A stretch of DNA of 64,000 bases from Chitinophagaceae bacterium PMP191F. Lineage in GTDB: Bacteria > Bacteroidota > Bacteroidia > Chitinophagales > Chitinophagaceae. The position numbers and the translations under genes are program-made. The stretch is taken from NCBI GenBank assembly GCA_001302245.1, contig LGYU01000015.1, positions 1 through 64,000 on the forward strand. Direction: 5' to 3'. This document shows, piece after piece, positions 1 to 64,000 of this stretch. The stretch's first letter is position 1. Every line of letters starts with the position of its first letter. Below the pieces are notes generated by a model. It ran no database searches. It had not been told where the DNA came from and saw only the letters and a list, made by a program, of their open reading frames with translations.

Positions 1-36
1 GGGGCGGGTGTCCCCCCCGCCGTTAAACACTTTTCA
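1..36. other. GC-rich hairpin at window edge
   Basis: The first 21 bases can fold with GGCGGG pairing to CCCGCC around a short loop. It lies directly before the first gene and may be the end of an upstream transcript, but no T-run follows, so this is only a possible structure. Confidence 0.25.
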
Positions 37-783
37 ATGAAACACCTGCATTTACCTGTTGCGCTTTTGTTGACGTGTTGTACAGCTTTTGCCCAAAACG
101 CAGAAGAATGGAAAGAACCCAGTAAAGAAAGCTATGCCTATCACGATATCCGCATGACCATTTCTGAGCCGCCGTACAGTCTGAAAAAAATCAAAGCGTT
201 AATTTCCAAAATAGAAATGAAAGGAGAAGAAGGTGAACCTGACAATGACCGGCTGAGCCCTTCCGTTTACAAGGCACTCTCTTTTCGTGAAAAATTTACC
301 TACAACATGCTGCATGGCGATTCTTACAGCCAGAATTGTGATGCTTCATTTCCGATACAGGACGAGCACAAAAAAATATTCGGACAATTGCCGGATGTTT
401 TTGACGAAAATGCATGGAGCGAAAGACAACTGGCATTTTTCAGAAGCAACCGGGATTCTGTAGTGAAACTGCTGAAAGAGAATATCACCCGGGATGGAAA
501 TATCGGGTTGAATTATAAACACATTCTTGTTGAGATCAATGCAAAAGAACTGGTACCGCTGATCATTGAAACGTACAATAAGAAAAAAAATGACCGCGAT
601 GTACTGACGGTATTGCTGCTGTTGATGCGCAACAATAAATACAGTGAACTGTTAACCTCCCAGACATATAAAAAGCTGTATGCTGTAAAAGACCAGTACA
701 GCGCCTTTATCAACTTCAACACTGCCAACGAAGAACTGATCATTAAAAGAGCTACCGATTTTTACAATGGCCTGGCTAAGTAA
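37..783 (+). CDS. Exported protein of unknown function
   Basis: A 248-residue protein. The first 19-20 residues form a clear signal peptide (positive start, hydrophobic core, ending CCTAFAQ), so it should be exported to the periplasm or beyond. The rest is charged and mostly helical-looking; I recognise no domain or catalytic motif. Its last 17 bases overlap the start of the FGE-like gene, so the two are probably co-transcribed and translationally coupled. Function unknown. Confidence 0.75.
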   Translation: MKHLHLPVALLLTCCTAFAQNAEEWKEPSKESYAYHDIRMTISEPPYSLKKIKALISKIEMKGEEGEPDNDRLSPSVYKALSFREKFTYNMLHGDSYSQNCDASFPIQDEHKKIFGQLPDVFDENAWSERQLAFFRSNRDSVVKLLKENITRDGNIGLNYKHILVEINAKELVPLIIETYNKKKNDRDVLTVLLLLMRNNKYSELLTSQTYKKLYAVKDQYSAFINFNTANEELIIKRATDFYNGLAK

Positions 784-1597
784 ACTGTTATGCTGTATAC
801 TATGGCTTGTACCCACGGTGTCTGTACAGGCACAACTGCATAAGTTTGTACTGGTGCCAGCCGGTACGTATACCATTGGTAAAAAGGGGCATCCTGTAAA
901 TCCGCTCCGTACAGTAACCATTGATAGTTTTCGTATAGCAACCACAGAAACTACCAATGCACAGTTTGCCGCTTTTATAGCCGCAACAGGTTATCGTACC
1001 GATGCAGAACGTATGCACAATGCCATGGTGTTTGAACCGGGACTGGATGAATTTGAGTGGCTGGAAGATTCTACTGCTTATTGGCGTTTTCCCAACGGCA
1101 TTACAAGAGGTGGTATCGACAACAAAATGGATCATCCTGTTACCTGTATCAGCTACAGTGATATTATGGCTTATTGCCGCTGGGCAAAACTGCGTTTGCC
1201 AACACTGGAAGAGTGGGAGGTAGCTTGCCGGGCCGGTTCATCGACCGATTTTTTCTTTGGAAATGACGATAAAAAGATCAGTGAATATGCCAACATCTGG
1301 CGTGGACACGATCACCGGGTAGCTGATAGTACCGATGGATATATGTACACAGCACCGGTAGCCAGTTTTGCATCCAATGCCTGGGGCCTGTATGATATGT
1401 ATGGTAACGTATTTGAATTTTGTACGGGAAAGCTGCAACCGGATGAAAGTGCATCAGTGGCACATGCACGCGGAGGATCGTGGTGGTGCAGCAGTTATGC
1501 ATGTCATTACTTCAACTCATACGATATTGGTCGGGTGAACATCCATGCCTCTTTCAGCAACCAGGGCTTCAGAACGGTATTGTTAAGTACGAAATAA
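767..1597 (+). CDS. Formylglycine-generating enzyme (SUMF1/FGE) family protein, exported
   Basis: 276 residues with a signal peptide (about residues 1-22) followed by one FGE-sulfatase domain. Family landmarks seen: VPAGTYTIG near the N-terminus, WAKLRLPTLEEWEVACRAG in the middle, WGLYDMYGNVFEF, and a C-terminal RGGSWW block ending in GFRTV. Genuine FGEs use two cysteines five residues apart after the GGS motif; here Cys241 and Cys246 keep this spacing. That allows true formylglycine generation, although most bacterial exported members have other or unknown roles. No sulfatase gene is nearby. It overlaps the preceding gene by 17 bases. Confidence 0.85.
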   Translation: MAWLSKLLCCILWLVPTVSVQAQLHKFVLVPAGTYTIGKKGHPVNPLRTVTIDSFRIATTETTNAQFAAFIAATGYRTDAERMHNAMVFEPGLDEFEWLEDSTAYWRFPNGITRGGIDNKMDHPVTCISYSDIMAYCRWAKLRLPTLEEWEVACRAGSSTDFFFGNDDKKISEYANIWRGHDHRVADSTDGYMYTAPVASFASNAWGLYDMYGNVFEFCTGKLQPDESASVAHARGGSWWCSSYACHYFNSYDIGRVNIHASFSNQGFRTVLLSTK

Positions 1598-1753
1598 AAA
1601 ATACGAAGTACGGGTATGTTGAAACCCGAAAAAGTTCTGTAATCTTACCTGCTTAGGGATTTGTTATGCCGAACGAGCGGCAGTGAAGTATGAGCGGACA
1701 TAAAAATCACAGCAGCAAACCTATCAACTGCAATTCATCACTTACAACTTTAC

Positions 1754-2782
1754 TCATCGTTCCACCTGTTTTACCAACCTCACCAGCGCGCTGCTACCTT
1801 CATTGGCAAACAATCTCGCCTCATATCTTTTATTACCCACAATGGCTACCATAAATGCCGTGTTGGGAGGAATAGAGCCAAGATTCTCAGCCACCATTAC
1901 CAATTCATTATCGTCTTGCAGATCGTCGGCCTGCAAATAAATGGTATAAGGCTGTTCGGTAAGACGAATGTTTTTATAGATCATCCTGTTATTCAGGAAC
2001 AAGGCAATAGAATCGCCATCCACTTGAGCGTTGTCATAAAAACGTAGCTCTATCTTTTTAGCTGTGATGGGAATGACCGTTTGCAGCTTTTTAGTACGTG
2101 AAGTGAATTTCTGCTCAATAGAAGGATCAGCAGGCTTTGTAGTAGTAGTGACTGGTGAAGGCGATTTAATAGCTACAGATGGCGCAACCGGGGGACTGGT
2201 TTTTACAGGAGCAGGTGCAGGCGTTGATTTCTCCGCCATTTCAATGGGCGGTGGCGCAAATGATAAATGTGCTATACTGTCAATGACAGAAGGCGTATTG
2301 GCGCCTACAAAGTAATTTTCCAGTACATAGTCCCATTCATCAGAAAAAGCTGAACGGCTGATTTTTTGTAATTGCACAATACCCTTTTCCTGTTCTCTAT
2401 CATCACGCTCTGTACTGTTACCTTCCAGCTTCATAACATTTTCACCGGGGCAATTAAAATCTGCAACTGACAACAAGGCATCTTTATTGGAAGCAAAAAA
2501 ATTGTCAGAACCTTTTCCATCCAGCAATACATCATCCCACCACACCACTGCATTCGTAACATCGTCAAAATAACCACGCACCGCAAACCGGCGGTAATGA
2601 TTTTTAGAAGTGTAATAGTAAGAAGTCCCTAACAGGCTATCGCCTTTTTTTACCAGTTTCAGCTCAGCTTTGACATTGCCTATTTTGCCTCTCCAGGCGC
2701 CTGTAATGGTTTGGGCCTGCAATGCATAAAACGAAGCAATAAAAAGCAGTATGGCAGCGGCGAACAGGCGATATAGTGTCAA
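1754..2782 (-). CDS. Exported protein with C-terminal Bacteroidota beta domain, function unknown
   Basis: About 342 residues if started at the TTG at 2782, which places a good signal peptide (LFAAAILLFIASFYALQAQ) at the N-terminus. An ATG at 2872 in the same frame would add 30 residues before it and lies almost on a -7-like element, so I prefer the internal start. An N-terminal beta-rich part (GAWRGKIG...) is followed by a Pro/Thr/Lys-rich linker. The C-terminal domain of about 100 residues has the DxAxVDGDxIxLxLN and NLGSIPPNTA motifs often seen at the ends of exported Bacteroidota proteins. Role unknown; it may bind ligand or cell wall. Confidence 0.75.
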   Translation of the reverse strand: MTLYRLFAAAILLFIASFYALQAQTITGAWRGKIGNVKAELKLVKKGDSLLGTSYYYTSKNHYRRFAVRGYFDDVTNAVVWWDDVLLDGKGSDNFFASNKDALLSVADFNCPGENVMKLEGNSTERDDREQEKGIVQLQKISRSAFSDEWDYVLENYFVGANTPSVIDSIAHLSFAPPPIEMAEKSTPAPAPVKTSPPVAPSVAIKSPSPVTTTTKPADPSIEQKFTSRTKKLQTVIPITAKKIELRFYDNAQVDGDSIALFLNNRMIYKNIRLTEQPYTIYLQADDLQDDNELVMVAENLGSIPPNTAFMVAIVGNKRYEARLFANEGSSALVRLVKQVER

Positions 2783-2923
2783 GTGATTGATTTTAAATAA
2801 AGAGTATGCACTTAAACGCAAAAATGAACCGGCTATTTTGCCCCTGCCCGTTTTTAACGGATCGTTACACAAAATTTACCCGCAAAGCTTGTCTGCCTGC
2901 TGTTTTTATAGGAAATTCATGGT

Positions 2924-3436
2924 ATGGCATATCCTACTGTTGAATTGATTGAGGGGCTGCGCAATGCCGCTGCCAACCTGAGGAATGGAGCATTTTATGC
3001 ATGGGGACATCATGGTGCCTGCAATTGCGGACAATTGCTGCAGGCTACCACTGCATGGAGTAAGGAAGAGATACTGACCTGTGCACATACTGGTGCAGGT
3101 GAGTGGACAGAAATAGCTTCCGAAGCCTGCCCGGTAACCGGAGCTCCTTTAGAAATACTACTTACCAAATTACAGCAACTGGGACTTACGCCCGTGGATA
3201 TTCATTACCTGGAATACCTGCAGGACAAAGAAGTGCTGAATCATCTGCCCGGAGGTTTTCGCTGGCTGAAACGGAATGTACGGGAAGATGTAATAGCCTA
3301 TTTTGACGCCATGGCCAACCTGCTGGAGCACCGATTGACGACTGCCAGGAAGCCATCTGTACAGCAGGCAGAAATTCCCAGACAAAACCTTGCGCAAAGA
3401 ACAACAGCCCGGCCCGCTCTTGTTGCTATATTATAA
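2924..3436 (+). CDS. Conserved hypothetical protein
   Basis: 170 residues, no signal peptide or membrane segment. The first 125 residues look like a compact folded domain with a Cys/His-containing stretch (WGHHGACNCGQL) and ACPVTGAPLE; the last 40 residues are Lys/Arg/Gln-rich and probably disordered. It is transcribed divergently from the exported beta-domain gene. The Cys-rich motifs could bind a metal, but spacing does not match a named zinc finger. Function unknown. Confidence 0.7.
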   Translation: MAYPTVELIEGLRNAAANLRNGAFYAWGHHGACNCGQLLQATTAWSKEEILTCAHTGAGEWTEIASEACPVTGAPLEILLTKLQQLGLTPVDIHYLEYLQDKEVLNHLPGGFRWLKRNVREDVIAYFDAMANLLEHRLTTARKPSVQQAEIPRQNLAQRTTARPALVAIL

Positions 3437-3542
3437 CCTGCTATCGGTTACAATTCCCGTTGTGTATTATTGCTGGGCTTATTGACAAACGGTGCCTGCA
3501 TTTACTGCATTCATTGTAATTTCAGGCATAAACTATTTGTTG

Positions 3543-6500
3543 ATGAAGCGTTTATTATACTCCTTCCTGTTACTGGCTGCAACCCCTGTGGTGGCACAGA
3601 AAAGTGAAGCCGGTTTTCTGACGGGACCCGCTATTACGCCCGACGGGCAAACCGTAATTTTTTCATTTGAGGGTGATCTGTGGAAAGTGCCTGCTGCCGG
3701 CGGACAGGCCGTGCGTATTACCGCCATGCAGGGCTATGAAACCAGTCCACGTGTTTCACCGGATGGTAAATGGATCGCCTTCACCGGGCGCCAGTATGGT
3801 AATGCCGATGTTTTTATCATTCCTGCCGAAGGTGGTGAAGTAAAACAGCTAACCTGGCATAGTGCCAATGATGAAGTGAACAGTTGGAGCTGGGATTCCA
3901 AAAGCATTTACTTTACATCAGGCCGTATGGGGCAGATCACCGGTTTTACCGTAAATCTGCAGGGCAGCACACCGCAGCGTGTATTGGGTGATTATTTCTT
4001 CCAGTTCGATCACAACCTGTTTGAGCATCCGTCAACCGGCGAAATATTCTTCAACGATACCTGGGAAAGTAGTAACCAGGTACAGCGCAAACGTTATAAG
4101 GGGCCTTTCAATCCCGAAATTCAGTCATACAATCCCAAAACAAAAAAGTATACCAAGTATACGGACTGGAAAGGAAAAGATTTTGGCGCTACGCTTGACA
4201 GAAAAGGCAATATCTATTTCATTTCAGATGAGGCCAATGGCGAGTACAACCTGTACACCTTTGTAAATGGTAAAAAAACGGCGCTCACTTCTTTTACTTC
4301 ATCCATCAAAAGCCCGGTAGTAAGTGCAGATGGCAGCAAAGTGGTATTTGAAAAAGATTACCAGTTATGGATATACGATGTTGCTTCAAAGAAAAGCAGT
4401 AAACTGGAAGTAAATATTCTGCGCAATAATGTATTACCAAAAGAAAAAGACTTTGAGGTAAGGAACAACATTTCCAATTTCGATGTTTCGCCCGACGGCA
4501 AAAAGATGGCCTTTGTATCACGCGGTGAAATTTTTGTAAGTGATGTGGAAGGCAAGTTCATCCGCCAGTTGGTACGTGGCAGTGCAGAGCGCGTAAAAGA
4601 AGTCAAATGGATGAGCGATAACAAAACCCTGTTGTTCAACCAGACTGCCGATGGTTATTTCAACCTGTTTACCGCAGCAGCCGATAACAGCGCTCCGCTG
4701 AAACAACTGACCACCGATAAAAGAAATAACCGCGCTATTGTATTGAACAAAGCAAAAACCAAAGCGGTTTACCTGAGCGGACGTGATGAAGTACGTTTAC
4801 TGGATCTGAAAACATGGGACAATAAAACCATTGTAAAAGATGAGATCTGGGCATTCCAGAATAGCAATCCAGGTTTTTCTCCCAATGATGAATATGTATT
4901 GTTCACTGCTATCCGCAATTTTGAGCAGGACATTTTTGTATACAACATCAAAGAAAATAAAACTACCAACCTTACCAAAACCGGTGTAACAGAAGCTGGT
5001 CCCCTATGGTCACCGGATGGTAAATACATCTATTTTGTTTCTTCACGCTTACGGCCAAGCTATCCGCTGGGTATGCAGAACCCGAGGGTATACCGTATGG
5101 CACTGGAAAAAATAGATGAGCCTTACCGTGCTGATAAATTTGATGAATTATTCAAGGAAGAAAAGAAAGACACCAGTAAAAAAGTGCCTCCTGCAGTACC
5201 TGCTGTTGCAACTATTTCTATTGATACCGACAAGATCATAGAAAGAGTGGAAACGGTTGGCGCGTCCGGCGGATCACAATCACTGGTTGGTGTATATAAA
5301 AGCGGAGAAAAGACCATTGTGCTGTATGGCAGCAATCATGAAGGCAGGCCTGCGTTGTTCAAAACAGTACTGGAGCCATTTGAAGTTCCTAAAACAGAAA
5401 AGATAACCGGGGCCGATGGGTTTAACTTCAGTGTTGTAGAAAATAGTGGCAAATACTATGTATTACTAAATGGCAATATTTCCAAACTAAGCCTGGATGC
5501 CAATAAAACTGATCTCATCAATGTCAGCTTCACTTTCCGCCGTAACCTGGCACAGGAATTCAGCCAGTTGTTCAATGAAGCATGGGCTTATATGGAAGAA
5601 GGTTATTATGATGAAAAATTTCATGGTCTTGACTGGAAGAAGACCAGGGAATATTATAGTAAGTTTATTCCTGCTATCAACAACAGGTCTGACCTGCGGA
5701 TATTGCTCAATGATATGTTAGGTGAGCTTAATTCATCACACCAGGGATTCTCAACGTTTGGAGATGATGAAACTATTGCATTGGCCAATCGTACCATGGA
5801 AACAGGTATTATGTTTGAAAATGCCAGTCCCTACACGGTAAAATATGTACTGAAACGTTCTGCAGCCGATAAAAAAGGTATTGATGTGCAGGCCGGTGAT
5901 GTACTGGAAAAAGTAAATGGTGAAGTAGTGGATAAGAATATCGATCGCAGCTACTATTTTACGAAGCCATCTATTGACAGGGAGATCAAACTTACCTTTA
6001 GCCGTAAAGGGCAGCCTTATGAAGTCAAGATCCATCCACAGACTTCGCTGGGTGGGAACCTGTACGATGAATGGGTGGATAAAAACCAGCAGCGTGTAGA
6101 TGAAAAAAGCAAGGGCCGCATTGCTTATGGGTATATGAAAGATATGGGTCAGGGTGAACTGGAGCAGTTCATTGTAGATATGACACAGGAGCTGAATGGT
6201 AAAGATGCTTTGATATTCGACCTGCGTTACAATACAGGCGGTAATGTTCACGATGAAGTATTGCGTTTCCTGAGCCAGCGTTCTTACCTGAACTGGAAGT
6301 ACCGTGAAGGAAAACTGACACAGCAATCCAACTTCAGCCCCAGTGATAAACCGATCGTATTACTGATCAACGAACAGTCACTGAGTGATGCTGAAATGAC
6401 CTCTGCCGGCTTCAAAGCACTGAAACTGGGTAAGATTATTGGTAACGAAACGTATCACTGGATCATCTTTACCAGCGGCGTAGGATTGGTGGATGGTTCA

Positions 6501-6668
6501 TTTGTACGTATGCCGGCCTGGGGATGCTATACCCTGGATGGTAAAGACCTGGAACAGACAGGCGTACAACCCGATATACTGGTGATCAATACGTTTGAGG
6601 ACAAGATCAATGGTCGCGATCCGCAACTGGACAGGGCAATTGAAGAAATACTGAAGCAATTGAAATAG
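3543..6668 (+). CDS. Tricorn-type protease, S41 family
   Basis: 1041 residues from the ATG at 3543, chosen because it begins a good signal peptide (MKRLLYSFLLLAATPVVAQ); the same frame is open 51 bases further upstream. Order: WD40/PD40-like beta-propeller repeats (roughly residues 25-550, repeated SPDGKxIxF motifs), a low-complexity linker, a core domain, a PDZ domain (about 750-830) and a C-terminal S41 protease domain. Probable catalytic residues by tricorn analogy: Ser732/His733 (NSSHQGF), Ser948-Asp949 (LSDAEM) and Glu1004. It probably degrades peptides in the periplasm. A strong terminator follows. Confidence 0.93.
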   Translation: MKRLLYSFLLLAATPVVAQKSEAGFLTGPAITPDGQTVIFSFEGDLWKVPAAGGQAVRITAMQGYETSPRVSPDGKWIAFTGRQYGNADVFIIPAEGGEVKQLTWHSANDEVNSWSWDSKSIYFTSGRMGQITGFTVNLQGSTPQRVLGDYFFQFDHNLFEHPSTGEIFFNDTWESSNQVQRKRYKGPFNPEIQSYNPKTKKYTKYTDWKGKDFGATLDRKGNIYFISDEANGEYNLYTFVNGKKTALTSFTSSIKSPVVSADGSKVVFEKDYQLWIYDVASKKSSKLEVNILRNNVLPKEKDFEVRNNISNFDVSPDGKKMAFVSRGEIFVSDVEGKFIRQLVRGSAERVKEVKWMSDNKTLLFNQTADGYFNLFTAAADNSAPLKQLTTDKRNNRAIVLNKAKTKAVYLSGRDEVRLLDLKTWDNKTIVKDEIWAFQNSNPGFSPNDEYVLFTAIRNFEQDIFVYNIKENKTTNLTKTGVTEAGPLWSPDGKYIYFVSSRLRPSYPLGMQNPRVYRMALEKIDEPYRADKFDELFKEEKKDTSKKVPPAVPAVATISIDTDKIIERVETVGASGGSQSLVGVYKSGEKTIVLYGSNHEGRPALFKTVLEPFEVPKTEKITGADGFNFSVVENSGKYYVLLNGNISKLSLDANKTDLINVSFTFRRNLAQEFSQLFNEAWAYMEEGYYDEKFHGLDWKKTREYYSKFIPAINNRSDLRILLNDMLGELNSSHQGFSTFGDDETIALANRTMETGIMFENASPYTVKYVLKRSAADKKGIDVQAGDVLEKVNGEVVDKNIDRSYYFTKPSIDREIKLTFSRKGQPYEVKIHPQTSLGGNLYDEWVDKNQQRVDEKSKGRIAYGYMKDMGQGELEQFIVDMTQELNGKDALIFDLRYNTGGNVHDEVLRFLSQRSYLNWKYREGKLTQQSNFSPSDKPIVLLINEQSLSDAEMTSAGFKALKLGKIIGNETYHWIIFTSGVGLVDGSFVRMPAWGCYTLDGKDLEQTGVQPDILVINTFEDKINGRDPQLDRAIEEILKQLK

Positions 6669-6684
6669 AAAACACTGCATTTTC

Positions 6685-6721
6685 AAAAAAGGTCATGCTG
6701 CAAAACGGCATGACCTTTTTT
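6685..6721. terminator. Bidirectional-looking intrinsic terminator
   Basis: A perfect 8-bp stem (GGTCATGC / GCATGACC) with a 9-base loop, preceded by six A and followed by five T. It lies 17 bases after the tricorn protease stop. Confidence 0.85.
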
Positions 6722-6759
6722 AATGTATAAAACGGTGTAATTTGTGGAACGAACAGCGC

Positions 6760-7458
6760 ATGAATCCTCTAAGCACCATATTATACAGGAACAGGGAAAG
6801 CTTTCACCCCGTAGTAGCTTTCAATCCGGCAACCGACAAATTGCTGCCGCTTGATTTTACGGCCGCCAACACAACCCTGACAGCGGAGATCATTAACGAT
6901 ACTTCCCGGTTCGGTCAATACATTCAACAGCAATTGCAGATAGCAGGTGCACGTTATGGCATTGGTGGTTATGATGAGCACCGCACTATTTACAACAGAA
7001 GTACGGTGTTTGATGGAAAACCGGGAGAAGAACCGCGCAGGCTGCACCTGGGTATTGATATCTGGGGAGCGGCAGGTACACCGGTTTATGCTTTTATGGG
7101 TGGCATGGTGCACAGTGTTGCTTTTAATGACCAATTTGGTGATTATGGCGCCACCATGGTATTGCTGCATCAGTTAGACGGCATGCCGTTTTATACTTTA
7201 TATGGACACATCAGTCTGGCCGATATCCAGGGCATGTCTGCAGGACAGTATGTTATCCGTGGACAGGAAATTGCCCATTTCGGACAGCCTCATGAAAACG
7301 GGCAATGGCCGCCGCACCTGCATTTCCAGGTAATTATAAACATGGAGTTGAAGCAGGGCGATTATCCCGGTGTGTGCAAATATTCCGAAAGAGAAAAATA
7401 TCTTGATAATTGTCCTGATCCCGACGCTATCCTGCATCTCAACCGGTATATCAGGTAA
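6760..7458 (+). CDS. M23 (LytM-like) metallopeptidase family protein
   Basis: 232 residues from the ATG at 6760 (a TTG at 6742 is also in frame). No signal peptide is visible. The M23 metal site is present: HLGID (first His and Asp) and HLHF in the PPHLHFQ block, plus the YGHIS motif. The wording around the site (GQPHENGQWPPHLHFQ) resembles the M23 module found inside large phosphotransferase-M23-aminotransferase proteins more than typical exported cell-wall hydrolases. A cytoplasmic role, not murein cleavage, is therefore possible. Confidence 0.85.
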   Translation: MNPLSTILYRNRESFHPVVAFNPATDKLLPLDFTAANTTLTAEIINDTSRFGQYIQQQLQIAGARYGIGGYDEHRTIYNRSTVFDGKPGEEPRRLHLGIDIWGAAGTPVYAFMGGMVHSVAFNDQFGDYGATMVLLHQLDGMPFYTLYGHISLADIQGMSAGQYVIRGQEIAHFGQPHENGQWPPHLHFQVIINMELKQGDYPGVCKYSEREKYLDNCPDPDAILHLNRYIR

Positions 7459-7476
7459 AGAGCTGCATAGAAAATG

Positions 7477-7773
7477 CTATTCCCCGGTTAAGCAAAAATC
7501 CACTATTGTTTTCCATTCTTCTGCAAGTGTACAGGCCGGACGTTTGCGTTCGGCGCGACGGTACCAGTAATCTGCATTCCAGGTATCGCCTTCTTTACGA
7601 TGCAGGTAAGCATGTATCCATGCTGCAATGGTATTCGTTTTGAGGTCCTGTATCAGTGAATGCGCCTGTTCCCAGTTGTTATTGGCATCATACCACAATG
7701 CCTGCAGGTAAATGCTGCTGTCTGCGGGAGGTTTACCCTGTGCAAAACTGGCTTCAAATGTTTCTATGGTCAT
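7477..7773 (-). CDS. Small conserved hypothetical protein
   Basis: 98 residues, rich in Trp and aromatic residues, with two helical hairpin-like segments (ALWYDANNNWEQAH, ADYWYRRAERKRP) that resemble a short TPR-like or SEL1-like fold. It ends 19 bases from the convergent M23 gene. No signal peptide. It looks genuine because the reading frame is compact and well biased, but I cannot assign a function. Confidence 0.65.
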   Translation of the reverse strand: MTIETFEASFAQGKPPADSSIYLQALWYDANNNWEQAHSLIQDLKTNTIAAWIHAYLHRKEGDTWNADYWYRRAERKRPACTLAEEWKTIVDFCLTGE

Positions 7774-7886
7774 AGTAAAATTTCAAAGGCCTGTAGCATT
7801 AAAGGTAAACACTTTCCCCGCCACAACCGGCTAAACCGGTTCACAACAGTGATTGCTCTATATATTGAAATGTGATTGCATGCAGG

Positions 7887-8786
7887 CTACTGGTTAGCAT
7901 TGTATACGGCGGCAAACACTTTTGCAAAATCGGCAGGTTGTACATTGTCTGTGGCAACAGAAGGATGACGGTAATAATCTTCTGTCATGCTACCCGCCTG
8001 CAATACATTACCAAGATCAACATATCCCTGGGCCATAATGGCAGGTAAACCCGCTTGCAGTAAGGCATCTGCCAGTTGTTCATTGGTAAATTGTACCCAT
8101 TGCAAATCCGGTTTGCCAATAGCAGCGCCGATGGCAGCAGCAATTTCACCGGTACCGGTTTCTGCACTTACAACATACTGTACGGCATGACCAGTGAAGG
8201 TTGGATGCAGCAATTGTGATGCTGCAGCGGCAGCAATATCGGTTGTATCTGCAATCGGGAACTTACCTGCCGGCAAATCGAAATTGCTGCCTATAATACC
8301 CGCTTGTTTTACCAGGCCAACACTACCCAACAAATTGTAATAGAAATAAGCAGGACGCAGGAACAGGATATTGGTCTCTGTTAATGTTTTCAGTATTGTT
8401 TCTGCATGGTATAACCCGGACACAGGACCCGCTCCTTCGGGCAAATGAGCGCCCATGCTGCTGAGTACTACTGCCTGTTTAACGGCATTGGTTTTAATGG
8501 CCGTAGCATAATTGGTAGCAATAGCATCAAAATAATCATACAGATTTTTTACGGCAGAGAAGTCGGGTGGAAACATCAGGTATACGCCATCAGCACCGGC
8601 AAAAGCAGTGGTTAAGAATTGTACATCACTAACAGATCCGACAGCTGTTTTGGCTCCTGCAGCAGCAAGTTCAGCAAGATTATTTTCATTGCGGCCAATA
8701 ACGGTTACTGAATGTCCTGCTTTTAATAATTGCAGCGCAAGTGGTTTTGAAATGTGACCGGCGCCACCGGTAATTATGTAATTCAT
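7887..8786 (-). CDS. NmrA-like NAD(P)-binding oxidoreductase (atypical SDR)
   Basis: 299 residues. The N-terminus carries the Rossmann dinucleotide-binding motif GGAGHISKPLALQLL, followed by VIGRN typical of NADP binding. The rest fits the NmrA/QOR2-like family of NAD(P)-dependent reductases or redox sensors acting in the cytoplasm. It lies downstream of, and in the same direction as, a MarR regulator, and a perfect 14-bp palindrome sits 21 bases before its start. Control by that regulator is likely. The substrate is unknown; quinone or electrophile reduction is plausible. Confidence 0.87.
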   Translation of the reverse strand: MNYIITGGAGHISKPLALQLLKAGHSVTVIGRNENNLAELAAAGAKTAVGSVSDVQFLTTAFAGADGVYLMFPPDFSAVKNLYDYFDAIATNYATAIKTNAVKQAVVLSSMGAHLPEGAGPVSGLYHAETILKTLTETNILFLRPAYFYYNLLGSVGLVKQAGIIGSNFDLPAGKFPIADTTDIAAAAASQLLHPTFTGHAVQYVVSAETGTGEIAAAIGAAIGKPDLQWVQFTNEQLADALLQAGLPAIMAQGYVDLGNVLQAGSMTEDYYRHPSVATDNVQPADFAKVFAAVYNANQ

Positions 8787-8807
8787 AATGTGTATTTGGT
8801 TTTCATT

Positions 8808-8821
8808 TTTGTATATACAAA
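8808..8821. promoter_or_regulatory. Probable MarR operator upstream of the NmrA-like gene
   Basis: Perfect palindrome TTTGTATATACAAA, 21 bases before the reductase start. An almost identical site (arms TTTGTA/TACAAA, different 2-bp centre) lies before the marR gene. Confidence 0.7.
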
Positions 8822-8838
8822 TATTAATGCAAAAAAAA

Positions 8839-9267
8839 TTAACCTTTTAGTTTATCGGCTATTTTCACCATGTTATCTACCATTGTTCTGCATTCTCTTT
8901 CACCCAGTATCTTTTCGTAGGTAGTATAAAATTCATCCCGGCATGCCAGCAAAGTTGGATGCAGACCTTTGCTTTTGGCAGTAGGATATACATTGGTGGT
9001 TTTACCTTCCATTACCCGCACTACCATTTTTTTATCTTCCAGTTTTTCAATCAAACGGGTAATGGTAGAGGGAGATAGGTGTAATTGTTCGCTCAATGCA
9101 CCGGGCTGAATACCGGGATTGTCAATCACCAGCATCAGCAGATAAGCGTGACTGGGCGAAAGATCAACCCGTTTCCAGCTTTCACTGGCCAGCTTTTCTA
9201 CTTTACGTGCCAGCGCACTGGTTACAAAGTACAGACATTGATGATATGTGCTGTCTGAAGTTTTCAT
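8839..9267 (-). CDS. MarR family transcriptional regulator
   Basis: 142 residues with the winged helix-turn-helix of MarR: LSEQLHLSPSTITRLIEKLEDKKMVVR, with the wing following at about residues 85-95. Cysteines occur at residues 11, 109 and 126; the N-terminal one is placed as in some redox-sensing MarR proteins, though this is only suggestive. It precedes the NmrA-like reductase in the same direction. Matching palindromes before both genes point to autoregulation and control of the reductase. The start lies only 8 bases after a -7 element, so the mRNA may be nearly leaderless. Confidence 0.9.
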   Translation of the reverse strand: MKTSDSTYHQCLYFVTSALARKVEKLASESWKRVDLSPSHAYLLMLVIDNPGIQPGALSEQLHLSPSTITRLIEKLEDKKMVVRVMEGKTTNVYPTAKSKGLHPTLLACRDEFYTTYEKILGERECRTMVDNMVKIADKLKG

Positions 9268-9275
9268 TTACAGGA

Positions 9276-9308
9276 CAAAGGTAAGATTATTTTGTTTGTA
9301 TGTACAAA
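9276..9308 (-). promoter_or_regulatory. marR promoter with overlapping operator
   Basis: Reading the minus strand: a -7 element TACCTTTG (9283-9276) with a TTTG -33 element 21 bases upstream. The palindrome TTTGTATGTACAAA (9295-9308) covers that -33 region, so a bound MarR dimer would block its own promoter. Confidence 0.65.
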
Positions 9309-9381
9309 TAAAATGTAAAAATTATCCCAAAGCCAAAAACCGGCCGGTTGTATAAAATGTACATGCATGGTTTTACTGACT

Positions 9382-9389
9382 TACTTTTG
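9382..9389 (+). promoter_or_regulatory. -7 promoter element of ruvB
   Basis: TACTTTTG matches the Bacteroidota -7 consensus TAnnTTTG and lies 27 bases before the chosen ruvB ATG. This supports the ATG at 9417 over the upstream in-frame ATG at 9348, which would precede the transcription start. Confidence 0.55.
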
Positions 9390-9416
9390 TGTAGCTTTAC
9401 AAAGCTCCGAATAAGA

Positions 9417-10451
9417 ATGTCGAATCCTAATTTACATACAGGCAAAGAAACAATCAGTGCAGCGGATAAAGAGTTTGAGAACAATATCCGGCCGCGTGAA
9501 ATTGCAGACTTTGCAGGACAGCCACAGATCATTGAAAACATCAGGATCTTTATCAAGGCTGCCAGAATGCGCGGTGAAGCGCTGGACCATATCCTTTTTC
9601 ACGGCCCTCCTGGTTTGGGTAAAACAACCCTTAGCCGTATAGTTGCCAATGAACTGGGTGTGAATATCAAAGAAACTTCCGGACCGGTAATTGAAAAACC
9701 CGGTGATCTTGCAGGCTTACTGACCAACCTGGAACCTAATGATGTGTTGTTTATTGATGAGATACACCGGTTGAGTACAGTGGTGGAAGAATACCTGTAT
9801 GCCGCTATGGAAGATTATCGCATTGACATTATGATCGATAGCGGTCCCAACGCACGGAGCATCCAGATTAGTCTTAATCCTTTTACACTGATAGGTGCCA
9901 CCACGCGCAGTGGCTTGCTTACAGCACCACTCTTATCGCGCTTTGCCATCAAATCGCGCCTGGAATATTATAATGCCGATACGTTGCAGAAGATCGTAAC
10001 ACGTTCGTCTTCCATCCTGGGCACAAAGATCACCTCAGATGCAGCCGGTGAAATAGCCCGCCGCAGTCGCGGAACGCCGCGTATTGCCAATGGATTGTTG
10101 CGCCGTGTACGCGATTTTGCACAGGTGTTGGGCAATGGCATCATTGACCTGGGCATTACACAACACGCGTTGCGCGCACTGAATGTGGATGAACATGGAC
10201 TGGATGAAATGGACAACCGCATATTGCTGACCATCATTGATAAATTCAAAGGCGGTCCTGTAGGCATTACTACCATTGCAACAGCAGTAGGTGAGGAAAC
10301 CGGTACGCTGGAAGAGGTATATGAGCCGTTCCTGATACAGGAAGGGTTTATCAAAAGAACACCCCGTGGACGTGAAGCAACCCTGAAAGCGTATGAACAC
10401 CTGGGTAAAAGTCCCGGAGGAAGTGCCGCAGCAGGTAATACACTTTTCTGA
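9417..10451 (+). CDS. ruvB: Holliday junction branch migration DNA helicase RuvB
   Basis: 344 residues from the ATG at 9417, the normal length for RuvB. Motifs: Walker [10 protein letters not shown], Walker B DEIHRL, sensor GATTRSGLL, an arginine-finger region, and the C-terminal winged helix with RTPRGREAT. RuvB forms hexameric ring motors that, with RuvA and RuvC, move Holliday junctions during recombination repair in the cytoplasm. ruvA and ruvC are not in the window. It stands alone between its own promoter and a convergent terminator region. Confidence 0.97.
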
Positions 10452-10468
10452 TAATAATTTATTGCAAT

Positions 10469-10507
10469 AAAAAAAACAGGCAGCTCAGTTATACTGGCTG
10501 CCTGTTT
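10469..10507 (-). terminator. Intrinsic terminator of the RprY-like gene
   Basis: An 11-bp perfect stem (AAACAGGCAGC / GCTGCCTGTTT) with a 12-base loop. On the minus strand it is followed by eight T, so it terminates transcription from the response regulator gene; it may also stop ruvB transcripts. Confidence 0.8.
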
Positions 10508-10595
10508 ACATTATGACTTACTTTACCCAGAATCGGATTACTGATGCAGCAATTGCAGATCTTCGGAATGTATTACATTCTATGGTCAGCAATTG

Positions 10596-11300
10596 CTATA
10601 TGGTGGTGGGCACTACCAGGCGGAAACCGTTGCCGTGGATATTTACGATCTCAATATTGCTGTCATCTTTCAGGTACTTGCGCAGTTTGGCAATGTACAC
10701 ATCCATACTACGGCCATTGAAATACGTATCGCTGCCCCATATTTTTTTCAATGCCTGTTCCCTTGGTAACAGATCATTCATGTGTTCGCTCAGCATTTTC
10801 AGCAACTCATTCTCTTTGGGAGAAAGTGTCTGATTTTTGCCGCTGTGGCTCAGTTCACGCAATTTTGGATTGAAGTGATATTCGCCCAGGTCATACTCTT
10901 TGTTTTCCTGTTCTTTGGTTACTTCTTCATTGCGCTTCAGAATAGCTTTTATTTTCAGCAACAGCACTTCACTGTCGAAGGGCTTGGTAATATAGTCATC
11001 TGCACCCAGTTTATATCCCTGGATGATATCTTCCTTCATGGTTTTGGCACTCAGGAAGAATAAAGGAATATCCGGATCTACATCCCGAATCTCTTCGGCC
11101 AGCGTAAAGCCATCCATGTGTGGCATCATAATATCCAGCAGACAGAGATCAAATTTTTCGCGTTGAAACGCTGCCAGACCCAGGCGGCCGTCTCTTTCCA
11201 GTGTAACATCAAAATCATTCAACTCCAGGTAATTCTTCAGTACCATGCCTAAGTTCGGGTCATCCTCGCACAGGAGAATTTTCGGTTTCTTTCCTTCCAT
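10596..11300 (-). CDS. OmpR/PhoB-type response regulator, RprY-like
   Basis: 234 residues: an N-terminal receiver domain with acidic pocket Glu12/Asp13/Asp14, phospho-acceptor Asp56 (LLDIMMP), Ser84 and Lys106 (ITKPF), then a C-terminal winged-helix DNA-binding domain with DVYIAKLRKYL and NIHGNGFRL. The sequence pattern (LCEDD at the start, LSAKTMKEDII, GADDYITKPFD) closely recalls RprY of Bacteroides. No histidine kinase is adjacent, so its partner must be encoded elsewhere. Transcribed alone and ended by a strong hairpin. Confidence 0.92.
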   Translation of the reverse strand: MEGKKPKILLCEDDPNLGMVLKNYLELNDFDVTLERDGRLGLAAFQREKFDLCLLDIMMPHMDGFTLAEEIRDVDPDIPLFFLSAKTMKEDIIQGYKLGADDYITKPFDSEVLLLKIKAILKRNEEVTKEQENKEYDLGEYHFNPKLRELSHSGKNQTLSPKENELLKMLSEHMNDLLPREQALKKIWGSDTYFNGRSMDVYIAKLRKYLKDDSNIEIVNIHGNGFRLVVPTTI

Positions 11301-11482
11301 GTTAACGTAATTTGGTTCTATGGTGTAAATAAAGTTAATTCATTTACGAAACTTAGCAAGTTCCGTGTAATGTTTTGTTAATAATAACGGTGGTTACCAT
11401 GCATTTTTTATGCCGCGGTAGCCCGTGTACAGCGGTTTGTGGCGCGGTAATGCCCGCAAAATACCTATGCTGATTTTTGTAG

Positions 11483-11490
11483 TATTTTTG
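11483..11490 (+). promoter_or_regulatory. -7 promoter element of the GroES-like gene
   Basis: TATTTTTG, a match to TAnnTTTG, 18 bases before the GroES-like start codon. No convincing -33 element was seen. Confidence 0.45.
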
Positions 11491-11508
11491 ATGTTTCAAT
11501 AGTGTTAT

Positions 11509-11880
11509 ATGCGACTGACTACGGATAATAAATTCAGGAAACTCATTGTGATTGGCGACAGGGTACTGATTCGGCTTACCAGGCCCAATGAAAAAACAGA
11601 AAGCGGTCTATATCTGCCGCCCGGTGTACAGGAAAAAGAGAAGGTACAACAGGGATATGTGATCAGAACCGGTCCGGGCTACGCTATTCCCATGCCGGTG
11701 GAAGATGAACCCTGGAAAAATGAGGACGACAAGGTAAAATATGTACCTCTGCAGGCAAAAGAAGGCGACCTGGCCATTTTTTTACTGAGCGGAGCTACAG
11801 AAGTATTGTATGAAGGAGAAAAATACTATATCGTTCCGCAAAGTGCCATACTGATGCTGGAACGCGAAGAGACCATTTAA
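11509..11880 (+). CDS. GroES-like (Cpn10 family) protein, orphan
   Basis: 123 residues. The N-terminal part matches the chaperonin-10 fold: GDRVLIRLTRPNEKTESGL with the expected mobile-loop position, LPPGVQEKEKVQQGYVIRTGPG, and a C-terminal YEGEKYYIVPQSAIL strand. Ordinary GroES is about 90-97 residues; here there is an acidic insertion around residues 65-80 (EDEPWKNEDDKVKY). No groEL is beside it, unlike the usual groES-groEL operon, so this is probably a specialised paralogue, not the main cochaperonin. Confidence 0.82.
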   Translation: MRLTTDNKFRKLIVIGDRVLIRLTRPNEKTESGLYLPPGVQEKEKVQQGYVIRTGPGYAIPMPVEDEPWKNEDDKVKYVPLQAKEGDLAIFLLSGATEVLYEGEKYYIVPQSAILMLEREETI

Positions 11881-11906
11881 CCTGTTCAGCAGGATCAATA
11901 ATAGAG

Positions 11907-11946
11907 AAAGAGGTTGTCATCATTGTACATGAGACAACCTCTTTTT
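11907..11946 (+). terminator. Intrinsic terminator of the GroES-like gene
   Basis: A 12-bp perfect stem (AAAGAGGTTGTC / GACAACCTCTTT) with a 14-base loop followed by a T-run. It is A-rich on the left, so it could also act on the minus strand. Confidence 0.85.
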
Positions 11947-12361
11947 GATACCGGTAAACAATCATTGACCTGTAACCGGGATGCTTCCCGGAAAGCAGGC
12001 GGTGTTATTAAATAACAACCTGATTCAATTGTTGTGTTACCGGAGGTCAGCACGCCTTGCCTATCCGCTTTTCACGATATTTTTGGTTCCACTTTACCGG
12101 TGGCAATGGTTATAAAAATTCATGGCTATACCAACGGTATGATGCTGACAGCTATAGGCCATTAACATGAAATGAAAATGCAGTTGCCGTTCGTTAGTGC
12201 ATCTGGTGTATCCGGATAGCAGGTGCTATAGTCGGAACGGTTATGTTTCGATAAAATACGGTGGCAAAAGGACGGGGTAGTAGCCGGTGCAATATCCGGC
12301 GTAAAAAAGGTACGGAATTCATAGTGCAAAGGTTAATGGTAAATGGTCTTTGATTCCGGTG

Positions 12362-12392
12362 CAAAGATAAACACCGGTATTACCTGTTCAAA
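12362..12392 (-). promoter_or_regulatory. Orphan minus-strand promoter
   Basis: On the minus strand, TTTG at 12392-12389, 19 bases, then TATCTTTG at 12369-12362: a full match to the Bacteroidota -33/-7 pattern. No minus-strand gene follows before the terminator at 11907-11946. Confidence 0.5.
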
Positions 12393-12528
12393 TACCACAT
12401 TGTGGTAATTCTTTGTAATGCTTATCCTGATCAGTAACAACCATGTGATATAAAGTAAACCTGTTGTTGCGGCAAAACACCCAATTACCCTGGTTGCTGT
12501 TTAGGTGTGACTGTTAACGGGTATCAAG

Positions 12529-12575
12529 GCAGCAGGGCAACATACCAAAAGCTTTATAAAAGCCTGCTGTTTTTT
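12529..12575 (+). terminator. Terminator-like hairpin in gene-free stretch
   Basis: CAGCAGG (12530-12536) pairs with CCTGCTG (12563-12569) around a long loop, followed directly by six T. It has no coding gene upstream on this strand after the terminator at 11907, which suggests a non-coding transcript ends here. Confidence 0.45.
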
Positions 12576-12646
12576 ATCTCTGCCTGCCACGAAATTTTTC
12601 TTTTTCAATACTTTAATCCTGTAACTTTCGCATATAAATTTTACTT

Positions 12647-14170
12647 ATGGCAGCTACGGATAAATTTTTACAAACTATTCAGGAAGGATATTCTTTTAAA
12701 GGCGAAGCGGCTGTTCTGGGTATTGGTATGCTTGACGGGCAGGTAGTAAGCGGAGCTTCGGTAAAACTGCCACTCAAAACCATGAACCGTCATGGTCTCA
12801 TTGCAGGTGCAACCGGTACCGGTAAAACCAAAACATTGCAGGTCATTGCAGAAGCGCTGAGTGATGCCAGTGTGCCGGTGTTGCTGATGGACATAAAAGG
12901 AGACCTGAGTGGTATTGCTGCTGCCGGTACTGTGAACGATAAGATCACGGACCGCATGGGTAAAATAGGACAGGAGTGGAAACCCGCAGCTTTTCCGGTA
13001 GAACTGCTTACGCTGAGTAATGAGAAAGGTGTAAGGCTGCGCGCCACCGTAAGTGAATTTGGCCCCATCCTGCTATCTAAAATCCTTGACCTGAACGACA
13101 CACAGCAGGGACTGGTTGCCATGATCTTCAAGTATTGCGATGATCATAAAATGCCTTTGCTGGACCTGAAAGATTTTATTAAAGTATTGCAGTACATCAG
13201 CAATGAAGGCAAAGCAGAGATAGAAAAAGAGTATGGCAAAATAGCCACTACCAGTACTGGTACTATTTTACGAAAAGTAATAGAACTGCAACAGCAGGGT
13301 GCCGATATCTTTTTTGGTGAACCTTCTTTTGAAGTAGATGACCTGATGCGTATTGCAGATGATGGTCGTGGTATGGTGAGTATACTGCGTGTAACAGATA
13401 TGCAGAACAGACCCAAGCTGTTCTCGACTTTTATGTTGCAGATGCTGGCCGAATTGTATTCAGTATTACCAGAGGCCGGTGATCTTGATAAGCCCAAACT
13501 GGTGATGTTTATTGATGAGGCGCATCTTGTTTTCCAGGAAGCAACCGATGCTTTGTTGCAGCAGATTGAAACGGTGATCAAACTGATCCGTTCAAAAGGT
13601 GTAGGCATCTTCTTCTGTACACAAAATCCACAGGATATACCTGCCGCAGTATTGAGCCAACTGGGTTTAAAAGTGCAGCATGCATTGCGTGCATTTACTG
13701 CTGCTGACAGAAAGACCATTAAGCAGGCTGCAGACAATTATCCGGTAACGGAGTTTTATAAAACTGATGAACTGATAACGCAGATGGGTATCGGTGAAGC
13801 GCTCATAACCATGCTGAATGAAAAAGGTATTCCTACGCCGCTGGTACATACCATGCTGGTGTCACCACGTTCAAGAATGGATGTGTTGATCGATAGTGAA
13901 ATTGATGGCCTGGTAAGCCGTTCAAAACTGGTAAAGAAGTATATTGATTCAATAGACAATCAAAGTGCGTATGAAATACTGACTGCCAAGCTGGAAACAG
14001 CCGCACAGCAATCTGAAGAAGCGGCTAAGCCGGCCTCACGCAAACAAGAGAAGCCATGGTGGGAAACAATGCTGAACAGTTCAGCCGGCAAACAGCTGCA
14101 ACGTTCTGCCATCAGGGGTATATTCGATGTGTTGGGCCTGGGTGGTAAAAGCAGTAAAAAAAGCAGATAA
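12647..14170 (+). CDS. HerA-like/DUF853 ATPase (YjgR family)
   Basis: 507 residues. An FtsK/HerA-type ATPase: Walker A GATGTGKTKTLQ near residue 51, Walker B LVMFIDEAHLVF near residue 285, and an FCTQNPQDIP sensor block, matching the DUF853/YjgR family. The C-terminus has a charged, Lys/Ser-rich tail. It is cytoplasmic and may translocate DNA or remodel nucleoprotein, but the family has no firmly assigned role and no NurA-type nuclease is nearby. The ATG start is preceded 17 bases upstream by a near-consensus -7 element (TAACTTTC). Confidence 0.88.
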   Translation: MAATDKFLQTIQEGYSFKGEAAVLGIGMLDGQVVSGASVKLPLKTMNRHGLIAGATGTGKTKTLQVIAEALSDASVPVLLMDIKGDLSGIAAAGTVNDKITDRMGKIGQEWKPAAFPVELLTLSNEKGVRLRATVSEFGPILLSKILDLNDTQQGLVAMIFKYCDDHKMPLLDLKDFIKVLQYISNEGKAEIEKEYGKIATTSTGTILRKVIELQQQGADIFFGEPSFEVDDLMRIADDGRGMVSILRVTDMQNRPKLFSTFMLQMLAELYSVLPEAGDLDKPKLVMFIDEAHLVFQEATDALLQQIETVIKLIRSKGVGIFFCTQNPQDIPAAVLSQLGLKVQHALRAFTAADRKTIKQAADNYPVTEFYKTDELITQMGIGEALITMLNEKGIPTPLVHTMLVSPRSRMDVLIDSEIDGLVSRSKLVKKYIDSIDNQSAYEILTAKLETAAQQSEEAAKPASRKQEKPWWETMLNSSAGKQLQRSAIRGIFDVLGLGGKSSKKSR

Positions 14171-14338
14171 CAGCTACAAGATAACTATCAGCTACACAGG
14201 TAAGAACAGGGGAAAATGGCGGGTACAGGCAGTTACTTTTGTTAACCGCTTGTTACAGCATGCGCAAATCGTCATTATAACCGGTATTTAAGGCATTTTA
14301 ATGTCTGTATCGGGGAAAGAGCATAGGGGTAAGCCTGA

Positions 14339-14369
14339 TTTAGGTATTTTCTCAATACCTATACCTAAA
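14339..14369. repeat. Nested inverted repeat
   Basis: TAGGTATT-5-AATACCTA (14341-14361) forms a perfect 8-bp hairpin. Alternatively TTTAGGTA (14339-14346) pairs with TACCTAAA (14362-14369). No T-run follows. It lies 80 bases before the first PAP2 gene and may be an operator or an alternative RNA structure. Confidence 0.5.
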
Positions 14370-14448
14370 CCAATGACTTCCGTAACGTGCAGTTTGAAAG
14401 GTTTTCATAACTGCAATAAAACGGGTGTTATTACAACCAGGAAACGAT

Positions 14449-15405
14449 ATGCGTCGAGCTACGGTTTTGCTATTCTGTTTTTTATGGTGGTATGTTCCTG
14501 CTTTTTGCCAGGAAAATGAAACAGAAACAAGTGCTTTTGAGTCACAACCGGATACGGTGGTGGTACCTGTACAGCAGGTGCCCCATGTTTCTTTTATGAA
14601 GAAGACCGGTTTTAACGGCTCAGGCTATATGCGTTTACTGACCAGTAACCTGGCTTACCAGGCTACTTCGCCTTTTAAAACGCGTCCATCTGCCAAAGCT
14701 CTGTTACCGCTTACCATTGCAGCAGTTTCTTTACTGGGTGAGGACAGGCGACTGAACCACGAAATGCGGGGGGTAAAAGATAGAAGCTGGCTGGTACATA
14801 AAGGCAGTCCGCTGATCACCAAAATGGGCGGCTTTCATGGCATTGTACTACTGGGGGGGCTGGGTGTGTTCGGAATTGCTTCGCACAACGAAAAACTGAC
14901 CACCACCGTTATGCTGTCCTCTCAGGCATATATTACCTCCGGCATATGGGCGTTTGTGTTTAAAACAGCTCTTGGTCGTACAAGACCCAATGAATACAAC
15001 CACTGGACCGGTCCAGGCAGAATATTTCGTCCCCAGGACCGTCACCTGGTGGGATGCAGCGAGTTCAATTCATTCCCCTCAGGCCATACTACTACAGCCT
15101 TTGCCATTGCAACCGTATTTGCCAAAAGGTACAAAGACGTTCCGGCCGTGGGTATTGCCGCATACAGCCTGGCCACACTGGTGGGCGTTAGCCGTATGAC
15201 GGAAAACAGGCACTGGGGGTCTGATGTGCTGGCAGGTGGACTGCTGGGATACCTGTGTGGAAGCAGTGTTGTTAAAAACTATGAAAAAAGATTACTGAGT
15301 TCCGTAGCGCGCAATTCAAAAAAAGAAAAGATACTTTCGCGTATAGGCATAATGCCTGTATATAATTCGTACGCTACTTCTTTATTAATTAATTATGCAT
15401 TGTAA
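14449..15405 (+). CDS. PAP2 family phosphatase, exported or membrane-associated (first of pair)
   Basis: 318 residues from the ATG at 14449, which starts a signal peptide (MRRATVLLFCFLWWYVPAFCQ). The three PAP2 phosphatase motifs are present: KTALGRTRP, PSGHTT and a final SRMTENRHWGSDVLAG with the catalytic His pair in the second and third. Hydrophobic segments are fewer than in lipid phosphate phosphatases, so it may act on the periplasmic side with weak membrane association. Likely substrates are phospholipid or isoprenyl phosphates. It precedes a second PAP2 gene by 13 bases. Confidence 0.88.
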   Translation: MRRATVLLFCFLWWYVPAFCQENETETSAFESQPDTVVVPVQQVPHVSFMKKTGFNGSGYMRLLTSNLAYQATSPFKTRPSAKALLPLTIAAVSLLGEDRRLNHEMRGVKDRSWLVHKGSPLITKMGGFHGIVLLGGLGVFGIASHNEKLTTTVMLSSQAYITSGIWAFVFKTALGRTRPNEYNHWTGPGRIFRPQDRHLVGCSEFNSFPSGHTTTAFAIATVFAKRYKDVPAVGIAAYSLATLVGVSRMTENRHWGSDVLAGGLLGYLCGSSVVKNYEKRLLSSVARNSKKEKILSRIGIMPVYNSYATSLLINYAL

Positions 15406-15418
15406 GGTAAGGTTTAAC

Positions 15419-16333
15419 ATGCGCATTGTTTTGATAGCAGTTTTGTGGGTAACAGGTTTTGCAGCAAAGGCGCAGGATAGTGTAAATACAGTACCCCCGG
15501 TTTATAAAGACACCTCATGGCGTCATGTGATACACCAGGATGCGCAAAAAATACAGTACGACCGGCCTAAGAAATGGGGATTCATTACCAACGTACCCGG
15601 AGATCTTTGGCAAATTGCTAAAGTACCTTTTAAAAAAGAGAACCTGAAAGGCCTGGCACTCGTTGCTGTTTCTACCGCCGCTATTATTCCGTTTGACCAG
15701 AAAATACTGGATGGTGTTAAAAACGTTTCCGATAAAATTGACCTTCGCAGAGAAACTGATTACAAGATCGTTTTCAAAGTAGGCGATACCAAAATTCTGA
15801 AAGTTCCCAACAACATCAATTCAGCCCTGTACCAATTGGGCGAAGGTGGTACCAGCATGATGATTGCCGGCGGCTTATACCTGTATGGCAGGATCAATAA
15901 AGATTACCGTGCTTTGCAAACAGCCAGCGATATTACTGAAACCTTTATTACCATGGGCATTACTACGCAGATCGTTAAGCGCATATCAGGGCGACAAAGC
16001 CCTTTTATGAGTACGCAGAGTGGTGGCGCATGGCATCCCTTTCCTTCATTTAAAGATTATCAGACCAATACTTCCAACTTCGATGCATTTCCGTCAGGAC
16101 ACCTGGCAACCATGATGGCTACAGTAACTGTACTGACCACCAATTACCCCGAAAAACAATGGATAAAGGTGGTAGGCTATGGTCTTATCGGGTTAACCGG
16201 CTGGGCTATGATCAATACCGATGTTCACTGGATGGGAGATTACCCGCTGGGATTGGCGCTGGGGTATATTTCAGGAAAGATCACCTGTCTGCGACACAAA
16301 AAAGTGATCCCCAAAAAACTGGTAGTTTGGTAA
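15419..16333 (+). CDS. PAP2 family phosphatase (second of pair)
   Basis: 304 residues from the ATG at 15419 with a signal peptide (MRIVLIAVLWVTGFAAKAQ). Motifs are KRISGRQSPF, FPSGHLATMMA and INTDVHWMGDYPLG, so the second and third motifs with their histidines are intact, while the first deviates slightly (QSP in place of TRP). It lies 13 bases after the first PAP2 gene and probably shares its transcript. The two proteins are clearly diverged from each other, so the pair is an old duplication or separate recruitment, possibly with different lipid substrates. Confidence 0.85.
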   Translation: MRIVLIAVLWVTGFAAKAQDSVNTVPPVYKDTSWRHVIHQDAQKIQYDRPKKWGFITNVPGDLWQIAKVPFKKENLKGLALVAVSTAAIIPFDQKILDGVKNVSDKIDLRRETDYKIVFKVGDTKILKVPNNINSALYQLGEGGTSMMIAGGLYLYGRINKDYRALQTASDITETFITMGITTQIVKRISGRQSPFMSTQSGGAWHPFPSFKDYQTNTSNFDAFPSGHLATMMATVTVLTTNYPEKQWIKVVGYGLIGLTGWAMINTDVHWMGDYPLGLALGYISGKITCLRHKKVIPKKLVVW

Positions 16334-16354
16334 ATGCCAGGTGTGTAATCAGGA

Positions 16355-18259
16355 TTATTTAACTACACGCACAAATCCTTTTTCATCGATCTGAACCTTG
16401 TTTTCAGCCTGTAGAAAGTTTATGACTTTCCAGAACTTCTCTTTGCTGATATTTTTTATATGCTGCTGCAACTCATCACTCCGCACCGGTTGTGTATTGA
16501 GTGTTTGTATAATATGTTGGTGAATGCGTTCAAATTCATCCGCATTTAATTCCTGGTTCACCTGCCTGCGGCAGTTATCGCATATTCCGCAAGGCCTGGT
16601 ATTATTATCACCAAAATAAGCAGCAAGGTACTGGCTGCGACAATCTGTAGTGTTGCGGGTATATTGTACCTGTGCTGTAATACGTTCTATGTATTGTTGT
16701 TTTCTTTTTTCGTAGTCAGCTGTTTTGATCTGTAAGTGTTCTGCTTTTACACGGTTCCGCATCAGATACAATTGCGGTGTGTCTTTTACCGGCACATATT
16801 CAATAATGTTGTACACATGCAATTGTTTTAGCTGTGCAACAATTTCCGGTTCCGTTTTTTTCAACAGATAAGACAGTGTTTTTTCATGTATACTTACCTG
16901 TTGATCAAAAATACCTTCATAAGTACGTAACAGTGCTTTGATCAATGGTTCAAGTGCAGGATTGCTGTTCTCAAATTCATATAACCACGATTTTCCGGTA
17001 ATGAAGCCTGCTCTTGATGGAAGAAATACCTGTTCATTAAACGACAACCATCCTTCCTGCGCCAATGCCCGGATGGCATGGATAACGAGTTGTGAATCGA
17101 GTTGAAACTTTTTCAGGAAATCGTTGAGATCAAAATTGTAATATACTTCTTCTCCCGATCCCGATGGTATCTGCAGGTAATTCATCAATGCCTGGTACAC
17201 CGTGCGTATATCCTGCAGTGATGGAAATCTGGCGTCCGGCAATTGCTGTAGTTCATACAGCTCCCGGTCATCGTACAACAGTACTGCATACGAACGTTTG
17301 CCATCGCGGCCAGCCCTTCCGGCTTCCTGGTAGTAGCTTTCCGGGCAGTCGGGTACATCCGCATGGATCACTACCCGCACATCAGGTTTGTCAATGCCCA
17401 TTCCAAAGGCATTGGTACAAACAATGGTGCGGATATTATTCTTTATCCAGCTTTCCTGTTTTTTATTGCGTTCTTCCTGGTTCAGCCCGGCATGATAAAA
17501 GTCGGCCCTGATACTATGCATATTCAGCAGATCGCTGATCTCTTTGGTTCTGCGCCGGCTTTTGCAATACACAATGCTGCTGCCATTCACCTTTTGCAAT
17601 ATCTCCACGATCTTATTGATCCTGGCATCGCTTTCAAATACACTGTAAGATAAATTGGGTCGTTCAAACGACTGACGGAATATAGCCGGAGATGAGAAAC
17701 GCAGTTTATCACAGATGTCTTCCTGCACCAGTGGTGTTGCAGAGGCAGTAAGTGCCAGTACCGGAACATCCGGAAGTTCATCACGCAATGCAGCAATGCG
17801 CGTATAAGGTGGACGAAAATCATATCCCCATTGCGAGATACAATGTGCTTCATCCACAGCCACCAGGTTGATATTGAGTGAGGGCAGGTATTCTTTGAAC
17901 AGTGATGTTTCAAGTCGCTCGGGAGATACATACAGGAATTTGCAGTTGCTATTACCTGCTACCCGCAACGTGTTCATCACCTCTTTGCGAGTCATGCCAG
18001 AGTAGATAGCAAATGCCGTAATACCTTTTTTACGCAGGTTCTCCACCTGGTCTCTCATTAAAGCAATCAACGGGCTGATCACCAGGCACAATCCTTCTTT
18101 TGCCATTGCCGGCACCTGGAAACAGATAGACTTTCCTCCACCTGTGGGCAGTAATGCCAGCGTATCTTTGCCTTCCAGTACAGCCATGATAATATCCTCC
18201 TGCATCGGCCGGAAGGAAGCATAGCCCCAGTAACGGGAGAGGATGGCGTGAAGGTTCAT
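16355..18259 (-). CDS. recQ: RecQ family ATP-dependent DNA helicase
   Basis: 634 residues from the ATG at 18259; another ATG at 18298 is in frame but adds unrelated sequence overlapping a short repeat. Motifs: FRPMQ (motif 0), Walker A LPTGGGKS, DEAH box VDEAHCISQWGYDFRP, motif VI QEAGRAGRDG, and the zinc-binding cysteines CRSQYLAAYFG...CGICDNC of the RecQ-Ct region. A winged-helix part follows but no HRDC domain is evident, giving a short RecQ. It unwinds DNA 3' to 5' in recombination and replication repair. Confidence 0.94.
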   Translation of the reverse strand: MNLHAILSRYWGYASFRPMQEDIIMAVLEGKDTLALLPTGGGKSICFQVPAMAKEGLCLVISPLIALMRDQVENLRKKGITAFAIYSGMTRKEVMNTLRVAGNSNCKFLYVSPERLETSLFKEYLPSLNINLVAVDEAHCISQWGYDFRPPYTRIAALRDELPDVPVLALTASATPLVQEDICDKLRFSSPAIFRQSFERPNLSYSVFESDARINKIVEILQKVNGSSIVYCKSRRRTKEISDLLNMHSIRADFYHAGLNQEERNKKQESWIKNNIRTIVCTNAFGMGIDKPDVRVVIHADVPDCPESYYQEAGRAGRDGKRSYAVLLYDDRELYELQQLPDARFPSLQDIRTVYQALMNYLQIPSGSGEEVYYNFDLNDFLKKFQLDSQLVIHAIRALAQEGWLSFNEQVFLPSRAGFITGKSWLYEFENSNPALEPLIKALLRTYEGIFDQQVSIHEKTLSYLLKKTEPEIVAQLKQLHVYNIIEYVPVKDTPQLYLMRNRVKAEHLQIKTADYEKRKQQYIERITAQVQYTRNTTDCRSQYLAAYFGDNNTRPCGICDNCRRQVNQELNADEFERIHQHIIQTLNTQPVRSDELQQHIKNISKEKFWKVINFLQAENKVQIDEKGFVRVVK

Positions 18260-18271
18260 TTGTTTTTTTAT

Positions 18272-18297
18272 CGTGAATCGGCAGACGTGAATCGGCA
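18272..18297 (+). repeat. Tandem 12-bp repeat, inverted copy at 18794-18805
   Basis: CGTGAATCGGCA occurs at 18272-18283 and 18286-18297; its reverse complement lies at 18794-18805. The copies face each other around the broken four-helix-bundle gene. Confidence 0.7.
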
Positions 18298-18347
18298 AAT
18301 GAAATTACATTACAGAAGGCAACCTGCCTTTACTTTAAAAGATGAAT

Positions 18348-18654
18348 TTAAGTTATTTGTGAATTAATCATTTTAATGAGTATTTGAACACAGCGTGTCA
18401 TTAGTACGCCTGATTCGCTGATTTCTTCAGCAGTAATGTATTTTAATTCAATGGCAATATCCAATGCGGCATCTATTTCTATCAAGGAACCGCGTGCTAT
18501 TTCAAAAAATCTTCTTCTTTCTGTGGCGGACCTTCTCGATGCTCCCTCTGCGCTCTTCCGGAGGAAAAGCATGAATCAGTTTATAACAGGCAATTACAAA
18601 ACGTTTGGATGCCCGGTAGGTGTCCATCTTTTGATGAAACAATTGCAAAAACAT
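18348..18654 (-). pseudogene. Four-helix-bundle (23S IVS-type) protein gene broken by an internal deletion
   Basis: Two minus-strand reading frames together make one family member. The first (ATG 18654, or 18627) encodes KMDTYRASKRFVIACYKLIHAFPPEER; the second encodes EGASRRSATERRRFFEIA and the remainder to the stop at 18348. The part normally between them (YGLTSQIRR...SIPxNIA, about 19 residues) is missing, and the junction at about 18550-18556 shifts the frame. The loss is therefore not a multiple of three. The remaining C-terminal frame alone could give a 74-residue protein starting at 18572. Function of the family is unknown. Confidence 0.75.
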
Positions 18655-18793
18655 GTCTGTTGATTTGGCTCAAGCTAGGGACTTTTATATAGGATCGGTA
18701 CTCCTAGCGGCTATCAATGGTCAGTATCCAGCAGAAGTTTGATAATATTTATTGAAACACTTGAATTAAACGTATTTACTGCCGGTTGCCGCA

Positions 18794-18805
18794 TGCCGAT
18801 TCACG
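18794..18805 (-). repeat. Inverted copy of the 12-bp repeat
   Basis: TGCCGATTCACG, the exact reverse complement of the pair at 18272-18297. The 500 bases between the copies hold only the four-helix-bundle remnant. Confidence 0.65.
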
Positions 18806-18834
18806 ACTGACGTCTCACGTTACTCCCTGCCCCG

Positions 18835-20958
18835 TCATACCACCCGCTTCACAAACAACCTTATCGAATTTACTGCCAGTACTACATCACTAAGCCCCAT
18901 TACCAATGCGGCAAAAGTAGGTGTCAGTAAACCAAAGGCTGCAATAGGAATGGCAACAATGTTATAAAGAAAAGCCCAGAAAAGATTTTGTTTGATGGTA
19001 AGAAAGGTATGCCTGCCCAAACCCAGTGACAAAGGCAGGTGTTGCAGACCATGATTCACCAGCACCACATCAGCAGTTTGCATGGCAACCTGTGAAGCGT
19101 CGCTCATAGAAATACCGATCGTGGCTTTGGCCAGTGCAGGAGCATCGTTGATACCATCACCTACCATAGCGGTGGCCCCCTGCAGGGTAAGATCTTCTAC
19201 CACCTGTAGTTTTTCTTCCGGTGTTTTTTCAGCAATCACTTCATCAATACCTAAAAAGCCTGCAAGCTGTTTGCATTTTTCGAATCTGTCGCCGCTCAAT
19301 AATATGGTGCGTATATTTTTATGTCGCAGGTATTGCACCACACCAATCGCTTCAGGACGGATCTCATCCTTAACATCTATCCAGCCGATCAGTTGATCAT
19401 TTTTCAGGATGTAAACATTGTGGGTATCATCAGTAGTATGTTGCATGGCTATTTTCCAGGAACCAGCCTGGAATACATCTCCTTCTTTGGTAGTGCCACG
19501 CATGCCCAATCCTTTTACTTCTTCAATGCTGCTCCAGCGGATAGCATCTTTTCTTTTCCAGGCAGTGGCAATGCCATTGGCGATAGGGTGATTGGAGTAC
19601 TTCTCCAATGAAAAAGTGATCTGCTGAAACTGATCTTCGGAAATATCAGCGGCAAGGATCTTTGAACTGGCCAATACAAAGTTGCCGGTAGTAAGTGTAC
19701 CGGTTTTATCAAACACCACCTGCTTCACGGTTCTGAAAAGTTCCAGGCTTCTGGCATTGCGGAACAATATGCCTTTGCGTGCTGCGCGACCAAGACCTAC
19801 GGCAATGGCTGCGGGTGTGGCAAGTCCCATAGCGCAGGGACAGGCAATGACCAATACTGCAATGCTGCGCATTAAAGAAGCAGTGAAATTGTGCAGGATA
19901 ATAAGATTGGCAATAAAAGTAACAAGGGCAATACTTAATACCAGTGGTACAAAGATGGCACTGATCTTATCAGCCATTTGCTGCACGGGCGGCTTTTCAC
20001 CCTGCGCTCTTTTTACCAGGTTAATGATATTGGCCAGTACTGAATCTTTGGCTTCAGACAATACCTGTGCTTTTACGGTACCATTGATGATGATACTGCC
20101 GCCAATCAGTTTGTCTTTAATGGTTTTGGTAACGGGTAAACTCTCACCGGTAATGATAGATTCATTGACAGTGGCATCGCCGGAAAGTATTTTACAATCT
20201 GCCGGAACCTGCTCACCGTTTTTGATCAGGATCAGGTCGCCGGAGCGGAGCGTAGTATTGTCTACGGGAAAAATGATCTCCTGGTGATTTTCATCAAAGG
20301 CGATCATGTTGGCTGTGACCTTCTGTGTTTTGGCCAGTTTATTCAGCGCCAGTTGAGTTGATTGAATAGTAGCGTCTTCCAGGTAGTTTCCCAGGAATAC
20401 CAGGGTAATAATAGAGGCTGTTGTTTCGTAGAACAGGTAGCCTTCACCCAATTGCAGTAATGTACCGGCCAGGCTATAGATAAAAGCCGCCGTGGCGCCC
20501 AGTGCTACCAGCACATTCATGTTGGGCATACGGTTGCGGATGCTTTTAATGGCACTGCGGCCAAAGAAATCCATACCCACAATGTAAACGGGTAAACACA
20601 GTGCCAGTTGTATCCAGGGGTTCATCAGCCAGTGCAGGTGTATCCATTTGTTGAACATGTGCAGCATCAGCGGCAACGTAAACACCAGGCAAAGCAAAAA
20701 ACGTTGCAGGTGGTTGGCCGGGAATTTTTTACGGCGTGTGGCAGATGGCATTGCCTCGTCGTGTACACGGTATCCCAGAGATTCAATGCCTTTCATCAAT
20801 TGATCCCTGCTGTGCCCATTATTAATATTAAAGCTTACATCACCACCGATCAGGTTCACTTTCACAGAATCCATACCTTCCTTTTCCAGGTATTGATGCA
20901 CGGTCAGGGCACAATTGGAGCAGGTCATGCCCTCCACTTTCCAGGTCACATTTTGCAT
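18835..20958 (-). CDS. Copper-type heavy-metal P-type ATPase
   Basis: 707 residues. An N-terminal HMA domain with GMTCSNC (Cys13/Cys16) is followed by eight predicted membrane segments. The metal-site motif CPC is at Cys373-Pro374-Cys375, phosphorylated Asp417 lies in DKTGTLTTG, then NHPIANGI (the HP motif) and GDGINDAPAL. This pattern fits P1B-1 ATPases exporting Cu(I) from the cytoplasm at the inner membrane. A -7 element lies 24 bases upstream. No copper chaperone or CueR-type regulator is adjacent; supply of copper to oxidases (FixI/CcoI type) is an alternative role. Confidence 0.92.
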   Translation of the reverse strand: MQNVTWKVEGMTCSNCALTVHQYLEKEGMDSVKVNLIGGDVSFNINNGHSRDQLMKGIESLGYRVHDEAMPSATRRKKFPANHLQRFLLCLVFTLPLMLHMFNKWIHLHWLMNPWIQLALCLPVYIVGMDFFGRSAIKSIRNRMPNMNVLVALGATAAFIYSLAGTLLQLGEGYLFYETTASIITLVFLGNYLEDATIQSTQLALNKLAKTQKVTANMIAFDENHQEIIFPVDNTTLRSGDLILIKNGEQVPADCKILSGDATVNESIITGESLPVTKTIKDKLIGGSIIINGTVKAQVLSEAKDSVLANIINLVKRAQGEKPPVQQMADKISAIFVPLVLSIALVTFIANLIILHNFTASLMRSIAVLVIACPCAMGLATPAAIAVGLGRAARKGILFRNARSLELFRTVKQVVFDKTGTLTTGNFVLASSKILAADISEDQFQQITFSLEKYSNHPIANGIATAWKRKDAIRWSSIEEVKGLGMRGTTKEGDVFQAGSWKIAMQHTTDDTHNVYILKNDQLIGWIDVKDEIRPEAIGVVQYLRHKNIRTILLSGDRFEKCKQLAGFLGIDEVIAEKTPEEKLQVVEDLTLQGATAMVGDGINDAPALAKATIGISMSDASQVAMQTADVVLVNHGLQHLPLSLGLGRHTFLTIKQNLFWAFLYNIVAIPIAAFGLLTPTFAALVMGLSDVVLAVNSIRLFVKRVV

Positions 20959-20981
20959 AATTAGTGGGAGTTGTCCGGTGG

Positions 20982-20989
20982 CAAATTTA
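20982..20989 (-). promoter_or_regulatory. -7 promoter element of the copper ATPase gene
   Basis: Minus-strand TAAATTTG (TAnnTTTG), 23 bases upstream of the ATPase start codon. Confidence 0.45.
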
Positions 20990-21039
20990 CCAATGTATAA
21001 GCTGCATGCGCCGATTAATATCTATACCCTGTTGCAATT

Positions 21040-21073
21040 TTTGCTTTACGCGTGGCTGCTGCCTGTATCTTTG
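21040..21073 (+). promoter_or_regulatory. tsaE promoter
   Basis: TTTG at 21040-21043 and TATCTTTG at 21066-21073, spaced 22 bases. The -7 element ends only 7 bases before the tsaE ATG, so the mRNA leader would be a few bases at most. Confidence 0.6.
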
Positions 21074-21080
21074 CAAGGAT

Positions 21081-21494
21081 ATGGAGTTACATTTTACCCT
21101 GGATACAATTGAAGAGGCGGCCCGGTGGGCCCTGAATATAATAGCACAGCGGAAAGTAGTGGCATTTCATGGCGAAATGGGAGCCGGTAAAACCACCTTT
21201 GTACATGCTTTGTGTATTGCAAAACAGGTAAAAGGAACTGTAAGCAGCCCTACGTTTGCCATTATTAACGAATACAGCGCACCGGAAGGACCCGTTTACC
21301 ACATTGATCTGTACCGGCTGAACAGCGAGGAAGAGGCTATCAGGGCAGGTGTGGAAGACTGCCTGTATTCGGGAAATACCTGCCTGGTGGAATGGCCGGA
21401 AAGGGCGCCGGGTATTTTTCCCGATGATACGGTGCATGTTTACCTGCAGGTCCTTGATTCACAAACACGTCACATAAGGATAGCAGATAAATAA
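21081..21494 (+). CDS. tsaE: tRNA threonylcarbamoyladenosine biosynthesis protein TsaE
   Basis: 137 residues from the ATG at 21081; the open frame runs further upstream but through the promoter. Walker A is GEMGAGKTT with Lys37; SSPTFAI, HIDLYRL and LVEWPER are characteristic of TsaE. It is the ATPase that, with TsaB and TsaD, makes the t6A modification at position 37 of ANN-decoding tRNAs. In Bacteroidota it is often found near ald and porX, as here. The start codon is almost at the predicted transcription start. Confidence 0.95.
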   Translation: MELHFTLDTIEEAARWALNIIAQRKVVAFHGEMGAGKTTFVHALCIAKQVKGTVSSPTFAIINEYSAPEGPVYHIDLYRLNSEEEAIRAGVEDCLYSGNTCLVEWPERAPGIFPDDTVHVYLQVLDSQTRHIRIADK

Positions 21495-21678
21495 GTATAT
21501 TTGGGAATATGAACAATAGTAGTAGAATGGAACTATTGCCCTGTTACTCCGCCAGGAAAACGCTCCGGCATTTACCCGACGAAAACGCCGAACGGTTATA
21601 TCTGCCAGCCCATTCAATTGAAACATAAGTAACGGCAGTTAATACATACACTGCAGAATTTTTTAACTGTAAACCTGT

Positions 21679-21705
21679 CTGCCGTAATTAATGAAATAAC
21701 GGCAG
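21679..21705. repeat. Short hairpin before ald
   Basis: CTGCCGT (21679-21685) pairs with ACGGCAG (21699-21705) around a 13-base AT-rich loop, 22 bases before the ald start. There is no T-run, so a leader structure or operator is more likely than a terminator. Confidence 0.4.
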
Positions 21706-21727
21706 GCTGCAAATTGAAAACTGTTTC

Positions 21728-22942
21728 ATGTCCCAGCAAAAGCCGATTATCAGCACGTCATTCAGTTACGAAACCCTGGAAGAAACGCTGGATATAAAAC
21801 CCAAAGGATCATTATTGCATATTGGTATTCCCAAGGAAACAGCATTCCAGGAAAATCGTATTGCATTAACTCCCGAAGCGGTGGGTGTGCTGGTGAGCAA
21901 TGGTCACCAGGTAGTAATAGAACGCAATGCCGGTGAGGCAGCGCATTTCCGTGATAAGGATTACAGTGAGGCCGGTGCACGGATAGTATACGATAAAAGT
22001 GAAGTATATAAAGCGCCGGTGCTGGTAAAAAGTGCGCCGGTGGTAGAAGAAGATCTGCCTTACCTGCAGATGAACCAGGTAATTATTTCGCCTATTCATT
22101 TGTCGGCCATGAAGGCAGAACTGTTGCAGAAGATGATGGAGAAACGCATCACTGCCATTTCATTTGAAAATTTAAAAGACGATAGCGATAGCCTGCCCAT
22201 TGTACGCAGCATGAGTGAGATTGCGGGGAGCGCCGTGATGCTGATTGCTGGTCAGTATCTCAGTTCTGCCAATCATGGAAAGGGGGTATTGCTGGGTGGT
22301 ATTTCGGGCATTCCGCCTACCAAGGTCATCATATTGGGTGCCGGTATAGTGGGCGAATTTGCTGCACGCGCTGCCCTGGCATTAGGTGCCTCTGTAAAAG
22401 TTTTTGACAGCAGTGTATATCGTTTAAAAAGACTGCAGAACAATATCGGTCAGCGCATGTGGACCTCGGTAATGGAGCCACGCATCCTGGCCAAGCAATT
22501 AAAAAGCTGTGAAGTGGCAGTAGGCTCACTGGGTTCGCAAAACGGGCGTACGCCTGTAGTGGCTACGGAAGAAATGGTGAGCAATATGCGCCCCGGTAGT
22601 GTGATTATTGATGTAAGCATTGACCGCGGAGGCTGTTTTGAAACCTCAGAAATTACCAGTCATGAACAACCCATTTTTATGAAATATGGGGTGATCCATT
22701 ACTGTGTACCGAATATCCCCTCTGGTTTTGCACGTACTGCCTCGCAGGCCATCAGCAACGTACTGATGCCTTTGTTACTGGAAGCAGGCGAAGCCGGTAG
22801 TTTTGAAAATCTTGCCTGGCACAAAGTGCATTTGCGCAGTGGTATCTATCTTTTCAAAGGCGCATTGACCAATTTCCATCTCAGCCAGCGTTTTGATCTG
22901 AAATATACAGACCTGAACCTGTTGATTGCCAGTAGCAGATAA
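21728..22942 (+). CDS. ald: Alanine dehydrogenase
   Basis: 404 residues, slightly longer than the usual 370 because of an N-terminal extension of about 35 residues. Motifs: IGIPKETAFQENRIALTPE at the start of the domain, KSAPV, and the NAD-binding Rossmann motif ILGAGIVGEFAARAALALGASVKVFD. Later blocks VIIDVSIDRGGCFETS and PNIPSGFARTASQAISN are typical. It converts L-alanine and NAD to pyruvate, ammonia and NADH, reversibly. Members of the same superfamily (PntA-like) are excluded by the overall pattern. It lies downstream of tsaE but 233 bases away. Confidence 0.92.
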   Translation: MSQQKPIISTSFSYETLEETLDIKPKGSLLHIGIPKETAFQENRIALTPEAVGVLVSNGHQVVIERNAGEAAHFRDKDYSEAGARIVYDKSEVYKAPVLVKSAPVVEEDLPYLQMNQVIISPIHLSAMKAELLQKMMEKRITAISFENLKDDSDSLPIVRSMSEIAGSAVMLIAGQYLSSANHGKGVLLGGISGIPPTKVIILGAGIVGEFAARAALALGASVKVFDSSVYRLKRLQNNIGQRMWTSVMEPRILAKQLKSCEVAVGSLGSQNGRTPVVATEEMVSNMRPGSVIIDVSIDRGGCFETSEITSHEQPIFMKYGVIHYCVPNIPSGFARTASQAISNVLMPLLLEAGEAGSFENLAWHKVHLRSGIYLFKGALTNFHLSQRFDLKYTDLNLLIASSR

Positions 22943-22962
22943 TAACACTGCATTAGTAGTAA

Positions 22963-23925
22963 TTATGTTTCATCAGTAACACTGATCTTTTCTGCGCGTA
23001 GTTTTTCTGCCAGTAGTTTCCATGTTTTGCTGCGCAGGCTGCCTGCGGCATATTTTTTCTGACTGAAATCATTGGTGATAATGGTCAGGGTGATAGATCT
23101 TTTATAAGGCGTTTCAATCACCACTTCTCTTATATTTTTCAACGGAAATACTTTCTGCTTCCACAAAAAGACATGATTCTTTACTACCAGATAATTGGCA
23201 GAAAGCAGGAAATAATGCAACTGGGTGCCCATTGCAAAAACAAGCAGTGCCCATACAAACAGCAATACCATTCCAGCCATTACAGGATGCCCGTTGGAAG
23301 GTGCCGGGTTGCGGAACATGGCAAAGGCCATCCATGCCCAGAAAATACTGGTGCTATAGATCATCAGGCCATTGATGTTGAAAAAATGGTTACCGGCAAA
23401 TTTTTCCATGCTGCCCAGGTCGGTTGGCATTGGATGATCCTTTACAGATGTTTGTATTGATGCTGATACCCGCGCAGAAGTAAGATAATGTTGCAAAGTT
23501 TGCTTCAGTATAGCACTGTTGCGGTACCACGCATCGGCAAATACAAGTTTTTCTCCGGTCTTTAACTCAATAATAATTGCACTGGTGGGTCTGTGATTAC
23601 TAAAAAGACCCAGGTTAACACGGCCTGTTAGTATCACAGTACTGATATCAGTTTTGGAAATATATGCTGTTTTCAGCAGGCTGCTGACACTGATGCCTTC
23701 CTGCTCAATGCGAATGCGCCTGGTATGCTTCAATAGCAGGTAAATAAAAAAAATGGTTAAACCACAGACAATTAATCCCAGTACCATACCGCTGGTCTTA
23801 ATACCCAGTTTGCCTTTAAACTGTTGTTCGCCATGTATTATAAGGTAACAGCCTACGGCAAAACCACCCAGTATCAGGGCGTATACAAAGTAGATATTCC
23901 AGAAGCTGAATTTACTGGTGACCAT
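22963..23925 (-). CDS. Membrane protein with PH-like halves, downstream of ABC ATPase
   Basis: About 320 residues from the ATG at 23925, which overlaps the end of the ABC ATPase gene by 14 bases; an upstream ATG (23967) would give a larger overlap. Two similar halves are seen. Each has a pair of hydrophobic helices (IYFVYALILGGFAVGCYLI and FFIYLLL; later WAWMAFAMF and VLLFVWALLVFAMG), then a beta-rich cytoplasmic part with ISKTDISTVIL / FPLKNIREVVIE, like bacterial PH domains. The tight coupling suggests it works with the ATPase, but it is not a classical permease. Confidence 0.7.
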   Translation of the reverse strand: MVTSKFSFWNIYFVYALILGGFAVGCYLIIHGEQQFKGKLGIKTSGMVLGLIVCGLTIFFIYLLLKHTRRIRIEQEGISVSSLLKTAYISKTDISTVILTGRVNLGLFSNHRPTSAIIIELKTGEKLVFADAWYRNSAILKQTLQHYLTSARVSASIQTSVKDHPMPTDLGSMEKFAGNHFFNINGLMIYSTSIFWAWMAFAMFRNPAPSNGHPVMAGMVLLFVWALLVFAMGTQLHYFLLSANYLVVKNHVFLWKQKVFPLKNIREVVIETPYKRSITLTIITNDFSQKKYAAGSLRSKTWKLLAEKLRAEKISVTDET

Positions 23926-24550
23926 TTTTATAGGAAAGAATATTGATGGTTTCGCTGCAAAAACCATACTCCTGTATGTCGTTGGAGCTTACAATCACCA
24001 AACGATCACTGCAATAGTCCTTTACCAGTTGCTGGTACAGGGCAATTCCTTCTGCGTCAAGATTGGTACAAGGCTCATCGAGTAACACACAGTGTACATT
24101 GCTGAATATTGCCTGCGCAAGTTTTACACGTTGCTTCATGCCACTGCTGTAAAACCTGATCTGTTTATGAGCTGCTTTTTCTAATCCTACCCGCGCAATG
24201 ATGGCGGGAATACTAACACCGGGCAACAGTGTTTTAAACTGGCTGTGAAAAGTGAGAAATTCAGTTACGGTCATTTCTTCGATCACTTCCAGGTAAGGGG
24301 CAGCAATGGATAAGTAACGAAATACCTCTGTATCCTCTATTATTTTAGGCTTTGTATCGTGTATCTCGTATTGCAGTTTTCCTTCACTGGCAGCAACAGC
24401 ACCACCAATAACCTGTAACAGTGTTGATTTGCCCGACCCGTTAGGACCGGTAATGGCATAAGAAACGCCTGTAGTAAATTCGTACGTAACGTTACGGAAT
24501 ATCCAATCGCGGTTGAAACGCTTACCTGCTTTAGTCAGCGATATCTTCAT
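23912..24550 (-). CDS. ABC transporter ATP-binding protein in the lpxA operon
   Basis: 212 residues from the ATG at 24550. Walker A GPNGSGKST, signature YSSGMKQRVKLAQA, Walker B CVLLDEPCTNLD and a degenerate H-loop position are visible. The frame also opens at 24586, but the shorter form begins at the usual place (MKISLTKAGKRF). It overlaps the end of lpxA by 20 bases and the next membrane gene by 14, so all three are probably translated from one mRNA. No standard permease is present; the partner may be the downstream membrane protein. Possible role in envelope lipid handling. Confidence 0.88.
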   Translation of the reverse strand: MKISLTKAGKRFNRDWIFRNVTYEFTTGVSYAITGPNGSGKSTLLQVIGGAVAASEGKLQYEIHDTKPKIIEDTEVFRYLSIAAPYLEVIEEMTVTEFLTFHSQFKTLLPGVSIPAIIARVGLEKAAHKQIRFYSSGMKQRVKLAQAIFSNVHCVLLDEPCTNLDAEGIALYQQLVKDYCSDRLVIVSSNDIQEYGFCSETINILSYKNGHQ

Positions 24551-25439
24551 CCACACTATTTTTTGAATAGCGTTTAATGATACCACGACCGCTTTCGCGG
24601 ATGAAGGTTACAATTTCATCCCGCTCGTCAGTAGCCGGGAATTCTTCTTCCAGGTATTCCAGTGCCTGGCTGGTGTTCATTCCCTTGTTGTAGATAATGC
24701 GGTATATATCAAGAATGTGGTTGATCTTATCGAAAGTGAACCCCCTGCGTTTTAAACCAACGGAGTTAACGCCGGAGTAGCTCAGTGGCTGACGACCTGC
24801 TTTGATGTAAGGAGGAATGTCCTTACCTACCAGCGAACCGCCGCTTACAAAAGAGTGCTGACCTACTTTTACAAACTGGTGAATGGCACACATACCACCC
24901 AGAATAGCCCAATCGCCCACTTCTACGTGACCGGCAACCTGCGAATTGTTACTCAGCACACAGTAGTTGCCGATGATACAATCGTGCGCCAGGTGACTGT
25001 AGGCCATGATCAGGCAATTTTTGCCCACCTTGGTTTTCCAGCGGTCCTTGGTTCCCCTGTTGATGGTTACAAACTCGCGGATAGTAGTATTGTCACCAAT
25101 TTCTACAATGGTGTCTTCACCCTCAAACTTAAGGTCCTGAGGAATGGCTGCAATAACAGCTCCGGGGAATATGCGGCAGTTTTTACCAATGCGCGCACCT
25201 TCCATAATGGTTACATTACTGCCAATCCAGGTACCCTCGCCAATTTCTACGTTCTGGTGAATTACGGTAAAAGGATCAACTTTTACATTAGTAGCAAGCT
25301 TGGCGTTAGGATGTATATAAGTGTGGGGATGAATCATTGTATTCAGGTTCTTAAGTACAGGCGTTTCTGCAATTGAAGACGCGCTGTCGTCTGCAACAGG
25401 ATTTAACTTAGGACGATCTGGTTGATTATTGGGTTTCAA
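24531..25439 (-). CDS. lpxA: Acyl-ACP--UDP-N-acetylglucosamine O-acyltransferase LpxA
   Basis: 302 residues if started at 25439. The left-handed beta-helix hexapeptide repeats begin at residue 35 (MIHPHTYIHPNA), where most LpxA proteins start, so the ATG at 25337 (268 residues) is the alternative start. The catalytic His region SHLAHDC and the substrate motif GGMCAIHQF are present, as is the C-terminal helical domain. It performs the first acylation of lipid A synthesis. The promoter lies only about 44 bases upstream of 25439, so the longer form can be made. Confidence 0.94.
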   Translation of the reverse strand: MKPNNQPDRPKLNPVADDSASSIAETPVLKNLNTMIHPHTYIHPNAKLATNVKVDPFTVIHQNVEIGEGTWIGSNVTIMEGARIGKNCRIFPGAVIAAIPQDLKFEGEDTIVEIGDNTTIREFVTINRGTKDRWKTKVGKNCLIMAYSHLAHDCIIGNYCVLSNNSQVAGHVEVGDWAILGGMCAIHQFVKVGQHSFVSGGSLVGKDIPPYIKAGRQPLSYSGVNSVGLKRRGFTFDKINHILDIYRIIYNKGMNTSQALEYLEEEFPATDERDEIVTFIRESGRGIIKRYSKNSVDEDIAD

Positions 25440-25458
25440 GAAAATATTTAAATAAAGA

Positions 25459-25490
25459 ACGTCAGAATATTAAACTGACGTGCAAAAGTA
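25459..25490 (-). promoter_or_regulatory. lpxA promoter with leader hairpin
   Basis: Minus-strand -7 element TACTTTTG (25490-25483). Immediately downstream, ACGTCAG and CTGACGT (25459-25465, 25475-25481) form a perfect 7-bp hairpin that would sit at the 5' end of the mRNA. Confidence 0.55.
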
Positions 25491-25516
25491 ATCTTAAATT
25501 ATGGAAAATCTTCGTT

Positions 25517-26932
25517 TTAGCTCAAATCGCTTCTTTTTACCAACTGTGCCATCAGGTCACCTTCAGTGGCAATTTTGTTGCCAATATACACCGTACCCCT
25601 CATTTCACATATACCACGGCGTATTGGAGCCATCAGTTCCATCTTCAGGATCATGGTGTCACCCGGCACTACTTTTTGCTTGAATTTAACATTATCGATC
25701 TTGATAAAGTAGGTGTCGTACTTACCGGGAGGCATTGCGTTGATGCACAAAATACCGCCGGTCTGTGCCAGCGCTTCTACCTGCAACACGCCCGGCATTA
25801 CCGGGTTGTTGGGAAAATGACCTCTGAAAAAAGGCTCGTCATAGGTCACATTTTTTATACCAACTATGTGTTTATCAGATAGTTCTATAATTTTATCTAC
25901 CAACAGGAATGGATGACGGTGCGGAAGCACCTCTTCAATCTGTTGCAGGTTATAGATAGGCGTGGCGTTGGGATCGTATGCCGGTACACCCTTATTCTGT
26001 TTATTCTTTTTAATATACTGCTTGATCTTTTTGGCGAAGTCAACGTTGCTGCTGTGCCCCGGGCGATTGGCAATAATATGGGCTTTGATGGCGTAACCGC
26101 TTAATGCCAGGTCGCCAACAATGTCCAGCAATTTGTGACGGGCAGGCTCGTTGGGGAAGCGTAATTCCAGGTTATTGAGGTACCCTTCGCTTTTTACAGC
26201 CATTTTTTCACGGCCAAATGCTTTTGCCAGGCGGTTCATCTCTTCATCCGTTACCGGTTTGTCTACCACCACAATAGCGTTGTTGAGGTCGCCACCCTTG
26301 ATCAGGTTGTGTTCCAGCAGCATTTCCAGTTCGTGCAGGAAGCAGAAAGTGCGGCAGGGCGCAATTTCCTGGTTAAATTCCTGCATGTTTTTGATGCTGG
26401 CATGCTGGGTGCCCAGTACCTGGCTGTTAAAATCAATCAGGGTAGTGATCTTATATTCGGAAGAAGGCATGGCGGTCATTTCCACGCGTTTCTTTTCGTC
26501 AAAATGGGTCAAGTTACTGTCCAGGGTATACCAGGTCTTGGCAGCATCCTGTTCTGCAACACCTGCAGCTTCAATAATTTTTACAAAAGGTGCTGAACTT
26601 CCGTCAATTATGGGAATTTCAGGGCCATTTACCTCAATCAGACAGTTGTCTACACCCATACCTACCAGTGCAGCCAGTATGTGTTCTACAGTGCTGATCT
26701 TAGCGCCATTTTCTTCCAGGGTAGTACCGCGTGAGGTGTCAGTAACGAGGTCACAATCAGCTTTAATGGTAGGCTGTCCGTCCAGGTCAACACGTTTAAA
26801 CTGGAAACCAAATCCAGGATTGGCAGGCTTCAGCGTCATATCCACATTGATACCGGTATGTAATCCTGTACCGGAAATACTCGTTGCCTCTTTCAGTGTA
26901 TGCTGCTTGTCCGGGTTAAAATGCTCGTTCAT
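25517..26932 (-). CDS. lpxC-fabZ: Bifunctional UDP-3-O-acyl-N-acetylglucosamine deacetylase / 3-hydroxyacyl-ACP dehydratase (LpxC-FabZ fusion)
   Basis: 471 residues in two parts. Residues 1 to about 310 are LpxC: STVEHILAAL with a zinc His, IDGSSAPFV, and HKLLDIVGDLAL with the other zinc ligands. Residues about 325-471 are FabZ: LPHRHPFLLVDK with the catalytic His, then GHFPNNPVMPGVLQVEALAQ with the acid residue. This fusion is characteristic of Bacteroidota. LpxC performs the committed lipid A step; FabZ dehydrates 3-hydroxyacyl-ACP, so the fusion joins two enzymes competing for the same acyl pool. Confidence 0.96.
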   Translation of the reverse strand: MNEHFNPDKQHTLKEATSISGTGLHTGINVDMTLKPANPGFGFQFKRVDLDGQPTIKADCDLVTDTSRGTTLEENGAKISTVEHILAALVGMGVDNCLIEVNGPEIPIIDGSSAPFVKIIEAAGVAEQDAAKTWYTLDSNLTHFDEKKRVEMTAMPSSEYKITTLIDFNSQVLGTQHASIKNMQEFNQEIAPCRTFCFLHELEMLLEHNLIKGGDLNNAIVVVDKPVTDEEMNRLAKAFGREKMAVKSEGYLNNLELRFPNEPARHKLLDIVGDLALSGYAIKAHIIANRPGHSSNVDFAKKIKQYIKKNKQNKGVPAYDPNATPIYNLQQIEEVLPHRHPFLLVDKIIELSDKHIVGIKNVTYDEPFFRGHFPNNPVMPGVLQVEALAQTGGILCINAMPPGKYDTYFIKIDNVKFKQKVVPGDTMILKMELMAPIRRGICEMRGTVYIGNKIATEGDLMAQLVKRSDLS

Positions 26933-26984
26933 GAATCGACAGATTAGCTGATCATTAATGATTTAATAAAAAGATAAAGCGTGG

Positions 26985-26992
26985 CAAATATA
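26985..26992 (-). promoter_or_regulatory. -7 promoter element of lpxC-fabZ
   Basis: Minus-strand TATATTTG, 52 bases upstream of the start. A second match, TACTTTTG, lies at 27078-27071. The gene thus seems able to be transcribed independently of lpxD. Confidence 0.5.
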
Positions 26993-27180
26993 CAATTACG
27001 ACGCTAAAGTGGAGCGATACGTAGCCGAACAACTGTAAAAAACGGGTTAACAGTTTTATTGTGTTGCAGGCAAAAGTATTTTTTTACATTTCAAACAGCT
27101 TCACACGCAATTCATCATATGTCAGGTTTCCCGGTTTTTGCCGCCTGGCTACCTTAGCCGCAGTTTAAACCTTAACCTGT

Positions 27181-28128
27181 ATGATAAAGAAGATCCTGAA
27201 ATGGACAGGCATTGTTTTTCTGTTATTGACCATAGTATTGGTAGTAACGGTGTCGTTGCGCCAGAACCTGCGTTATGATGCCCCTTATCCCGATCTGCAT
27301 GCCTCAGCAGACAGTGCAGTGGTTGCACGCGGTAAAGAAATTGTATGGGGTGCCGGGCATTGCGCCGATTGCCATAGTGTAATGAATGTCGATTCAATGC
27401 TGAACCTGGGTATTGAACCGGCTTTAAGTGGCGCCAGAAAGTTTGCGTTGCCGTTTGGCGATATCTATTCCATGAACATTACGCCCGATAAGGAAACCGG
27501 CATTGGCGGGTTCACCGACAAAGAGATTGCACGTTCACTGCGTTATGGTGTTCATCCCGATGGTACGGCTGTATTTGATTTTATGGCCTTTCATGATGTG
27601 GCTGATGAAGACCTCACGGCAGTGATCTCATACCTGCGTAGCCGCCCCGCTGTACGCAATGAAGTACCTGAACATCGGCTGAATGCCATAGGAAAGACAA
27701 TAAAGGCATTTATGGTAAAACCTGTAGGCCCTTCCGGACCTGTTCCGGAGCGTATGCAACGTGACACTTCAGCGGCTTATGGCAGATACCTGGCATTCAA
27801 TGTGGCGGAATGTAATGGTTGTCATACCATGCGTGATATGACCGGTGGTTTTATTGGAGAACCTCTTGCCGGTGGCCGGCCGATGGAAAGCGAAGATGGC
27901 ATTTCTCCGGCATTAACACCGCCCAATCTTACCACCGATTCATCCAGCCGTTTATTCGGATGGAGCCAGGAAACTTTCCTGAAACGTTTCCGCCAGGGAA
28001 AGATCATTCCTTACAGTCACATGCCCTGGAATTCGTACAGCCGTATGAGTGAAAATGATCTGAAGGCATTGTATAATTTTCTGAAGTCATTACCACCGTC
28101 AAAAACAGGAGCGTTGAAAAAGAAGTAG
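27181..28128 (+). CDS. Membrane-anchored di-heme cytochrome c
   Basis: 315 residues with one N-terminal membrane anchor (ILKWTGIVFLLLTIVLVVTV), facing the periplasm. Two heme c sites are seen: CADCH near residue 61 and CNGCH near residue 214, each followed by a candidate axial methionine (SMNITPD; SHMPWNSY). The two halves each resemble a class I cytochrome c domain. It probably carries electrons in respiration or to a periplasmic dehydrogenase. It lies between lpxC-fabZ and lpxD but on the opposite strand, with strong hairpins at its 3' side. Confidence 0.88.
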   Translation: MIKKILKWTGIVFLLLTIVLVVTVSLRQNLRYDAPYPDLHASADSAVVARGKEIVWGAGHCADCHSVMNVDSMLNLGIEPALSGARKFALPFGDIYSMNITPDKETGIGGFTDKEIARSLRYGVHPDGTAVFDFMAFHDVADEDLTAVISYLRSRPAVRNEVPEHRLNAIGKTIKAFMVKPVGPSGPVPERMQRDTSAAYGRYLAFNVAECNGCHTMRDMTGGFIGEPLAGGRPMESEDGISPALTPPNLTTDSSSRLFGWSQETFLKRFRQGKIIPYSHMPWNSYSRMSENDLKALYNFLKSLPPSKTGALKKK

Positions 28129-28186
28129 AGAAGTGGAGATTTTGTTATTGCGGATGCCGGGATTCAGATCAGAGCCAGGAGATTCT

Positions 28187-28256
28187 CCGGCTGGTGTCTC
28201 ACCAGCCGGAATCAGCATTGCGGAATTTTCAAATCAATCTTTCAATTCCGCAATGC
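28187..28256. terminator. Two consecutive strong hairpins between convergent genes
   Basis: Hairpin 1: CCGGCTGGTG-tct-CACCAGCCGG (28187-28209, 10-bp perfect stem). Hairpin 2: GCATTGCGGAATT (28215-28227) pairs with AATTCCGCAATGC (28244-28256), 13 bp perfect. They lie between the convergent cytochrome and lpxD stops and probably end transcription both ways, though no long T-run follows. Confidence 0.6.
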
Positions 28257-28264
28257 CAAAATCA

Positions 28265-29320
28265 TTATATACTGTTGGTACGTTCTGCTACCAGTTGTTG
28301 TACCAGTTTCTCCAGTTCCTTAATGCGTTTTTCAAGATCGGGCAAACTTCTGCTGACTGCCTGGCTGCGCAATGCGCTGGTATAGTCGTACGCAGGTGAA
28401 CCGGTTACTGCGGCCCTGGGGGTTTTGATGGATTTGCTTACACCGCTTTGTGCGTTGATGCGTGCACCATCAGCAATCTGTATGTGACCAACAATACCAG
28501 CCTGTCCGCCGATCATAACATTGTTCCCCAGTTTGGTACTGCCGCTAACGCCGGCCTGTGCTGCAATAACCGTGTTGCTGCCTACTTCTACGTTGTGAGC
28601 GATCTGCACCAGGTTATCGAGTTTGGCGCCTGCTTTAATAACAGTAGAACCCATAGTAGCGCGATCAATGGTAGCATTGGCGCCGATCTCTACAAAATCT
28701 TCTACTACCACATTGCCGATCTGCGGTACTTTCTTAAATGTGCCATCGGCCTGGGGTGCAAAACCAAAACCATCACTGCCTATAACACTGCCGGCATGAA
28801 TGGTAACGTTTTTACCAATCACACAGTCATGGTAAATTTTCACACCAGGGTGTATAGTTGTATTGTCCTGCACTTTCACATTGTTGCCGATAAAAGCACC
28901 GGGATAGATCTTCACATTGTTACCGATAACCACCTGTTCACCAATGTAGGCAAAGGCACCTACAAAAACCTGTTCGCCAATTTTGGCAGATTTGCTGATG
29001 TAGCTGGGTTCCTGTATGCCGGTTAATTGCTGTGCCGCAAATTCCTGGTATTTGGCCAGCAGGGTAGCAAAGGCCGTATAAGCATCTGCCACACGGATCA
29101 ATGCGGCTGATACCGGTTGTTTCAGCGCTAAACTTTCATTGATGATGATGATAGAAGCCTGGGTGGTATACAGGTGATCTTCGTATTTGGGATTGGCCAG
29201 GAATGCCAGTTGACCGGCTTTGGCTTCTTCAATTTTACCAAAAGAATGTACGGCAGTATTGGCATCGCCTTCTACTTTACCGCTGATGAGCATGGCTATT
29301 TGTGCAGCAGTGAATTGCAT
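28265..29320 (-). CDS. lpxD: UDP-3-O-(3-hydroxyacyl)glucosamine N-acyltransferase LpxD
   Basis: 351 residues. An N-terminal uridine-binding domain ([15 protein letters not shown]) is followed by a long left-handed beta-helix of hexapeptide repeats with the catalytic region DGFGFAPQ and QIAHNVEVG, and a C-terminal helix. LpxD adds the second acyl chain in lipid A synthesis, acting after LpxC. It follows the HD-domain gene by 88 bases on the same strand. Confidence 0.95.
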
Positions 29321-29408
29321 GTTTTTTTGTTATAAGCTGTGAGCAACCAGTTGCGAGCAATAAAGCTGCCTGTTTTTCAGGCCGGGGCTTGTAGCTCAAA
29401 GCTGGCGG

Positions 29409-30614
29409 CTATTTAAGGTAACAAATGTAATATTTTTTTACAGGGCTTGCCAATGCCTGATGAATCAATGCATTATCTACCTGAGAAATACCTTTTACCG
29501 AACCGTCTTTGAACAGGATATTAATGCGCTCTTCATGGGGGTCATACGTGGTGTTCACCGCTTCCCCGCTGAACAGGAAATAATGGCAATCGGCTTCGCT
29601 GATGTTCAGTTGTGCGCAGATTCTGTTCCGCTGTTCCTGCACCCAGGCAGGATCAAAAGGCTCAGCCTGTAGTTTAACTTTCAGTAAACGGCGTTGTACC
29701 AGGCAACTGCACAGGGTAGATAATATCACATCTGAATGGAATACCCAGTTTTTGATGGCTGCCATCACATCCACATCATCCAGCAGACAGAATTTGTCCA
29801 GGTGCTGTTCTATGGGAACATGTTGTTGCAGAAAAAGATCCAGCACCGGCGATGCTGCTAATTTTTCACCCCGTGCAATGAGCTCTTTGGCACGTTCAAT
29901 GATCTTTACAGTGAGTTTTTCTGCACCCAGCACCGTTTTGTGAAGATATACCTGCCAGTACATCAGGCGACGTGAAACCAGGAACTTCTCAATGGAATAA
30001 ATACCTTTCTCTTCCACCATCAGTTCACCATTGTGCACGGTAAGCATTTTGATGATACGATCATACCCGATCACACCTTCCGATACACCGGTAAAAAAAC
30101 TGTCGCGGGTGAGATAGTCCATACGGTCCACATCCAATTGACCTGAAATAAGCTGGTGCAGGAATGGTTTGTGATATTGATTGGTAAAAATGTCAATGGC
30201 CAGTTGCAGTTGTCCGTCAAGCTCCTTGTTCAGCGTATGCATGATAAGAATAGAAATAGACTCATGATGAACACCGCTGATCAGCTTGTTTTCGAGGGCA
30301 TGGGAAAAAGGGCCATGACCTACATCGTGCAGCAGGATGGCAATTTTGGCAGCCACTTCTTCATCGGGGGTAATGTCCACACCCTTGCTTTTTAATTCGT
30401 ACAGGGCATTGCACATCAGGTGGTAGGCGCCCAGTGAATGGTGCAGACGGGTATGTACTGCACCGGGGTATACCAGGTGTGCAAAAGCCATCTGGTGAAT
30501 ACGGCGCAAACGTTGGTAATAAGGATGGGCAATGATCTTTAACACCAGCGGATGATCAATAGTAATAAATCCGTACACGGGGTCGTTGATGATCTTTCTG
30601 AACCTTTCTGTCAT
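29409..30614 (-). CDS. HD-domain phosphohydrolase (dGTPase-like)
   Basis: 401 residues. The metal-binding HD signature is intact: HTRLHHSLGAYHLM, ILLHDVGHGPFSHALE, and a later DVDRMDYLTRDSFFTG block typical of the SAMHD1/dGTPase-like branch. It probably hydrolyses nucleoside triphosphates or cyclic nucleotides in the cytoplasm. The gene order HD protein - lpxD - lpxC-fabZ - lpxA is usual in Bacteroidota; here the cytochrome gene separates lpxD from lpxC. The promoter region is shared divergently with porX. Confidence 0.9.
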   Translation of the reverse strand: MTERFRKIINDPVYGFITIDHPLVLKIIAHPYYQRLRRIHQMAFAHLVYPGAVHTRLHHSLGAYHLMCNALYELKSKGVDITPDEEVAAKIAILLHDVGHGPFSHALENKLISGVHHESISILIMHTLNKELDGQLQLAIDIFTNQYHKPFLHQLISGQLDVDRMDYLTRDSFFTGVSEGVIGYDRIIKMLTVHNGELMVEEKGIYSIEKFLVSRRLMYWQVYLHKTVLGAEKLTVKIIERAKELIARGEKLAASPVLDLFLQQHVPIEQHLDKFCLLDDVDVMAAIKNWVFHSDVILSTLCSCLVQRRLLKVKLQAEPFDPAWVQEQRNRICAQLNISEADCHYFLFSGEAVNTTYDPHEERINILFKDGSVKGISQVDNALIHQALASPVKKYYICYLK

Positions 30615-30686
30615 ACGCTGCTTGCTATTTTGTTAAAATTACTGCCAAAAACAGTAGACGAAAGTACAAAGGCTGGCTGATTAAAT

Positions 30687-30930
30687 TACATTTGGCGAGG
30701 GTGGAATTTGTTGTAGGTGGTAAGTTTTAAGTTATAAGTAAGGCTTACAGGAAGTCTGAGGTCGGAAGTAAAAGGTCTGAGAAGCAACAAAATCAGTATT
30801 TGCAGTGAGTAAGAACAGCAGCAATCAACTGCCAACTGGTTACTATCCGGTATCCCGAATCCCGTATCTTGTAGCCGGTAACCAGTATGCGGCATCCTGA
30901 ACATTAAACTTTACACTTTAAACCTTGCAC
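30687..30930. other. Intergenic region with word-like quasi-repeats, HD gene / porX
   Basis: A gene-free 316-base divergent interval (30615-30930). A plus-strand -7 match TACATTTG occurs at 30687-30694, and a near match (TACTTTCG) for the HD gene at 30666-30659. The rest is made of short repeated words (GTCTGAG twice, CCCGAATCCCG, TTTAAGTT-like strings), a texture common between Bacteroidota genes. Confidence 0.4.
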
Positions 30931-32487
30931 ATGGCATTAGGAAAAATACTCTGGGTTGATGATGAAATAGAAAGTCTGCAATCACAAATTCTTTTTTTAC
31001 AGAACAAGGGATATGAGGTAGCTGCACTTACCAATGGATTTGATGCAGTGGATTTTGTGCGCGACAATCCTGTAGATGTAGTATTGATGGATGAGACCAT
31101 GCCCGGTATTACAGGACTGGAAACCCTTGCCAAGATAAAAGAAGTGAACCAGCAGATCCCTATTGTGCTGATCACCAAAAATGAAACAGAGAACCTGATG
31201 GATGAGGCCATCGGCAGCCAGATAAGCGATTATCTTATCAAGCCTGTTAATCCCAACCAGGTATTGCTGAGTCTTAAAAAGATCATTGACAATAAACGAC
31301 TGGTAGCAGAAAGAACTACTACGGCCTACCAGCAACAGTTCCGCAACCTGTTCATGGCGCTCAACAGCAACCCGGATCACAATGAGTGGATGGACATTTA
31401 CAAAAAGCTGGTGTACTGGGAACTGGAGATGGAGAAAAGTGATAGCCCTGAAATGCAGGAAGTATTACAGACACAGAAAAGTGAGGCCAATACCGAGTTC
31501 TTTAAATTTGTATCGAAAAACTATGCCAAATGGGTAAACCCCAAAAGCGCGGAAGGCCCGGTAATGTCGCATTCACTGGTACAGTTCAAGGTATTGCCGC
31601 ATGTAGAAAAAGGAGTGCCAACGTTTTTCCTGCTGATCGATAACCTGCGTTTTGATCAATGGAAAGCCATACAGCCTATTTTTGCAGAAAGCTTTCGCAT
31701 ACTGGAAGAAGATAGTTTTTACAGTATTCTGCCTACCGCCACGCAATATGCCCGCAACGCTATTTTCAGTGGGTTGTTACCGATAGATATTGAAAAGGCT
31801 TTTCCGCAGCAATGGAAAAATGATGATGATGAAGGTGGAAAGAACCTGTACGAAGAAGAGTTTTTCCGTGCACAGTTAAAGCGCCTGCGCAAAGACAACC
31901 TGCGTTTTTCCTATACCAAAATACTGAACAACCAGGCCGGGCAGGAGTTGGTGAACAATATCCATAACCTGCTGGTAAATGATCTCAATGTTATTGTATA
32001 CAACTTTGTTGACATGCTGAGTCATGCACGTACAGAAATGGAAGTGCTGAAAGAGCTGGCAGGTGATGAGATCAGTTACCGTTCTGTAACACGTAGCTGG
32101 TTTGAGCATTCACCATTGCACCAGGCATTAAAAAAGATTGCTGATAAAAAGATCAATATCATCCTGGCAACAGACCACGGATCTGTACGTGTAAAAACGC
32201 CGGTGAAAGTAATTGGCGATAAGCAAACCACTACTAACCTGCGTTATAAACACGGTCGCAACCTGAATTATGAAGCCCGTGATGTATTGGCCTTCCGCGA
32301 TCCGAAAGAAGCGGGGTTGCCGGTGCCAACCGTAAACTCATCATTCATTTTTGCACGGGAAGACAGTTTCCTGTGCTACCCCAATAACTACAACTACTAC
32401 GTAAATTATTACCGCAATACCTTTCAGCATGGAGGTGTAAGCCTTGAAGAAATGATTGTACCGGTGATCAAGATGACGAATAAATAA
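30931..32487 (+). CDS. porX: PorX-type response regulator with PglZ (alkaline phosphatase-like) domain
   Basis: 518 residues from the ATG at 30931 (two codons after an in-frame ATG). Residues 1-120 are a receiver domain with Asp10/Asp11 and phospho-acceptor Asp54 (VVLMDETMPG). Residues about 200-518 are a PglZ domain of the alkaline phosphatase superfamily, with metal-ligand candidates LIDNLRFDQ, TATQYARNA, FVDMLSHAR and ATDHGS. In T9SS-bearing bacteria PorX works with the PorY kinase and sigma factor SigP to control T9SS genes, and the PglZ domain cleaves oligonucleotides. A T9SS substrate is encoded at 40.5-43.5 kb. Confidence 0.93.
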   Translation: MALGKILWVDDEIESLQSQILFLQNKGYEVAALTNGFDAVDFVRDNPVDVVLMDETMPGITGLETLAKIKEVNQQIPIVLITKNETENLMDEAIGSQISDYLIKPVNPNQVLLSLKKIIDNKRLVAERTTTAYQQQFRNLFMALNSNPDHNEWMDIYKKLVYWELEMEKSDSPEMQEVLQTQKSEANTEFFKFVSKNYAKWVNPKSAEGPVMSHSLVQFKVLPHVEKGVPTFFLLIDNLRFDQWKAIQPIFAESFRILEEDSFYSILPTATQYARNAIFSGLLPIDIEKAFPQQWKNDDDEGGKNLYEEEFFRAQLKRLRKDNLRFSYTKILNNQAGQELVNNIHNLLVNDLNVIVYNFVDMLSHARTEMEVLKELAGDEISYRSVTRSWFEHSPLHQALKKIADKKINIILATDHGSVRVKTPVKVIGDKQTTTNLRYKHGRNLNYEARDVLAFRDPKEAGLPVPTVNSSFIFAREDSFLCYPNNYNYYVNYYRNTFQHGGVSLEEMIVPVIKMTNK

Positions 32488-32512
32488 CTATTGCTGATTG
32501 TGGAATTTAGTG

Positions 32513-32565
32513 ATTGGGTGATTTTGCAGTAAGCTGTATTTAGAGCAATTCCGAAATCACCCAAT
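32513..32565. terminator. Long inverted repeat after porX
   Basis: ATTGGGTGATTT (32513-32524) pairs with AAATCACCCAAT (32554-32565), a perfect 12-bp stem with a 29-base loop. A competing GGAATT/AATTCC pair overlaps it. It probably ends porX transcription, though no T-run follows. Confidence 0.5.
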
Positions 32566-32644
32566 GTTCAAAATACCAAATCTGTAATTCACTGTTTGTG
32601 GATAACATTAAATGGCTCAATGCCCCTGTACGCTTACATTTGGT

Positions 32645-32652
32645 TACTTTTG
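32645..32652 (+). promoter_or_regulatory. -7 promoter element
   Basis: TACTTTTG, 26 bases before the 91-residue gene. Confidence 0.45.
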
Positions 32653-32678
32653 CAGTGCTAAGTACCTGAAGAACAACT

Positions 32679-32954
32679 ATGAAGTACACACAGACTACCC
32701 TTGATAAAATAGAACGCATACTGGACGAGGCCGAATACATCGTTCGGTATGAGCGGGGTACCTTCCAGAGCGGGTATTGTATCCTGGAGCAGAAAAAGGT
32801 GGTGGTACTGAACAAATTCCTCCAGATGGAAGGGCGTATAAACACCCTGATAGATATTATCCCCCAGTTAAAGATCAATCCTGACGCACTCACTCCCGAA
32901 GCGCGCAAAACCTATGATGATGTATTGCTGAAACATGCAGAGGAAGAGAAATAG
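32679..32954 (+). CDS. Small conserved hypothetical protein
   Basis: 91 residues, probably cytoplasmic. It contains a short beta-hairpin part (VRYERGTFQSGYCILEQKKVVVLNK) followed by helices with ARKTYDDVLLKHAEE at the end. No signal peptide and no known catalytic motif. The well-placed -7 element and good codon use make it a real gene. It lies between porX and an MBL hydrolase. Function unknown. Confidence 0.75.
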   Translation: MKYTQTTLDKIERILDEAEYIVRYERGTFQSGYCILEQKKVVVLNKFLQMEGRINTLIDIIPQLKINPDALTPEARKTYDDVLLKHAEEEK

Positions 32955-33118
32955 TGTTGGGTTTGAAGTTTAGTGTTTCGGGTTAAAGGAAGCTGAAGTC
33001 GACAATTGGCAATTTGCAATTTTGTTCAACTTTACTTAAAATATATAACTCACAACCGGGTTTACATATTTTCAAATTACTACGTTTTCAAATTATCATT
33101 CCTTCGTAATTTTATCTT

Positions 33119-33886
33119 GTGAGTTTACACATTACATTTTTAGGTACCGGTACCAGCAGTGGTGTGCCGATGATTGGTTGTGATTGTATGGTTTGTACTT
33201 CCTCCAATAAAAAAGATAAACGTCTTCGTTCCAGTATCATGGTACAGTCGGCCAATACTACACTGGTAGTAGACGCGGGTCCTGATTTCCGTTACCAGAT
33301 GTTGCGGGCAGGTGTAAAACACCTGGACGCGATCATCTTTACACACTCACACAAAGACCATGTAGCCGGATTGGATGATGTACGTGCTTTCAATTTCTTT
33401 TCCGGTAAGGGAATGCCTGTTTACTCAAGCGAAATGACACAGGAAGTGCTGATACGTGAATTTCCTTATGCTTTTGCAGATACCAAGTATCCGGGATTGC
33501 CGGAAATTCAGCTGAACAGTATGCCCTCCGAGTCATTTATGATCGGTGATATACCTGTTACGCCCATTGATGTATGGCATCTTAAAATGCCGGTACTGGG
33601 TTTCCGCTTTGGAAAGTTTACTTACATTACAGATGCAAACCGTATAGAACCATCAGAAAAAGAAAAGATCAAAGGTTCGGAAGTGCTGGTGCTGAATGCG
33701 CTTCGCAAGGATAAACATATCTCGCATTTCAGCCTGCCCGAAGCTATTGAACTGGCGCAGGAACTACAGGTGCCTACTACATACTTGACACACATCAGTC
33801 ACCAGATGGGATTGCATGATGTAGTAGAGAAAGAATTGCCACCCGGTATTCATTTTGCCTACGATGGATTGCAGATCGATGTATAG
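33119..33886 (+). CDS. Metallo-beta-lactamase fold hydrolase (PhnP/RNase Z-like)
   Basis: 255 residues starting at a GTG (33119). The metal-site motif is THSHKDHVAGLDD, with later ligands at DVWHLKMPV, TYITDANRIE (the Asp) and LTHISHQMGLH. Spacing and the N-terminal GTGTSSGVPMIGCDC with paired cysteines match the PhnP-like branch, which includes phosphodiesterases acting on cyclic phosphates. It is probably a cytoplasmic phosphodiesterase. No phn genes are nearby. Confidence 0.88.
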   Translation: MSLHITFLGTGTSSGVPMIGCDCMVCTSSNKKDKRLRSSIMVQSANTTLVVDAGPDFRYQMLRAGVKHLDAIIFTHSHKDHVAGLDDVRAFNFFSGKGMPVYSSEMTQEVLIREFPYAFADTKYPGLPEIQLNSMPSESFMIGDIPVTPIDVWHLKMPVLGFRFGKFTYITDANRIEPSEKEKIKGSEVLVLNALRKDKHISHFSLPEAIELAQELQVPTTYLTHISHQMGLHDVVEKELPPGIHFAYDGLQIDV

Positions 33887-33930
33887 CGTTTCTTCCGGGT
33901 TACAGCGAACGTAAGACTGCTGCTTTCAGA

Positions 33931-34680
33931 TTATAATTTCCCGGCAGCCATCAGGCACAATGCGCCTTCTTTCATTGGCTGTATTATTCCTGCTGCAGAT
34001 TGTTTATAGAATACAATACCGGTTGTGAGAATCATAACTTCACCACAGGCATTTTCCATAGAATGTTGTAGTGTAATAATGCCTGTAGCTTTATTATTCA
34101 GGGGAAGTAATGCTGTTTGGCAGTGATTCATAGCTGCACAATTCTGCAGTAACATCAATACTGATGTACAGGATACTATTCTGAAATGCGTAGCTCCGGC
34201 AGGAGCGGTGACCTTTTTGTCCGGTACAAATGAAGGGATTGTTACAAAAAATTTTTTTTCAGGGATATTGCCGTCCACTGCGGGTGTTATATGCAGCGCA
34301 TCATATAAACTATATCGGGTATTCCACTCAAACCCTTTTAATAGAGAAAGATCGCCATCAGCCAGTTGTCGCTCGCCTTTTACATGCAATGTGTCTGATT
34401 TTATTACCTTATCAAAAGCGGCACTCATTTTACCGGAAATCATCTGTGCGGGCAGTAGTTCATGTAGTGGTTCCAATGTCTGGCGTAGTAACCTGGCTGC
34501 GCTGCTGGCTCTTCCAAATTCAGCGGCATGCGCACGGCTGCCTGCAAAGGCCTTATCGTGCCGGAACCTGTTTGCAGTCAGGCTGCTCTTGCTCCGGACG
34601 ATCTGTCCGGTACCGGTGGTGCAAAAAGTATACTTCCCCATGCTACCACTAAGCTGGTTGCGGTCATTTATTCTTGCCAT
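33931..34680 (-). CDS. Conserved hypothetical protein
   Basis: 249 residues, no signal peptide. The N-terminus has MARINDRNQLSGSMGKYTF followed by QIVRSKSSLTANRF and an Arg-rich helix. This resembles a family I have seen in Bacteroidota that begins with a short G-x-x-G-x-x-x-F strand and VRS motif, whose role is not known to me. The C-terminal part is beta-rich with FVTIPSFVPD and a final hydrophobic tail. Convergent with the MBL hydrolase gene. Could be an adhesin or phage-tail-like structural protein, but this is a guess. Confidence 0.6.
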   Translation of the reverse strand: MARINDRNQLSGSMGKYTFCTTGTGQIVRSKSSLTANRFRHDKAFAGSRAHAAEFGRASSAARLLRQTLEPLHELLPAQMISGKMSAAFDKVIKSDTLHVKGERQLADGDLSLLKGFEWNTRYSLYDALHITPAVDGNIPEKKFFVTIPSFVPDKKVTAPAGATHFRIVSCTSVLMLLQNCAAMNHCQTALLPLNNKATGIITLQHSMENACGEVMILTTGIVFYKQSAAGIIQPMKEGALCLMAAGKL

Positions 34681-35137
34681 ACCGGTTCTGTTTAGTAAAT
34701 ATAATTTACTGAATAGTAGCTATACAATATGTTAAAGCCTGTTGCGGATATGGGTATTTTTTTAAAGCTGCATATTTTATATCCCTTTACTGTATATATG
34801 CAGCATAATGACTGGTATGTTGCTGTATACTCTGGGTTTACTCCGGGTATACTCAGGGCTTACGCCGGATCTGTATGGAGTGATTCGTCTTGAAATGGCA
34901 GTAAGGACGGAATGAAGTAGCAGGAATGTACCGCAATGGGGTATATAGCTGGCAGCAACATTTTATAACTGAGATACTGTTGCTGAATAAGGATAATGAT
35001 ATAGATAAAAATTCCGGTCAGTTAAAGTTCGTTATTTTTTTGTTCTGAAAAATTTATAATACTACCACTACAGGTAAAAATAAAACTTCCTGGTCTGCCT
35101 GTTCGTATATGGATAACAGCTATAACAGTTATTTTCT
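34681..35137. other. Gene-free stretch with 11-bp tandem repeats
   Basis: Between divergent genes (457 bases). It contains the repeat array at 34829-34872; the rest is AT-rich with no clear reading frame or promoter match near the HhH gene. Confidence 0.4.
34829..34872 (+). repeat. Four contiguous 11-bp repeats
   Basis: Units ACTCTGGGTTT, ACTCCGGGTAT, ACTCAGGGCTT and ACGCCGGATCT follow one another without gaps. The period is about one helical turn, so each unit presents the same face of DNA, as in binding arrays. Copies differ by 1-6 bases, with the fourth most degraded. Confidence 0.7.
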
Positions 35138-36055
35138 ATGGAAAACCAATGGAAAGATTATTTTACCTTCTCTAAAAAGGAAAGGACCGGTATTATTGTA
35201 TTACTGGTATTGATCGCGACAGTGACCGTATTGCCCTATTGCTGGTCTGTACAGTTCGATACCATTGTTCAATCAGATGAACAATTGGTGGCACTGGTGC
35301 AGCAGTTAAACGATACTACACAGAATGTGGTAATAAACGAAAAACCGTTCTCATCTCAGGCCAATGATCATGTTGCTGCGGCTACACACCCGGTTGTATT
35401 ATTTGAATTTGACCCCAACACATTACCGGCTGATGACTGGAGAAAGCTGGGTTTGCAGGAGCGTACTATTCAAACTATTCAACGATACCTGGCGAAAGGC
35501 GGAAAGTTCCGCAAACCGGAAGATCTCGGGCGCATTTATGGAATGACTGCAATGCAGGCCCAACAACTGATGCCGTATGTACGTATCGTTGTTGACGGAT
35601 CTCAACAGAATACGTTTGCTGCATCATCTGCACCGGTCCGTACAGCAATTGCAAAACCTGTCATTGAAATAAACCAGGCTGATACAACAGCACTGATCGC
35701 TTTACCTGGTATTGGCAGTAAGCTGGCACAGCGCATTGTGAATTTCCGTGACCGCCTGGGTGGTTTTTATGCAGTAGAACAACTGGCAGAAACGTACGGC
35801 CTGCCCGATTCTGTTTTTCAGCGTATCCGCAACAGGCTTCAGTGTACGGATACCTCACTGCGAAAGATCAATATCAATACGGCTGTTGCTGAAGAACTGA
35901 AACAACATCCCTACATGCGCTGGAATATTGCCAATGCCATAGTACGCTACCGGCAGCAGCATGGGGCTTTTAAAACGCCCGATGAACTCCAGCAGGTTGA
36001 CATTGTGACGCCTGATATGCTCCGTAAATTATTGCCGTATATTACTGTAGATTAA
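35138..36055 (+). CDS. Helix-hairpin-helix (ComEA-like) protein
   Basis: 305 residues with one N-terminal membrane helix (GIIVLLVLIATVTVLPYCW), then a linker and three HhH modules: FDPNTLPADDWRKLGL (about residues 90-150), IEINQADTTALIALPGIG (about 180-240) and ININTAVAEELKQHPY (about 245-305). Only the middle one keeps the canonical PGIG hairpin. This build suits a membrane-anchored DNA-binding protein like ComEA, which captures DNA during uptake. A terminator lies 66 bases downstream. Not proven to act in competence here. Confidence 0.85.
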   Translation: MENQWKDYFTFSKKERTGIIVLLVLIATVTVLPYCWSVQFDTIVQSDEQLVALVQQLNDTTQNVVINEKPFSSQANDHVAAATHPVVLFEFDPNTLPADDWRKLGLQERTIQTIQRYLAKGGKFRKPEDLGRIYGMTAMQAQQLMPYVRIVVDGSQQNTFAASSAPVRTAIAKPVIEINQADTTALIALPGIGSKLAQRIVNFRDRLGGFYAVEQLAETYGLPDSVFQRIRNRLQCTDTSLRKININTAVAEELKQHPYMRWNIANAIVRYRQQHGAFKTPDELQQVDIVTPDMLRKLLPYITVD

Positions 36056-36120
36056 ATAGCAGAAATATTAATAGCTATTCTGGTAGTAAAAAAACGCATT
36101 TATGAGTAAAATAGGTTAAT

Positions 36121-36156
36121 AAAAAACGGCAAGGTAATCCTTGCCGCTTTTTATTT
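36121..36156 (+). terminator. Intrinsic terminator of the HhH gene
   Basis: CGGCAAGG-taat-CCTTGCCG, an 8-bp perfect stem, followed by CTTTTTATTTT and preceded by six A. It also isolates the AT-rich gene downstream. Confidence 0.85.
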
Positions 36157-36269
36157 TAATTAATTAGGTTTACCATCCGCTTGCCTCTTTCATAGTTTGC
36201 TTCATAAAAAGGGTATTAAGGTATATATTATAACGTTTTGATACTGCAAGTATTGTCAATATTAATAGA

Positions 36270-36938
36270 CTATTTATTACGCCATTTTGTTGCAAGGTCT
36301 GTAAATTTTATCCAAATATTAGCATTACTGTATTTCTTTCTGCGATAACTAATATAAAATTCGTAATCATTAAGATACGAAATAAAAATCCCTTTAAAAA
36401 ATTTATTCATAAAATCTTCGTCGTGAAGACCTTCTGAAATTCCTAACGAAATACATTCTAAGTAATTGAAAATTGAGATTAAAGCAGCCCTGGCTTCTTC
36501 ATTATCTTCTAAAAGTTCAGAGAACTCTTTTGACTTATTTTCATCAATTAAATGCTTATGCGCTTCGTATAGCTTTTTCGTGATTTTTAAATTTTTTACT
36601 ATTGAATCCTTATGCCATTCCGATGCAATTTGAAACGAAGCACTTTTCTGGGCCAGCATTTTTTCTGTCTTATATTTATAATAGTTTATTTCGTAATTTA
36701 AGATAGCATAGAAAATTCCTATAACTACTGACCCACACGTAAATACCGCTGATATATTTTTAATTCTTTCAGTTTTTTCTGATGTACTCCAAACTGCAGT
36801 TCCCAACACAATAAGTGTTGAAATTGCAACTATAACAATAATCATTCTATAAAAAAAGATAAACTGGACAGCTCGATTAATAACTTTTTCAAATCCTGTT
36901 AAAGTAAAAGAATTGTTAACATGTGAATGGTGTGACAT
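36270..36938 (-). CDS. AT-rich two-TM membrane protein, function unknown
   Basis: 222 residues. Two membrane helices are near the N-terminus (FIFFYRMIIVIVAISTLIVLG and VFTCGSVVIGIFYAILNY), followed by a long charged helical cytoplasmic part ending FTDLATKWRNK. Base composition is visibly much more AT-rich than the neighbours. Layout resembles DUF4760-type small membrane proteins often found in accessory regions. Probably acquired horizontally; no mobility gene is adjacent. Function unknown. Confidence 0.65.
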   Translation of the reverse strand: MSHHSHVNNSFTLTGFEKVINRAVQFIFFYRMIIVIVAISTLIVLGTAVWSTSEKTERIKNISAVFTCGSVVIGIFYAILNYEINYYKYKTEKMLAQKSASFQIASEWHKDSIVKNLKITKKLYEAHKHLIDENKSKEFSELLEDNEEARAALISIFNYLECISLGISEGLHDEDFMNKFFKGIFISYLNDYEFYISYRRKKYSNANIWIKFTDLATKWRNK

Positions 36939-37051
36939 AATAAATTAAAACGGTTTGGTAATAGTATGATTTTAAAAAAGATGGATCAAACAATTGTAAA
37001 AAGAGTAAAACACTTTTTTCAGGAAAGTGATTAGATGAAAATAAAATTCTT

Positions 37052-37067
37052 ACTAACGTTTGTTAGT
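37052..37067. promoter_or_regulatory. Probable TetR-type operator before the acyl-CoA dehydrogenase
   Basis: ACTAAC-GTTT-GTTAGT: arms of 6 bp forming a 16-bp palindrome, 60 bases before the start codon. The TnAC...GTTnG layout resembles TetR-family fatty-acid regulator sites. Confidence 0.5.
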
Positions 37068-37089
37068 TTTCAAAAAAACTGTTTACTTT

Positions 37090-37104
37090 GTCAAAGCCTT
37101 TGAC
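37090..37104. promoter_or_regulatory. Second palindrome before the acyl-CoA dehydrogenase
   Basis: GTCAAAG-C-CTTTGAC, a perfect 7-1-7 palindrome 23 bases before the start codon. It overlaps the likely core promoter region. Confidence 0.45.
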
Positions 37105-37127
37105 GATACTTGCCGTAAACAGAATGT

Positions 37128-38270
37128 ATGAATTTTGAGATTTCGGAACTAACACAACAGGTTACACAAACGGCGCGCGATTTTGCCCAGCAGCATATCC
37201 GGCCTTATGTTATGGACTGGGATGAAAGCCAGGAATTTCCCCTGCATGTATTTAAAGAAATGGGAAAACTGGGTTTGATGGGGGTGATGGTTCCGGAAGC
37301 ATATGGAGGCGCAGGTTTAAGTTACCTCGAATACGTTGCCATAATACAGGAAATAGCCAAAGTTTGTGGATCTGTAGGATTAAGCCTTGCTGCTCACAAT
37401 TCCTTATGCACCGGTCATATACTGGCTTTTGGTAATGAAGAGCAGAAAAAGAAATACCTGCCACTACTGGCCTCTGCCGAATGGCTGGGAGCATGGGGTC
37501 TTACAGAACCCAACACCGGCAGTGATGCCGGAAACATGAAAACCACCGCACGTAAAGAAGGTGATGAGTGGGTGCTGAATGGTACCAAATGCTGGATCAC
37601 TCATGGTAAAAGCGGTGATGTGGCAGTGGTGATAGCCAGAACAGGTGAACCAAGAACCAAAGACAATGCTACTGCATTTATTGTAGAACGTGGTACACCG
37701 GGTTTTGCGGCTGGCAAAAAAGAGAACAAGCTGGGCATGCGTGCCAGTGAAACGGCTGAAATGATCTTTGATAATTGCAGGATACCTGATGCCAATCGTT
37801 TGGGTGAAGTGGGGGGCGGTTTTAAACAATCGCTGAAAGTGCTGGATGGCGGAAGAATCTCCATCGCTGCGCTTTCACTGGGTATTGCCAAAGGAGCATA
37901 CGAAGCTGCCCTGCAATATTCAAAAGAGCGTCACCAGTTTGATCAGCCTATTTCCAATTTCCAGGGAATTTCATTCAAACTGGCTGATATGGCTACTACC
38001 ATAGCTGCGGCAGAATTGCTTACGCTACAGGCCTGCGATATGAAGATACGCGGCGTTAAGATGACGAAAGAGGCGGCGATGGCCAAGTATTATGCCAGTG
38101 AAGTGGCAGTAAGGGTGGCAGATGATGCTGTACAGATATTCGGGGGATATGGTTACACCAAAGATTTCCCCGTTGAAAAATATTATCGCGATAGTAAACT
38201 ATGTACCATCGGTGAAGGAACTTCAGAAATTCAGAAACTGGTTATATCCAGGGAAGTACTTCACCCGTAA
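37128..38270 (+). CDS. Acyl-CoA dehydrogenase
   Basis: 380 residues, a standard length. Motifs: [11 protein letters not shown] and WITHGKSGD of the FAD-binding middle domain, [23 protein letters not shown] and the C-terminal [12 protein letters not shown] with [11 protein letters not shown], where the Glu of GEGTSE is the usual catalytic base of short-chain-type enzymes. It oxidises acyl-CoA to the trans-2-enoyl-CoA in the cytoplasm using FAD and ETF. Two palindromes in its promoter region suggest repression by a TetR-like protein, which is not encoded nearby. Confidence 0.94.
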
Positions 38271-38307
38271 AGATTCTCAGAGTTTAAGGTTGCTTGTCAT
38301 GTCAGAG

Positions 38308-38335
38308 AAAGGCTCCGCACCCGCGGGGCCTTTTC
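38308..38335 (+). terminator. Intrinsic terminator of the acyl-CoA dehydrogenase
   Basis: GGCTCCGC-accc-GCGGGGCC, 8 pairs with one G-T wobble, followed by TTTT. Confidence 0.75.
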
Positions 38336-38363
38336 GTTTATAGCAATGAGCTGATAGATTGTT

Positions 38364-39059
38364 TTACCAGAATTTCCACCAGGGTTTTGAAGAGGTGCCT
38401 GAAAGTGTTGCCGTAGCAGCATCTTTCTGAGGCTCCAGTAAAATATCTTCAGTCCACAAGGCATATACATTACCGGTAGCCCTGGCGTTTCCATCATCAT
38501 CCAGCGGATAGGGAAGCTGTAGTTTCTTCATAAAATCAAGCAATTGCCAGTCTTCCTGCACAAAAGTATCACCTGCATACGCCTGAACGGGTTCTGTGTC
38601 TGTCTCCCAGCTTACCAGGTATTTTTCTATGGACTCTTTTTGCACACCAGGTACATATTGTTCAATAATAGCCGCATTGCCTTTCCAGGCTGCTTTTTCT
38701 TCATCAGTAATGTCGTCACTCCAGTAACCAGGTACAGGATTGAACTGGTCAATAATTTCACCTTTGTAATACAGGATGTACATCCATAGATCACTATCAT
38801 GTATATGGAAAGAAAAGACAGGTGTATTCAGGTCCTGCGACAAAAAAGCAGAAGCTTCGTCCCAGTTCAGAAAATCATCCGGGTAGAAGATAGAAGTATT
38901 GTTGTTGTCCTGTTCTATTACACTGAAATTTTTGTGATTGTTGCTGAGCAATTGTTGCTGTAATCCTCCGCCAACAGATTGTGCATATCTGCCAAGACTT
39001 TCGGCAACAGCGGCTTGGGGTTTTCCGATAATACCTGAAATAGCCAGGAACATTCCCAT
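38364..39059 (-). CDS. Conserved hypothetical protein
   Basis: 231 residues. The first 12 residues are weakly hydrophobic (MGMFLAISGIIG) but not a clear signal peptide; Met3 is an alternative start. The middle region has VFSFHIHDSDLWMYILYYKGEIIDQFNPVPGYW, a beta-sheet-like block, followed by an acidic helical part and FMKKLQLPYP, with a disordered tail ending SKPWWKFW. I recognise no named domain; it is not obviously an enzyme. Proteins of this shape sometimes occur as immunity proteins, but no toxin lies beside it. Confidence 0.65.
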   Translation of the reverse strand: MGMFLAISGIIGKPQAAVAESLGRYAQSVGGGLQQQLLSNNHKNFSVIEQDNNNTSIFYPDDFLNWDEASAFLSQDLNTPVFSFHIHDSDLWMYILYYKGEIIDQFNPVPGYWSDDITDEEKAAWKGNAAIIEQYVPGVQKESIEKYLVSWETDTEPVQAYAGDTFVQEDWQLLDFMKKLQLPYPLDDDGNARATGNVYALWTEDILLEPQKDAATATLSGTSSKPWWKFW

Positions 39060-39490
39060 AAAAAAAGAATTGAGTTTACGGTTTGGTTTGACGAAAGATA
39101 ATCCGGTTGTATCTATAAATCAATAGCATCCGGTAAATTCATCAGGTTCTATTTTTGGGGCGCGTTCCCGTATTGCAGTGGCAGGTTTATTCCTGTCATA
39201 TTGATTAAATAAAAACATAATGCAATGCCGGCTTTGCAAATGCCGTTTTCCGTCAGCAACTTTATAGCCTGACCTGTATTCTCAAAAGAGTTTTGCTATC
39301 GCTTGTTTTGATGTAGTGGATCAGAAACAATGCTGCAATTCTGAAAACCGGCAATAAATACTTTAACGAGCTCTATATTAAATGGAATAGAATACCGATG
39401 AACCTTTTTCCTGATCTGACAGATGATGAAACTGAAGCGATCCTATACTACTTAAATGATCGGGGAGAGGTCAATAAATGTTCTGCAGGC
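39060..39490. other. 431-bp gene-free stretch
   Basis: No convincing gene, RNA or strong repeat seen. A 51-residue plus-strand frame (39398-39553) overlaps the end of the SIR2-like gene and was not accepted as coding. The region presumably holds the promoter of the minus-strand gene ending at 38364. Confidence 0.35.
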
Positions 39491-40363
39491 TTATTTTTTC
39501 TCAATACTATCCAGCACCCGCTGATAATAATCTTTTCTGTTCTTACCAGGTAATGTGTCCACTACAATAATACCATTAGCCTGTAACAGATCTATCTTTT
39601 CACGGGAGCCTTCTTTGTATTCTTTTGGTATGAAATAGTATATTTTGTTGGGGATGCTTTTGCCTGAATAATATTTCATTCTTGCCCGGTAAGTAAGCAG
39701 CCACCACAGATCAGTTTCTACAAAATCGAGCGACAGACCAAAGATGTAAATATCAATAGTAAAGAACAACTCGATCCATGAATATTCAGTGATAAAGTCT
39801 TTGTCAATCCGGCGGGTAAGCGGCAGCCTTGGTACTTTTTCGTTGGCATAATTAGTGCCCGTAGCCACATAGTTCCTGATCTGTTGTAACTGGCCGCCAT
39901 AATGTTCAAAACCAAGATTGATACTGTTAGGCACACGACAGTCGCCATGTATATGCCAGTATCGTTTGCTGCCTATAATGTAATGTCTGAATACACTGTA
40001 TAGTTTTTCTTCCACCAGCGCATTACTTTTTCCAGGAACCTGTCCTTCCAGCGTAAACTCATAATTGGTGGTCAGTATATGGCGTATCGGTAAACTTCTG
40101 ATCCTGTCGTGGATCTCGTTGCCGGCAATCTGTAATACTTTGCTGCTGATGAATTTTTTCAGATCGCTTTCCTTAAACCGGTCTGCCTGTATGGATTTCA
40201 GAAAAATCTCTTCATACAGCAAGGGGAATGGTTTATTATCAAAATTCCTGATCAGTTGCCGCGCATTGCAGAAATCAACAATTTCATGCAGCAGATCCTT
40301 CCAGCTATTGTTGGGTACCAGGTTATTGATGTCGTTGCCTACCAGTAGTGCGTACTTTTTCAT
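39491..40363 (-). CDS. SIR2-like (SIR2_2) domain protein
   Basis: 290 residues from the ATG at 40363; the longer open frame runs back through the neighbour's terminator and is rejected. The SIR2-type NAD-binding fold is shown by MKKYALLVGNDIN, ILTTNYE with Asn100, the catalytic-type YWHIHGD with His139, and a C-terminal FGLSLDFVETDLWWLLTYRA block. It lacks the zinc cysteines of classical sirtuins, so protein deacetylation is unlikely. Related domains in anti-phage proteins hydrolyse NAD. No partner defence gene is adjacent; it stands alone. Confidence 0.82.
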   Translation of the reverse strand: MKKYALLVGNDINNLVPNNSWKDLLHEIVDFCNARQLIRNFDNKPFPLLYEEIFLKSIQADRFKESDLKKFISSKVLQIAGNEIHDRIRSLPIRHILTTNYEFTLEGQVPGKSNALVEEKLYSVFRHYIIGSKRYWHIHGDCRVPNSINLGFEHYGGQLQQIRNYVATGTNYANEKVPRLPLTRRIDKDFITEYSWIELFFTIDIYIFGLSLDFVETDLWWLLTYRARMKYYSGKSIPNKIYYFIPKEYKEGSREKIDLLQANGIIVVDTLPGKNRKDYYQRVLDSIEKK

Positions 40364-40441
40364 GTAATAAGGTTGGTTTGCTTTGTAGCAACTACCCAAA
40401 ATTACATCAATTGAAATACCTGTAAACAGTATACCCAATAT

Positions 40442-40469
40442 AAAAAGGGCCACCCCAAAGGGGTAGCCC
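40442..40469 (-). terminator. Terminator of the FG-GAP/T9SS gene
   Basis: On the minus strand GGGCTACCCC-TTT-GGGGTGGCCC (10 pairs with one wobble) followed by TTTTT. Its position overlaps the unused N-terminal extension of the SIR2-like frame. Confidence 0.88.
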
Positions 40470-40495
40470 ATCGCTATTGCCTGTATGAAAACCAG

Positions 40496-43400
40496 CTATG
40501 GAATAAAGACTTTATTTGATTTCACCAGCTCATTGCGGTCGTTGTATACATTCAACCAATACAGACCTGCAGATAATTTGCCGGTCTTATTAACCGTAAT
40601 GACCTGTTGACTTTGTGATACCTGTACAACGCCCGACTGCTGTAACATGCCCGTTGTATTGTATACGGCAACACGGTAAGCGCCTTTTTCAAGACCATTG
40701 CAGCGCAGTACAAAATTTTCTTGTACCGGGTTGGTTACACTTATGCTGGTGGTGGCCGTATTGGTAGTGCGAATGGCTATAATAGCAGAATAAGTATAGG
40801 CACCATCTTTATCAACGATCTTCAAACGGTAAAAATTAGTACCGCTCAAAGGTTGTTTGTCTGTAAAAGAATAGGTGTTGCGTAAACCACCTTCCTGGGG
40901 AAACACCATTCCGATAGTATTAAATCCTGAAGCAGGACTATTGCTTCTTTCCAGTTCGTAGGCATTGAGGTTTTCTTCCTGTGTTACTGTCCAGCTTAAT
41001 GGGATGATATTGTTTTTCAGTTCGCCTGAAAAATCCAGCAAACGTGCAGGAAGCGCGTTGATTTGTGCATTGAATGTGTAGGCCTTTCCTACACCGTTAT
41101 CACCGCTGGTAAAATTCATCAGTGTGTTGAGTGTGCCGCCAATGTTCAGCACGCTGCTGCCAAAATCAAGTGAACCGGAAGGTGAGCCGATCATAATACG
41201 TGGCGCTGTACCTGCACCACGTACATTGGGAACTCCTGCTACACTGAAACCGAACAAAGCTGCTGCATTTACGCTTAAAAATTCCGATCCGTAAGTAGCC
41301 TGTGCATCAAATGCGGGTACCGGCAGATAACCGCCATTACCATCGCCTTTAAACACATATACTGCACCACCGGCTGCATTGGCCTGTAGTCCGGCCAGGT
41401 TAGTTCCTGTAGACAAAGGTTCGCCAACTACCAGGTCGGGATTGTTATCGCCGTCAATGTCGTAGGCATTGTCAATGGCTGCACCAAACAGCACACTCAG
41501 GCTCAACGTATTCAGCACACCCAATATTGAAGATGGTTTGGGAGACTCCAATACCTGGTCTGAAGTAATGATGCCGGTAGGCGGAGAAGTTTTCTTTTTA
41601 AAGATATGTACGCTGCCGGTTTTAATAGAAAGACTCAGCAGGTTGGAAACAGCTCCGGCCAGCGGCGCACCAATAGCAATATTGCCATTGCGCACACCCG
41701 CTGCATTGCGGATACCTTTTACTTTGAAGCCAAAAAGATTTACCGCATTGCTGAGTAAGCCTGTAGTACTGGCTTGTAGTGTAACACCTATATTGGTATT
41801 AACGCCATTGGTGTTGCCGGTACCGAAATATACAAAAGCCTGTCCGCCCAGTATCTGTCCGCTTAATACGGCTGACAAACCGCCCAGGTTCACACCGGCA
41901 GGGGCACTTACAATCACATCCTTTTTTCCATCGTTATTATAATCACCCAGTCCGTCAACACTATAACCAAACAGTAAACCGCCGATGCGAAGATCTGCCA
42001 GGCCAAGCGAAGAGATCAGCGAACCCAATCCCAGCAGGTCTAGTGTGGGGGCCTGCAGGTATTTAGGAGCAGAAAATGTATTGTCACTGTTGCTCAGGTA
42101 TACAAAAGCACCGCCGGTCTGTATTACCGGTTTGGCCAGCAGGATGCCTGCAATGCCTTCCACCGGAATTTCAGAATAGCCGGGAGCACCTACAATAATA
42201 TCTTTTTTACCATCGCCATTCAGATCTTCTGTAACAGCTACAGAGAAACCGAATAAAGGTTTTATGGCTGCATTGGTCACCGCACTGCTGAACAGGGGTT
42301 TGTACCCATTGATCAGTGTGCTGTTCAGTTGTATTGTAACGAATGATGCATTGCCGGTAGTACCCAGGTTGCTGCCGCCGGGAAATACATATACACGGCC
42401 AATCTGCGCGGTTAATGTACCCACGCCTGAAGTGCCGGTAGCAATGCTTACCTGGTCAAGCGGTGCACCGATAATAATATCATTAATGTTATCGCCGGTC
42501 ACATCACCTGCATCAATACTAAAACCAAACAATGCACTCACAGTAGAGTTGGGTTGCAATATTTTGTTAGGTTTTTTGGAAAGACCAGTATCTGAACCAT
42601 AAAAAAGATATACTGCGCCAACGCTCAGGATACTGCCACTGCCACTAAAAATATCTATTACAGCCGGTGCGCTGATAGCGGCATCTCCATAACCATCGCC
42701 ATTTACATCACCTAGCCCGGTAACCGCATAGCCATACAGACCTGTCTTTAACTGCAGTTGCGACAGGGAAGTGGTCAATCCGTCCATGGATGTATTCCAG
42801 TCTGGTTTGCGGTTTACCGGGTCAATGGTAATGGGGTAAGTGGCATTTTCATCTTTTACCACGATGCTCAATACCTGTTGATCGTTCAGTACCATAGAAG
42901 CCTGCAGGGGCTGCATGTTAGCATCCCATACACGCAGGTCTTCATAGGTAATTTGTACCGCACCGGCCTGCTCAGGTGTATGCAGTACCATTTTATTATT
43001 GCTAAGCAGTGCGGGTTGCAGATCGCCGCTTACAGATAGCTGTAAGCGCAAAGAACCTTTCCCGGCAGGCTTTTGTTTAATGATAAAATTCTGCCGTAAA
43101 CCAGCTTCGTTATTTACGTACTGTATATCCAGCGCATCGTATTGGTATTGCAATGCATTATTTTGTTGTGCAATGGTGTATTTATTGCCAGGACACCATG
43201 TGATATGTTGTCTGCCCACACCCAGCAATTGCAGGGTACTTTTCCAGCGTTGATTATCCTGGTTAAGTGATTGTGCTGTATAAGCTGCAGGTTGAATACA
43301 GAATGCATTTTCCTGCGCATTGTTCTGCACCACATAACTGTTGTGATGCAGTGGTGTGGGATAAAAAGCATAAGCTTTTTGTTGCAGATCCGAAACAGCG

Positions 43401-43540
43401 GCCCGGTACCAGCCGGAAGTGGCGCCTTCCGGTAATGGTTTATCTGCTGCTGTGGCAGCGGGGTTTTGCTGCGCCTGCAAACGGGTGCCTGCAAGCAGTG
43501 ATAAAGGAATAAATAGTGTGTAAAATTTTCTGGATTTCAT
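40496..43540 (-). CDS. Integrin-like FG-GAP repeat protein with T9SS C-terminal signal
   Basis: 1014 residues from the ATG at 43540, which begins a signal peptide (MKSRKFYTLFIPLSLLAGTRLQAQ). A 250-residue N-terminal beta region is followed by seven FG-GAP repeats, each with a [LF]FG[FY] start and usually a DxNxDGxxD calcium-loop and GAP end (for example GLGDVNGDGYGD, EDLNGDGKKD, DIDGDNNPD), enough for one seven-bladed propeller. Then an ERS-type linker domain (WTVTQEENLNAYELERS) and the C-terminal sorting domain (TSISVTNPVQENFVL ... GLYWLNVYN ... KVFIP). It should be secreted by the T9SS and may bind sugars, proteins or surfaces. Confidence 0.9.
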   Translation of the reverse strand: MKSRKFYTLFIPLSLLAGTRLQAQQNPAATAADKPLPEGATSGWYRAAVSDLQQKAYAFYPTPLHHNSYVVQNNAQENAFCIQPAAYTAQSLNQDNQRWKSTLQLLGVGRQHITWCPGNKYTIAQQNNALQYQYDALDIQYVNNEAGLRQNFIIKQKPAGKGSLRLQLSVSGDLQPALLSNNKMVLHTPEQAGAVQITYEDLRVWDANMQPLQASMVLNDQQVLSIVVKDENATYPITIDPVNRKPDWNTSMDGLTTSLSQLQLKTGLYGYAVTGLGDVNGDGYGDAAISAPAVIDIFSGSGSILSVGAVYLFYGSDTGLSKKPNKILQPNSTVSALFGFSIDAGDVTGDNINDIIIGAPLDQVSIATGTSGVGTLTAQIGRVYVFPGGSNLGTTGNASFVTIQLNSTLINGYKPLFSSAVTNAAIKPLFGFSVAVTEDLNGDGKKDIIVGAPGYSEIPVEGIAGILLAKPVIQTGGAFVYLSNSDNTFSAPKYLQAPTLDLLGLGSLISSLGLADLRIGGLLFGYSVDGLGDYNNDGKKDVIVSAPAGVNLGGLSAVLSGQILGGQAFVYFGTGNTNGVNTNIGVTLQASTTGLLSNAVNLFGFKVKGIRNAAGVRNGNIAIGAPLAGAVSNLLSLSIKTGSVHIFKKKTSPPTGIITSDQVLESPKPSSILGVLNTLSLSVLFGAAIDNAYDIDGDNNPDLVVGEPLSTGTNLAGLQANAAGGAVYVFKGDGNGGYLPVPAFDAQATYGSEFLSVNAAALFGFSVAGVPNVRGAGTAPRIMIGSPSGSLDFGSSVLNIGGTLNTLMNFTSGDNGVGKAYTFNAQINALPARLLDFSGELKNNIIPLSWTVTQEENLNAYELERSNSPASGFNTIGMVFPQEGGLRNTYSFTDKQPLSGTNFYRLKIVDKDGAYTYSAIIAIRTTNTATTSISVTNPVQENFVLRCNGLEKGAYRVAVYNTTGMLQQSGVVQVSQSQQVITVNKTGKLSAGLYWLNVYNDRNELVKSNKVFIP

Positions 43541-44055
43541 AAAGGCACGGTGTTTTTGTGTGTTAAGAGGTAATAAGGTTCTGTGCCACAGCAATGGGTA
43601 GTTGCTGTAGCGTATAATTTTTTAACTGATATGAAAAACGGAAACTGCCGGAGTGATGCCTGGAATAATATCCGGGCAAACAATCGTTGACCAGGTTTTA
43701 CATACAGATGACGTTACTGAAAACAGGTGATTGATTAGCGGGTGGGTAGATATTGGATGTGTTGACTAAAGTAGTGGTACAAATGTAGCAGCAGGAATGG
43801 CCAGGTATTTACCTTACCAAGGTCAATGAATACCCTTATCCGTTCAGGTTATAAAAAACAGGTTGGAAAACAGCCTGGTAAACTAAATGGATAAACGTTT
43901 TTTTGACTATAATCAATTTAATAAGTAGAAATATCTATGGCGTAATGATATTTTATATATAATTTTATCGTACACCACATCCATACTTTAGTGCTCTGAT
44001 TGGTAAGCGGACGTTATAATCATTTGTATTGAATCTGCAAATTGCCCGACTTACT
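43541..44055. other. 515-bp divergent intergenic region
   Basis: Between the T9SS protein gene (minus) and the araC-like gene (plus). A minus-strand -7 match TACATTTG lies at 43787-43780, which would give a leader of about 235 bases. The rest is AT-rich with no reading frame of note. Confidence 0.4.
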
Positions 44056-44188
44056 ATGGAAAACAATATATACTATTCGTGCCTTCATACAGAAGAAGGA
44101 TTTGGTGAACTGTCCCTCGCTTTAGGCGCATTGCCGCATACTACCAACAGCTACCAGTTTCCCCCAGACAAACGGTGCAGGACTTTTG
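44056..44188 (+). other. Likely lost N-terminal part of the AraC regulator
   Basis: From the ATG at 44056 the frame reads MENNIYYSCLHTEEGFGEL and continues with LALGALPHTTNSYQF and a basic CRTFE motif, then enters a GAAAAAAG tract and moves out of frame with the downstream regulator. This looks like the true N-terminus of the regulator, joined if one A is removed. Confidence 0.5.
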
Positions 44189-45082
44189 AAAAAAGTCAAT
44201 CTGTATGCAGGTGTACAGGCCGTAGCCTTCAATTTTAGTTTAGAAAAGGAAATATTACTGTACAGGGAGCCCTGTAAGGGTGAATCGGCACGAACGTTTA
44301 CGTTCACCTACATTCTTACGCCTGAGGCACTTGTATTACAGCATGTTAACAATCATGCCCAGGTGCAGGTACATGGCGCTACTGCGCTGTTGTTCAGTGC
44401 GGATGATGTGGGGATGATTTTTAAACTATTACCGAGAAGACTGGTAAAAGTGCTGACCATTACCACGCCTGCTGCCTGGTTATTGCGGCATGCAGAGGAA
44501 ACGGCTGCTGCAACCGAAGAAAGTATGCGTTTGCTGACCCGTACAGATATGCCCGTGGTCATCCAGGAATCCTGTGGCGGTTCGGAACTGACCGAGGTAG
44601 CGCAAATACATGCTGCATTGGTAAACGGTAGTTTTGATCAGGCTGCCATGATGAATAAGATATTGGGCCTGATCAATGCATTCTGGAAAAAGCTGCACAA
44701 CCATAAACGGATGCATGTGATCGAAAACAGGATTATGCACGCAGAGAAGATCATTGAGGCAGAATCTATCTTAATGGAACATCTTACCAAAGATCTTCCA
44801 CGCCTGAGTGTGATTGCACAACGGGTAGCATTGAGTGAATCCACTCTCAAGCGTTACTTTAAAGTGATGTTTGGCAGAAGCGTATATGATTATTACCTGG
44901 AAAAGAAAATGCAGGTAGCGCGTAATATTCTCCAGGAAGATTGCCTGAGTGTGAACGAAGTGGCAGATATGGTGGGATACGAGAAGGTGAGTAATTTTAT
45001 TAAAGTGTTCAAAAAATTTCATGGCTTTTCGCCAGGTACCATAAAAAAGAGAAGCCCTTTTAAAACTTCTCTCAGTATCTGA
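44186..45082 (+). CDS. AraC family transcriptional regulator (5' end probably frameshifted)
   Basis: 298 residues if started at the TTG at 44186. The C-terminal 100 residues form the AraC double HTH: IAQRVALSESTLKRYFKVMFG, then VNEVADMVGYEKVSNFIKVFKKFHGFSPG. The N-terminal part is a ligand or dimer domain with no clear cupin. The TTG start follows a coding-like stretch (44056-44188) in another frame, and the junction is an A6 tract; five A would restore one frame. It may be a phase-variable gene, use slippage, or contain a sequencing error. Confidence 0.75.
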   Translation: MKKVNLYAGVQAVAFNFSLEKEILLYREPCKGESARTFTFTYILTPEALVLQHVNNHAQVQVHGATALLFSADDVGMIFKLLPRRLVKVLTITTPAAWLLRHAEETAAATEESMRLLTRTDMPVVIQESCGGSELTEVAQIHAALVNGSFDQAAMMNKILGLINAFWKKLHNHKRMHVIENRIMHAEKIIEAESILMEHLTKDLPRLSVIAQRVALSESTLKRYFKVMFGRSVYDYYLEKKMQVARNILQEDCLSVNEVADMVGYEKVSNFIKVFKKFHGFSPGTIKKRSPFKTSLSI

Positions 45083-45097
45083 TAAGTTATATGGTTA

Positions 45098-45271
45098 TTA
45101 GGGCATAAAGTCATCGTCGTCTTTGGGGCCATACTTGCTGAACAGCTTGTCTATGGCTCCGCCAAAAACAGGGAATTTCTCTTTGGCAAAATCCTTAATG
45201 ATCTCGATGGCTTTATATGCCTGTTGTTCCGTTAACCCTTCCGCCATCAGGCGTTGAATCAGTTCCTGCAT
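45098..45271 (-). CDS. Small helical protein of unknown function
   Basis: 57 residues from the ATG at 45271 (an ATG at 45343 would add a non-homologous-looking stretch). MQELIQRLMAEGLTEQQAYKAIEIIKDFAKEKFPVFGGAIDKLF is a compact helix-turn-helix pair followed by an acidic tail. Tiny proteins of this pattern are frequent in Bacteroidota. Convergent with the AraC gene. Function unknown. Confidence 0.6.
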   Translation of the reverse strand: MQELIQRLMAEGLTEQQAYKAIEIIKDFAKEKFPVFGGAIDKLFSKYGPKDDDDFMP

Positions 45272-45403
45272 ATAGAATGTATTTATGGTTTTATGGATGT
45301 GTATGTAGATCAGGGATGCAGATGACGGATGTAGTAATAACAATGACCTGGTGACCCGTATCTTTCTTCACAGAATTTTTTGGCTACTCTCCGAAGATAG
45401 GAA

Positions 45404-45437
45404 ATAAAAAAACGCCGGAGTCTCTCCGGCGTTTTTG
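45404..45437 (-). terminator. Terminator of clpX
   Basis: AACGCCGGAG-tct-CTCCGGCGTT, a 10-bp perfect stem extended by A/T pairs. On the minus strand it ends with seven T. Confidence 0.9.
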
Positions 45438-45454
45438 ATTATTTGAACATTACG

Positions 45455-46696
45455 TTAAGCTACTTTCAGGATGCTCATTTTACTCTTGTCAAAATTCTTA
45501 CGGGCGTACTCCAGTGTAAGATGGAATATACTTTGTTTGGAAGAAGGCAATTCAAACATGGCATCGGTAAGAATACTTTCACAGATGCTGCGTAAACCGC
45601 GGGCACCCAGTTTGTATTCAATTGCTTTTTCAACCATAAACTCCAGTACATCGTCATCAATGAGCAACTGGATATTTTCCAGCTCAAACAGGCGTTTGTA
45701 CTGTTTGATGAGCGAGTTTTTGGGTTCTGTTAAAATAGAACGCAGTGTAGGCTGATCCAGCGGGTTCAGGTGTGTTACCACCGGCAAACGTCCCAGCAGT
45801 TCAGGTATCAGGCCAAATGTTTTCAGATCTGTTGCGTTCACATACTGCAGCAGGTTTTTCTTCATATTTTCCTGCAGCTCTTTGTTTACGTTGAAACCAA
45901 TGGCATTGGTATTCACCCTGCGAGCAATAACACGGTCAATTCCATCAAATGCGCCACCGCAAATGAAGAGAATGTTCTGTGTGTTGATCTTGATAAGCTT
46001 TTGTTCGGGGTGTTTGCGACCGCCCTGTGGGGGTACCAGTACATCAGTACCTTCCAGCAGCTTCAGCAAACCCTGTTGTACACCCTCACCACTTACATCG
46101 CGTGTAATGGAAGGGTTATCGCCTTTGCGGGCTATTTTATCAATTTCGTCAATATATACAATACCTCTTTCGGCAGCAGCCACATCATAGTTGCACACCT
46201 GCAGCAGGCGGGTAAGAATGCTTTCCACGTCTTCACCTACATAACCAGCTTCTGTAAACACCGTAGCATCTACAATAGCAAATGGTACATTCAGCAGTTT
46301 AGCAATGGTTTTGGCCAGCAACGTTTTACCGGTACCGGTTTCGCCCACCATTACAATATTGCTCTTCTCAATGTCTACATCGTTTTCGCCGGGTTTCTGC
46401 TGTAATCTTTTATAGTGGTTGTACACTGCTACAGCCAGTACTTTTTTGGCATCATCCTGTCCTATTACGTATTCATCGAGGAAACGTTTGATCTCAATAG
46501 GCTTTTTAATACTGAGCTTGAATGAAGAAGATGAAGATGGCGTACTTTCGTTACGTGATATCAACTCCTGCTCAATAATCTCCCGCGCATGTTCCACGCA
46601 GTTTTCACAAATATGTCCTTCCTGGCCCGCAATCAGGATCTTTACTTCGTCCCGGCTACGGCCACAAAAAGAACAATGTAAGGTAGTTTTTGCCAT
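45455..46696 (-). CDS. clpX: ATP-dependent Clp protease ATP-binding subunit ClpX
   Basis: 413 residues. An N-terminal zinc-binding domain ([17 protein letters not shown]...CENC) is followed by the AAA+ core with Walker A GETGTGKT, pore loop GYVGED, Walker B IDEIDKI and sensor region RLPV. It unfolds proteins and passes them to ClpP. It has its own promoter and terminator and lies directly downstream of two clpP genes. Confidence 0.97.
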
Positions 46697-46720
46697 TTTA
46701 TTTGGTAAGTCGATATTTTA

Positions 46721-46728
46721 CAAAGGTA
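46721..46728 (-). promoter_or_regulatory. -7 promoter element of clpX
   Basis: Minus-strand TACCTTTG, 24 bases upstream of the clpX start. Confidence 0.55.
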
Positions 46729-46751
46729 TCTAAATGGAATGCCAAATCCCA

Positions 46752-46802
46752 ATAAAAAATCCCAAGCCCTAAGGTAAACGTAATTTACCTGGATTTGGGA
46801 TT
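46752..46802 (-). terminator. Terminator between clpP2 and clpX
   Basis: On the minus strand AATCCCAA (46802-46795) pairs with TTGGGATT (46765-46758), enclosing AGGTAAA-ttacg-TTTACCT, and is followed by a T-run. A second TTGGGATT copy (46752-46745) follows. It separates clpP2 from the clpX promoter. Confidence 0.65.
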
Positions 46803-46823
46803 GCAATAAATGGGAAATATTTG

Positions 46824-47477
46824 TTATAATTTCTCAACTATTTGATCTACAATGCCATATTCAATGGCTTCCTTAGCATCCATCCAGTAATCACGGTCGA
46901 AATCCTTCATAATCTGTTCAAATTTCTTACCACAATTATCTGCCAGAATGCGGGCGCTTACCTCTTTTACGCGTTTGGTCTGTTTAGCCTGGATTTCCAG
47001 GTCTACACTTACGCCCTGGATATAACCGCCCAGGCTGGGTTGGTGAATCATCACCTCACCATGCGGGTAGATATAGCGTTTGCCCTTGGTGCCACCGCTC
47101 AGCAGGATGGATCCCATAGAAGCTGCCAGACCCATGCAGATGGTAGAAACGGGACTTTTCAGCATTTTCATGGTATCATAGATCACCAGGCCGCTGGTTA
47201 CCACACCACCGGGGCTGTTGATGTAAAATTTGATCTCTTCGCCGGGTTTATCGGCATCCAGCAGCAGTAGTTTGGTAGTGATGTCTTTGGCAGATTTGTC
47301 GTCTACCACACCCCATAAATGCACGCTGCGGCTATCGAAAAAATAACGCTCCAGCTTTTTCATCAGCATACCGGCTTCCGGACCTTTTTCTTCCTTATTG
47401 TCATTCTGTGGTTCATCTTCATCTCCATCGTCCAGGCGGTAAGGTTTGTTGTTCCAATATTTTGAGTATTGTGCCAT
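46824..47477 (-). CDS. clpP: ClpP protease, second paralogue (ClpP2)
   Basis: 217 residues. A 35-residue acidic N-terminal extension (DDGDEDEPQNDNKEEKGPEAG) precedes the protease core. The catalytic Ser is in GLAASMGSILL, His in MIHQPSLGG and Asp in DFDRDYWMD. The extension and the changed residues after the Ser distinguish it from its upstream neighbour. It probably forms rings with, or in place of, the first ClpP. It lies 152 bases downstream of it. Confidence 0.94.
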   Translation of the reverse strand: MAQYSKYWNNKPYRLDDGDEDEPQNDNKEEKGPEAGMLMKKLERYFFDSRSVHLWGVVDDKSAKDITTKLLLLDADKPGEEIKFYINSPGGVVTSGLVIYDTMKMLKSPVSTICMGLAASMGSILLSGGTKGKRYIYPHGEVMIHQPSLGGYIQGVSVDLEIQAKQTKRVKEVSARILADNCGKKFEQIMKDFDRDYWMDAKEAIEYGIVDQIVEKL

Positions 47478-47629
47478 GTGTTTATATTTTGCTAAGAGGA
47501 AAAGAGATACAGAGCTTTTCTTTTTCTATCCTCTATATTGGTTTTTAATTTTTCGATTACAATCAGGAACCGGGAGATATTGATCCAGGAGCAAGAAGTA
47601 TTTCTCCTTTCCTCTTTATCTCTTATCAT

Positions 47630-48322
47630 TTAGTCCCTTTTTTCCTTGCGTGGATTGATCAGCAGTACTTCATCTACCAGGCCATAGGTTTTGGCCTCTT
47701 CTGAAGTTAACCAGTAGTCGCGGTCGCAATCTTTCTCTACTGTTTTAACCGGTTTGCCGCTGTGGAAAGAGATCACATCGTACAGGTTCTTTTTGATCTT
47801 TTTGATCTCGTTTACGGTGATATCAATATCGCTGGCCTGTCCGCCGATGGCGCCACTGGGCTGGTGCAGCATTACACGGCTGTGTTTAAGCGCTGTACGT
47901 TTGCCTTTGGTACCGGCACACAGTAATACCGCTGCCATAGAAGCTGCCATACCGATACAGATGGTAGATACATCGGGAGTGATGTACTGCATGGTATCAT
48001 ACACACCCAGGCCAGAGTATACACTACCACCGGGAGAGTTAATGTACATCTGGATATCGCGTGTGCGATCTGTACTTTCCAGGAACAGTAACTGGGCAGT
48101 AACAATATTGGCTACTTCATCATTGATAGGATAACCCAGGAAAATGATCCTGTCCATCATCAGGCGACTATATACATCCATTACAGCGATGTTCATAGGG
48201 CGCTCTTCAATGATATTGGGGGTAAGATTGGTTACCTGGTATTTCTGAAAATCGTTTAACGTGTTGCTGGAAATGCCTCTGTGCTTCACAGCGTATTGCT
48301 CAAATTCTTTTCCGAGGTTCAT
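47630..48322 (-). CDS. clpP: ATP-dependent Clp protease proteolytic subunit ClpP (first paralogue)
   Basis: 230 residues with the catalytic triad Ser (MAASMAAVL), His (MLHQPSGAIGGQA) and Asp (CDRDYWLT). The N-terminal part (QYAVKHRGISSNTLNDFQK) lacks the acidic extension of the other copy. It forms the proteolytic barrel used by ClpX. It lies between trigger factor and the second clpP, all on the minus strand, a conserved arrangement for newly made protein quality control. Confidence 0.96.
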   Translation of the reverse strand: MNLGKEFEQYAVKHRGISSNTLNDFQKYQVTNLTPNIIEERPMNIAVMDVYSRLMMDRIIFLGYPINDEVANIVTAQLLFLESTDRTRDIQMYINSPGGSVYSGLGVYDTMQYITPDVSTICIGMAASMAAVLLCAGTKGKRTALKHSRVMLHQPSGAIGGQASDIDITVNEIKKIKKNLYDVISFHSGKPVKTVEKDCDRDYWLTSEEAKTYGLVDEVLLINPRKEKRD

Positions 48323-48544
48323 AGATTCTTATTTCGGTTTAACGTATAATCACCTGTTTGGGTCAGCAATTTAGGTTTTTGTCATCATCCAAATACCATG
48401 CTACACAAAAAACCAGACATTTTGGCCTTTAAAAAGGCTTCAGGTGCAGCGCCAACTGCTATTTGAGCAGATTGCCATACCAAATCCGGGCCAGCACGGC
48501 ATTTCTCCCGGTGTGACGTAGTGACGGATGCCGGAGAGTAGAGT

Positions 48545-48575
48545 AAAAAAAAGCCATCCCGCAGGATGGCCTTTT
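48545..48575 (-). terminator. Terminator of the trigger factor gene
   Basis: GCCATCC-cgca-GGATGGC, extended by A/T pairs, followed on the minus strand by eight T. Confidence 0.85.
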
Positions 48576-48602
48576 GTATTTCAAACTTCGTATCTATCTC
48601 TA

Positions 48603-49982
48603 TTAATGGTGGTGGTGCTGGTGTTTTTCCAGCTCAGCTGTAAACTCTTCTACGCTTACAGGTTTTTCCACCGCGTTGATCTGTGTTTCTGCCAGTGCAA
48701 ACACCTTATCGGTCTGGATACGGTGGTAAGCATCTTCCACAAACTTTTTGTCTTTCATCATGCGGTTGATGTAGTCAGCAATCCAGGGCTGTTCTTCACC
48801 CCCGGGATTCATGCCCATATAACCGAACAACTGTTGTTTGGCAAAGTTCTGAATATCTTCAGGCAGCACTTCCAGGTTATTATCGCGTACTACTTTGTCA
48901 ACGATCAGGGTCCATTTCAACTGGTTGGCAAAAGAAGGGAATTCCTGCTCTGCTTCAGCTTCAGTTTTGGGCTTTTCGCCACTTGTCTGGATCCAGCGTT
49001 TCAGGAATGAAGCGGGGAATTCAATATTGGTATGATCCAGTAAAACATGGTACAGCTCATGCTGCAAATGATTGCGTGACTGTGTATCCCAATAACCTTC
49101 GATCTCAGCTTTTACTACATCACGGAATTCAGCTTCCGTTTTAATGTTTTTGCCGGGGTATACTGCATTGAAGAATTCTTCATTCAGTTCAGCTTTTTCA
49201 ATCAGACCAACTTTGGTGATGGTCATTTTGAAATATTTCTGTGCCGCGGCTGCATCGTGTTTATCCAGTCCCAGATCGCCCAGTACCCATTCTCTTTCAC
49301 GCTCATCGAAAGCAGTTGCCAGTTGCAGCACCATACTGTCGTCTTTTTTCTTGCCAATCAGGCTGGGGCGGATAGATTCTGCAAAATATTTAACCAGTAA
49401 AGAATTGTCTTTGCTGATGCCACCTTCTACAGGATTGCCGTCTTTGTCGCTTTCAGTGAAAGTAACATTCAGTACATGCTCGTCGGTATCGGCAGTTTCA
49501 GGATCGGTCATTTTGCCGTGACGTACCTGCTGACGACCAATCTCTTCGTCGATCATAGCATCGGTTACAGTCACTTTATAGCGGGTAACTTTTTCTTTAG
49601 CAAGATCAGCTACTGCAAAATCAGGTTTCAGACCTACTTCAAAAGCGAAAGTGTAGTCGGCAGGTTTGTTCATGTCTAACTGGCGAACATCGTTGTCAGA
49701 CATAGGCAGGGGCTGGGCAAAGATTTCCAGTTTTTCGTTCTGCATATAGTCAGTCAATGACTTTTCTACTGTGCGCAGTACTTCATCAGTAAATACAGAC
49801 TGACCGTGCATTTTTTTAATCATGCCGGAGGGCACCATTCCTTTACGGAAGCCCGGTATATTAGCGTTTTTGCTATAACTCTTCAGCGCTTTTTCAAAAG
49901 AAGGCAGATAATCTTCACTGGCCACTTTAACGGTAATCTTATCATTGAGGAGCCCGATGTTCTCCCTGGTAACTATTGCCAT
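48603..49982 (-). CDS. tig: Trigger factor
   Basis: 459 residues. The ribosome-binding N-terminal domain has the signature GFRKG (PGFRKGMVP) near residue 45, followed by a divergent PPIase-like domain and the helical C-terminal chaperone domain. It meets nascent chains at the ribosome exit. The C-terminus ends KHQHHHH, a short natural histidine tail that could bind metal. The promoter element TACCTTTG lies 24 bases upstream. It heads the tig-clpP-clpP block but has its own terminator. Confidence 0.93.
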   Translation of the reverse strand: MAIVTRENIGLLNDKITVKVASEDYLPSFEKALKSYSKNANIPGFRKGMVPSGMIKKMHGQSVFTDEVLRTVEKSLTDYMQNEKLEIFAQPLPMSDNDVRQLDMNKPADYTFAFEVGLKPDFAVADLAKEKVTRYKVTVTDAMIDEEIGRQQVRHGKMTDPETADTDEHVLNVTFTESDKDGNPVEGGISKDNSLLVKYFAESIRPSLIGKKKDDSMVLQLATAFDEREREWVLGDLGLDKHDAAAAQKYFKMTITKVGLIEKAELNEEFFNAVYPGKNIKTEAEFRDVVKAEIEGYWDTQSRNHLQHELYHVLLDHTNIEFPASFLKRWIQTSGEKPKTEAEAEQEFPSFANQLKWTLIVDKVVRDNNLEVLPEDIQNFAKQQLFGYMGMNPGGEEQPWIADYINRMMKDKKFVEDAYHRIQTDKVFALAETQINAVEKPVSVEEFTAELEKHQHHHH

Positions 49983-50005
49983 AACAATTTTTTTAAATTG
50001 GGCTG

Positions 50006-50013
50006 CAAAGGTA
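50006..50013 (-). promoter_or_regulatory. -7 promoter element of tig
   Basis: Minus-strand TACCTTTG, 23 bases upstream of the tig start. Confidence 0.55.
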
Positions 50014-50270
50014 GGATAAATCGTGGAAAAGAAAGTGCCGGGTTTAGAGTTTATAACCGGTAGGCCCGCTTTCAGGGCGAAGTAAGGGTATTCTTTCGGG
50101 CTTATTCAGGAATATTAAACAGTGATTGGCGAACAGATTAATGGATCTGTAACGAAGTGCTATAGCATGTCAGTTTGTTAGTATATAATTGTTTTTCAGG
50201 ATTTTATATACTTTAAAGGTCGCGGTATTCTAAGTGGAGCAATGATTTTTTTGCATGAAGCGACTGCGAT

Positions 50271-51080
50271 CTATATTTTATTCTGCAATACCAGTAAAGG
50301 AATATGCGTTTCGTACGCCATATCGGCAGTGTAGGTTTTGGAGAACAGGCGCTCAAAAAAACTGTGTTTGTGTGCCACCATTACCAGCAGCTCGCTGTTG
50401 TGCTGCTGCAGGTAGTCGTGAATGCTTTGTTTAATGGTAGTGCCTTCTACAGTAATATGCTCGTGTTGTATTTGCTGAAAAACCCCTTCGTATTTATTGC
50501 GGTTGATTACTGTTTTGTCTTTTTTGCGTTGCACGTATACAATTTGTGTATGGGCATTGAAGGCGGTAGCTATTTCCAGCAGGGGAGCAAATAATTGTGC
50601 GCTGGCGGGATAGCTGTAATCACTGGCGTAGGTGATATTTTTTACCGGCAGGTAAGCTGCGTCATTCGGAATGATCAGCACCGGTGTTTTTACTTTATAC
50701 ACAACATTGGTGGTGGTGCTGCCGATAATTTTATCCAATCCGCCGGCTCCTTTAATACCCATCACAATCAGGTCAGTGTTTTTTTCTGTGGTCAGTGCCC
50801 TGATCTCATCCGAAGGAATGCCAATGCGTACCAGCCACTCTACTTCAATACCGTACGTGGTGTGCAGAAAGTCCGCTTCCTGTTTAATAAGGCGCTCATT
50901 TTCCTGTTGCTGTTCATCAATGGTGATCATATTGTAGGGTACCTCACTTACAGGAGCAGGGATCATGTAGGAGTGGAACAATAACAAACGTGCTTTGAAT
51001 ACACGAGCCAGCTCTGCGGCATATACAGCTGCATTCCGGGAAATAGCAGAAAAATCAACCGGAACAAGAATGTTTTGCAT
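50271..51080 (-). CDS. Universal stress protein with two Usp domains
   Basis: 269 residues. The first domain (1-140) carries the ATP-binding pattern MGIKGAGGLDKIIGSTT and begins MQNILVPVDFS. The second (about 148-269) lacks the full nucleotide motif and ends in the usual VLVLQN-like strand (PLLVLQNK), so it is probably structural. Cytoplasmic; linked in general to stress or growth arrest. It stands alone; no neighbour suggests a specific signal. Confidence 0.9.
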   Translation of the reverse strand: MQNILVPVDFSAISRNAAVYAAELARVFKARLLLFHSYMIPAPVSEVPYNMITIDEQQQENERLIKQEADFLHTTYGIEVEWLVRIGIPSDEIRALTTEKNTDLIVMGIKGAGGLDKIIGSTTTNVVYKVKTPVLIIPNDAAYLPVKNITYASDYSYPASAQLFAPLLEIATAFNAHTQIVYVQRKKDKTVINRNKYEGVFQQIQHEHITVEGTTIKQSIHDYLQQHNSELLVMVAHKHSFFERLFSKTYTADMAYETHIPLLVLQNKI

Positions 51081-51507
51081 GACTATATGCTTTGGTACAT
51101 ATTAAAGTTAGTAAGTATTGAGTGATTATGGATGGTTGGTTGACTGTTGCAGGTTTCGGGGCCTGTTCGCGCAAAGTCGTATACGGTATCGCAAAGAAGG
51201 CAAAGGTTTTTCCTGCGTTCAGTACGTTACCCGGCCTATCATTCAGGACGTATAACCTGCAATCGTTTTTGTGTTCAGCACTAAGCGTTGGACGGATTGC
51301 TCTACCTATCACTTACAACGTAAAATCTACAACAACACTTGTCTTCAGCATTCATCCAGAAAAATATTTTGCTCTCCGATAAAAGTTAATATATTCGTAT
51401 AGTAGGATAGAATAGGACAGGCTAATAACGATTGCCCACCTGTCACTTTCAGATTACCTTGCACGAATGCACAGGAGTTTGTCTATTGTATTCTAAACGA
51501 ATTTGTT
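51081..51507. other. 427-bp region between Usp and gntR genes
   Basis: No gene. It contains the gntR promoter/operator area at 51390-51417; the rest shows nothing I recognise. Confidence 0.4.
51390..51417 (+). promoter_or_regulatory. gntR promoter element with GntR-type operator
   Basis: A near-consensus -7 element TATATTCG (51390-51397) runs into GTATAG-TAGGATAGAATAG-GA. The 13-mer TAGGATAGAATAG (51403-51415) recurs exactly just after the susC -7 element at 58656-58668. The site sits about 93 bases before the gntR start. Confidence 0.6.
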
Positions 51508-52524
51508 ATGTACGACGTGTATCAACAGATCCATGAGCTGGAAAATATCAGCGGTTTGTCAAAACATGAACAACTGGTTCAGGGCATTATCAATGCCATT
51601 AACGGAAAGTTCCTGGGCAAGGGCGATATGTTGCCTTCGGTAAACAACCTCATTAAAGAATTTGGCTTTGCCCGAGAAACAGTAGCCAAAGCATACAAAG
51701 AACTTACCAACCGGGGCATTGTAGAACCCAAGAACAGGGTAGGTTTTTTTGTAGCCAATGACGATACTGATCAAACCCTGAAACTGGCATTGGTGATCTT
51801 TGCTTTCGACAGCTTCCAGGAAGTATTTTATAAAACACTCCGCGATCGTTTAGGCAGCGGCGTGCACATTGATGTGTTCTTTCATCATAACAATATTGAT
51901 ATGTTTGAAAGCATCATTTCCAATGTACGTGGCAAATACGGCATGTATGTAGTGGCGCCCATTCCGCATAAAAAAACAACTTCTATTCTAGAAACACTTC
52001 CGCTGGATAAGTTTCTGATGATAGACAGATATCATGATATGCCGGATGATTGTTCGTATGTAACGCAGGAGTTTGAAAAATCATCTTACGATGCTTTTGC
52101 TGAACTGGCAGATACCATCCGCAGGTATAAAGGCATGATCTATTATCATCGCCCGGCTGCAGATACACCTATTGAAATACTGGATGCCTACAATAAGTTT
52201 ATTAAAAACTTTAAGATCAATAGTACTATCCGCACCGAATATGTGCCCGGTACTATTGAAAAAGGGTATGTATACTTTACCATCAACAACACAGAACTGT
52301 GGGCAATGCTGAAAGACTGCATGGCAAAAGGGTACAGGCTGGGAAAAGATGTGGGCATTCTTTCGCACAACGATGACCTGGTGAAGGAGATCATTTGTGA
52401 TGGCATTACTACTTATTCCACCGACTTCAGTAAGATGGCTGAAAAGTCGGCGGAGTTTGTACTGAACCGGAAAAAGATACAGGAAATTATACCTACCGTA
52501 TTGATAAGAAGGAAATCGCTGTGA
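51508..52524 (+). CDS. GntR family regulator with sugar-binding-like C-terminal domain
   Basis: 338 residues. The N-terminal winged HTH is GntR-type: GDMLPSVNNLIKEFGFARETVAKAYKELTNRGIV. The C-terminal domain resembles the periplasmic-binding/LacI fold (VFFHHNNIDMFESI, LPLDKFLMIDRYHD, GILSHNDDLVKEI), as in Bacteroidota regulators of sugar loci. It is followed 10 bases later by the symporter and two glycosidases. A matching site before its own gene and before susC suggests it controls the whole locus, released or activated by the imported sugar. Confidence 0.9.
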   Translation: MYDVYQQIHELENISGLSKHEQLVQGIINAINGKFLGKGDMLPSVNNLIKEFGFARETVAKAYKELTNRGIVEPKNRVGFFVANDDTDQTLKLALVIFAFDSFQEVFYKTLRDRLGSGVHIDVFFHHNNIDMFESIISNVRGKYGMYVVAPIPHKKTTSILETLPLDKFLMIDRYHDMPDDCSYVTQEFEKSSYDAFAELADTIRRYKGMIYYHRPAADTPIEILDAYNKFIKNFKINSTIRTEYVPGTIEKGYVYFTINNTELWAMLKDCMAKGYRLGKDVGILSHNDDLVKEIICDGITTYSTDFSKMAEKSAEFVLNRKKIQEIIPTVLIRRKSL

Positions 52525-52534
52525 TTGATAATTT

Positions 52535-54136
52535 ATGAACACCGGCGTTATTATAAGTTTCTTTCTTTTTACCCTGCTGTCGGCAGGCATTGCGGTGTAT
52601 AAAACAAGGAAACAGAAAAAGAACACGTCGGTTGATTTTTTTCTGGGAAGCCGTAGCCTGGGTTTCTGGATGATCGGCAGTTCGTTATTGCTGACGAATC
52701 TTAGTGCCAACCAGTTTATTGGCGAAAATGAATTTGTGTACACCACCAACATGTCTGTAATGGCATGGGGGATGAGTTCTGTGCTGGCTATGCTACTGGT
52801 AGCAGAATTTCTGATGCCGGTGTATCTGAAAATAGGTGCTATTACAACGGTAGATTTCCTGGAAAAACGGTTTGACAGCCAGACCAAAAAAATGGTGTCG
52901 GTGGTGTTCCTGCTAAGTTACCTGGTGAACCTGGTGCCTGCAGTATTGTATGGCAGTGCGGTAGCGATCAATGGCATTTTTCACATTGATGTGCATTTTG
53001 GACTTAGTTATTTTTCTGCCATCAGGTTGTTGGTGTTGTTGGTAGGCACTGTGGGTGGCATGTATGTGTTGCTGGGTGGTTTAAAGGCCATTACAGTTTC
53101 AGATGTGGTGCAGGGAGCAGGCATGCTGGCGGGAGGACTGTTACTATGCTGGTTTGCTTTCAGTAAGCTGGGCGATGGCGATGTATGGGCAGGCGTGTAT
53201 AAAACGGCCACAGAAAATAAAAGCCATCTGAATGCTATTGGCGGCCCGCATGATCCGCTGCCCTTCAGCACATTGTTTACCGGTATGCTGCTCATCAATA
53301 TCTACTACTGGGGTATGGAGCAATATATTGTGCAGCAGGCGCTGGCATCTAAAAGTCTTGCAGATAGTCAGAAAGGAATTTCGCTGGCCTGTGTGGGTAA
53401 GCTGATCTCTCCATTATTGCTGAATATACCGGGTTTGATAGCATTGCAATTATACCCGGGTATAAAAAATACAGCTACGGTGTTCCCGGCACTGGTAGGG
53501 GATGTTTTGCCTCCATTGCTGGCAGGATTTATTGCGGCGGTTATATTTGGTGCAGCACTGAGCACATTCAATGCAGGCATGAATAGCCTGGGCACATTGT
53601 TCGTTATGAATTTTTATATGCCCTGGTCAAAACGCAATATTGTTTCGGATGATATAGAACTCAGGGCATTGCGGACCGGTAAAAAATTCCAGTTCCTGGT
53701 AATTGTGCTGGCAATATGCTGCTCGCCTTATATCATGTTCTTTAAAGGAGGATTTTATGACTTCCTGCAACGCGCCACCAGTTTTTTCAGTGTGCCTGTT
53801 TTTACAGTAATGGCAGTAGGATTGATAACGAAGCGTGTGCCTGCTATTGCAGCTAAGATCGGTCTGTTCTTTTTTACAGGAGTGTATTTTCTTACGCAGT
53901 TTGTATTTGATACAGGAATGCATTACCTGCATGTGCTGGCGGTATTGTTTGTAATTACCATGGTGCTGATGATGGCGATTGGAAAATTGAAGCCCCTGGC
54001 TGCACCCTTTGTACTGCCGTCGGCAGGTGCAGTAGATATACAGCCATGGAAACAACGGCACTGGTATTTTGGTATATTGATCATACTGATGATCCTTGTA
54101 TTCGTATTGTTTTCACCGCTAGGGCTGGCCTCCTGA
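52535..54136 (+). CDS. Sodium/solute symporter (SSS, SLC5-like family)
   Basis: 533 residues with about 13-14 hydrophobic helices and the N-terminal SSS pattern (DFFLGSRSLGFWMIGSSLLLTNLSANQFIG, the second helix region). The core sequence fits SglT-type sodium/galactose symporters. It should import a mono- or disaccharide across the inner membrane with sodium. It is 10 bases after gntR and 85 before the alpha-galactosidase, so it is in the same operon. Sugar specificity is not proven; galactose is likely from the neighbours. Confidence 0.9.
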   Translation: MNTGVIISFFLFTLLSAGIAVYKTRKQKKNTSVDFFLGSRSLGFWMIGSSLLLTNLSANQFIGENEFVYTTNMSVMAWGMSSVLAMLLVAEFLMPVYLKIGAITTVDFLEKRFDSQTKKMVSVVFLLSYLVNLVPAVLYGSAVAINGIFHIDVHFGLSYFSAIRLLVLLVGTVGGMYVLLGGLKAITVSDVVQGAGMLAGGLLLCWFAFSKLGDGDVWAGVYKTATENKSHLNAIGGPHDPLPFSTLFTGMLLINIYYWGMEQYIVQQALASKSLADSQKGISLACVGKLISPLLLNIPGLIALQLYPGIKNTATVFPALVGDVLPPLLAGFIAAVIFGAALSTFNAGMNSLGTLFVMNFYMPWSKRNIVSDDIELRALRTGKKFQFLVIVLAICCSPYIMFFKGGFYDFLQRATSFFSVPVFTVMAVGLITKRVPAIAAKIGLFFFTGVYFLTQFVFDTGMHYLHVLAVLFVITMVLMMAIGKLKPLAAPFVLPSAGAVDIQPWKQRHWYFGILIILMILVFVLFSPLGLAS

Positions 54137-54221
54137 TGTATGGTGAATGATTATAAATTTTTACACGTTTTTTATATGGAAGGATAAGCCTGTATGGGCT
54201 GACCTTAGAAAAAATTATCAA

Positions 54222-56381
54222 ATGAAAAAGTATTTCATTTTCAGCACGCTATTGTTTGCACTGTTGATGGCAGGTAAAATATTGCAGGCACAAAGCCGTA
54301 TTCCCATCCATACCAAAAATTCTACGTTGTTGTTTACAACAGGTAAGGATGGTAAACTGTACCAGAGTTATTTTGGAAAAAGGATTGCTGCAGAAACATC
54401 TTTAAACCAGGTGAGCATGCAGAATATTGAAAGCTACCAGGTGGCAGGTGGTGAAAATCTATTTGAGCCCGCATTGCGGATGATCCATGCCGACGGCAAT
54501 CCGTCTTTACTGCTGAAAGTAAAGGACTTTAAAGAAAACCGGGTTGATAATAACAATACGATGACCAGTATTACATTGGAAGATCCCGTGTATCCTGTAA
54601 GTGTGGTACTGAATTTTTCTGCCTATTATAATGAAGACGTTATTAAAGCGTGGGTTGAGATCGTGCAACGTGAAAAAGGAAATGTTACCATGACGGGATT
54701 TGCATCTTCCATGCTGCACTTTGTTTCAGACAGTTACTGGTTGTCACAATTTCATGGCGACTGGGCCGAAGAAGTACATCTGCAGGAATCGCAATTGACC
54801 AGTGGTATCAAGATCATTGACAGCAAACTGGGTAGTCGTGCGCACATGTACCAGACACCAGCTTTTCTGCTGGCGCTGAATGCAAAGGCTACAGAAGATG
54901 AAGGGGAACTGATTGCTGGTACATTGGCATGGTCTGGTAATTTCCGTTTCCTGTTTGAACTGGATGAAAAAAATCAGTTGAGGATCGTTTCCGGCATCAA
55001 TCCATATGCATCAGAATATGTATTGGAGCCCAATAAGAAATTTATTACCCCTGAATTCATTTTTACATACTCTGATCAGGGTAAAGGAAAAGCCAGCAGA
55101 AGCCTGCACCAGTGGGCACGTAACTATGGCATTAAAGATGGCAATGGCCCGCGTATGACCCTGCTGAACAACTGGGAAGCTACACAGTTTGATTTTAACG
55201 AAGCAAAACTGGCCGGTTTATTTGGAGAAGCCAAGCAACTGGGCGTGGATATGTTCCTGCTGGATGATGGTTGGTTTGCGAATAAGTATCCACGTAATGA
55301 TGATCATGCAGGATTGGGTGACTGGCAGGAGAATAAGCTGAAACTGCCCCATGGCATTGGGTACCTGGTAAAAGAGGCACAGAAAACAGGAGTGAAGTTT
55401 GGCATCTGGATAGAACCGGAAATGGTGAATCCCAAAAGTGAGTTGTATGAAAAACATCCAGATTGGATCCTGAAACTACCCAACCGTGAAGAGCACTATT
55501 TCAGAAACCAACTGGTGCTGGATATCATCAATCCCGAAGTGCAGGATTTTGTATTTGGGGTGCTGGATAAAATAATGACCGATAATCCGGGGGTTGCTTT
55601 TATTAAGTGGGATTGCAATCGGATGATCACCAATGCCTATTCACCCTACCTGAAAAACAAACAGACGCACCTGTATATTGAGTATGTAAAAAGCCTGTAT
55701 GCCATATTGGACAGGGTACAGAAAAAATATCCTGCACTGCCTATGATGTTGTGCAGTGGCGGAGGCGGAAGAACTGACTATGGTGCATTAAAGTATTTTA
55801 CTGAATTCTGGCCCAGCGATAATACAGATCCTGTGGAGCGTGTATTTATTCAATGGGGATACTCTTACTTCTTCCCGGCAAAATCCATTGCCTGTCACAT
55901 TACATCCTGGGGAAAACAATCATTGAAATTCAGGACAGATGTAGCCATGATGGGACGCCTGGGATATGATCTGAATGTGGCACACATGACAGCCAATGAC
56001 CTTAGTTTCAGTCAACAGGCAGTGGCTAACTACAAGCGTTTAAATCCTGTTATCCTGCAGGGTGATATGTATCGTTTGATCAATCCTTACAACAACGACA
56101 GAGCTGTAGTGATGTATACAGATCAGCACAAAGACAATGCCGTGTTGTTTGCATACAACCTGCATCCGCGGTATGGTACCAACTGGCCCACTGTAAAACT
56201 GAAAGGACTTGATGTAGCGAAGAATTATGTAGTAACAGAGATCAACCTGTATCCCGGTACACAATCGCAACTGGCAGAACAGGGAAAGAGCTACACCGGT
56301 GAATACCTGATGAATGTAGGACTTGCATTAACCAATTCTACAGAACTGACCAGCGCGGTTATTGAAATCAAAGCAAAATGA
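54222..56381 (+). CDS. Alpha-galactosidase, GH36
   Basis: 719 residues from the ATG at 54222, which starts a signal peptide (MKKYFIFSTLLFALLMAGKILQAQ). Motifs of GH36: LLDDGWF, GIWIEPEMVNPKSELYE, nucleophile Asp464 in FIKWDCNR, and acid/base Asp533 in PSDNTDP. An N-terminal beta-supersandwich precedes the TIM barrel. It should release terminal alpha-galactose from raffinose-family or galactomannan oligosaccharides in the periplasm. The stop overlaps the next start by four bases (ATGA). Confidence 0.92.
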   Translation: MKKYFIFSTLLFALLMAGKILQAQSRIPIHTKNSTLLFTTGKDGKLYQSYFGKRIAAETSLNQVSMQNIESYQVAGGENLFEPALRMIHADGNPSLLLKVKDFKENRVDNNNTMTSITLEDPVYPVSVVLNFSAYYNEDVIKAWVEIVQREKGNVTMTGFASSMLHFVSDSYWLSQFHGDWAEEVHLQESQLTSGIKIIDSKLGSRAHMYQTPAFLLALNAKATEDEGELIAGTLAWSGNFRFLFELDEKNQLRIVSGINPYASEYVLEPNKKFITPEFIFTYSDQGKGKASRSLHQWARNYGIKDGNGPRMTLLNNWEATQFDFNEAKLAGLFGEAKQLGVDMFLLDDGWFANKYPRNDDHAGLGDWQENKLKLPHGIGYLVKEAQKTGVKFGIWIEPEMVNPKSELYEKHPDWILKLPNREEHYFRNQLVLDIINPEVQDFVFGVLDKIMTDNPGVAFIKWDCNRMITNAYSPYLKNKQTHLYIEYVKSLYAILDRVQKKYPALPMMLCSGGGGRTDYGALKYFTEFWPSDNTDPVERVFIQWGYSYFFPAKSIACHITSWGKQSLKFRTDVAMMGRLGYDLNVAHMTANDLSFSQQAVANYKRLNPVILQGDMYRLINPYNNDRAVVMYTDQHKDNAVLFAYNLHPRYGTNWPTVKLKGLDVAKNYVVTEINLYPGTQSQLAEQGKSYTGEYLMNVGLALTNSTELTSAVIEIKAK

Positions 56382-58396
56382 ACAGGCTACCGATAATAAA
56401 ATATTTCCGGCTGGCAATTGCTTGTACGCTATCATGTTTGTTGGTTGTAGCAACTGCTAAAGCACAACCGGGTCAGCTTTCTATCCCTTTTGGGAAGAAC
56501 AATAAAATAGTATTCGATCTTACTGCTGGTATTTATACTGTTCACTTTGGTGGAAAGGTATATTTCAATAATGCATATGTAACTGCCGGGGGTACGGAAA
56601 CTATTGACAGCAGAGCAATACATAGCTGGACATATAGTGTAACAACTTCTGGTATCGGGTTCGGTAAAGGAAAATTGTATACCCTTACCTGCGATAATAG
56701 GACCATGCAGTTGATGTTTCATGTATTTCCGGATAAAACATACTTCGTAGCAGAAATGCGGGTAAAAGGAGCATGCAATTACATGTCGCCATTAACTACT
56801 GACCAGGTACAGTTGCATGAAAATGGTGATAACCGGGCATTATTTGTTCCTTTTGACAATGACATGTGGGTGCGTTATGATGCAAAACCGGTTAGCAAGG
56901 CCGATTTTACCGGGAGCGAAGTGCTCGCTGTGTATAACAATGATCATTACAAAGGTCTTGTGATGGGTTCACTGGAGCATACTACCTGGAAGTCGGGTAT
57001 CCGGTTTAAAGGCAATGATAATAACCAAGATGGAAGTGTGGCACTATATGCCGGTTTTACCAGCACGGTCATTACCCATGATAGCTTGCCACATGGAACC
57101 GTGCAGCCCGTGGATGGCTATTGCAGATCACCCAGGATGCTGATTGGCCTGTTTTCTGACTGGCGTGATGGCATGGAACAATACGCAGCGATGAATGTGC
57201 AGGCAGAACCACGTGTAATAAACACCTGGAAAAAGGGTGTGCCTATGGGCTGGAACAGTTGGGGCGCTCTCCAAACAAAATTGAATGCCGATAATGCAGG
57301 TAAAATCATTGACTATTTCTATGATTCGTGCAAGGCTTTCCGCACCAGCAATAAAACATTGTATATCGACCTGGATTCTTACTGGGACAATATGACCTCC
57401 GGTGGTATTGATGGAGAAACTTCTCAATTAGCAGACTTTGTGAAACATTGTAAAGCAAAAGGATTCAAACCGGGTATATACTGGGCACCTTTTGTAGACT
57501 GGGGGAAATATGCACGTAAAGTGGAAGGCACTGATGTGGACTATACAGCAACATGGGTGCGGCAAAATGGTAAAGTAGTGGATGTGGATGGCGGCAGGGC
57601 AATGGATCCTACGCATCCGGCTACACGAAAAAGGCTGGTGCATTATTTTGAGCGTTTCAAACAACTGGGATTTGAAATGGTAAAAATTGACTTCCTGGTA
57701 CATGGCGCCTTTGAGGCAGATAGTTTTTTTGATACAAAAGTTACTACGGGTATGCAGGCATTCAGCAGTGGCATGCAGTTGCTGGATAGCGTGGTGAATG
57801 GAAAAATGTTGCTGTACGCTGCTATATCGCCCAATATTGCTACTGCACGCTATGTACATATGCGTCGTATTGCCTGTGATGCTTTCAGTGCCATTGACAA
57901 TACGGAGTATACACTGAACAGTACAGGCTATGGCTGGTGGCAGGGAAAAATCTATGATTTTATTGACGGAGACCATGTGGTGTTTGGTCATGAATCACCC
58001 GGTTGCAACAGGGCAAGACTGGCCAGCGCATTGGTAACCGGAACGCTTATTACCGGTGATGACTATGCTTCCTATGGTCCCTGGAAACAGGCAGCCGCCA
58101 CATTATTACAGAATCAATACCTGTTACAACTGGCTCATTCCGGAAAAGCATTTCGCCCGTTGTTGGCAGATACCGGCAACAAAGGCGTTAATGTACTGGT
58201 ACAGCAAAGCGGTGGATACCGTTACCTGGCGGTATTCAATTTTTCCAACCAGGATACGGTATTCAGTATACCGGCTAATAAAACCGGTATAGTATCCGGT
58301 ACTGCTGCGCTGGAGTTATTCAGTGGGAAGACCAGTGTATTGAATGGTTCGGTGAAAGTGCCTGCAACCGATGTGCTTATTTTCCGTACAAAATAA
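56378..58396 (+). CDS. Clan GH-D glycosidase, alpha-galactosidase-like
   Basis: 672 residues with a signal peptide (about 1-29). The TIM-barrel starts with VPMGWNSWGAL, then LYIDLDSYWDN, GIYWAPFVDWG and a nucleophile-like Asp438 in MVKIDFLVHG; a C-terminal beta-sandwich follows. These are clan GH-D features (GH27/GH36), but it is clearly different from the neighbouring GH36 enzyme. It may act on another alpha-galactoside or a related sugar such as N-acetyl- or anhydro-galactose. Translationally coupled to the GH36 gene by an ATGA overlap. Confidence 0.85.
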   Translation: MNRLPIIKYFRLAIACTLSCLLVVATAKAQPGQLSIPFGKNNKIVFDLTAGIYTVHFGGKVYFNNAYVTAGGTETIDSRAIHSWTYSVTTSGIGFGKGKLYTLTCDNRTMQLMFHVFPDKTYFVAEMRVKGACNYMSPLTTDQVQLHENGDNRALFVPFDNDMWVRYDAKPVSKADFTGSEVLAVYNNDHYKGLVMGSLEHTTWKSGIRFKGNDNNQDGSVALYAGFTSTVITHDSLPHGTVQPVDGYCRSPRMLIGLFSDWRDGMEQYAAMNVQAEPRVINTWKKGVPMGWNSWGALQTKLNADNAGKIIDYFYDSCKAFRTSNKTLYIDLDSYWDNMTSGGIDGETSQLADFVKHCKAKGFKPGIYWAPFVDWGKYARKVEGTDVDYTATWVRQNGKVVDVDGGRAMDPTHPATRKRLVHYFERFKQLGFEMVKIDFLVHGAFEADSFFDTKVTTGMQAFSSGMQLLDSVVNGKMLLYAAISPNIATARYVHMRRIACDAFSAIDNTEYTLNSTGYGWWQGKIYDFIDGDHVVFGHESPGCNRARLASALVTGTLITGDDYASYGPWKQAAATLLQNQYLLQLAHSGKAFRPLLADTGNKGVNVLVQQSGGYRYLAVFNFSNQDTVFSIPANKTGIVSGTAALELFSGKTSVLNGSVKVPATDVLIFRTK

Positions 58397-58720
58397 CAAA
58401 ACACAATCCCTGTAATCGACAACAATTAAGTCCGGATATAGCTATCCGGCTGAGGCGTATCCTATTCATTTTCAAACCGTATAGCAACAACTTCAGAGTG
58501 TTCTTACAGACTTTCTGAAGCGGCAAAAATCGCAATGTGAGCAGTATTGGAGAGTGCTACAAGATGAATAATAAGCTTAATAGACGGATAACTTTTGCAC
58601 TGCGATAATTTTTTTGAAGTCTCCAAACTCGTTATATTTGATATGTAGTATAGTATAGGATAGAATAGAATTTCAGGAAACTAATTCACTTATTCATTAT
58701 ACACCAAAGATTGCTCGCTT
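58397..58720. other. Intergenic region before susC
   Basis: 324 bases. It holds a hairpin CCGGATA-tagc-TATCCGG (58432-58449) just after the glycosidase gene, then the susC promoter and operator at 58613-58670. Nothing else recognised. Confidence 0.5.
58613..58670 (+). promoter_or_regulatory. susC promoter with GntR-type operator
   Basis: TTTG (58613-58616), 16 bases, then TATATTTG (58633-58640), a full -7 match. Immediately after lies GTAGTATAGTA-TAGGATAGAATAG; the 13-mer at 58656-58668 is identical to that at 51403-51415 before gntR. The site covers about +10 to +25, where a bound protein would block initiation. Confidence 0.68.
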
Positions 58721-61700
58721 ATGAAAAGAAAACCTGGTTGCTCTGGTCGGGGATTACGTGCTCCGGGCAACAGACTGCTCAGTATGCCATTGGTGCTACT
58801 GTGTCTTCTTTCCTTTTTTAACACCCATTCTCAAACTCCCGCTAATGTTACTGTAACCGGTATTGTTACCGATTCGCTGGGGAGGGTATTGGATGGGGCC
58901 AGTGTGATAGCCAACACCAAAAAAACAACAGCTACCAGTACAGACAGGAATGGTCGTTTTATCCTGGAAGTACCGGCAGGGGCTGAGATCATCATTTCTT
59001 ATGTAGGCTTTATTGAACAGCGGTTTGCCATTACTGCGGGTATCCGGGAACTGAAGGTGATACTGCTGCAAACTGCGCTGACGGGCGATGAAGTGGTGGT
59101 AACAGCCTATGGACGCAAACAACGTAAAGAAGCGGTGGTAGGCTCGGTTGCCAGTGTTAACCCTGAACAATTGCGCATACCTGCCAGTAACCTTACCAAT
59201 GCTATGGCAGGCCAGGTGGCAGGGGTAATATCTTTCCAGCGTGGCGGACAACCGGGGCTGGACAACTCGCAGTTCTTTATACGTGGTGTTACCACTTTCG
59301 GATACAGTGCCAGTCCACTGATACTGGTAGATAATATAGAACTTTCTGCCAATGACCTTGCACGCTTGCAGGTAGATGATATCGCTAGTTTTTCCATTTT
59401 AAAAGATGCGAGTGCTGCTGCGCTATATGGAGCCAGGGGCGCCAATGGTGTAATACTGGTTACAACTAAAGAAGGTAAAACAGGTACGGCAAGGATCGGC
59501 GTGCGGTATGAATCTTCTATTTCACGACCTACGCAAACAGTAAAGCTGGCAGATCCTGTAACCTTTATGAAACTGTATAATGAAGCGCTTACCACACGTA
59601 ATCCGCTGGCAAAGCCATTATACACTCCCAACCAGATCATCAGTACACAGGCTACTATGGACAAAGCACCGGGATATAACCCATATGTATATCCTGCTGT
59701 GGACTGGATGGGCACATTGTTTAAAAAACAAACGACTACCCATCGTGCCAATTTCAATGTGTCTGGTGGCAACAATATTACCAAGTATTACATCGCCGGT
59801 TCGTATGACAGGGATAATGGTATTTTACAAACCAACCCTGTTAACAACTTCAACTCTGGCATGAAGTATGAAAATTACCAGTTGCGTTCCAATATCAATG
59901 TAAAAGCAACTAAAACCACAGAGGTGATTGTGCGGTTGTGGGGAAATTTCAATGAATATACCGGCCCTATCACCGGTGATCAGTCAGGGCTTGCCAGCGA
60001 TCTGTACGACAGGGCACTGCATACCAGCCCGGTTGCTTTTCCTGCTTATTTTCCGGCAGATAGTGCCAATATACTGAGTAAACACATCCTGTTTGGCAAT
60101 TCACTGTCTACCGGTGGTTCGTTGCAGGCAAATCCCTATGCTGACCTGATGTATGGATACAAAAGCTTTTCAGAATCGCGTTTGTCTGCACAATTTGAAC
60201 TGAACCAGAACCTGAGTTTTATTACACAGGGCTTATCATTCCATGGTTTATTCAGTACCAACCGGTATGCATACTTTGATCTTACCCGTTCATACAAACC
60301 ATTTTACTATAGTGTGCAGAACTATGATAAGGTCAACAACGCCTATACGTTGAAATGGCTGAACAATCAGCCGGGTGCAGCACAGGAATATCTTAGCTAT
60401 TATCCCGGTTTCAAAAACATTAATACGTACCTGTATATGCTGGGTTCATTGGATTACAGTCGTTCTTTTGGTGATCACAGTGTCAACGCATCACTGGTAG
60501 GCACGCGTCAGCAGATCCTGAATGCAGAAGCCAATGACCCCAATACCGGCCAGCCTTCATTGCAATACTCGCTGCCTTACCGTAATCTTGGTGTATCAGG
60601 AAGAGCTACTTATTCTTATGGCAGCAAATATTTTCTTGAATTCAACTTTGGTTACAATGGTTCAGAACGTTTCTCTACACAAAACCGCTGGGGCTTTTTT
60701 CCAACTATAGGAGCCGGATGGGTTGTATCCAATGAAAAATTCTGGACAGGCAAAGTTGCAGATATCATTACCCGCCTGAAAGTGAGGGGAAGTTATGGTT
60801 TAGTGGGTAATGATAATATTGACAATACAAGATTCTATTATCTTTCCAACGTAACGCCCAACGATCCCTATGGCCCTTCGGCAACCTTTGGTAATACGAA
60901 TGGATTTACCCTGCGTGGCACTACTATACAGAACTATCCCAATCCCAATGTAACCTGGGAAACATCACGCAAAAGCAATATTGCACTCGAATTGACCATT
61001 CTGAAAAACCTGAACATTATTGCAGAGTACTATCATGAATACCGGTACCATATTCTGCAGGCGCGCGGATACATCCCTGTTACTGCAGGTCTGGAAGCCA
61101 CTATCAAATCGAATGTGGGAACTGCCTATGCAAAAGGCCTGGATCTGCATATTGATTACAAGCAAAATATTACAAAAGACCTGTGGGCTTCTGTGCTGGG
61201 TAATCTTACTGTTACTTCCAGCAGATATGGCCATTATGAAGAGCCTGAATATAAATATCCTTACAGGTTCTTATCAGGACAGCCTATTAACCAGCAGTTT
61301 GGATATATAGCAGAAAGACTGTTTGTGGATGATAAAGAAGCTGCCAATTCTCCCACGCAGTTGTTTGGAGCATCTCCTTTACCTAAAGGAGGCGATATTA
61401 AATACCGCGATGTGAATGGTGATGGAATTATAAACCAGGATGACCAGGTACCCATTGGTTTACCTATAACTCCTTCCGTCATCTATGGGTTTGGTTTTTC
61501 TGTAGGGTATAAAGGTTTTGACCTGAACGCATTTTTCCAGGGCCTGGGTCGTGAATCATTTTTTATCAATGCTACCTCGCAGGATGACAGGTATCATGGT
61601 TTATATGGAACGGCACCCTTTGTAAACAATGCGCAGATACTGGACGCTTACGCACAAAATCACTGGAGTGAAGAAAATCAGAACCTTTATGCATTATGGC

Positions 61701-61978
61701 CGCGCCTGGCAACTACTGATATTCTCAATAACCAGCAGAAGAGCAGCTGGTGGCTGCGCGACGGAAGTTTCCTGCGTTTAAAATCGATAGAAGCAGGCTA
61801 TACGCTTCCTAAACGATTGACCAAACGCCTGTTTATTGAAAACATGCGCATCTACTTCAGCGGGTTGAACCTGTTCACCTTCAGTCATTTTAAACTGTGG
61901 GATCCGGAGCAGGCTGGGCAAGGATTTGCATATCCGATACAGAAAGTAGTGAATGTGGGTGTGAACCTAAATTTCTAA
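58721..61978 (+). CDS. SusC/RagA family TonB-dependent outer membrane transporter
   Basis: 1085 residues. An N-terminal signal (hydrophobic PLVLLCLLSFF near residues 23-33) is followed by a CarboxypepD_reg-like domain (VTVTGIVTDSLGRVLDGASV, about 45-125), the plug with EVVVTAYG and the conserved GARGANGVILVTTKEGK, and the 22-strand barrel ending with KVVNVGVNLNF. With SusD it imports oligosaccharides through the outer membrane, powered by TonB. It is preceded by the shared GntR-type site and followed directly by susD. Confidence 0.94.
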   Translation: MKRKPGCSGRGLRAPGNRLLSMPLVLLCLLSFFNTHSQTPANVTVTGIVTDSLGRVLDGASVIANTKKTTATSTDRNGRFILEVPAGAEIIISYVGFIEQRFAITAGIRELKVILLQTALTGDEVVVTAYGRKQRKEAVVGSVASVNPEQLRIPASNLTNAMAGQVAGVISFQRGGQPGLDNSQFFIRGVTTFGYSASPLILVDNIELSANDLARLQVDDIASFSILKDASAAALYGARGANGVILVTTKEGKTGTARIGVRYESSISRPTQTVKLADPVTFMKLYNEALTTRNPLAKPLYTPNQIISTQATMDKAPGYNPYVYPAVDWMGTLFKKQTTTHRANFNVSGGNNITKYYIAGSYDRDNGILQTNPVNNFNSGMKYENYQLRSNINVKATKTTEVIVRLWGNFNEYTGPITGDQSGLASDLYDRALHTSPVAFPAYFPADSANILSKHILFGNSLSTGGSLQANPYADLMYGYKSFSESRLSAQFELNQNLSFITQGLSFHGLFSTNRYAYFDLTRSYKPFYYSVQNYDKVNNAYTLKWLNNQPGAAQEYLSYYPGFKNINTYLYMLGSLDYSRSFGDHSVNASLVGTRQQILNAEANDPNTGQPSLQYSLPYRNLGVSGRATYSYGSKYFLEFNFGYNGSERFSTQNRWGFFPTIGAGWVVSNEKFWTGKVADIITRLKVRGSYGLVGNDNIDNTRFYYLSNVTPNDPYGPSATFGNTNGFTLRGTTIQNYPNPNVTWETSRKSNIALELTILKNLNIIAEYYHEYRYHILQARGYIPVTAGLEATIKSNVGTAYAKGLDLHIDYKQNITKDLWASVLGNLTVTSSRYGHYEEPEYKYPYRFLSGQPINQQFGYIAERLFVDDKEAANSPTQLFGASPLPKGGDIKYRDVNGDGIINQDDQVPIGLPITPSVIYGFGFSVGYKGFDLNAFFQGLGRESFFINATSQDDRYHGLYGTAPFVNNAQILDAYAQNHWSEENQNLYALWPRLATTDILNNQQKSSWWLRDGSFLRLKSIEAGYTLPKRLTKRLFIENMRIYFSGLNLFTFSHFKLWDPEQAGQGFAYPIQKVVNVGVNLNF

Positions 61979-61995
61979 GTTTCAAAAACAGCTAT

Positions 61996-63912
61996 ATGAA
62001 AATCTTCATAAAAGCAATATTAACGATAGCATCAGTGGTTATATTAATGTCATCCTGTAAAAAATATCTTGATGTGGTGCCCGATGATGTAGCCACGCTG
62101 GAAAGTGCATTCAGCAATGCCAACGAAGCACAGGCATACCTGTTTGGCTGTTACTCTACCATGCAGTCGCTGTCTGATGTGCGGCGCAATGCTGGTTTCA
62201 CCACATCGGGTGAAGTGATCTTTCCTTATCCGTTGCAGGATCAGACAACGCTGGGTGGCCAGGGTGGTGACGGTGCATTCCAGATACTGCGTGGCACTCA
62301 AAATAGCGCCAATCCTATTCTGAATTACTGGGATGGCTACAACATGGGATTGAACATGTGGCAGGCCATCAGGAAATGCAATATCTTTTTGGCCAATATA
62401 GACAGACCTATTGACCTGGCTGCATTCCAGAAAACAAGATGGATTGCCGAAGCGAAATTTCTGAAAGCTTACTTTCACTACTGGCTGATACGCATGTATG
62501 GTCCTATTCCTATTGCAGATGTTGAATTGCCGGTAAGTGCTACTACAGAAGAAGTCCGTTTAAAACAACAAACTGTTGATTCCTGTTTCAATTATGTAGT
62601 AAAACTGCTGGATGAGTCTATTGCTGATTTGCCCAATGCTATTCAGAATGTGGCAGCAGAAGCAGGCAGAGTTACTGCTACTATTGCGTTGGCAGTAAAA
62701 GCAGAAGTGCTGGCAACACAGGCCAGCCCGCTGTTCAACGGCAATCCTGATTATGTGGGTATGAAAGGAAAAGACGGGCAAAGTTTTTTTGCTGCTACAG
62801 CCGATCCTGCAAAATGGAAAAAAGCTGCTGATGCCTGTAAAGCAGCTATTGATGCTGCTACTGCTATAGGCGGAGATCTGTACCAGTTAAGACTGAGCGG
62901 CAATATCATTCACATGTCCGACACCACGCGCAGAATGCTTACCATACAGGGTGCATTTACCGATAGCTGGAACCCTGAACAGGTCTGGACGTTGAATCCT
63001 TCTTTCGGATGGCAGTATATGGCATCGCCCAGGGTTACTGCCGATGCGGCTGCAAATGTATTTGCTGTATATTCCAATTTTTCTGTTCCTATCGGTCAGT
63101 CTGAGTTGTTTTACACCAACAACGGTGTACCCATCAATGAAGACAAAAACTGGGATTATACCAACCGTTACAAACTACAGCAGGGTGACGCAACACATCG
63201 CTATTACATAAAGCAGGGATACACCTGTGCCAAAGGGAATTTTGCACGCGAGCCCCGCTATTATGCTGATGTGGCATTTGATGGCAGCGTATGGTTTGGA
63301 TCGGGCAATACAGATGATAACAATCCCAATTTTATAAATGCAGTAAATGGTTTTGCATCGCCCCCTGACCAGTTGCGCTACAACGCTACCGGTTATTGGG
63401 CAAAGAAACTGGTACCTTATCAATCTACCGCTGGTCAGAACTCAATATGGCAGGCATACTCATGGCCCTTTATGCGTCTTACCAGTTTGTGGTTGCTGTA
63501 TGCAGAATGTTTAAATGAAGTAAACGGTCCTTCTGCAGAAGCATATACATGGATTGACAAAGTACGCTCAAGAGCAGGGTTACCGGGAGTGCTCACCTCA
63601 TGGTCGCAATATTCCAACAACCCTTCAAAACCCACCACTAAGGATGGACTGCGCCAGATCATACACCAGGAACGTCGTATAGAGCTGGCATTTGAAGGAC
63701 AGGCAGGCTGGGACCTGAGAAGATGGAAAGAATTACAGAATGTATTAAGTACCCCGGTACAGGGATGGAACGTATTCAACAGAACCACTGCCGGGTATTA
63801 CCAGTTGAGCAATGTATTTCAACCCATTTTCAGTCTGAAAAATTATCTCTATCCCATACAGGATTATGATCTGCTTACCAACCCTAACCTGGTGCAGACC
63901 CTGTACTGGTAA
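61996..63912 (+). CDS. RagB/SusD family nutrient-binding outer membrane lipoprotein
   Basis: 638 residues from the ATG at 61996, 17 bases after the susC stop. A lipoprotein signal ends MSSCKKYLDV, with the lipidated Cys at about residue 19. The SusD fold is shown by the helical TPR-like part (AEAKFLKAYFHYWLIRMYGPIPI) and the C-terminal RAGLPG and IHQERRIELAFEGQ-W-DLRRW blocks. It caps SusC and binds the oligosaccharide at the cell surface. The open frame upstream overlaps susC and is not used. Confidence 0.94.
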   Translation: MKIFIKAILTIASVVILMSSCKKYLDVVPDDVATLESAFSNANEAQAYLFGCYSTMQSLSDVRRNAGFTTSGEVIFPYPLQDQTTLGGQGGDGAFQILRGTQNSANPILNYWDGYNMGLNMWQAIRKCNIFLANIDRPIDLAAFQKTRWIAEAKFLKAYFHYWLIRMYGPIPIADVELPVSATTEEVRLKQQTVDSCFNYVVKLLDESIADLPNAIQNVAAEAGRVTATIALAVKAEVLATQASPLFNGNPDYVGMKGKDGQSFFAATADPAKWKKAADACKAAIDAATAIGGDLYQLRLSGNIIHMSDTTRRMLTIQGAFTDSWNPEQVWTLNPSFGWQYMASPRVTADAAANVFAVYSNFSVPIGQSELFYTNNGVPINEDKNWDYTNRYKLQQGDATHRYYIKQGYTCAKGNFAREPRYYADVAFDGSVWFGSGNTDDNNPNFINAVNGFASPPDQLRYNATGYWAKKLVPYQSTAGQNSIWQAYSWPFMRLTSLWLLYAECLNEVNGPSAEAYTWIDKVRSRAGLPGVLTSWSQYSNNPSKPTTKDGLRQIIHQERRIELAFEGQAGWDLRRWKELQNVLSTPVQGWNVFNRTTAGYYQLSNVFQPIFSLKNYLYPIQDYDLLTNPNLVQTLYW

Positions 63913-63946
63913 ATCACGATTGTTACTTAATGCCTCAATTCTTTTT

Positions 63947-64000
63947 ATGAAATATGTACAACACAATATAAGCAGATTGCTATGGCTGGTAGCGGTTATC
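63947..64000 (+). CDS. Start of a further exported protein in the locus (truncated by window end)
   Basis: From the ATG at 63947 the frame reads MKYVQHNISRLLWLVAVI and is still open at the window edge. This looks like a signal peptide; in loci of this kind the next gene usually encodes a surface glycan-binding lipoprotein or a DUF-type protein. Only 18 codons are visible, so no function can be given. Confidence 0.55.
   Translation, partial: MKYVQHNISRLLWLVAVI

Follow-up and report, generated by a model that had tools for sequence, protein, structure and literature searches.

Which protein, if any, reads TAGGATAGAATAG, the 13-bp sequence that stands behind the promoters of both a gntR-type and a susC-type gene in Chitinophagaceae bacterium PMP191F? 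For SusC/SusD systems in Bacteroidota, most accounts of control concern HTCS, SusR and sigma/anti-sigma systems. An earlier note on this DNA had proposed instead that the two sites are operators through which the GntR-type protein regulates itself and the outer-membrane transporter. Both copies in the window (the whole stretch of 64,000 nucleotides that was analysed) are exact, and they lie at the positions claimed, just downstream of -7 elements (Table 1). The genes form a polysaccharide utilisation locus, with a susC-susD pair accompanied by a GH36 and a GH27-like protein.

Table 1. Features of the gntR-susC cluster in the window
Feature	Positions	Strand	Remarks
Possible -33 element (TTTG), gntR promoter	51368..51371	+	from the sequence; role assumed
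-7 box TATATTCG, gntR promoter	51390..51397	+	consensus TAnnTTTG
Operator array 1 (candidate)	51401..51420	+	four units AGTAG, GATAG, AATAG, GACAG; starts at about +1; 87 bp to gntR ATG; contains 13-mer 51403-51415; also before gntR in orthologues
gntR-type regulator, 338 aa	51508..52524	+	GntR winged helix (21-82) and LacI-type effector domain (about 90-338)
Sodium:solute symporter, SSS family	52535..54136	+	Pfam PF00474, NCBIfam NF007790
GH36-type alpha-galactosidase (Melibiase domain)	54147..56381	+	Pfam PF02065, E 1.8e-106
Probable GH27/GH36-like glycosidase	56378..58396	+	no Pfam family at 0.001; weak PDB match to GH27 4nx0, E 0.0088
Possible -33 element (TTTG), susC promoter	58613..58616	+	from the sequence; role assumed
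-7 box TATATTTG, susC promoter	58633..58640	+	from the sequence
Operator array 2 (candidate)	58644..58668	+	five units TGTAG, TATAG, TATAG, GATAG, AATAG; starts at about +1; 52 bp to susC ATG; contains 13-mer 58656-58668
susC-type TonB-linked outer-membrane transporter	58721..61978	+	NCBIfam TIGR04056, E 3.5e-276
susD-type lipoprotein	61897..63912	+	Pfam PF07980; longest ORF, real start probably further in

The repeat unit is not the 13-mer, which forms part of a tandem direct repeat with a 5-bp unit. Both sites consist of head-to-tail pentamers with the consensus N-A-T/C-A-G, and a window-wide scan for period 5, given no motif, returned a single match, the susC array. A palindromic reading was rejected, as there is no inverted arrangement inside the arrays. 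The sites are direct repeats with a 5-bp period and do not follow the palindrome NyGTNxACNy, which PMC4494728 gives as the canonical GntR operator consensus. Recurrence of a 13-mer is unremarkable by itself, since 109 different 13-mers occur at least twice on the plus strand of the window, and coincidence in an A+T-rich 13-mer of low complexity has to be weighed. With up to two mismatches the window holds 7 matches, three of them overlapping inside the susC array, against a shuffle mean of 1.13, and none of 100 shuffles reaches 7. In the genome itself (6,452,579 bases in 66 contigs) the only two exact matches are those in the window, two further places have one mismatch, and the 13-mer read backwards gives 7 matches with at most one mismatch. 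The four-unit pattern has one exact match, the susC array, and six more with one mismatch, two in the window arrays and four elsewhere; read backwards it has none. The arrays are beyond chance, as the matches against shuffles, the lone period-5 array and the conservation in relatives demonstrate. Loci with an orthologous regulator hold 98 arrays, at defined promoters, whereas first-order Markov simulation of all loci, run five times, gave 0, 1, 1, 0 and 1; these comparative data already refute a chance origin, whose probability is practically nil.

The regulator encoded behind the first array is best read as a predicted AraR-type protein, in which a GntR DNA-binding domain is joined to a LacI-type sugar-binding domain. 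It matches Pfam PF00392 (E 7e-12, 45.2 bits, cut-off 27) and, below the cut-off of 26.5, PF13377 (E 2e-4, 21.9 bits). The N-terminal winged helix-turn-helix family PF00392 was found in all 55 regulators of the alignment (A3), and the LacI/GalR-type PF13377 at the C-terminus in 34 of the 55 (E 0.001). The structure model (pLDDT 92.1) matches LacI-type folds with Z of 21-23, the AraR effector domain 3tb6 reaching 22.2 and being tied with others, in a comparison that barely tests residues 1-64; the DNA-binding domain matches 4egy (AraR) with E 1.5e-10. The second domain of AraR, which we take to be of LacI/GalR type, fits the match to 3tb6. The model has this alpha/beta domain and not an all-helical effector domain of the FadR type, and ahead of the winged helix only a short helix (2-11) is predicted.

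Orthologous regulators (51-78% identity) were found in 80 loci, 72 of them with an assigned susC. The earlier note had expected the 13-mer itself to recur upstream of the orthologues and had named its absence there as refutation; it is present in only 8 of the 80 loci, mostly absent in those terms, and was rejected as the operator unit. What is conserved is the pentamer array, which looks operator-like and is kept at the same promoters in relatives. Strict arrays of at least three units occur in 69 of the 80 loci, within 500 bp before susC in 55/72 and within 400 bp before gntR in 31/80; autoregulation, one half of the proposed joint control, would be lineage-dependent. Of the 109 arrays obtained with relaxed units, 62 precede SusC by at most 500 bp, 32 precede GntR, 6 precede another ORF and 9 lie elsewhere; none is situated deep within an ORF of at least 150 aa on its own strand. 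No array was found in L080 and L096, and only degenerate ones in L091 and L105. Arrays are recognisable in Chitinophagaceae, Sphingobacteriaceae (Pedobacter, Mucilaginibacter), Saprospiraceae and one Flavobacteriaceae genus (Sinomicrobium). Reversed sequences gave 12 strict matches against 101 (relaxed, 8 against 96), in part probably because GATAG repeats read the same backwards. Permuted letters matched in 0-1 of the 80 gntR stretches, with 7 on the minus strand for one permutation, and in up to 12 of the 72 susC stretches, probably because arrays are read in another frame.

Position, conservation, promoter context, gene linkage, the lack of another regulator in most loci and the domain make-up together make it very likely that the pentamer arrays are operators of the adjacent AraR-type repressor, which would cover the start site, be released by a sugar and control the gntR and susC operons. 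It is unlikely that they belong to another regulator of SusC clusters (HTCS, AraC or ECF-type), with gntR merely travelling along. Such an assignment would suit the greater frequency of arrays before susC than before gntR, the direct-repeat motifs that PMC3878776 describes for Bacteroides HTCS and SusR, albeit with long spacers, and the ECF-sigma-like, FecR-like and response-regulator-like genes recognised by eye in 3 to 5 loci each. However, GntR is the only regulator family in most of the 80 loci, visual inspection of the 25 largest ORF clusters placing no other regulator in more than five loci, and arrays also precede gntR itself. Presence of the pattern tracks the orthologue: across the order (396 genomes), 14 of 38 genomes with the orthologue contain the four-unit pattern, which in its strict form is thus missing from 24 of them, against 12 of 358 without the orthologue (Fisher p 2e-9), and in 11 of the 14 it lies at most 10 kb from gntR. 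For eight stray regions with the pattern, no relative of the cluster proteins was listed. A start at about +1 suits a repressor better than an activator, and the changes in unit letters, few as they are, follow the GntR helix.

Strict arrays range from 3 to 7 units among relatives, many having three units or variant letters, and near-perfect ones exist (five TATAG units in L081), as would suit a slippage-prone pentanucleotide tract whose unit number alters promoter strength by phase variation. This is very unlikely, because most arrays mix several units (TATAG, GATAG, AATAG, TACAG) and have ordered ends, which slippage would erase: they usually open with N-G-T-A-G and often close with N-A-C-A-G, C being enriched in the final unit (51/100 last against 16/172 middle units). 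Several perfect repeats elsewhere also lie away from such clusters.

Each window promoter has a TTTG, possibly the Bacteroidota TTG/TTTG element at -33. The arrays begin 3 bp past their -7 boxes, whose consensus is given as TAnnTTTG at positions -12 to -5 in PMC9723704. Among relatives, 46 of 100 arrays have a -7 box (TANNTTNG) no more than 45 bp upstream, compared with 3.1% of random windows, and the same search found no match for the other 54. With boxes placed after PMC9723704, both window arrays stand at +1 and could act as RNA, making up the opening 20-25 nt of the transcript and controlling its stability or translation. We regard this as most improbable: the distance from box to array differs among relatives, in Mucilaginibacter inverted copies are present some 300 bp upstream of the array before susC, and the unit letters are associated with the DNA-recognition helix.

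For the arrays as operators of the AraR-type repressor, binding, repression, the geometry of the oligomer and the inducer, all of which we infer, could fit together as follows. Immediately behind the -7 box, the arrays would occupy the stretch between about +1 and +20/+25. Since half a helical turn measures five base pairs, alternate units face the same side, and the regulator, probably a dimer, may contact two units lying 10 bp apart with one DNA-binding domain each, longer arrays taking further dimers. Bound in this way it would cover the start site and block RNA polymerase. A sugar from the substrate of the cluster, most likely galactose or an alpha-galactoside, would bind the LacI-type domain and release the regulator, turning on the gntR-symporter-GH36-GH27-like genes and susC-susD together. 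One orthologous cluster (L058) contains galT. Galactosidases are absent from most Pedobacter clusters within the stretches examined, and the inducer may therefore differ between clades.

Positions 56-57 of the recognition helix align with Arg63/His64 of AraR, which are described as touching bases, and clades with other residues there have other repeat letters, in few events. TGTAG makes up 9 of 14 units with AGE regulators and CATAG 6 of 12 with ARK regulators, while GATAG accounts for 35/61 units with AKE against 44/381 with ARE regulators. Three further ARK regulators, examined afterwards, also have CATAG units before susC; an exception is L072 (ARE), in which every unit after the first is GATAG. 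As statistical proof the association was rejected, with only about four changes on the tree and an independent-pairs test that was not significant (median p 0.5).

At the susC promoters of some AraR-type paralogues (about 30% identity) there are pentamer arrays spelled with other letters, and many paralogues show none. No strict array was found within 1.5 kb on either side in 29 other paralogue loci across the phylum, where period 5 was not prominent (1 match, other periods 1 to 6). Universal use of arrays by these paralogues is not supported, though the negative is weak because five of the 29 (L240-L244, identical to L269-L273) show arrays further out or with looser scoring. Among 20 stretches upstream of paralogous gntR genes, a period-5 repeat of at least 12 of 15 appeared in two: L032, whose NCCAG array lies on the divergent strand, and L017, without the YAG pattern. 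In 16 loci of paralogue relatives, a strict scan for four NNYAG units matched L227 only and a period-5 scan L224 only; arrays in L225, L226, L231, L234 and L235 rest on looser scoring, and nine loci (L228-L230, L232, L233, L236-L239) have neither a listed SusC nor an array. An array score of 11 of 12 is not decisive alone, period 8 having reached 11 once (upstream of gntR in L273). The viral contigs searched held no relative of the paralogue. It is a tentative idea, somewhat short of even probability, that half-turn arrays (NN-T/C-A-G, 5-bp period) are an operator grammar common to several diverged AraR-type branches in Bacteroidota. Two recognition-helix residues would set the unit letters (ARE, TATAG/AATAG; AKE, GATAG; AGE, TGTAG; ARK, CATAG; an SKE paralogue, NCCAG), and the protein would polymerise along the array over the start site, unit number tuning repression.

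The arrays tie a predicted sugar-sensing repressor to a probable operator recognisable from sequence alone across several families. The half-turn repeat differs from the palindromes read by most GntR proteins and raises the question of how a twofold dimer would recognise pentamers that all point the same way. A recognition code could be sought in the natural variation that the letter changes between clades provide, and tunable promoters for these bacteria might be built from the arrays.

The pairing of domains is that of Bacillus subtilis AraR, whose operators are palindromic, whereas only head-to-tail pentamers are present here. The AraR subfamily is described as combining the GntR winged helix with a second domain of other origin (PMC4494728). 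The nearest parallel in operator form is Escherichia coli NanR, a GntR-family repressor with a sugar inducer and a (GGTATA)3 operator downstream of the polymerase site, bound cooperatively by three dimers according to PMC8012715. In both cases short direct repeats follow one another without gaps at the target promoter, the repressor role and sugar inducer being predictions for the present protein. The units are 5 bp and not 6 bp, and NanR is assigned to the FadR subfamily (PMC4494728), unlike the LacI-type regulator, in which the 32-residue N-terminal extension through which NanR dimers cooperate has no clear match beyond the short predicted helix. FarR (TGTATTAWTT) and NagQ (TGGTATT) also have direct-repeat motifs in the account of PMC4494728, but these are HutC-type regulators with longer units. 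The layout that the earlier note had considered less described in Bacteroidota has a precedent: for ManR (BT2103) of Bacteroides thetaiotaomicron, control of an operon with a SusC/SusD-like system has been predicted, and ManR and FucR (BT1272) of this species are both listed as GntR-family regulators of sugar genes (PMC3878776). Searches of the literature, RegPrecise and supplements apart, showed no operator made of pentamer arrays for this group. Direct-repeat GntR operators are thus already known from NanR, and the half-turn 5-bp array appears to be a variant new to them.

On the + strand, the regulator gene gntR is followed in the window by genes for an SSS symporter, a GH36 alpha-galactosidase and a GH27-like protein and then by susC and susD. 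The 13-mer TAGGATAGAATAG precedes both gntR and susC, each copy downstream of the -7 box TANNTTNG, as an earlier note had described from the sequence, and the 6.45 Mb genome has no further mismatch-free copy. Reading of the first orthologues showed both 13-mer copies to be slices of longer arrays of tandem 5-bp repeats. The array before gntR reads AGTAG-GATAG-AATAG-GACAG and that before susC TGTAG-TATAG-TATAG-GATAG-AATAG, the latter being the sole match of a motif-free period-5 scan of the whole window. With the box at -12 to -5, the placement given for F. psychrophilum (PMC9723704), transcription would start at about 51402 and 58645, so that both arrays are predicted to begin at about +1. The coordinates of these and other features are collected in the table.

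Coordinates of features in the window, in its own genome and in loci of other genomes
Feature	Position	Strand	Remark
gntR	51508-52524	+	regulator gene
Universal stress protein gene	50271-51080	-	divergent from gntR; array in common intergenic region
Gene for GH27-like protein (672 aa)	56378-58396		weak PDB similarity to GH27/GH36 enzymes; no Pfam or NCBIfam assignment at thresholds used
13-mer before gntR	51403-51415
13-mer before susC	58656-58668
13-mer relative (L003)	C1:6320-6332		own-genome contig; one mismatch
13-mer relative (L004)	C5:376946-376958		own-genome contig; one mismatch
Lipoprotein-like gene after susD, L103	18232-20730		DUF4959/DUF5126/DUF5000
Lipoprotein-like gene after susD, L111	16433-18813		DUF4998/DUF5000/DUF5013
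susC array, L073 (Mucilaginibacter)	13140	+
Inverted array, L073	12842	-
susC array, L272 (ARK)			AGTAG-CATAG-ACTAT-CATAG
susC array, L273 (ARK)			TGTAG-CATAG-TGTAT-CATAG
susC array, L271 (ARK), weaker			TGTAG-CACAA-AGTAG-CATAG
Array before divergent susC, L040 (P0008)	13390		ACCAG-TCCAG-TCCAG-ACCAG
TATAG tract, L189	9077		nine perfect units

An array lies ahead of gntR in all of the first five loci (the window and L035 to L038); the window and L035 have an additional one before susC (assigned in L035 by its match with L048) and L037 has its second upstream of a 324-aa ORF. Searching GTDB genomes yielded 266 matches, and the 80 best of these make up the locus set, with regulator identities of 51-78%, the closest among named genomes being Filimonas zeae (78%); some genomes occur twice, and two loci seemingly duplicate ones already analysed. 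Strict arrays (at least three N-A-Y-A-G units) are found in 69 of the 80. Counting those on the sense strand, 31/80 loci have one in the 400 bp ahead of gntR, and 55 of the 72 with an assigned susC have one in the 500 bp ahead of that gene. The proposed operator at the gntR and susC promoters is conserved and very probably real, a stronger case than the earlier note made, but its unit is the pentamer and not the 13-mer. With relaxed units included, 77 of 81 loci, counting the window, have arrays. The 98 arrays observed compare with 0, 1, 1, 0 and 1 in five first-order simulations of the whole locus set. TATAG is the most frequent unit of strict arrays (125), followed by AATAG (98), GATAG (72), TACAG (37), AACAG (20), GACAG (15) and CATAG (8); the slot ahead of the first strict unit favours N-G-T-A-G and the last unit favours C.

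By placement, 109 arrays divide into 62 ahead of SusC, 32 ahead of GntR, six ahead of another ORF and nine elsewhere; two of these nine (L050 and L070) are actually before gntR and seven are inverted Mucilaginibacter copies. In L073-L079 this second, inverted array and the susC array are ~300 bp apart, the inverted one lying upstream; it has no visible -7 box ahead of it and is possibly a DNA-looping partner. Clustering of the 996 ORFs of the 80 loci places only GntR (78), SusC (71), SusD (68) and SSS (60) in more than half; other regulators among the 25 largest clusters, recognized by eye as ECF-sigma-, FecR-, response-regulator- or sensor-kinase-like, occur in 3 to 5 loci. Relatives of the L103 lipoprotein-like protein occur in 40 of the 80 loci.

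Of 396 genomes from the order, 26 contain the four-unit pattern: 14 of the 38 that carry an orthologue (regulator match >390 bits, our own cut-off) versus 12 of the 358 that do not (Fisher p = 2e-9). It lies at most 10 kb from gntR in 11 of the 14, the exceptions being genomes G349, G405 and G036; with the 12, these make 15 genomes with stray matches. In eight stray genomes, one region each was read: none of the seven query proteins has a relative listed there, and by eye no four-unit array is downstream of a -7 box. The L189 tract, whose neighbouring genes do not resemble those of the cluster, is a true simple repeat; its genome, G405, is of the source's family and has the orthologue elsewhere.

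Regulator residues 56-57 align with Arg63-His64 of AraR, which are listed as DNA contacts (PMC4494728, Table 1). The recognition helices of 81 regulators fall into classes ARE (60), AKE (14), AGE (3), ARK (3) and ARA (1). G is the second unit letter in 64% of AGE units versus 10% for ARE, 11% for AKE and 25% for ARK; CATAG makes up 6 of 12 ARK units, C being the first letter in 1% of ARE units, and GATAG 35 of 61 AKE versus 44 of 381 ARE units. The association of helix class with unit letters is only suggestive, because every class corresponds to a single side of a single branch; independent pairs give on average 1.7 agreeing, none opposing and 2.3 without difference (p = 0.5), and L072 is a counter-example. 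The five best loci of f25, a family in the same class (L269-L273), examined after the association was found, all have 5-bp units before susC. The two ARE loci have TGTAG-TATAG-TATAG there and each a further array before a GH27-like gene, and the three ARK loci all have CATAG-containing arrays. Successive CATAG units are 10 bp apart in L272 and L273, where a looser unit separates them, and likewise in a Saprospiraceae array (GGTAG-CATAG-AATAG-CATAG), a spacing that fits a dimer reading one helix face.

Paralogue P0008 has 30% identity to the window regulator and helix SKE. Its relatives L224, L225 and L226 have NCCAG-type arrays at susC promoters similar to that of L040, preceded by TTTG in the first two and not in L226, and more distant loci (L227, L231, L234, L235) have triplets resembling AACAG-TGCAG-AACAG. 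Scored post hoc on loci chosen for P0008, nine paralogue susC upstream regions give best four-unit scores of 10-12 at period 5 versus 7-10 at periods 4, 6, 7 and 8, including a score of 10 for L226 susC1, which is not adjacent to the regulator; the summed score is 98 versus at most 83 in 1000 shuffles, and single-region p values run from <0.001 to 0.058. Nine of 16 loci of P0008 relatives have no array, and 29 AraR-type loci scanned over ±1.5 kb have no strict one. For these reasons, pentamer arrays beside paralogues are a lead, not a rule. That the arrays are a grammar common to diverged AraR-type branches, with letters set by two helix residues, is a reading we lean modestly against, and slightly more so because the paralogue arrays that lie downstream of a -7 box or are recovered by strict scanning are fewer than initially counted.

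From the array position over +1, the bound regulator would repress the promoter, and its LacI-type domain would take a sugar inducer. Galactose or alpha-galactosides are suggested as this sugar by GH36, the GH27-like protein and the galT gene of the Chitinophaga locus L058. In Pedobacter the sugar may differ, since most clusters there are without these enzymes within the DNA stretches examined.

The structure model of the regulator (55 sequences; pLDDT 92.1, pTM 0.82) has a short N-terminal helix, a winged helix and a LacI-type domain, and its closest structures are LacI-family chains (Z 21-23), including the AraR effector domain 3tb6. By this predicted domain make-up, the regulator belongs to the AraR subfamily. 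The candidate operator resembles the direct-repeat operator described for NanR (PMC8012715), and the conserved pentamer array would add a further form to the direct-repeat operators already known for GntR proteins.
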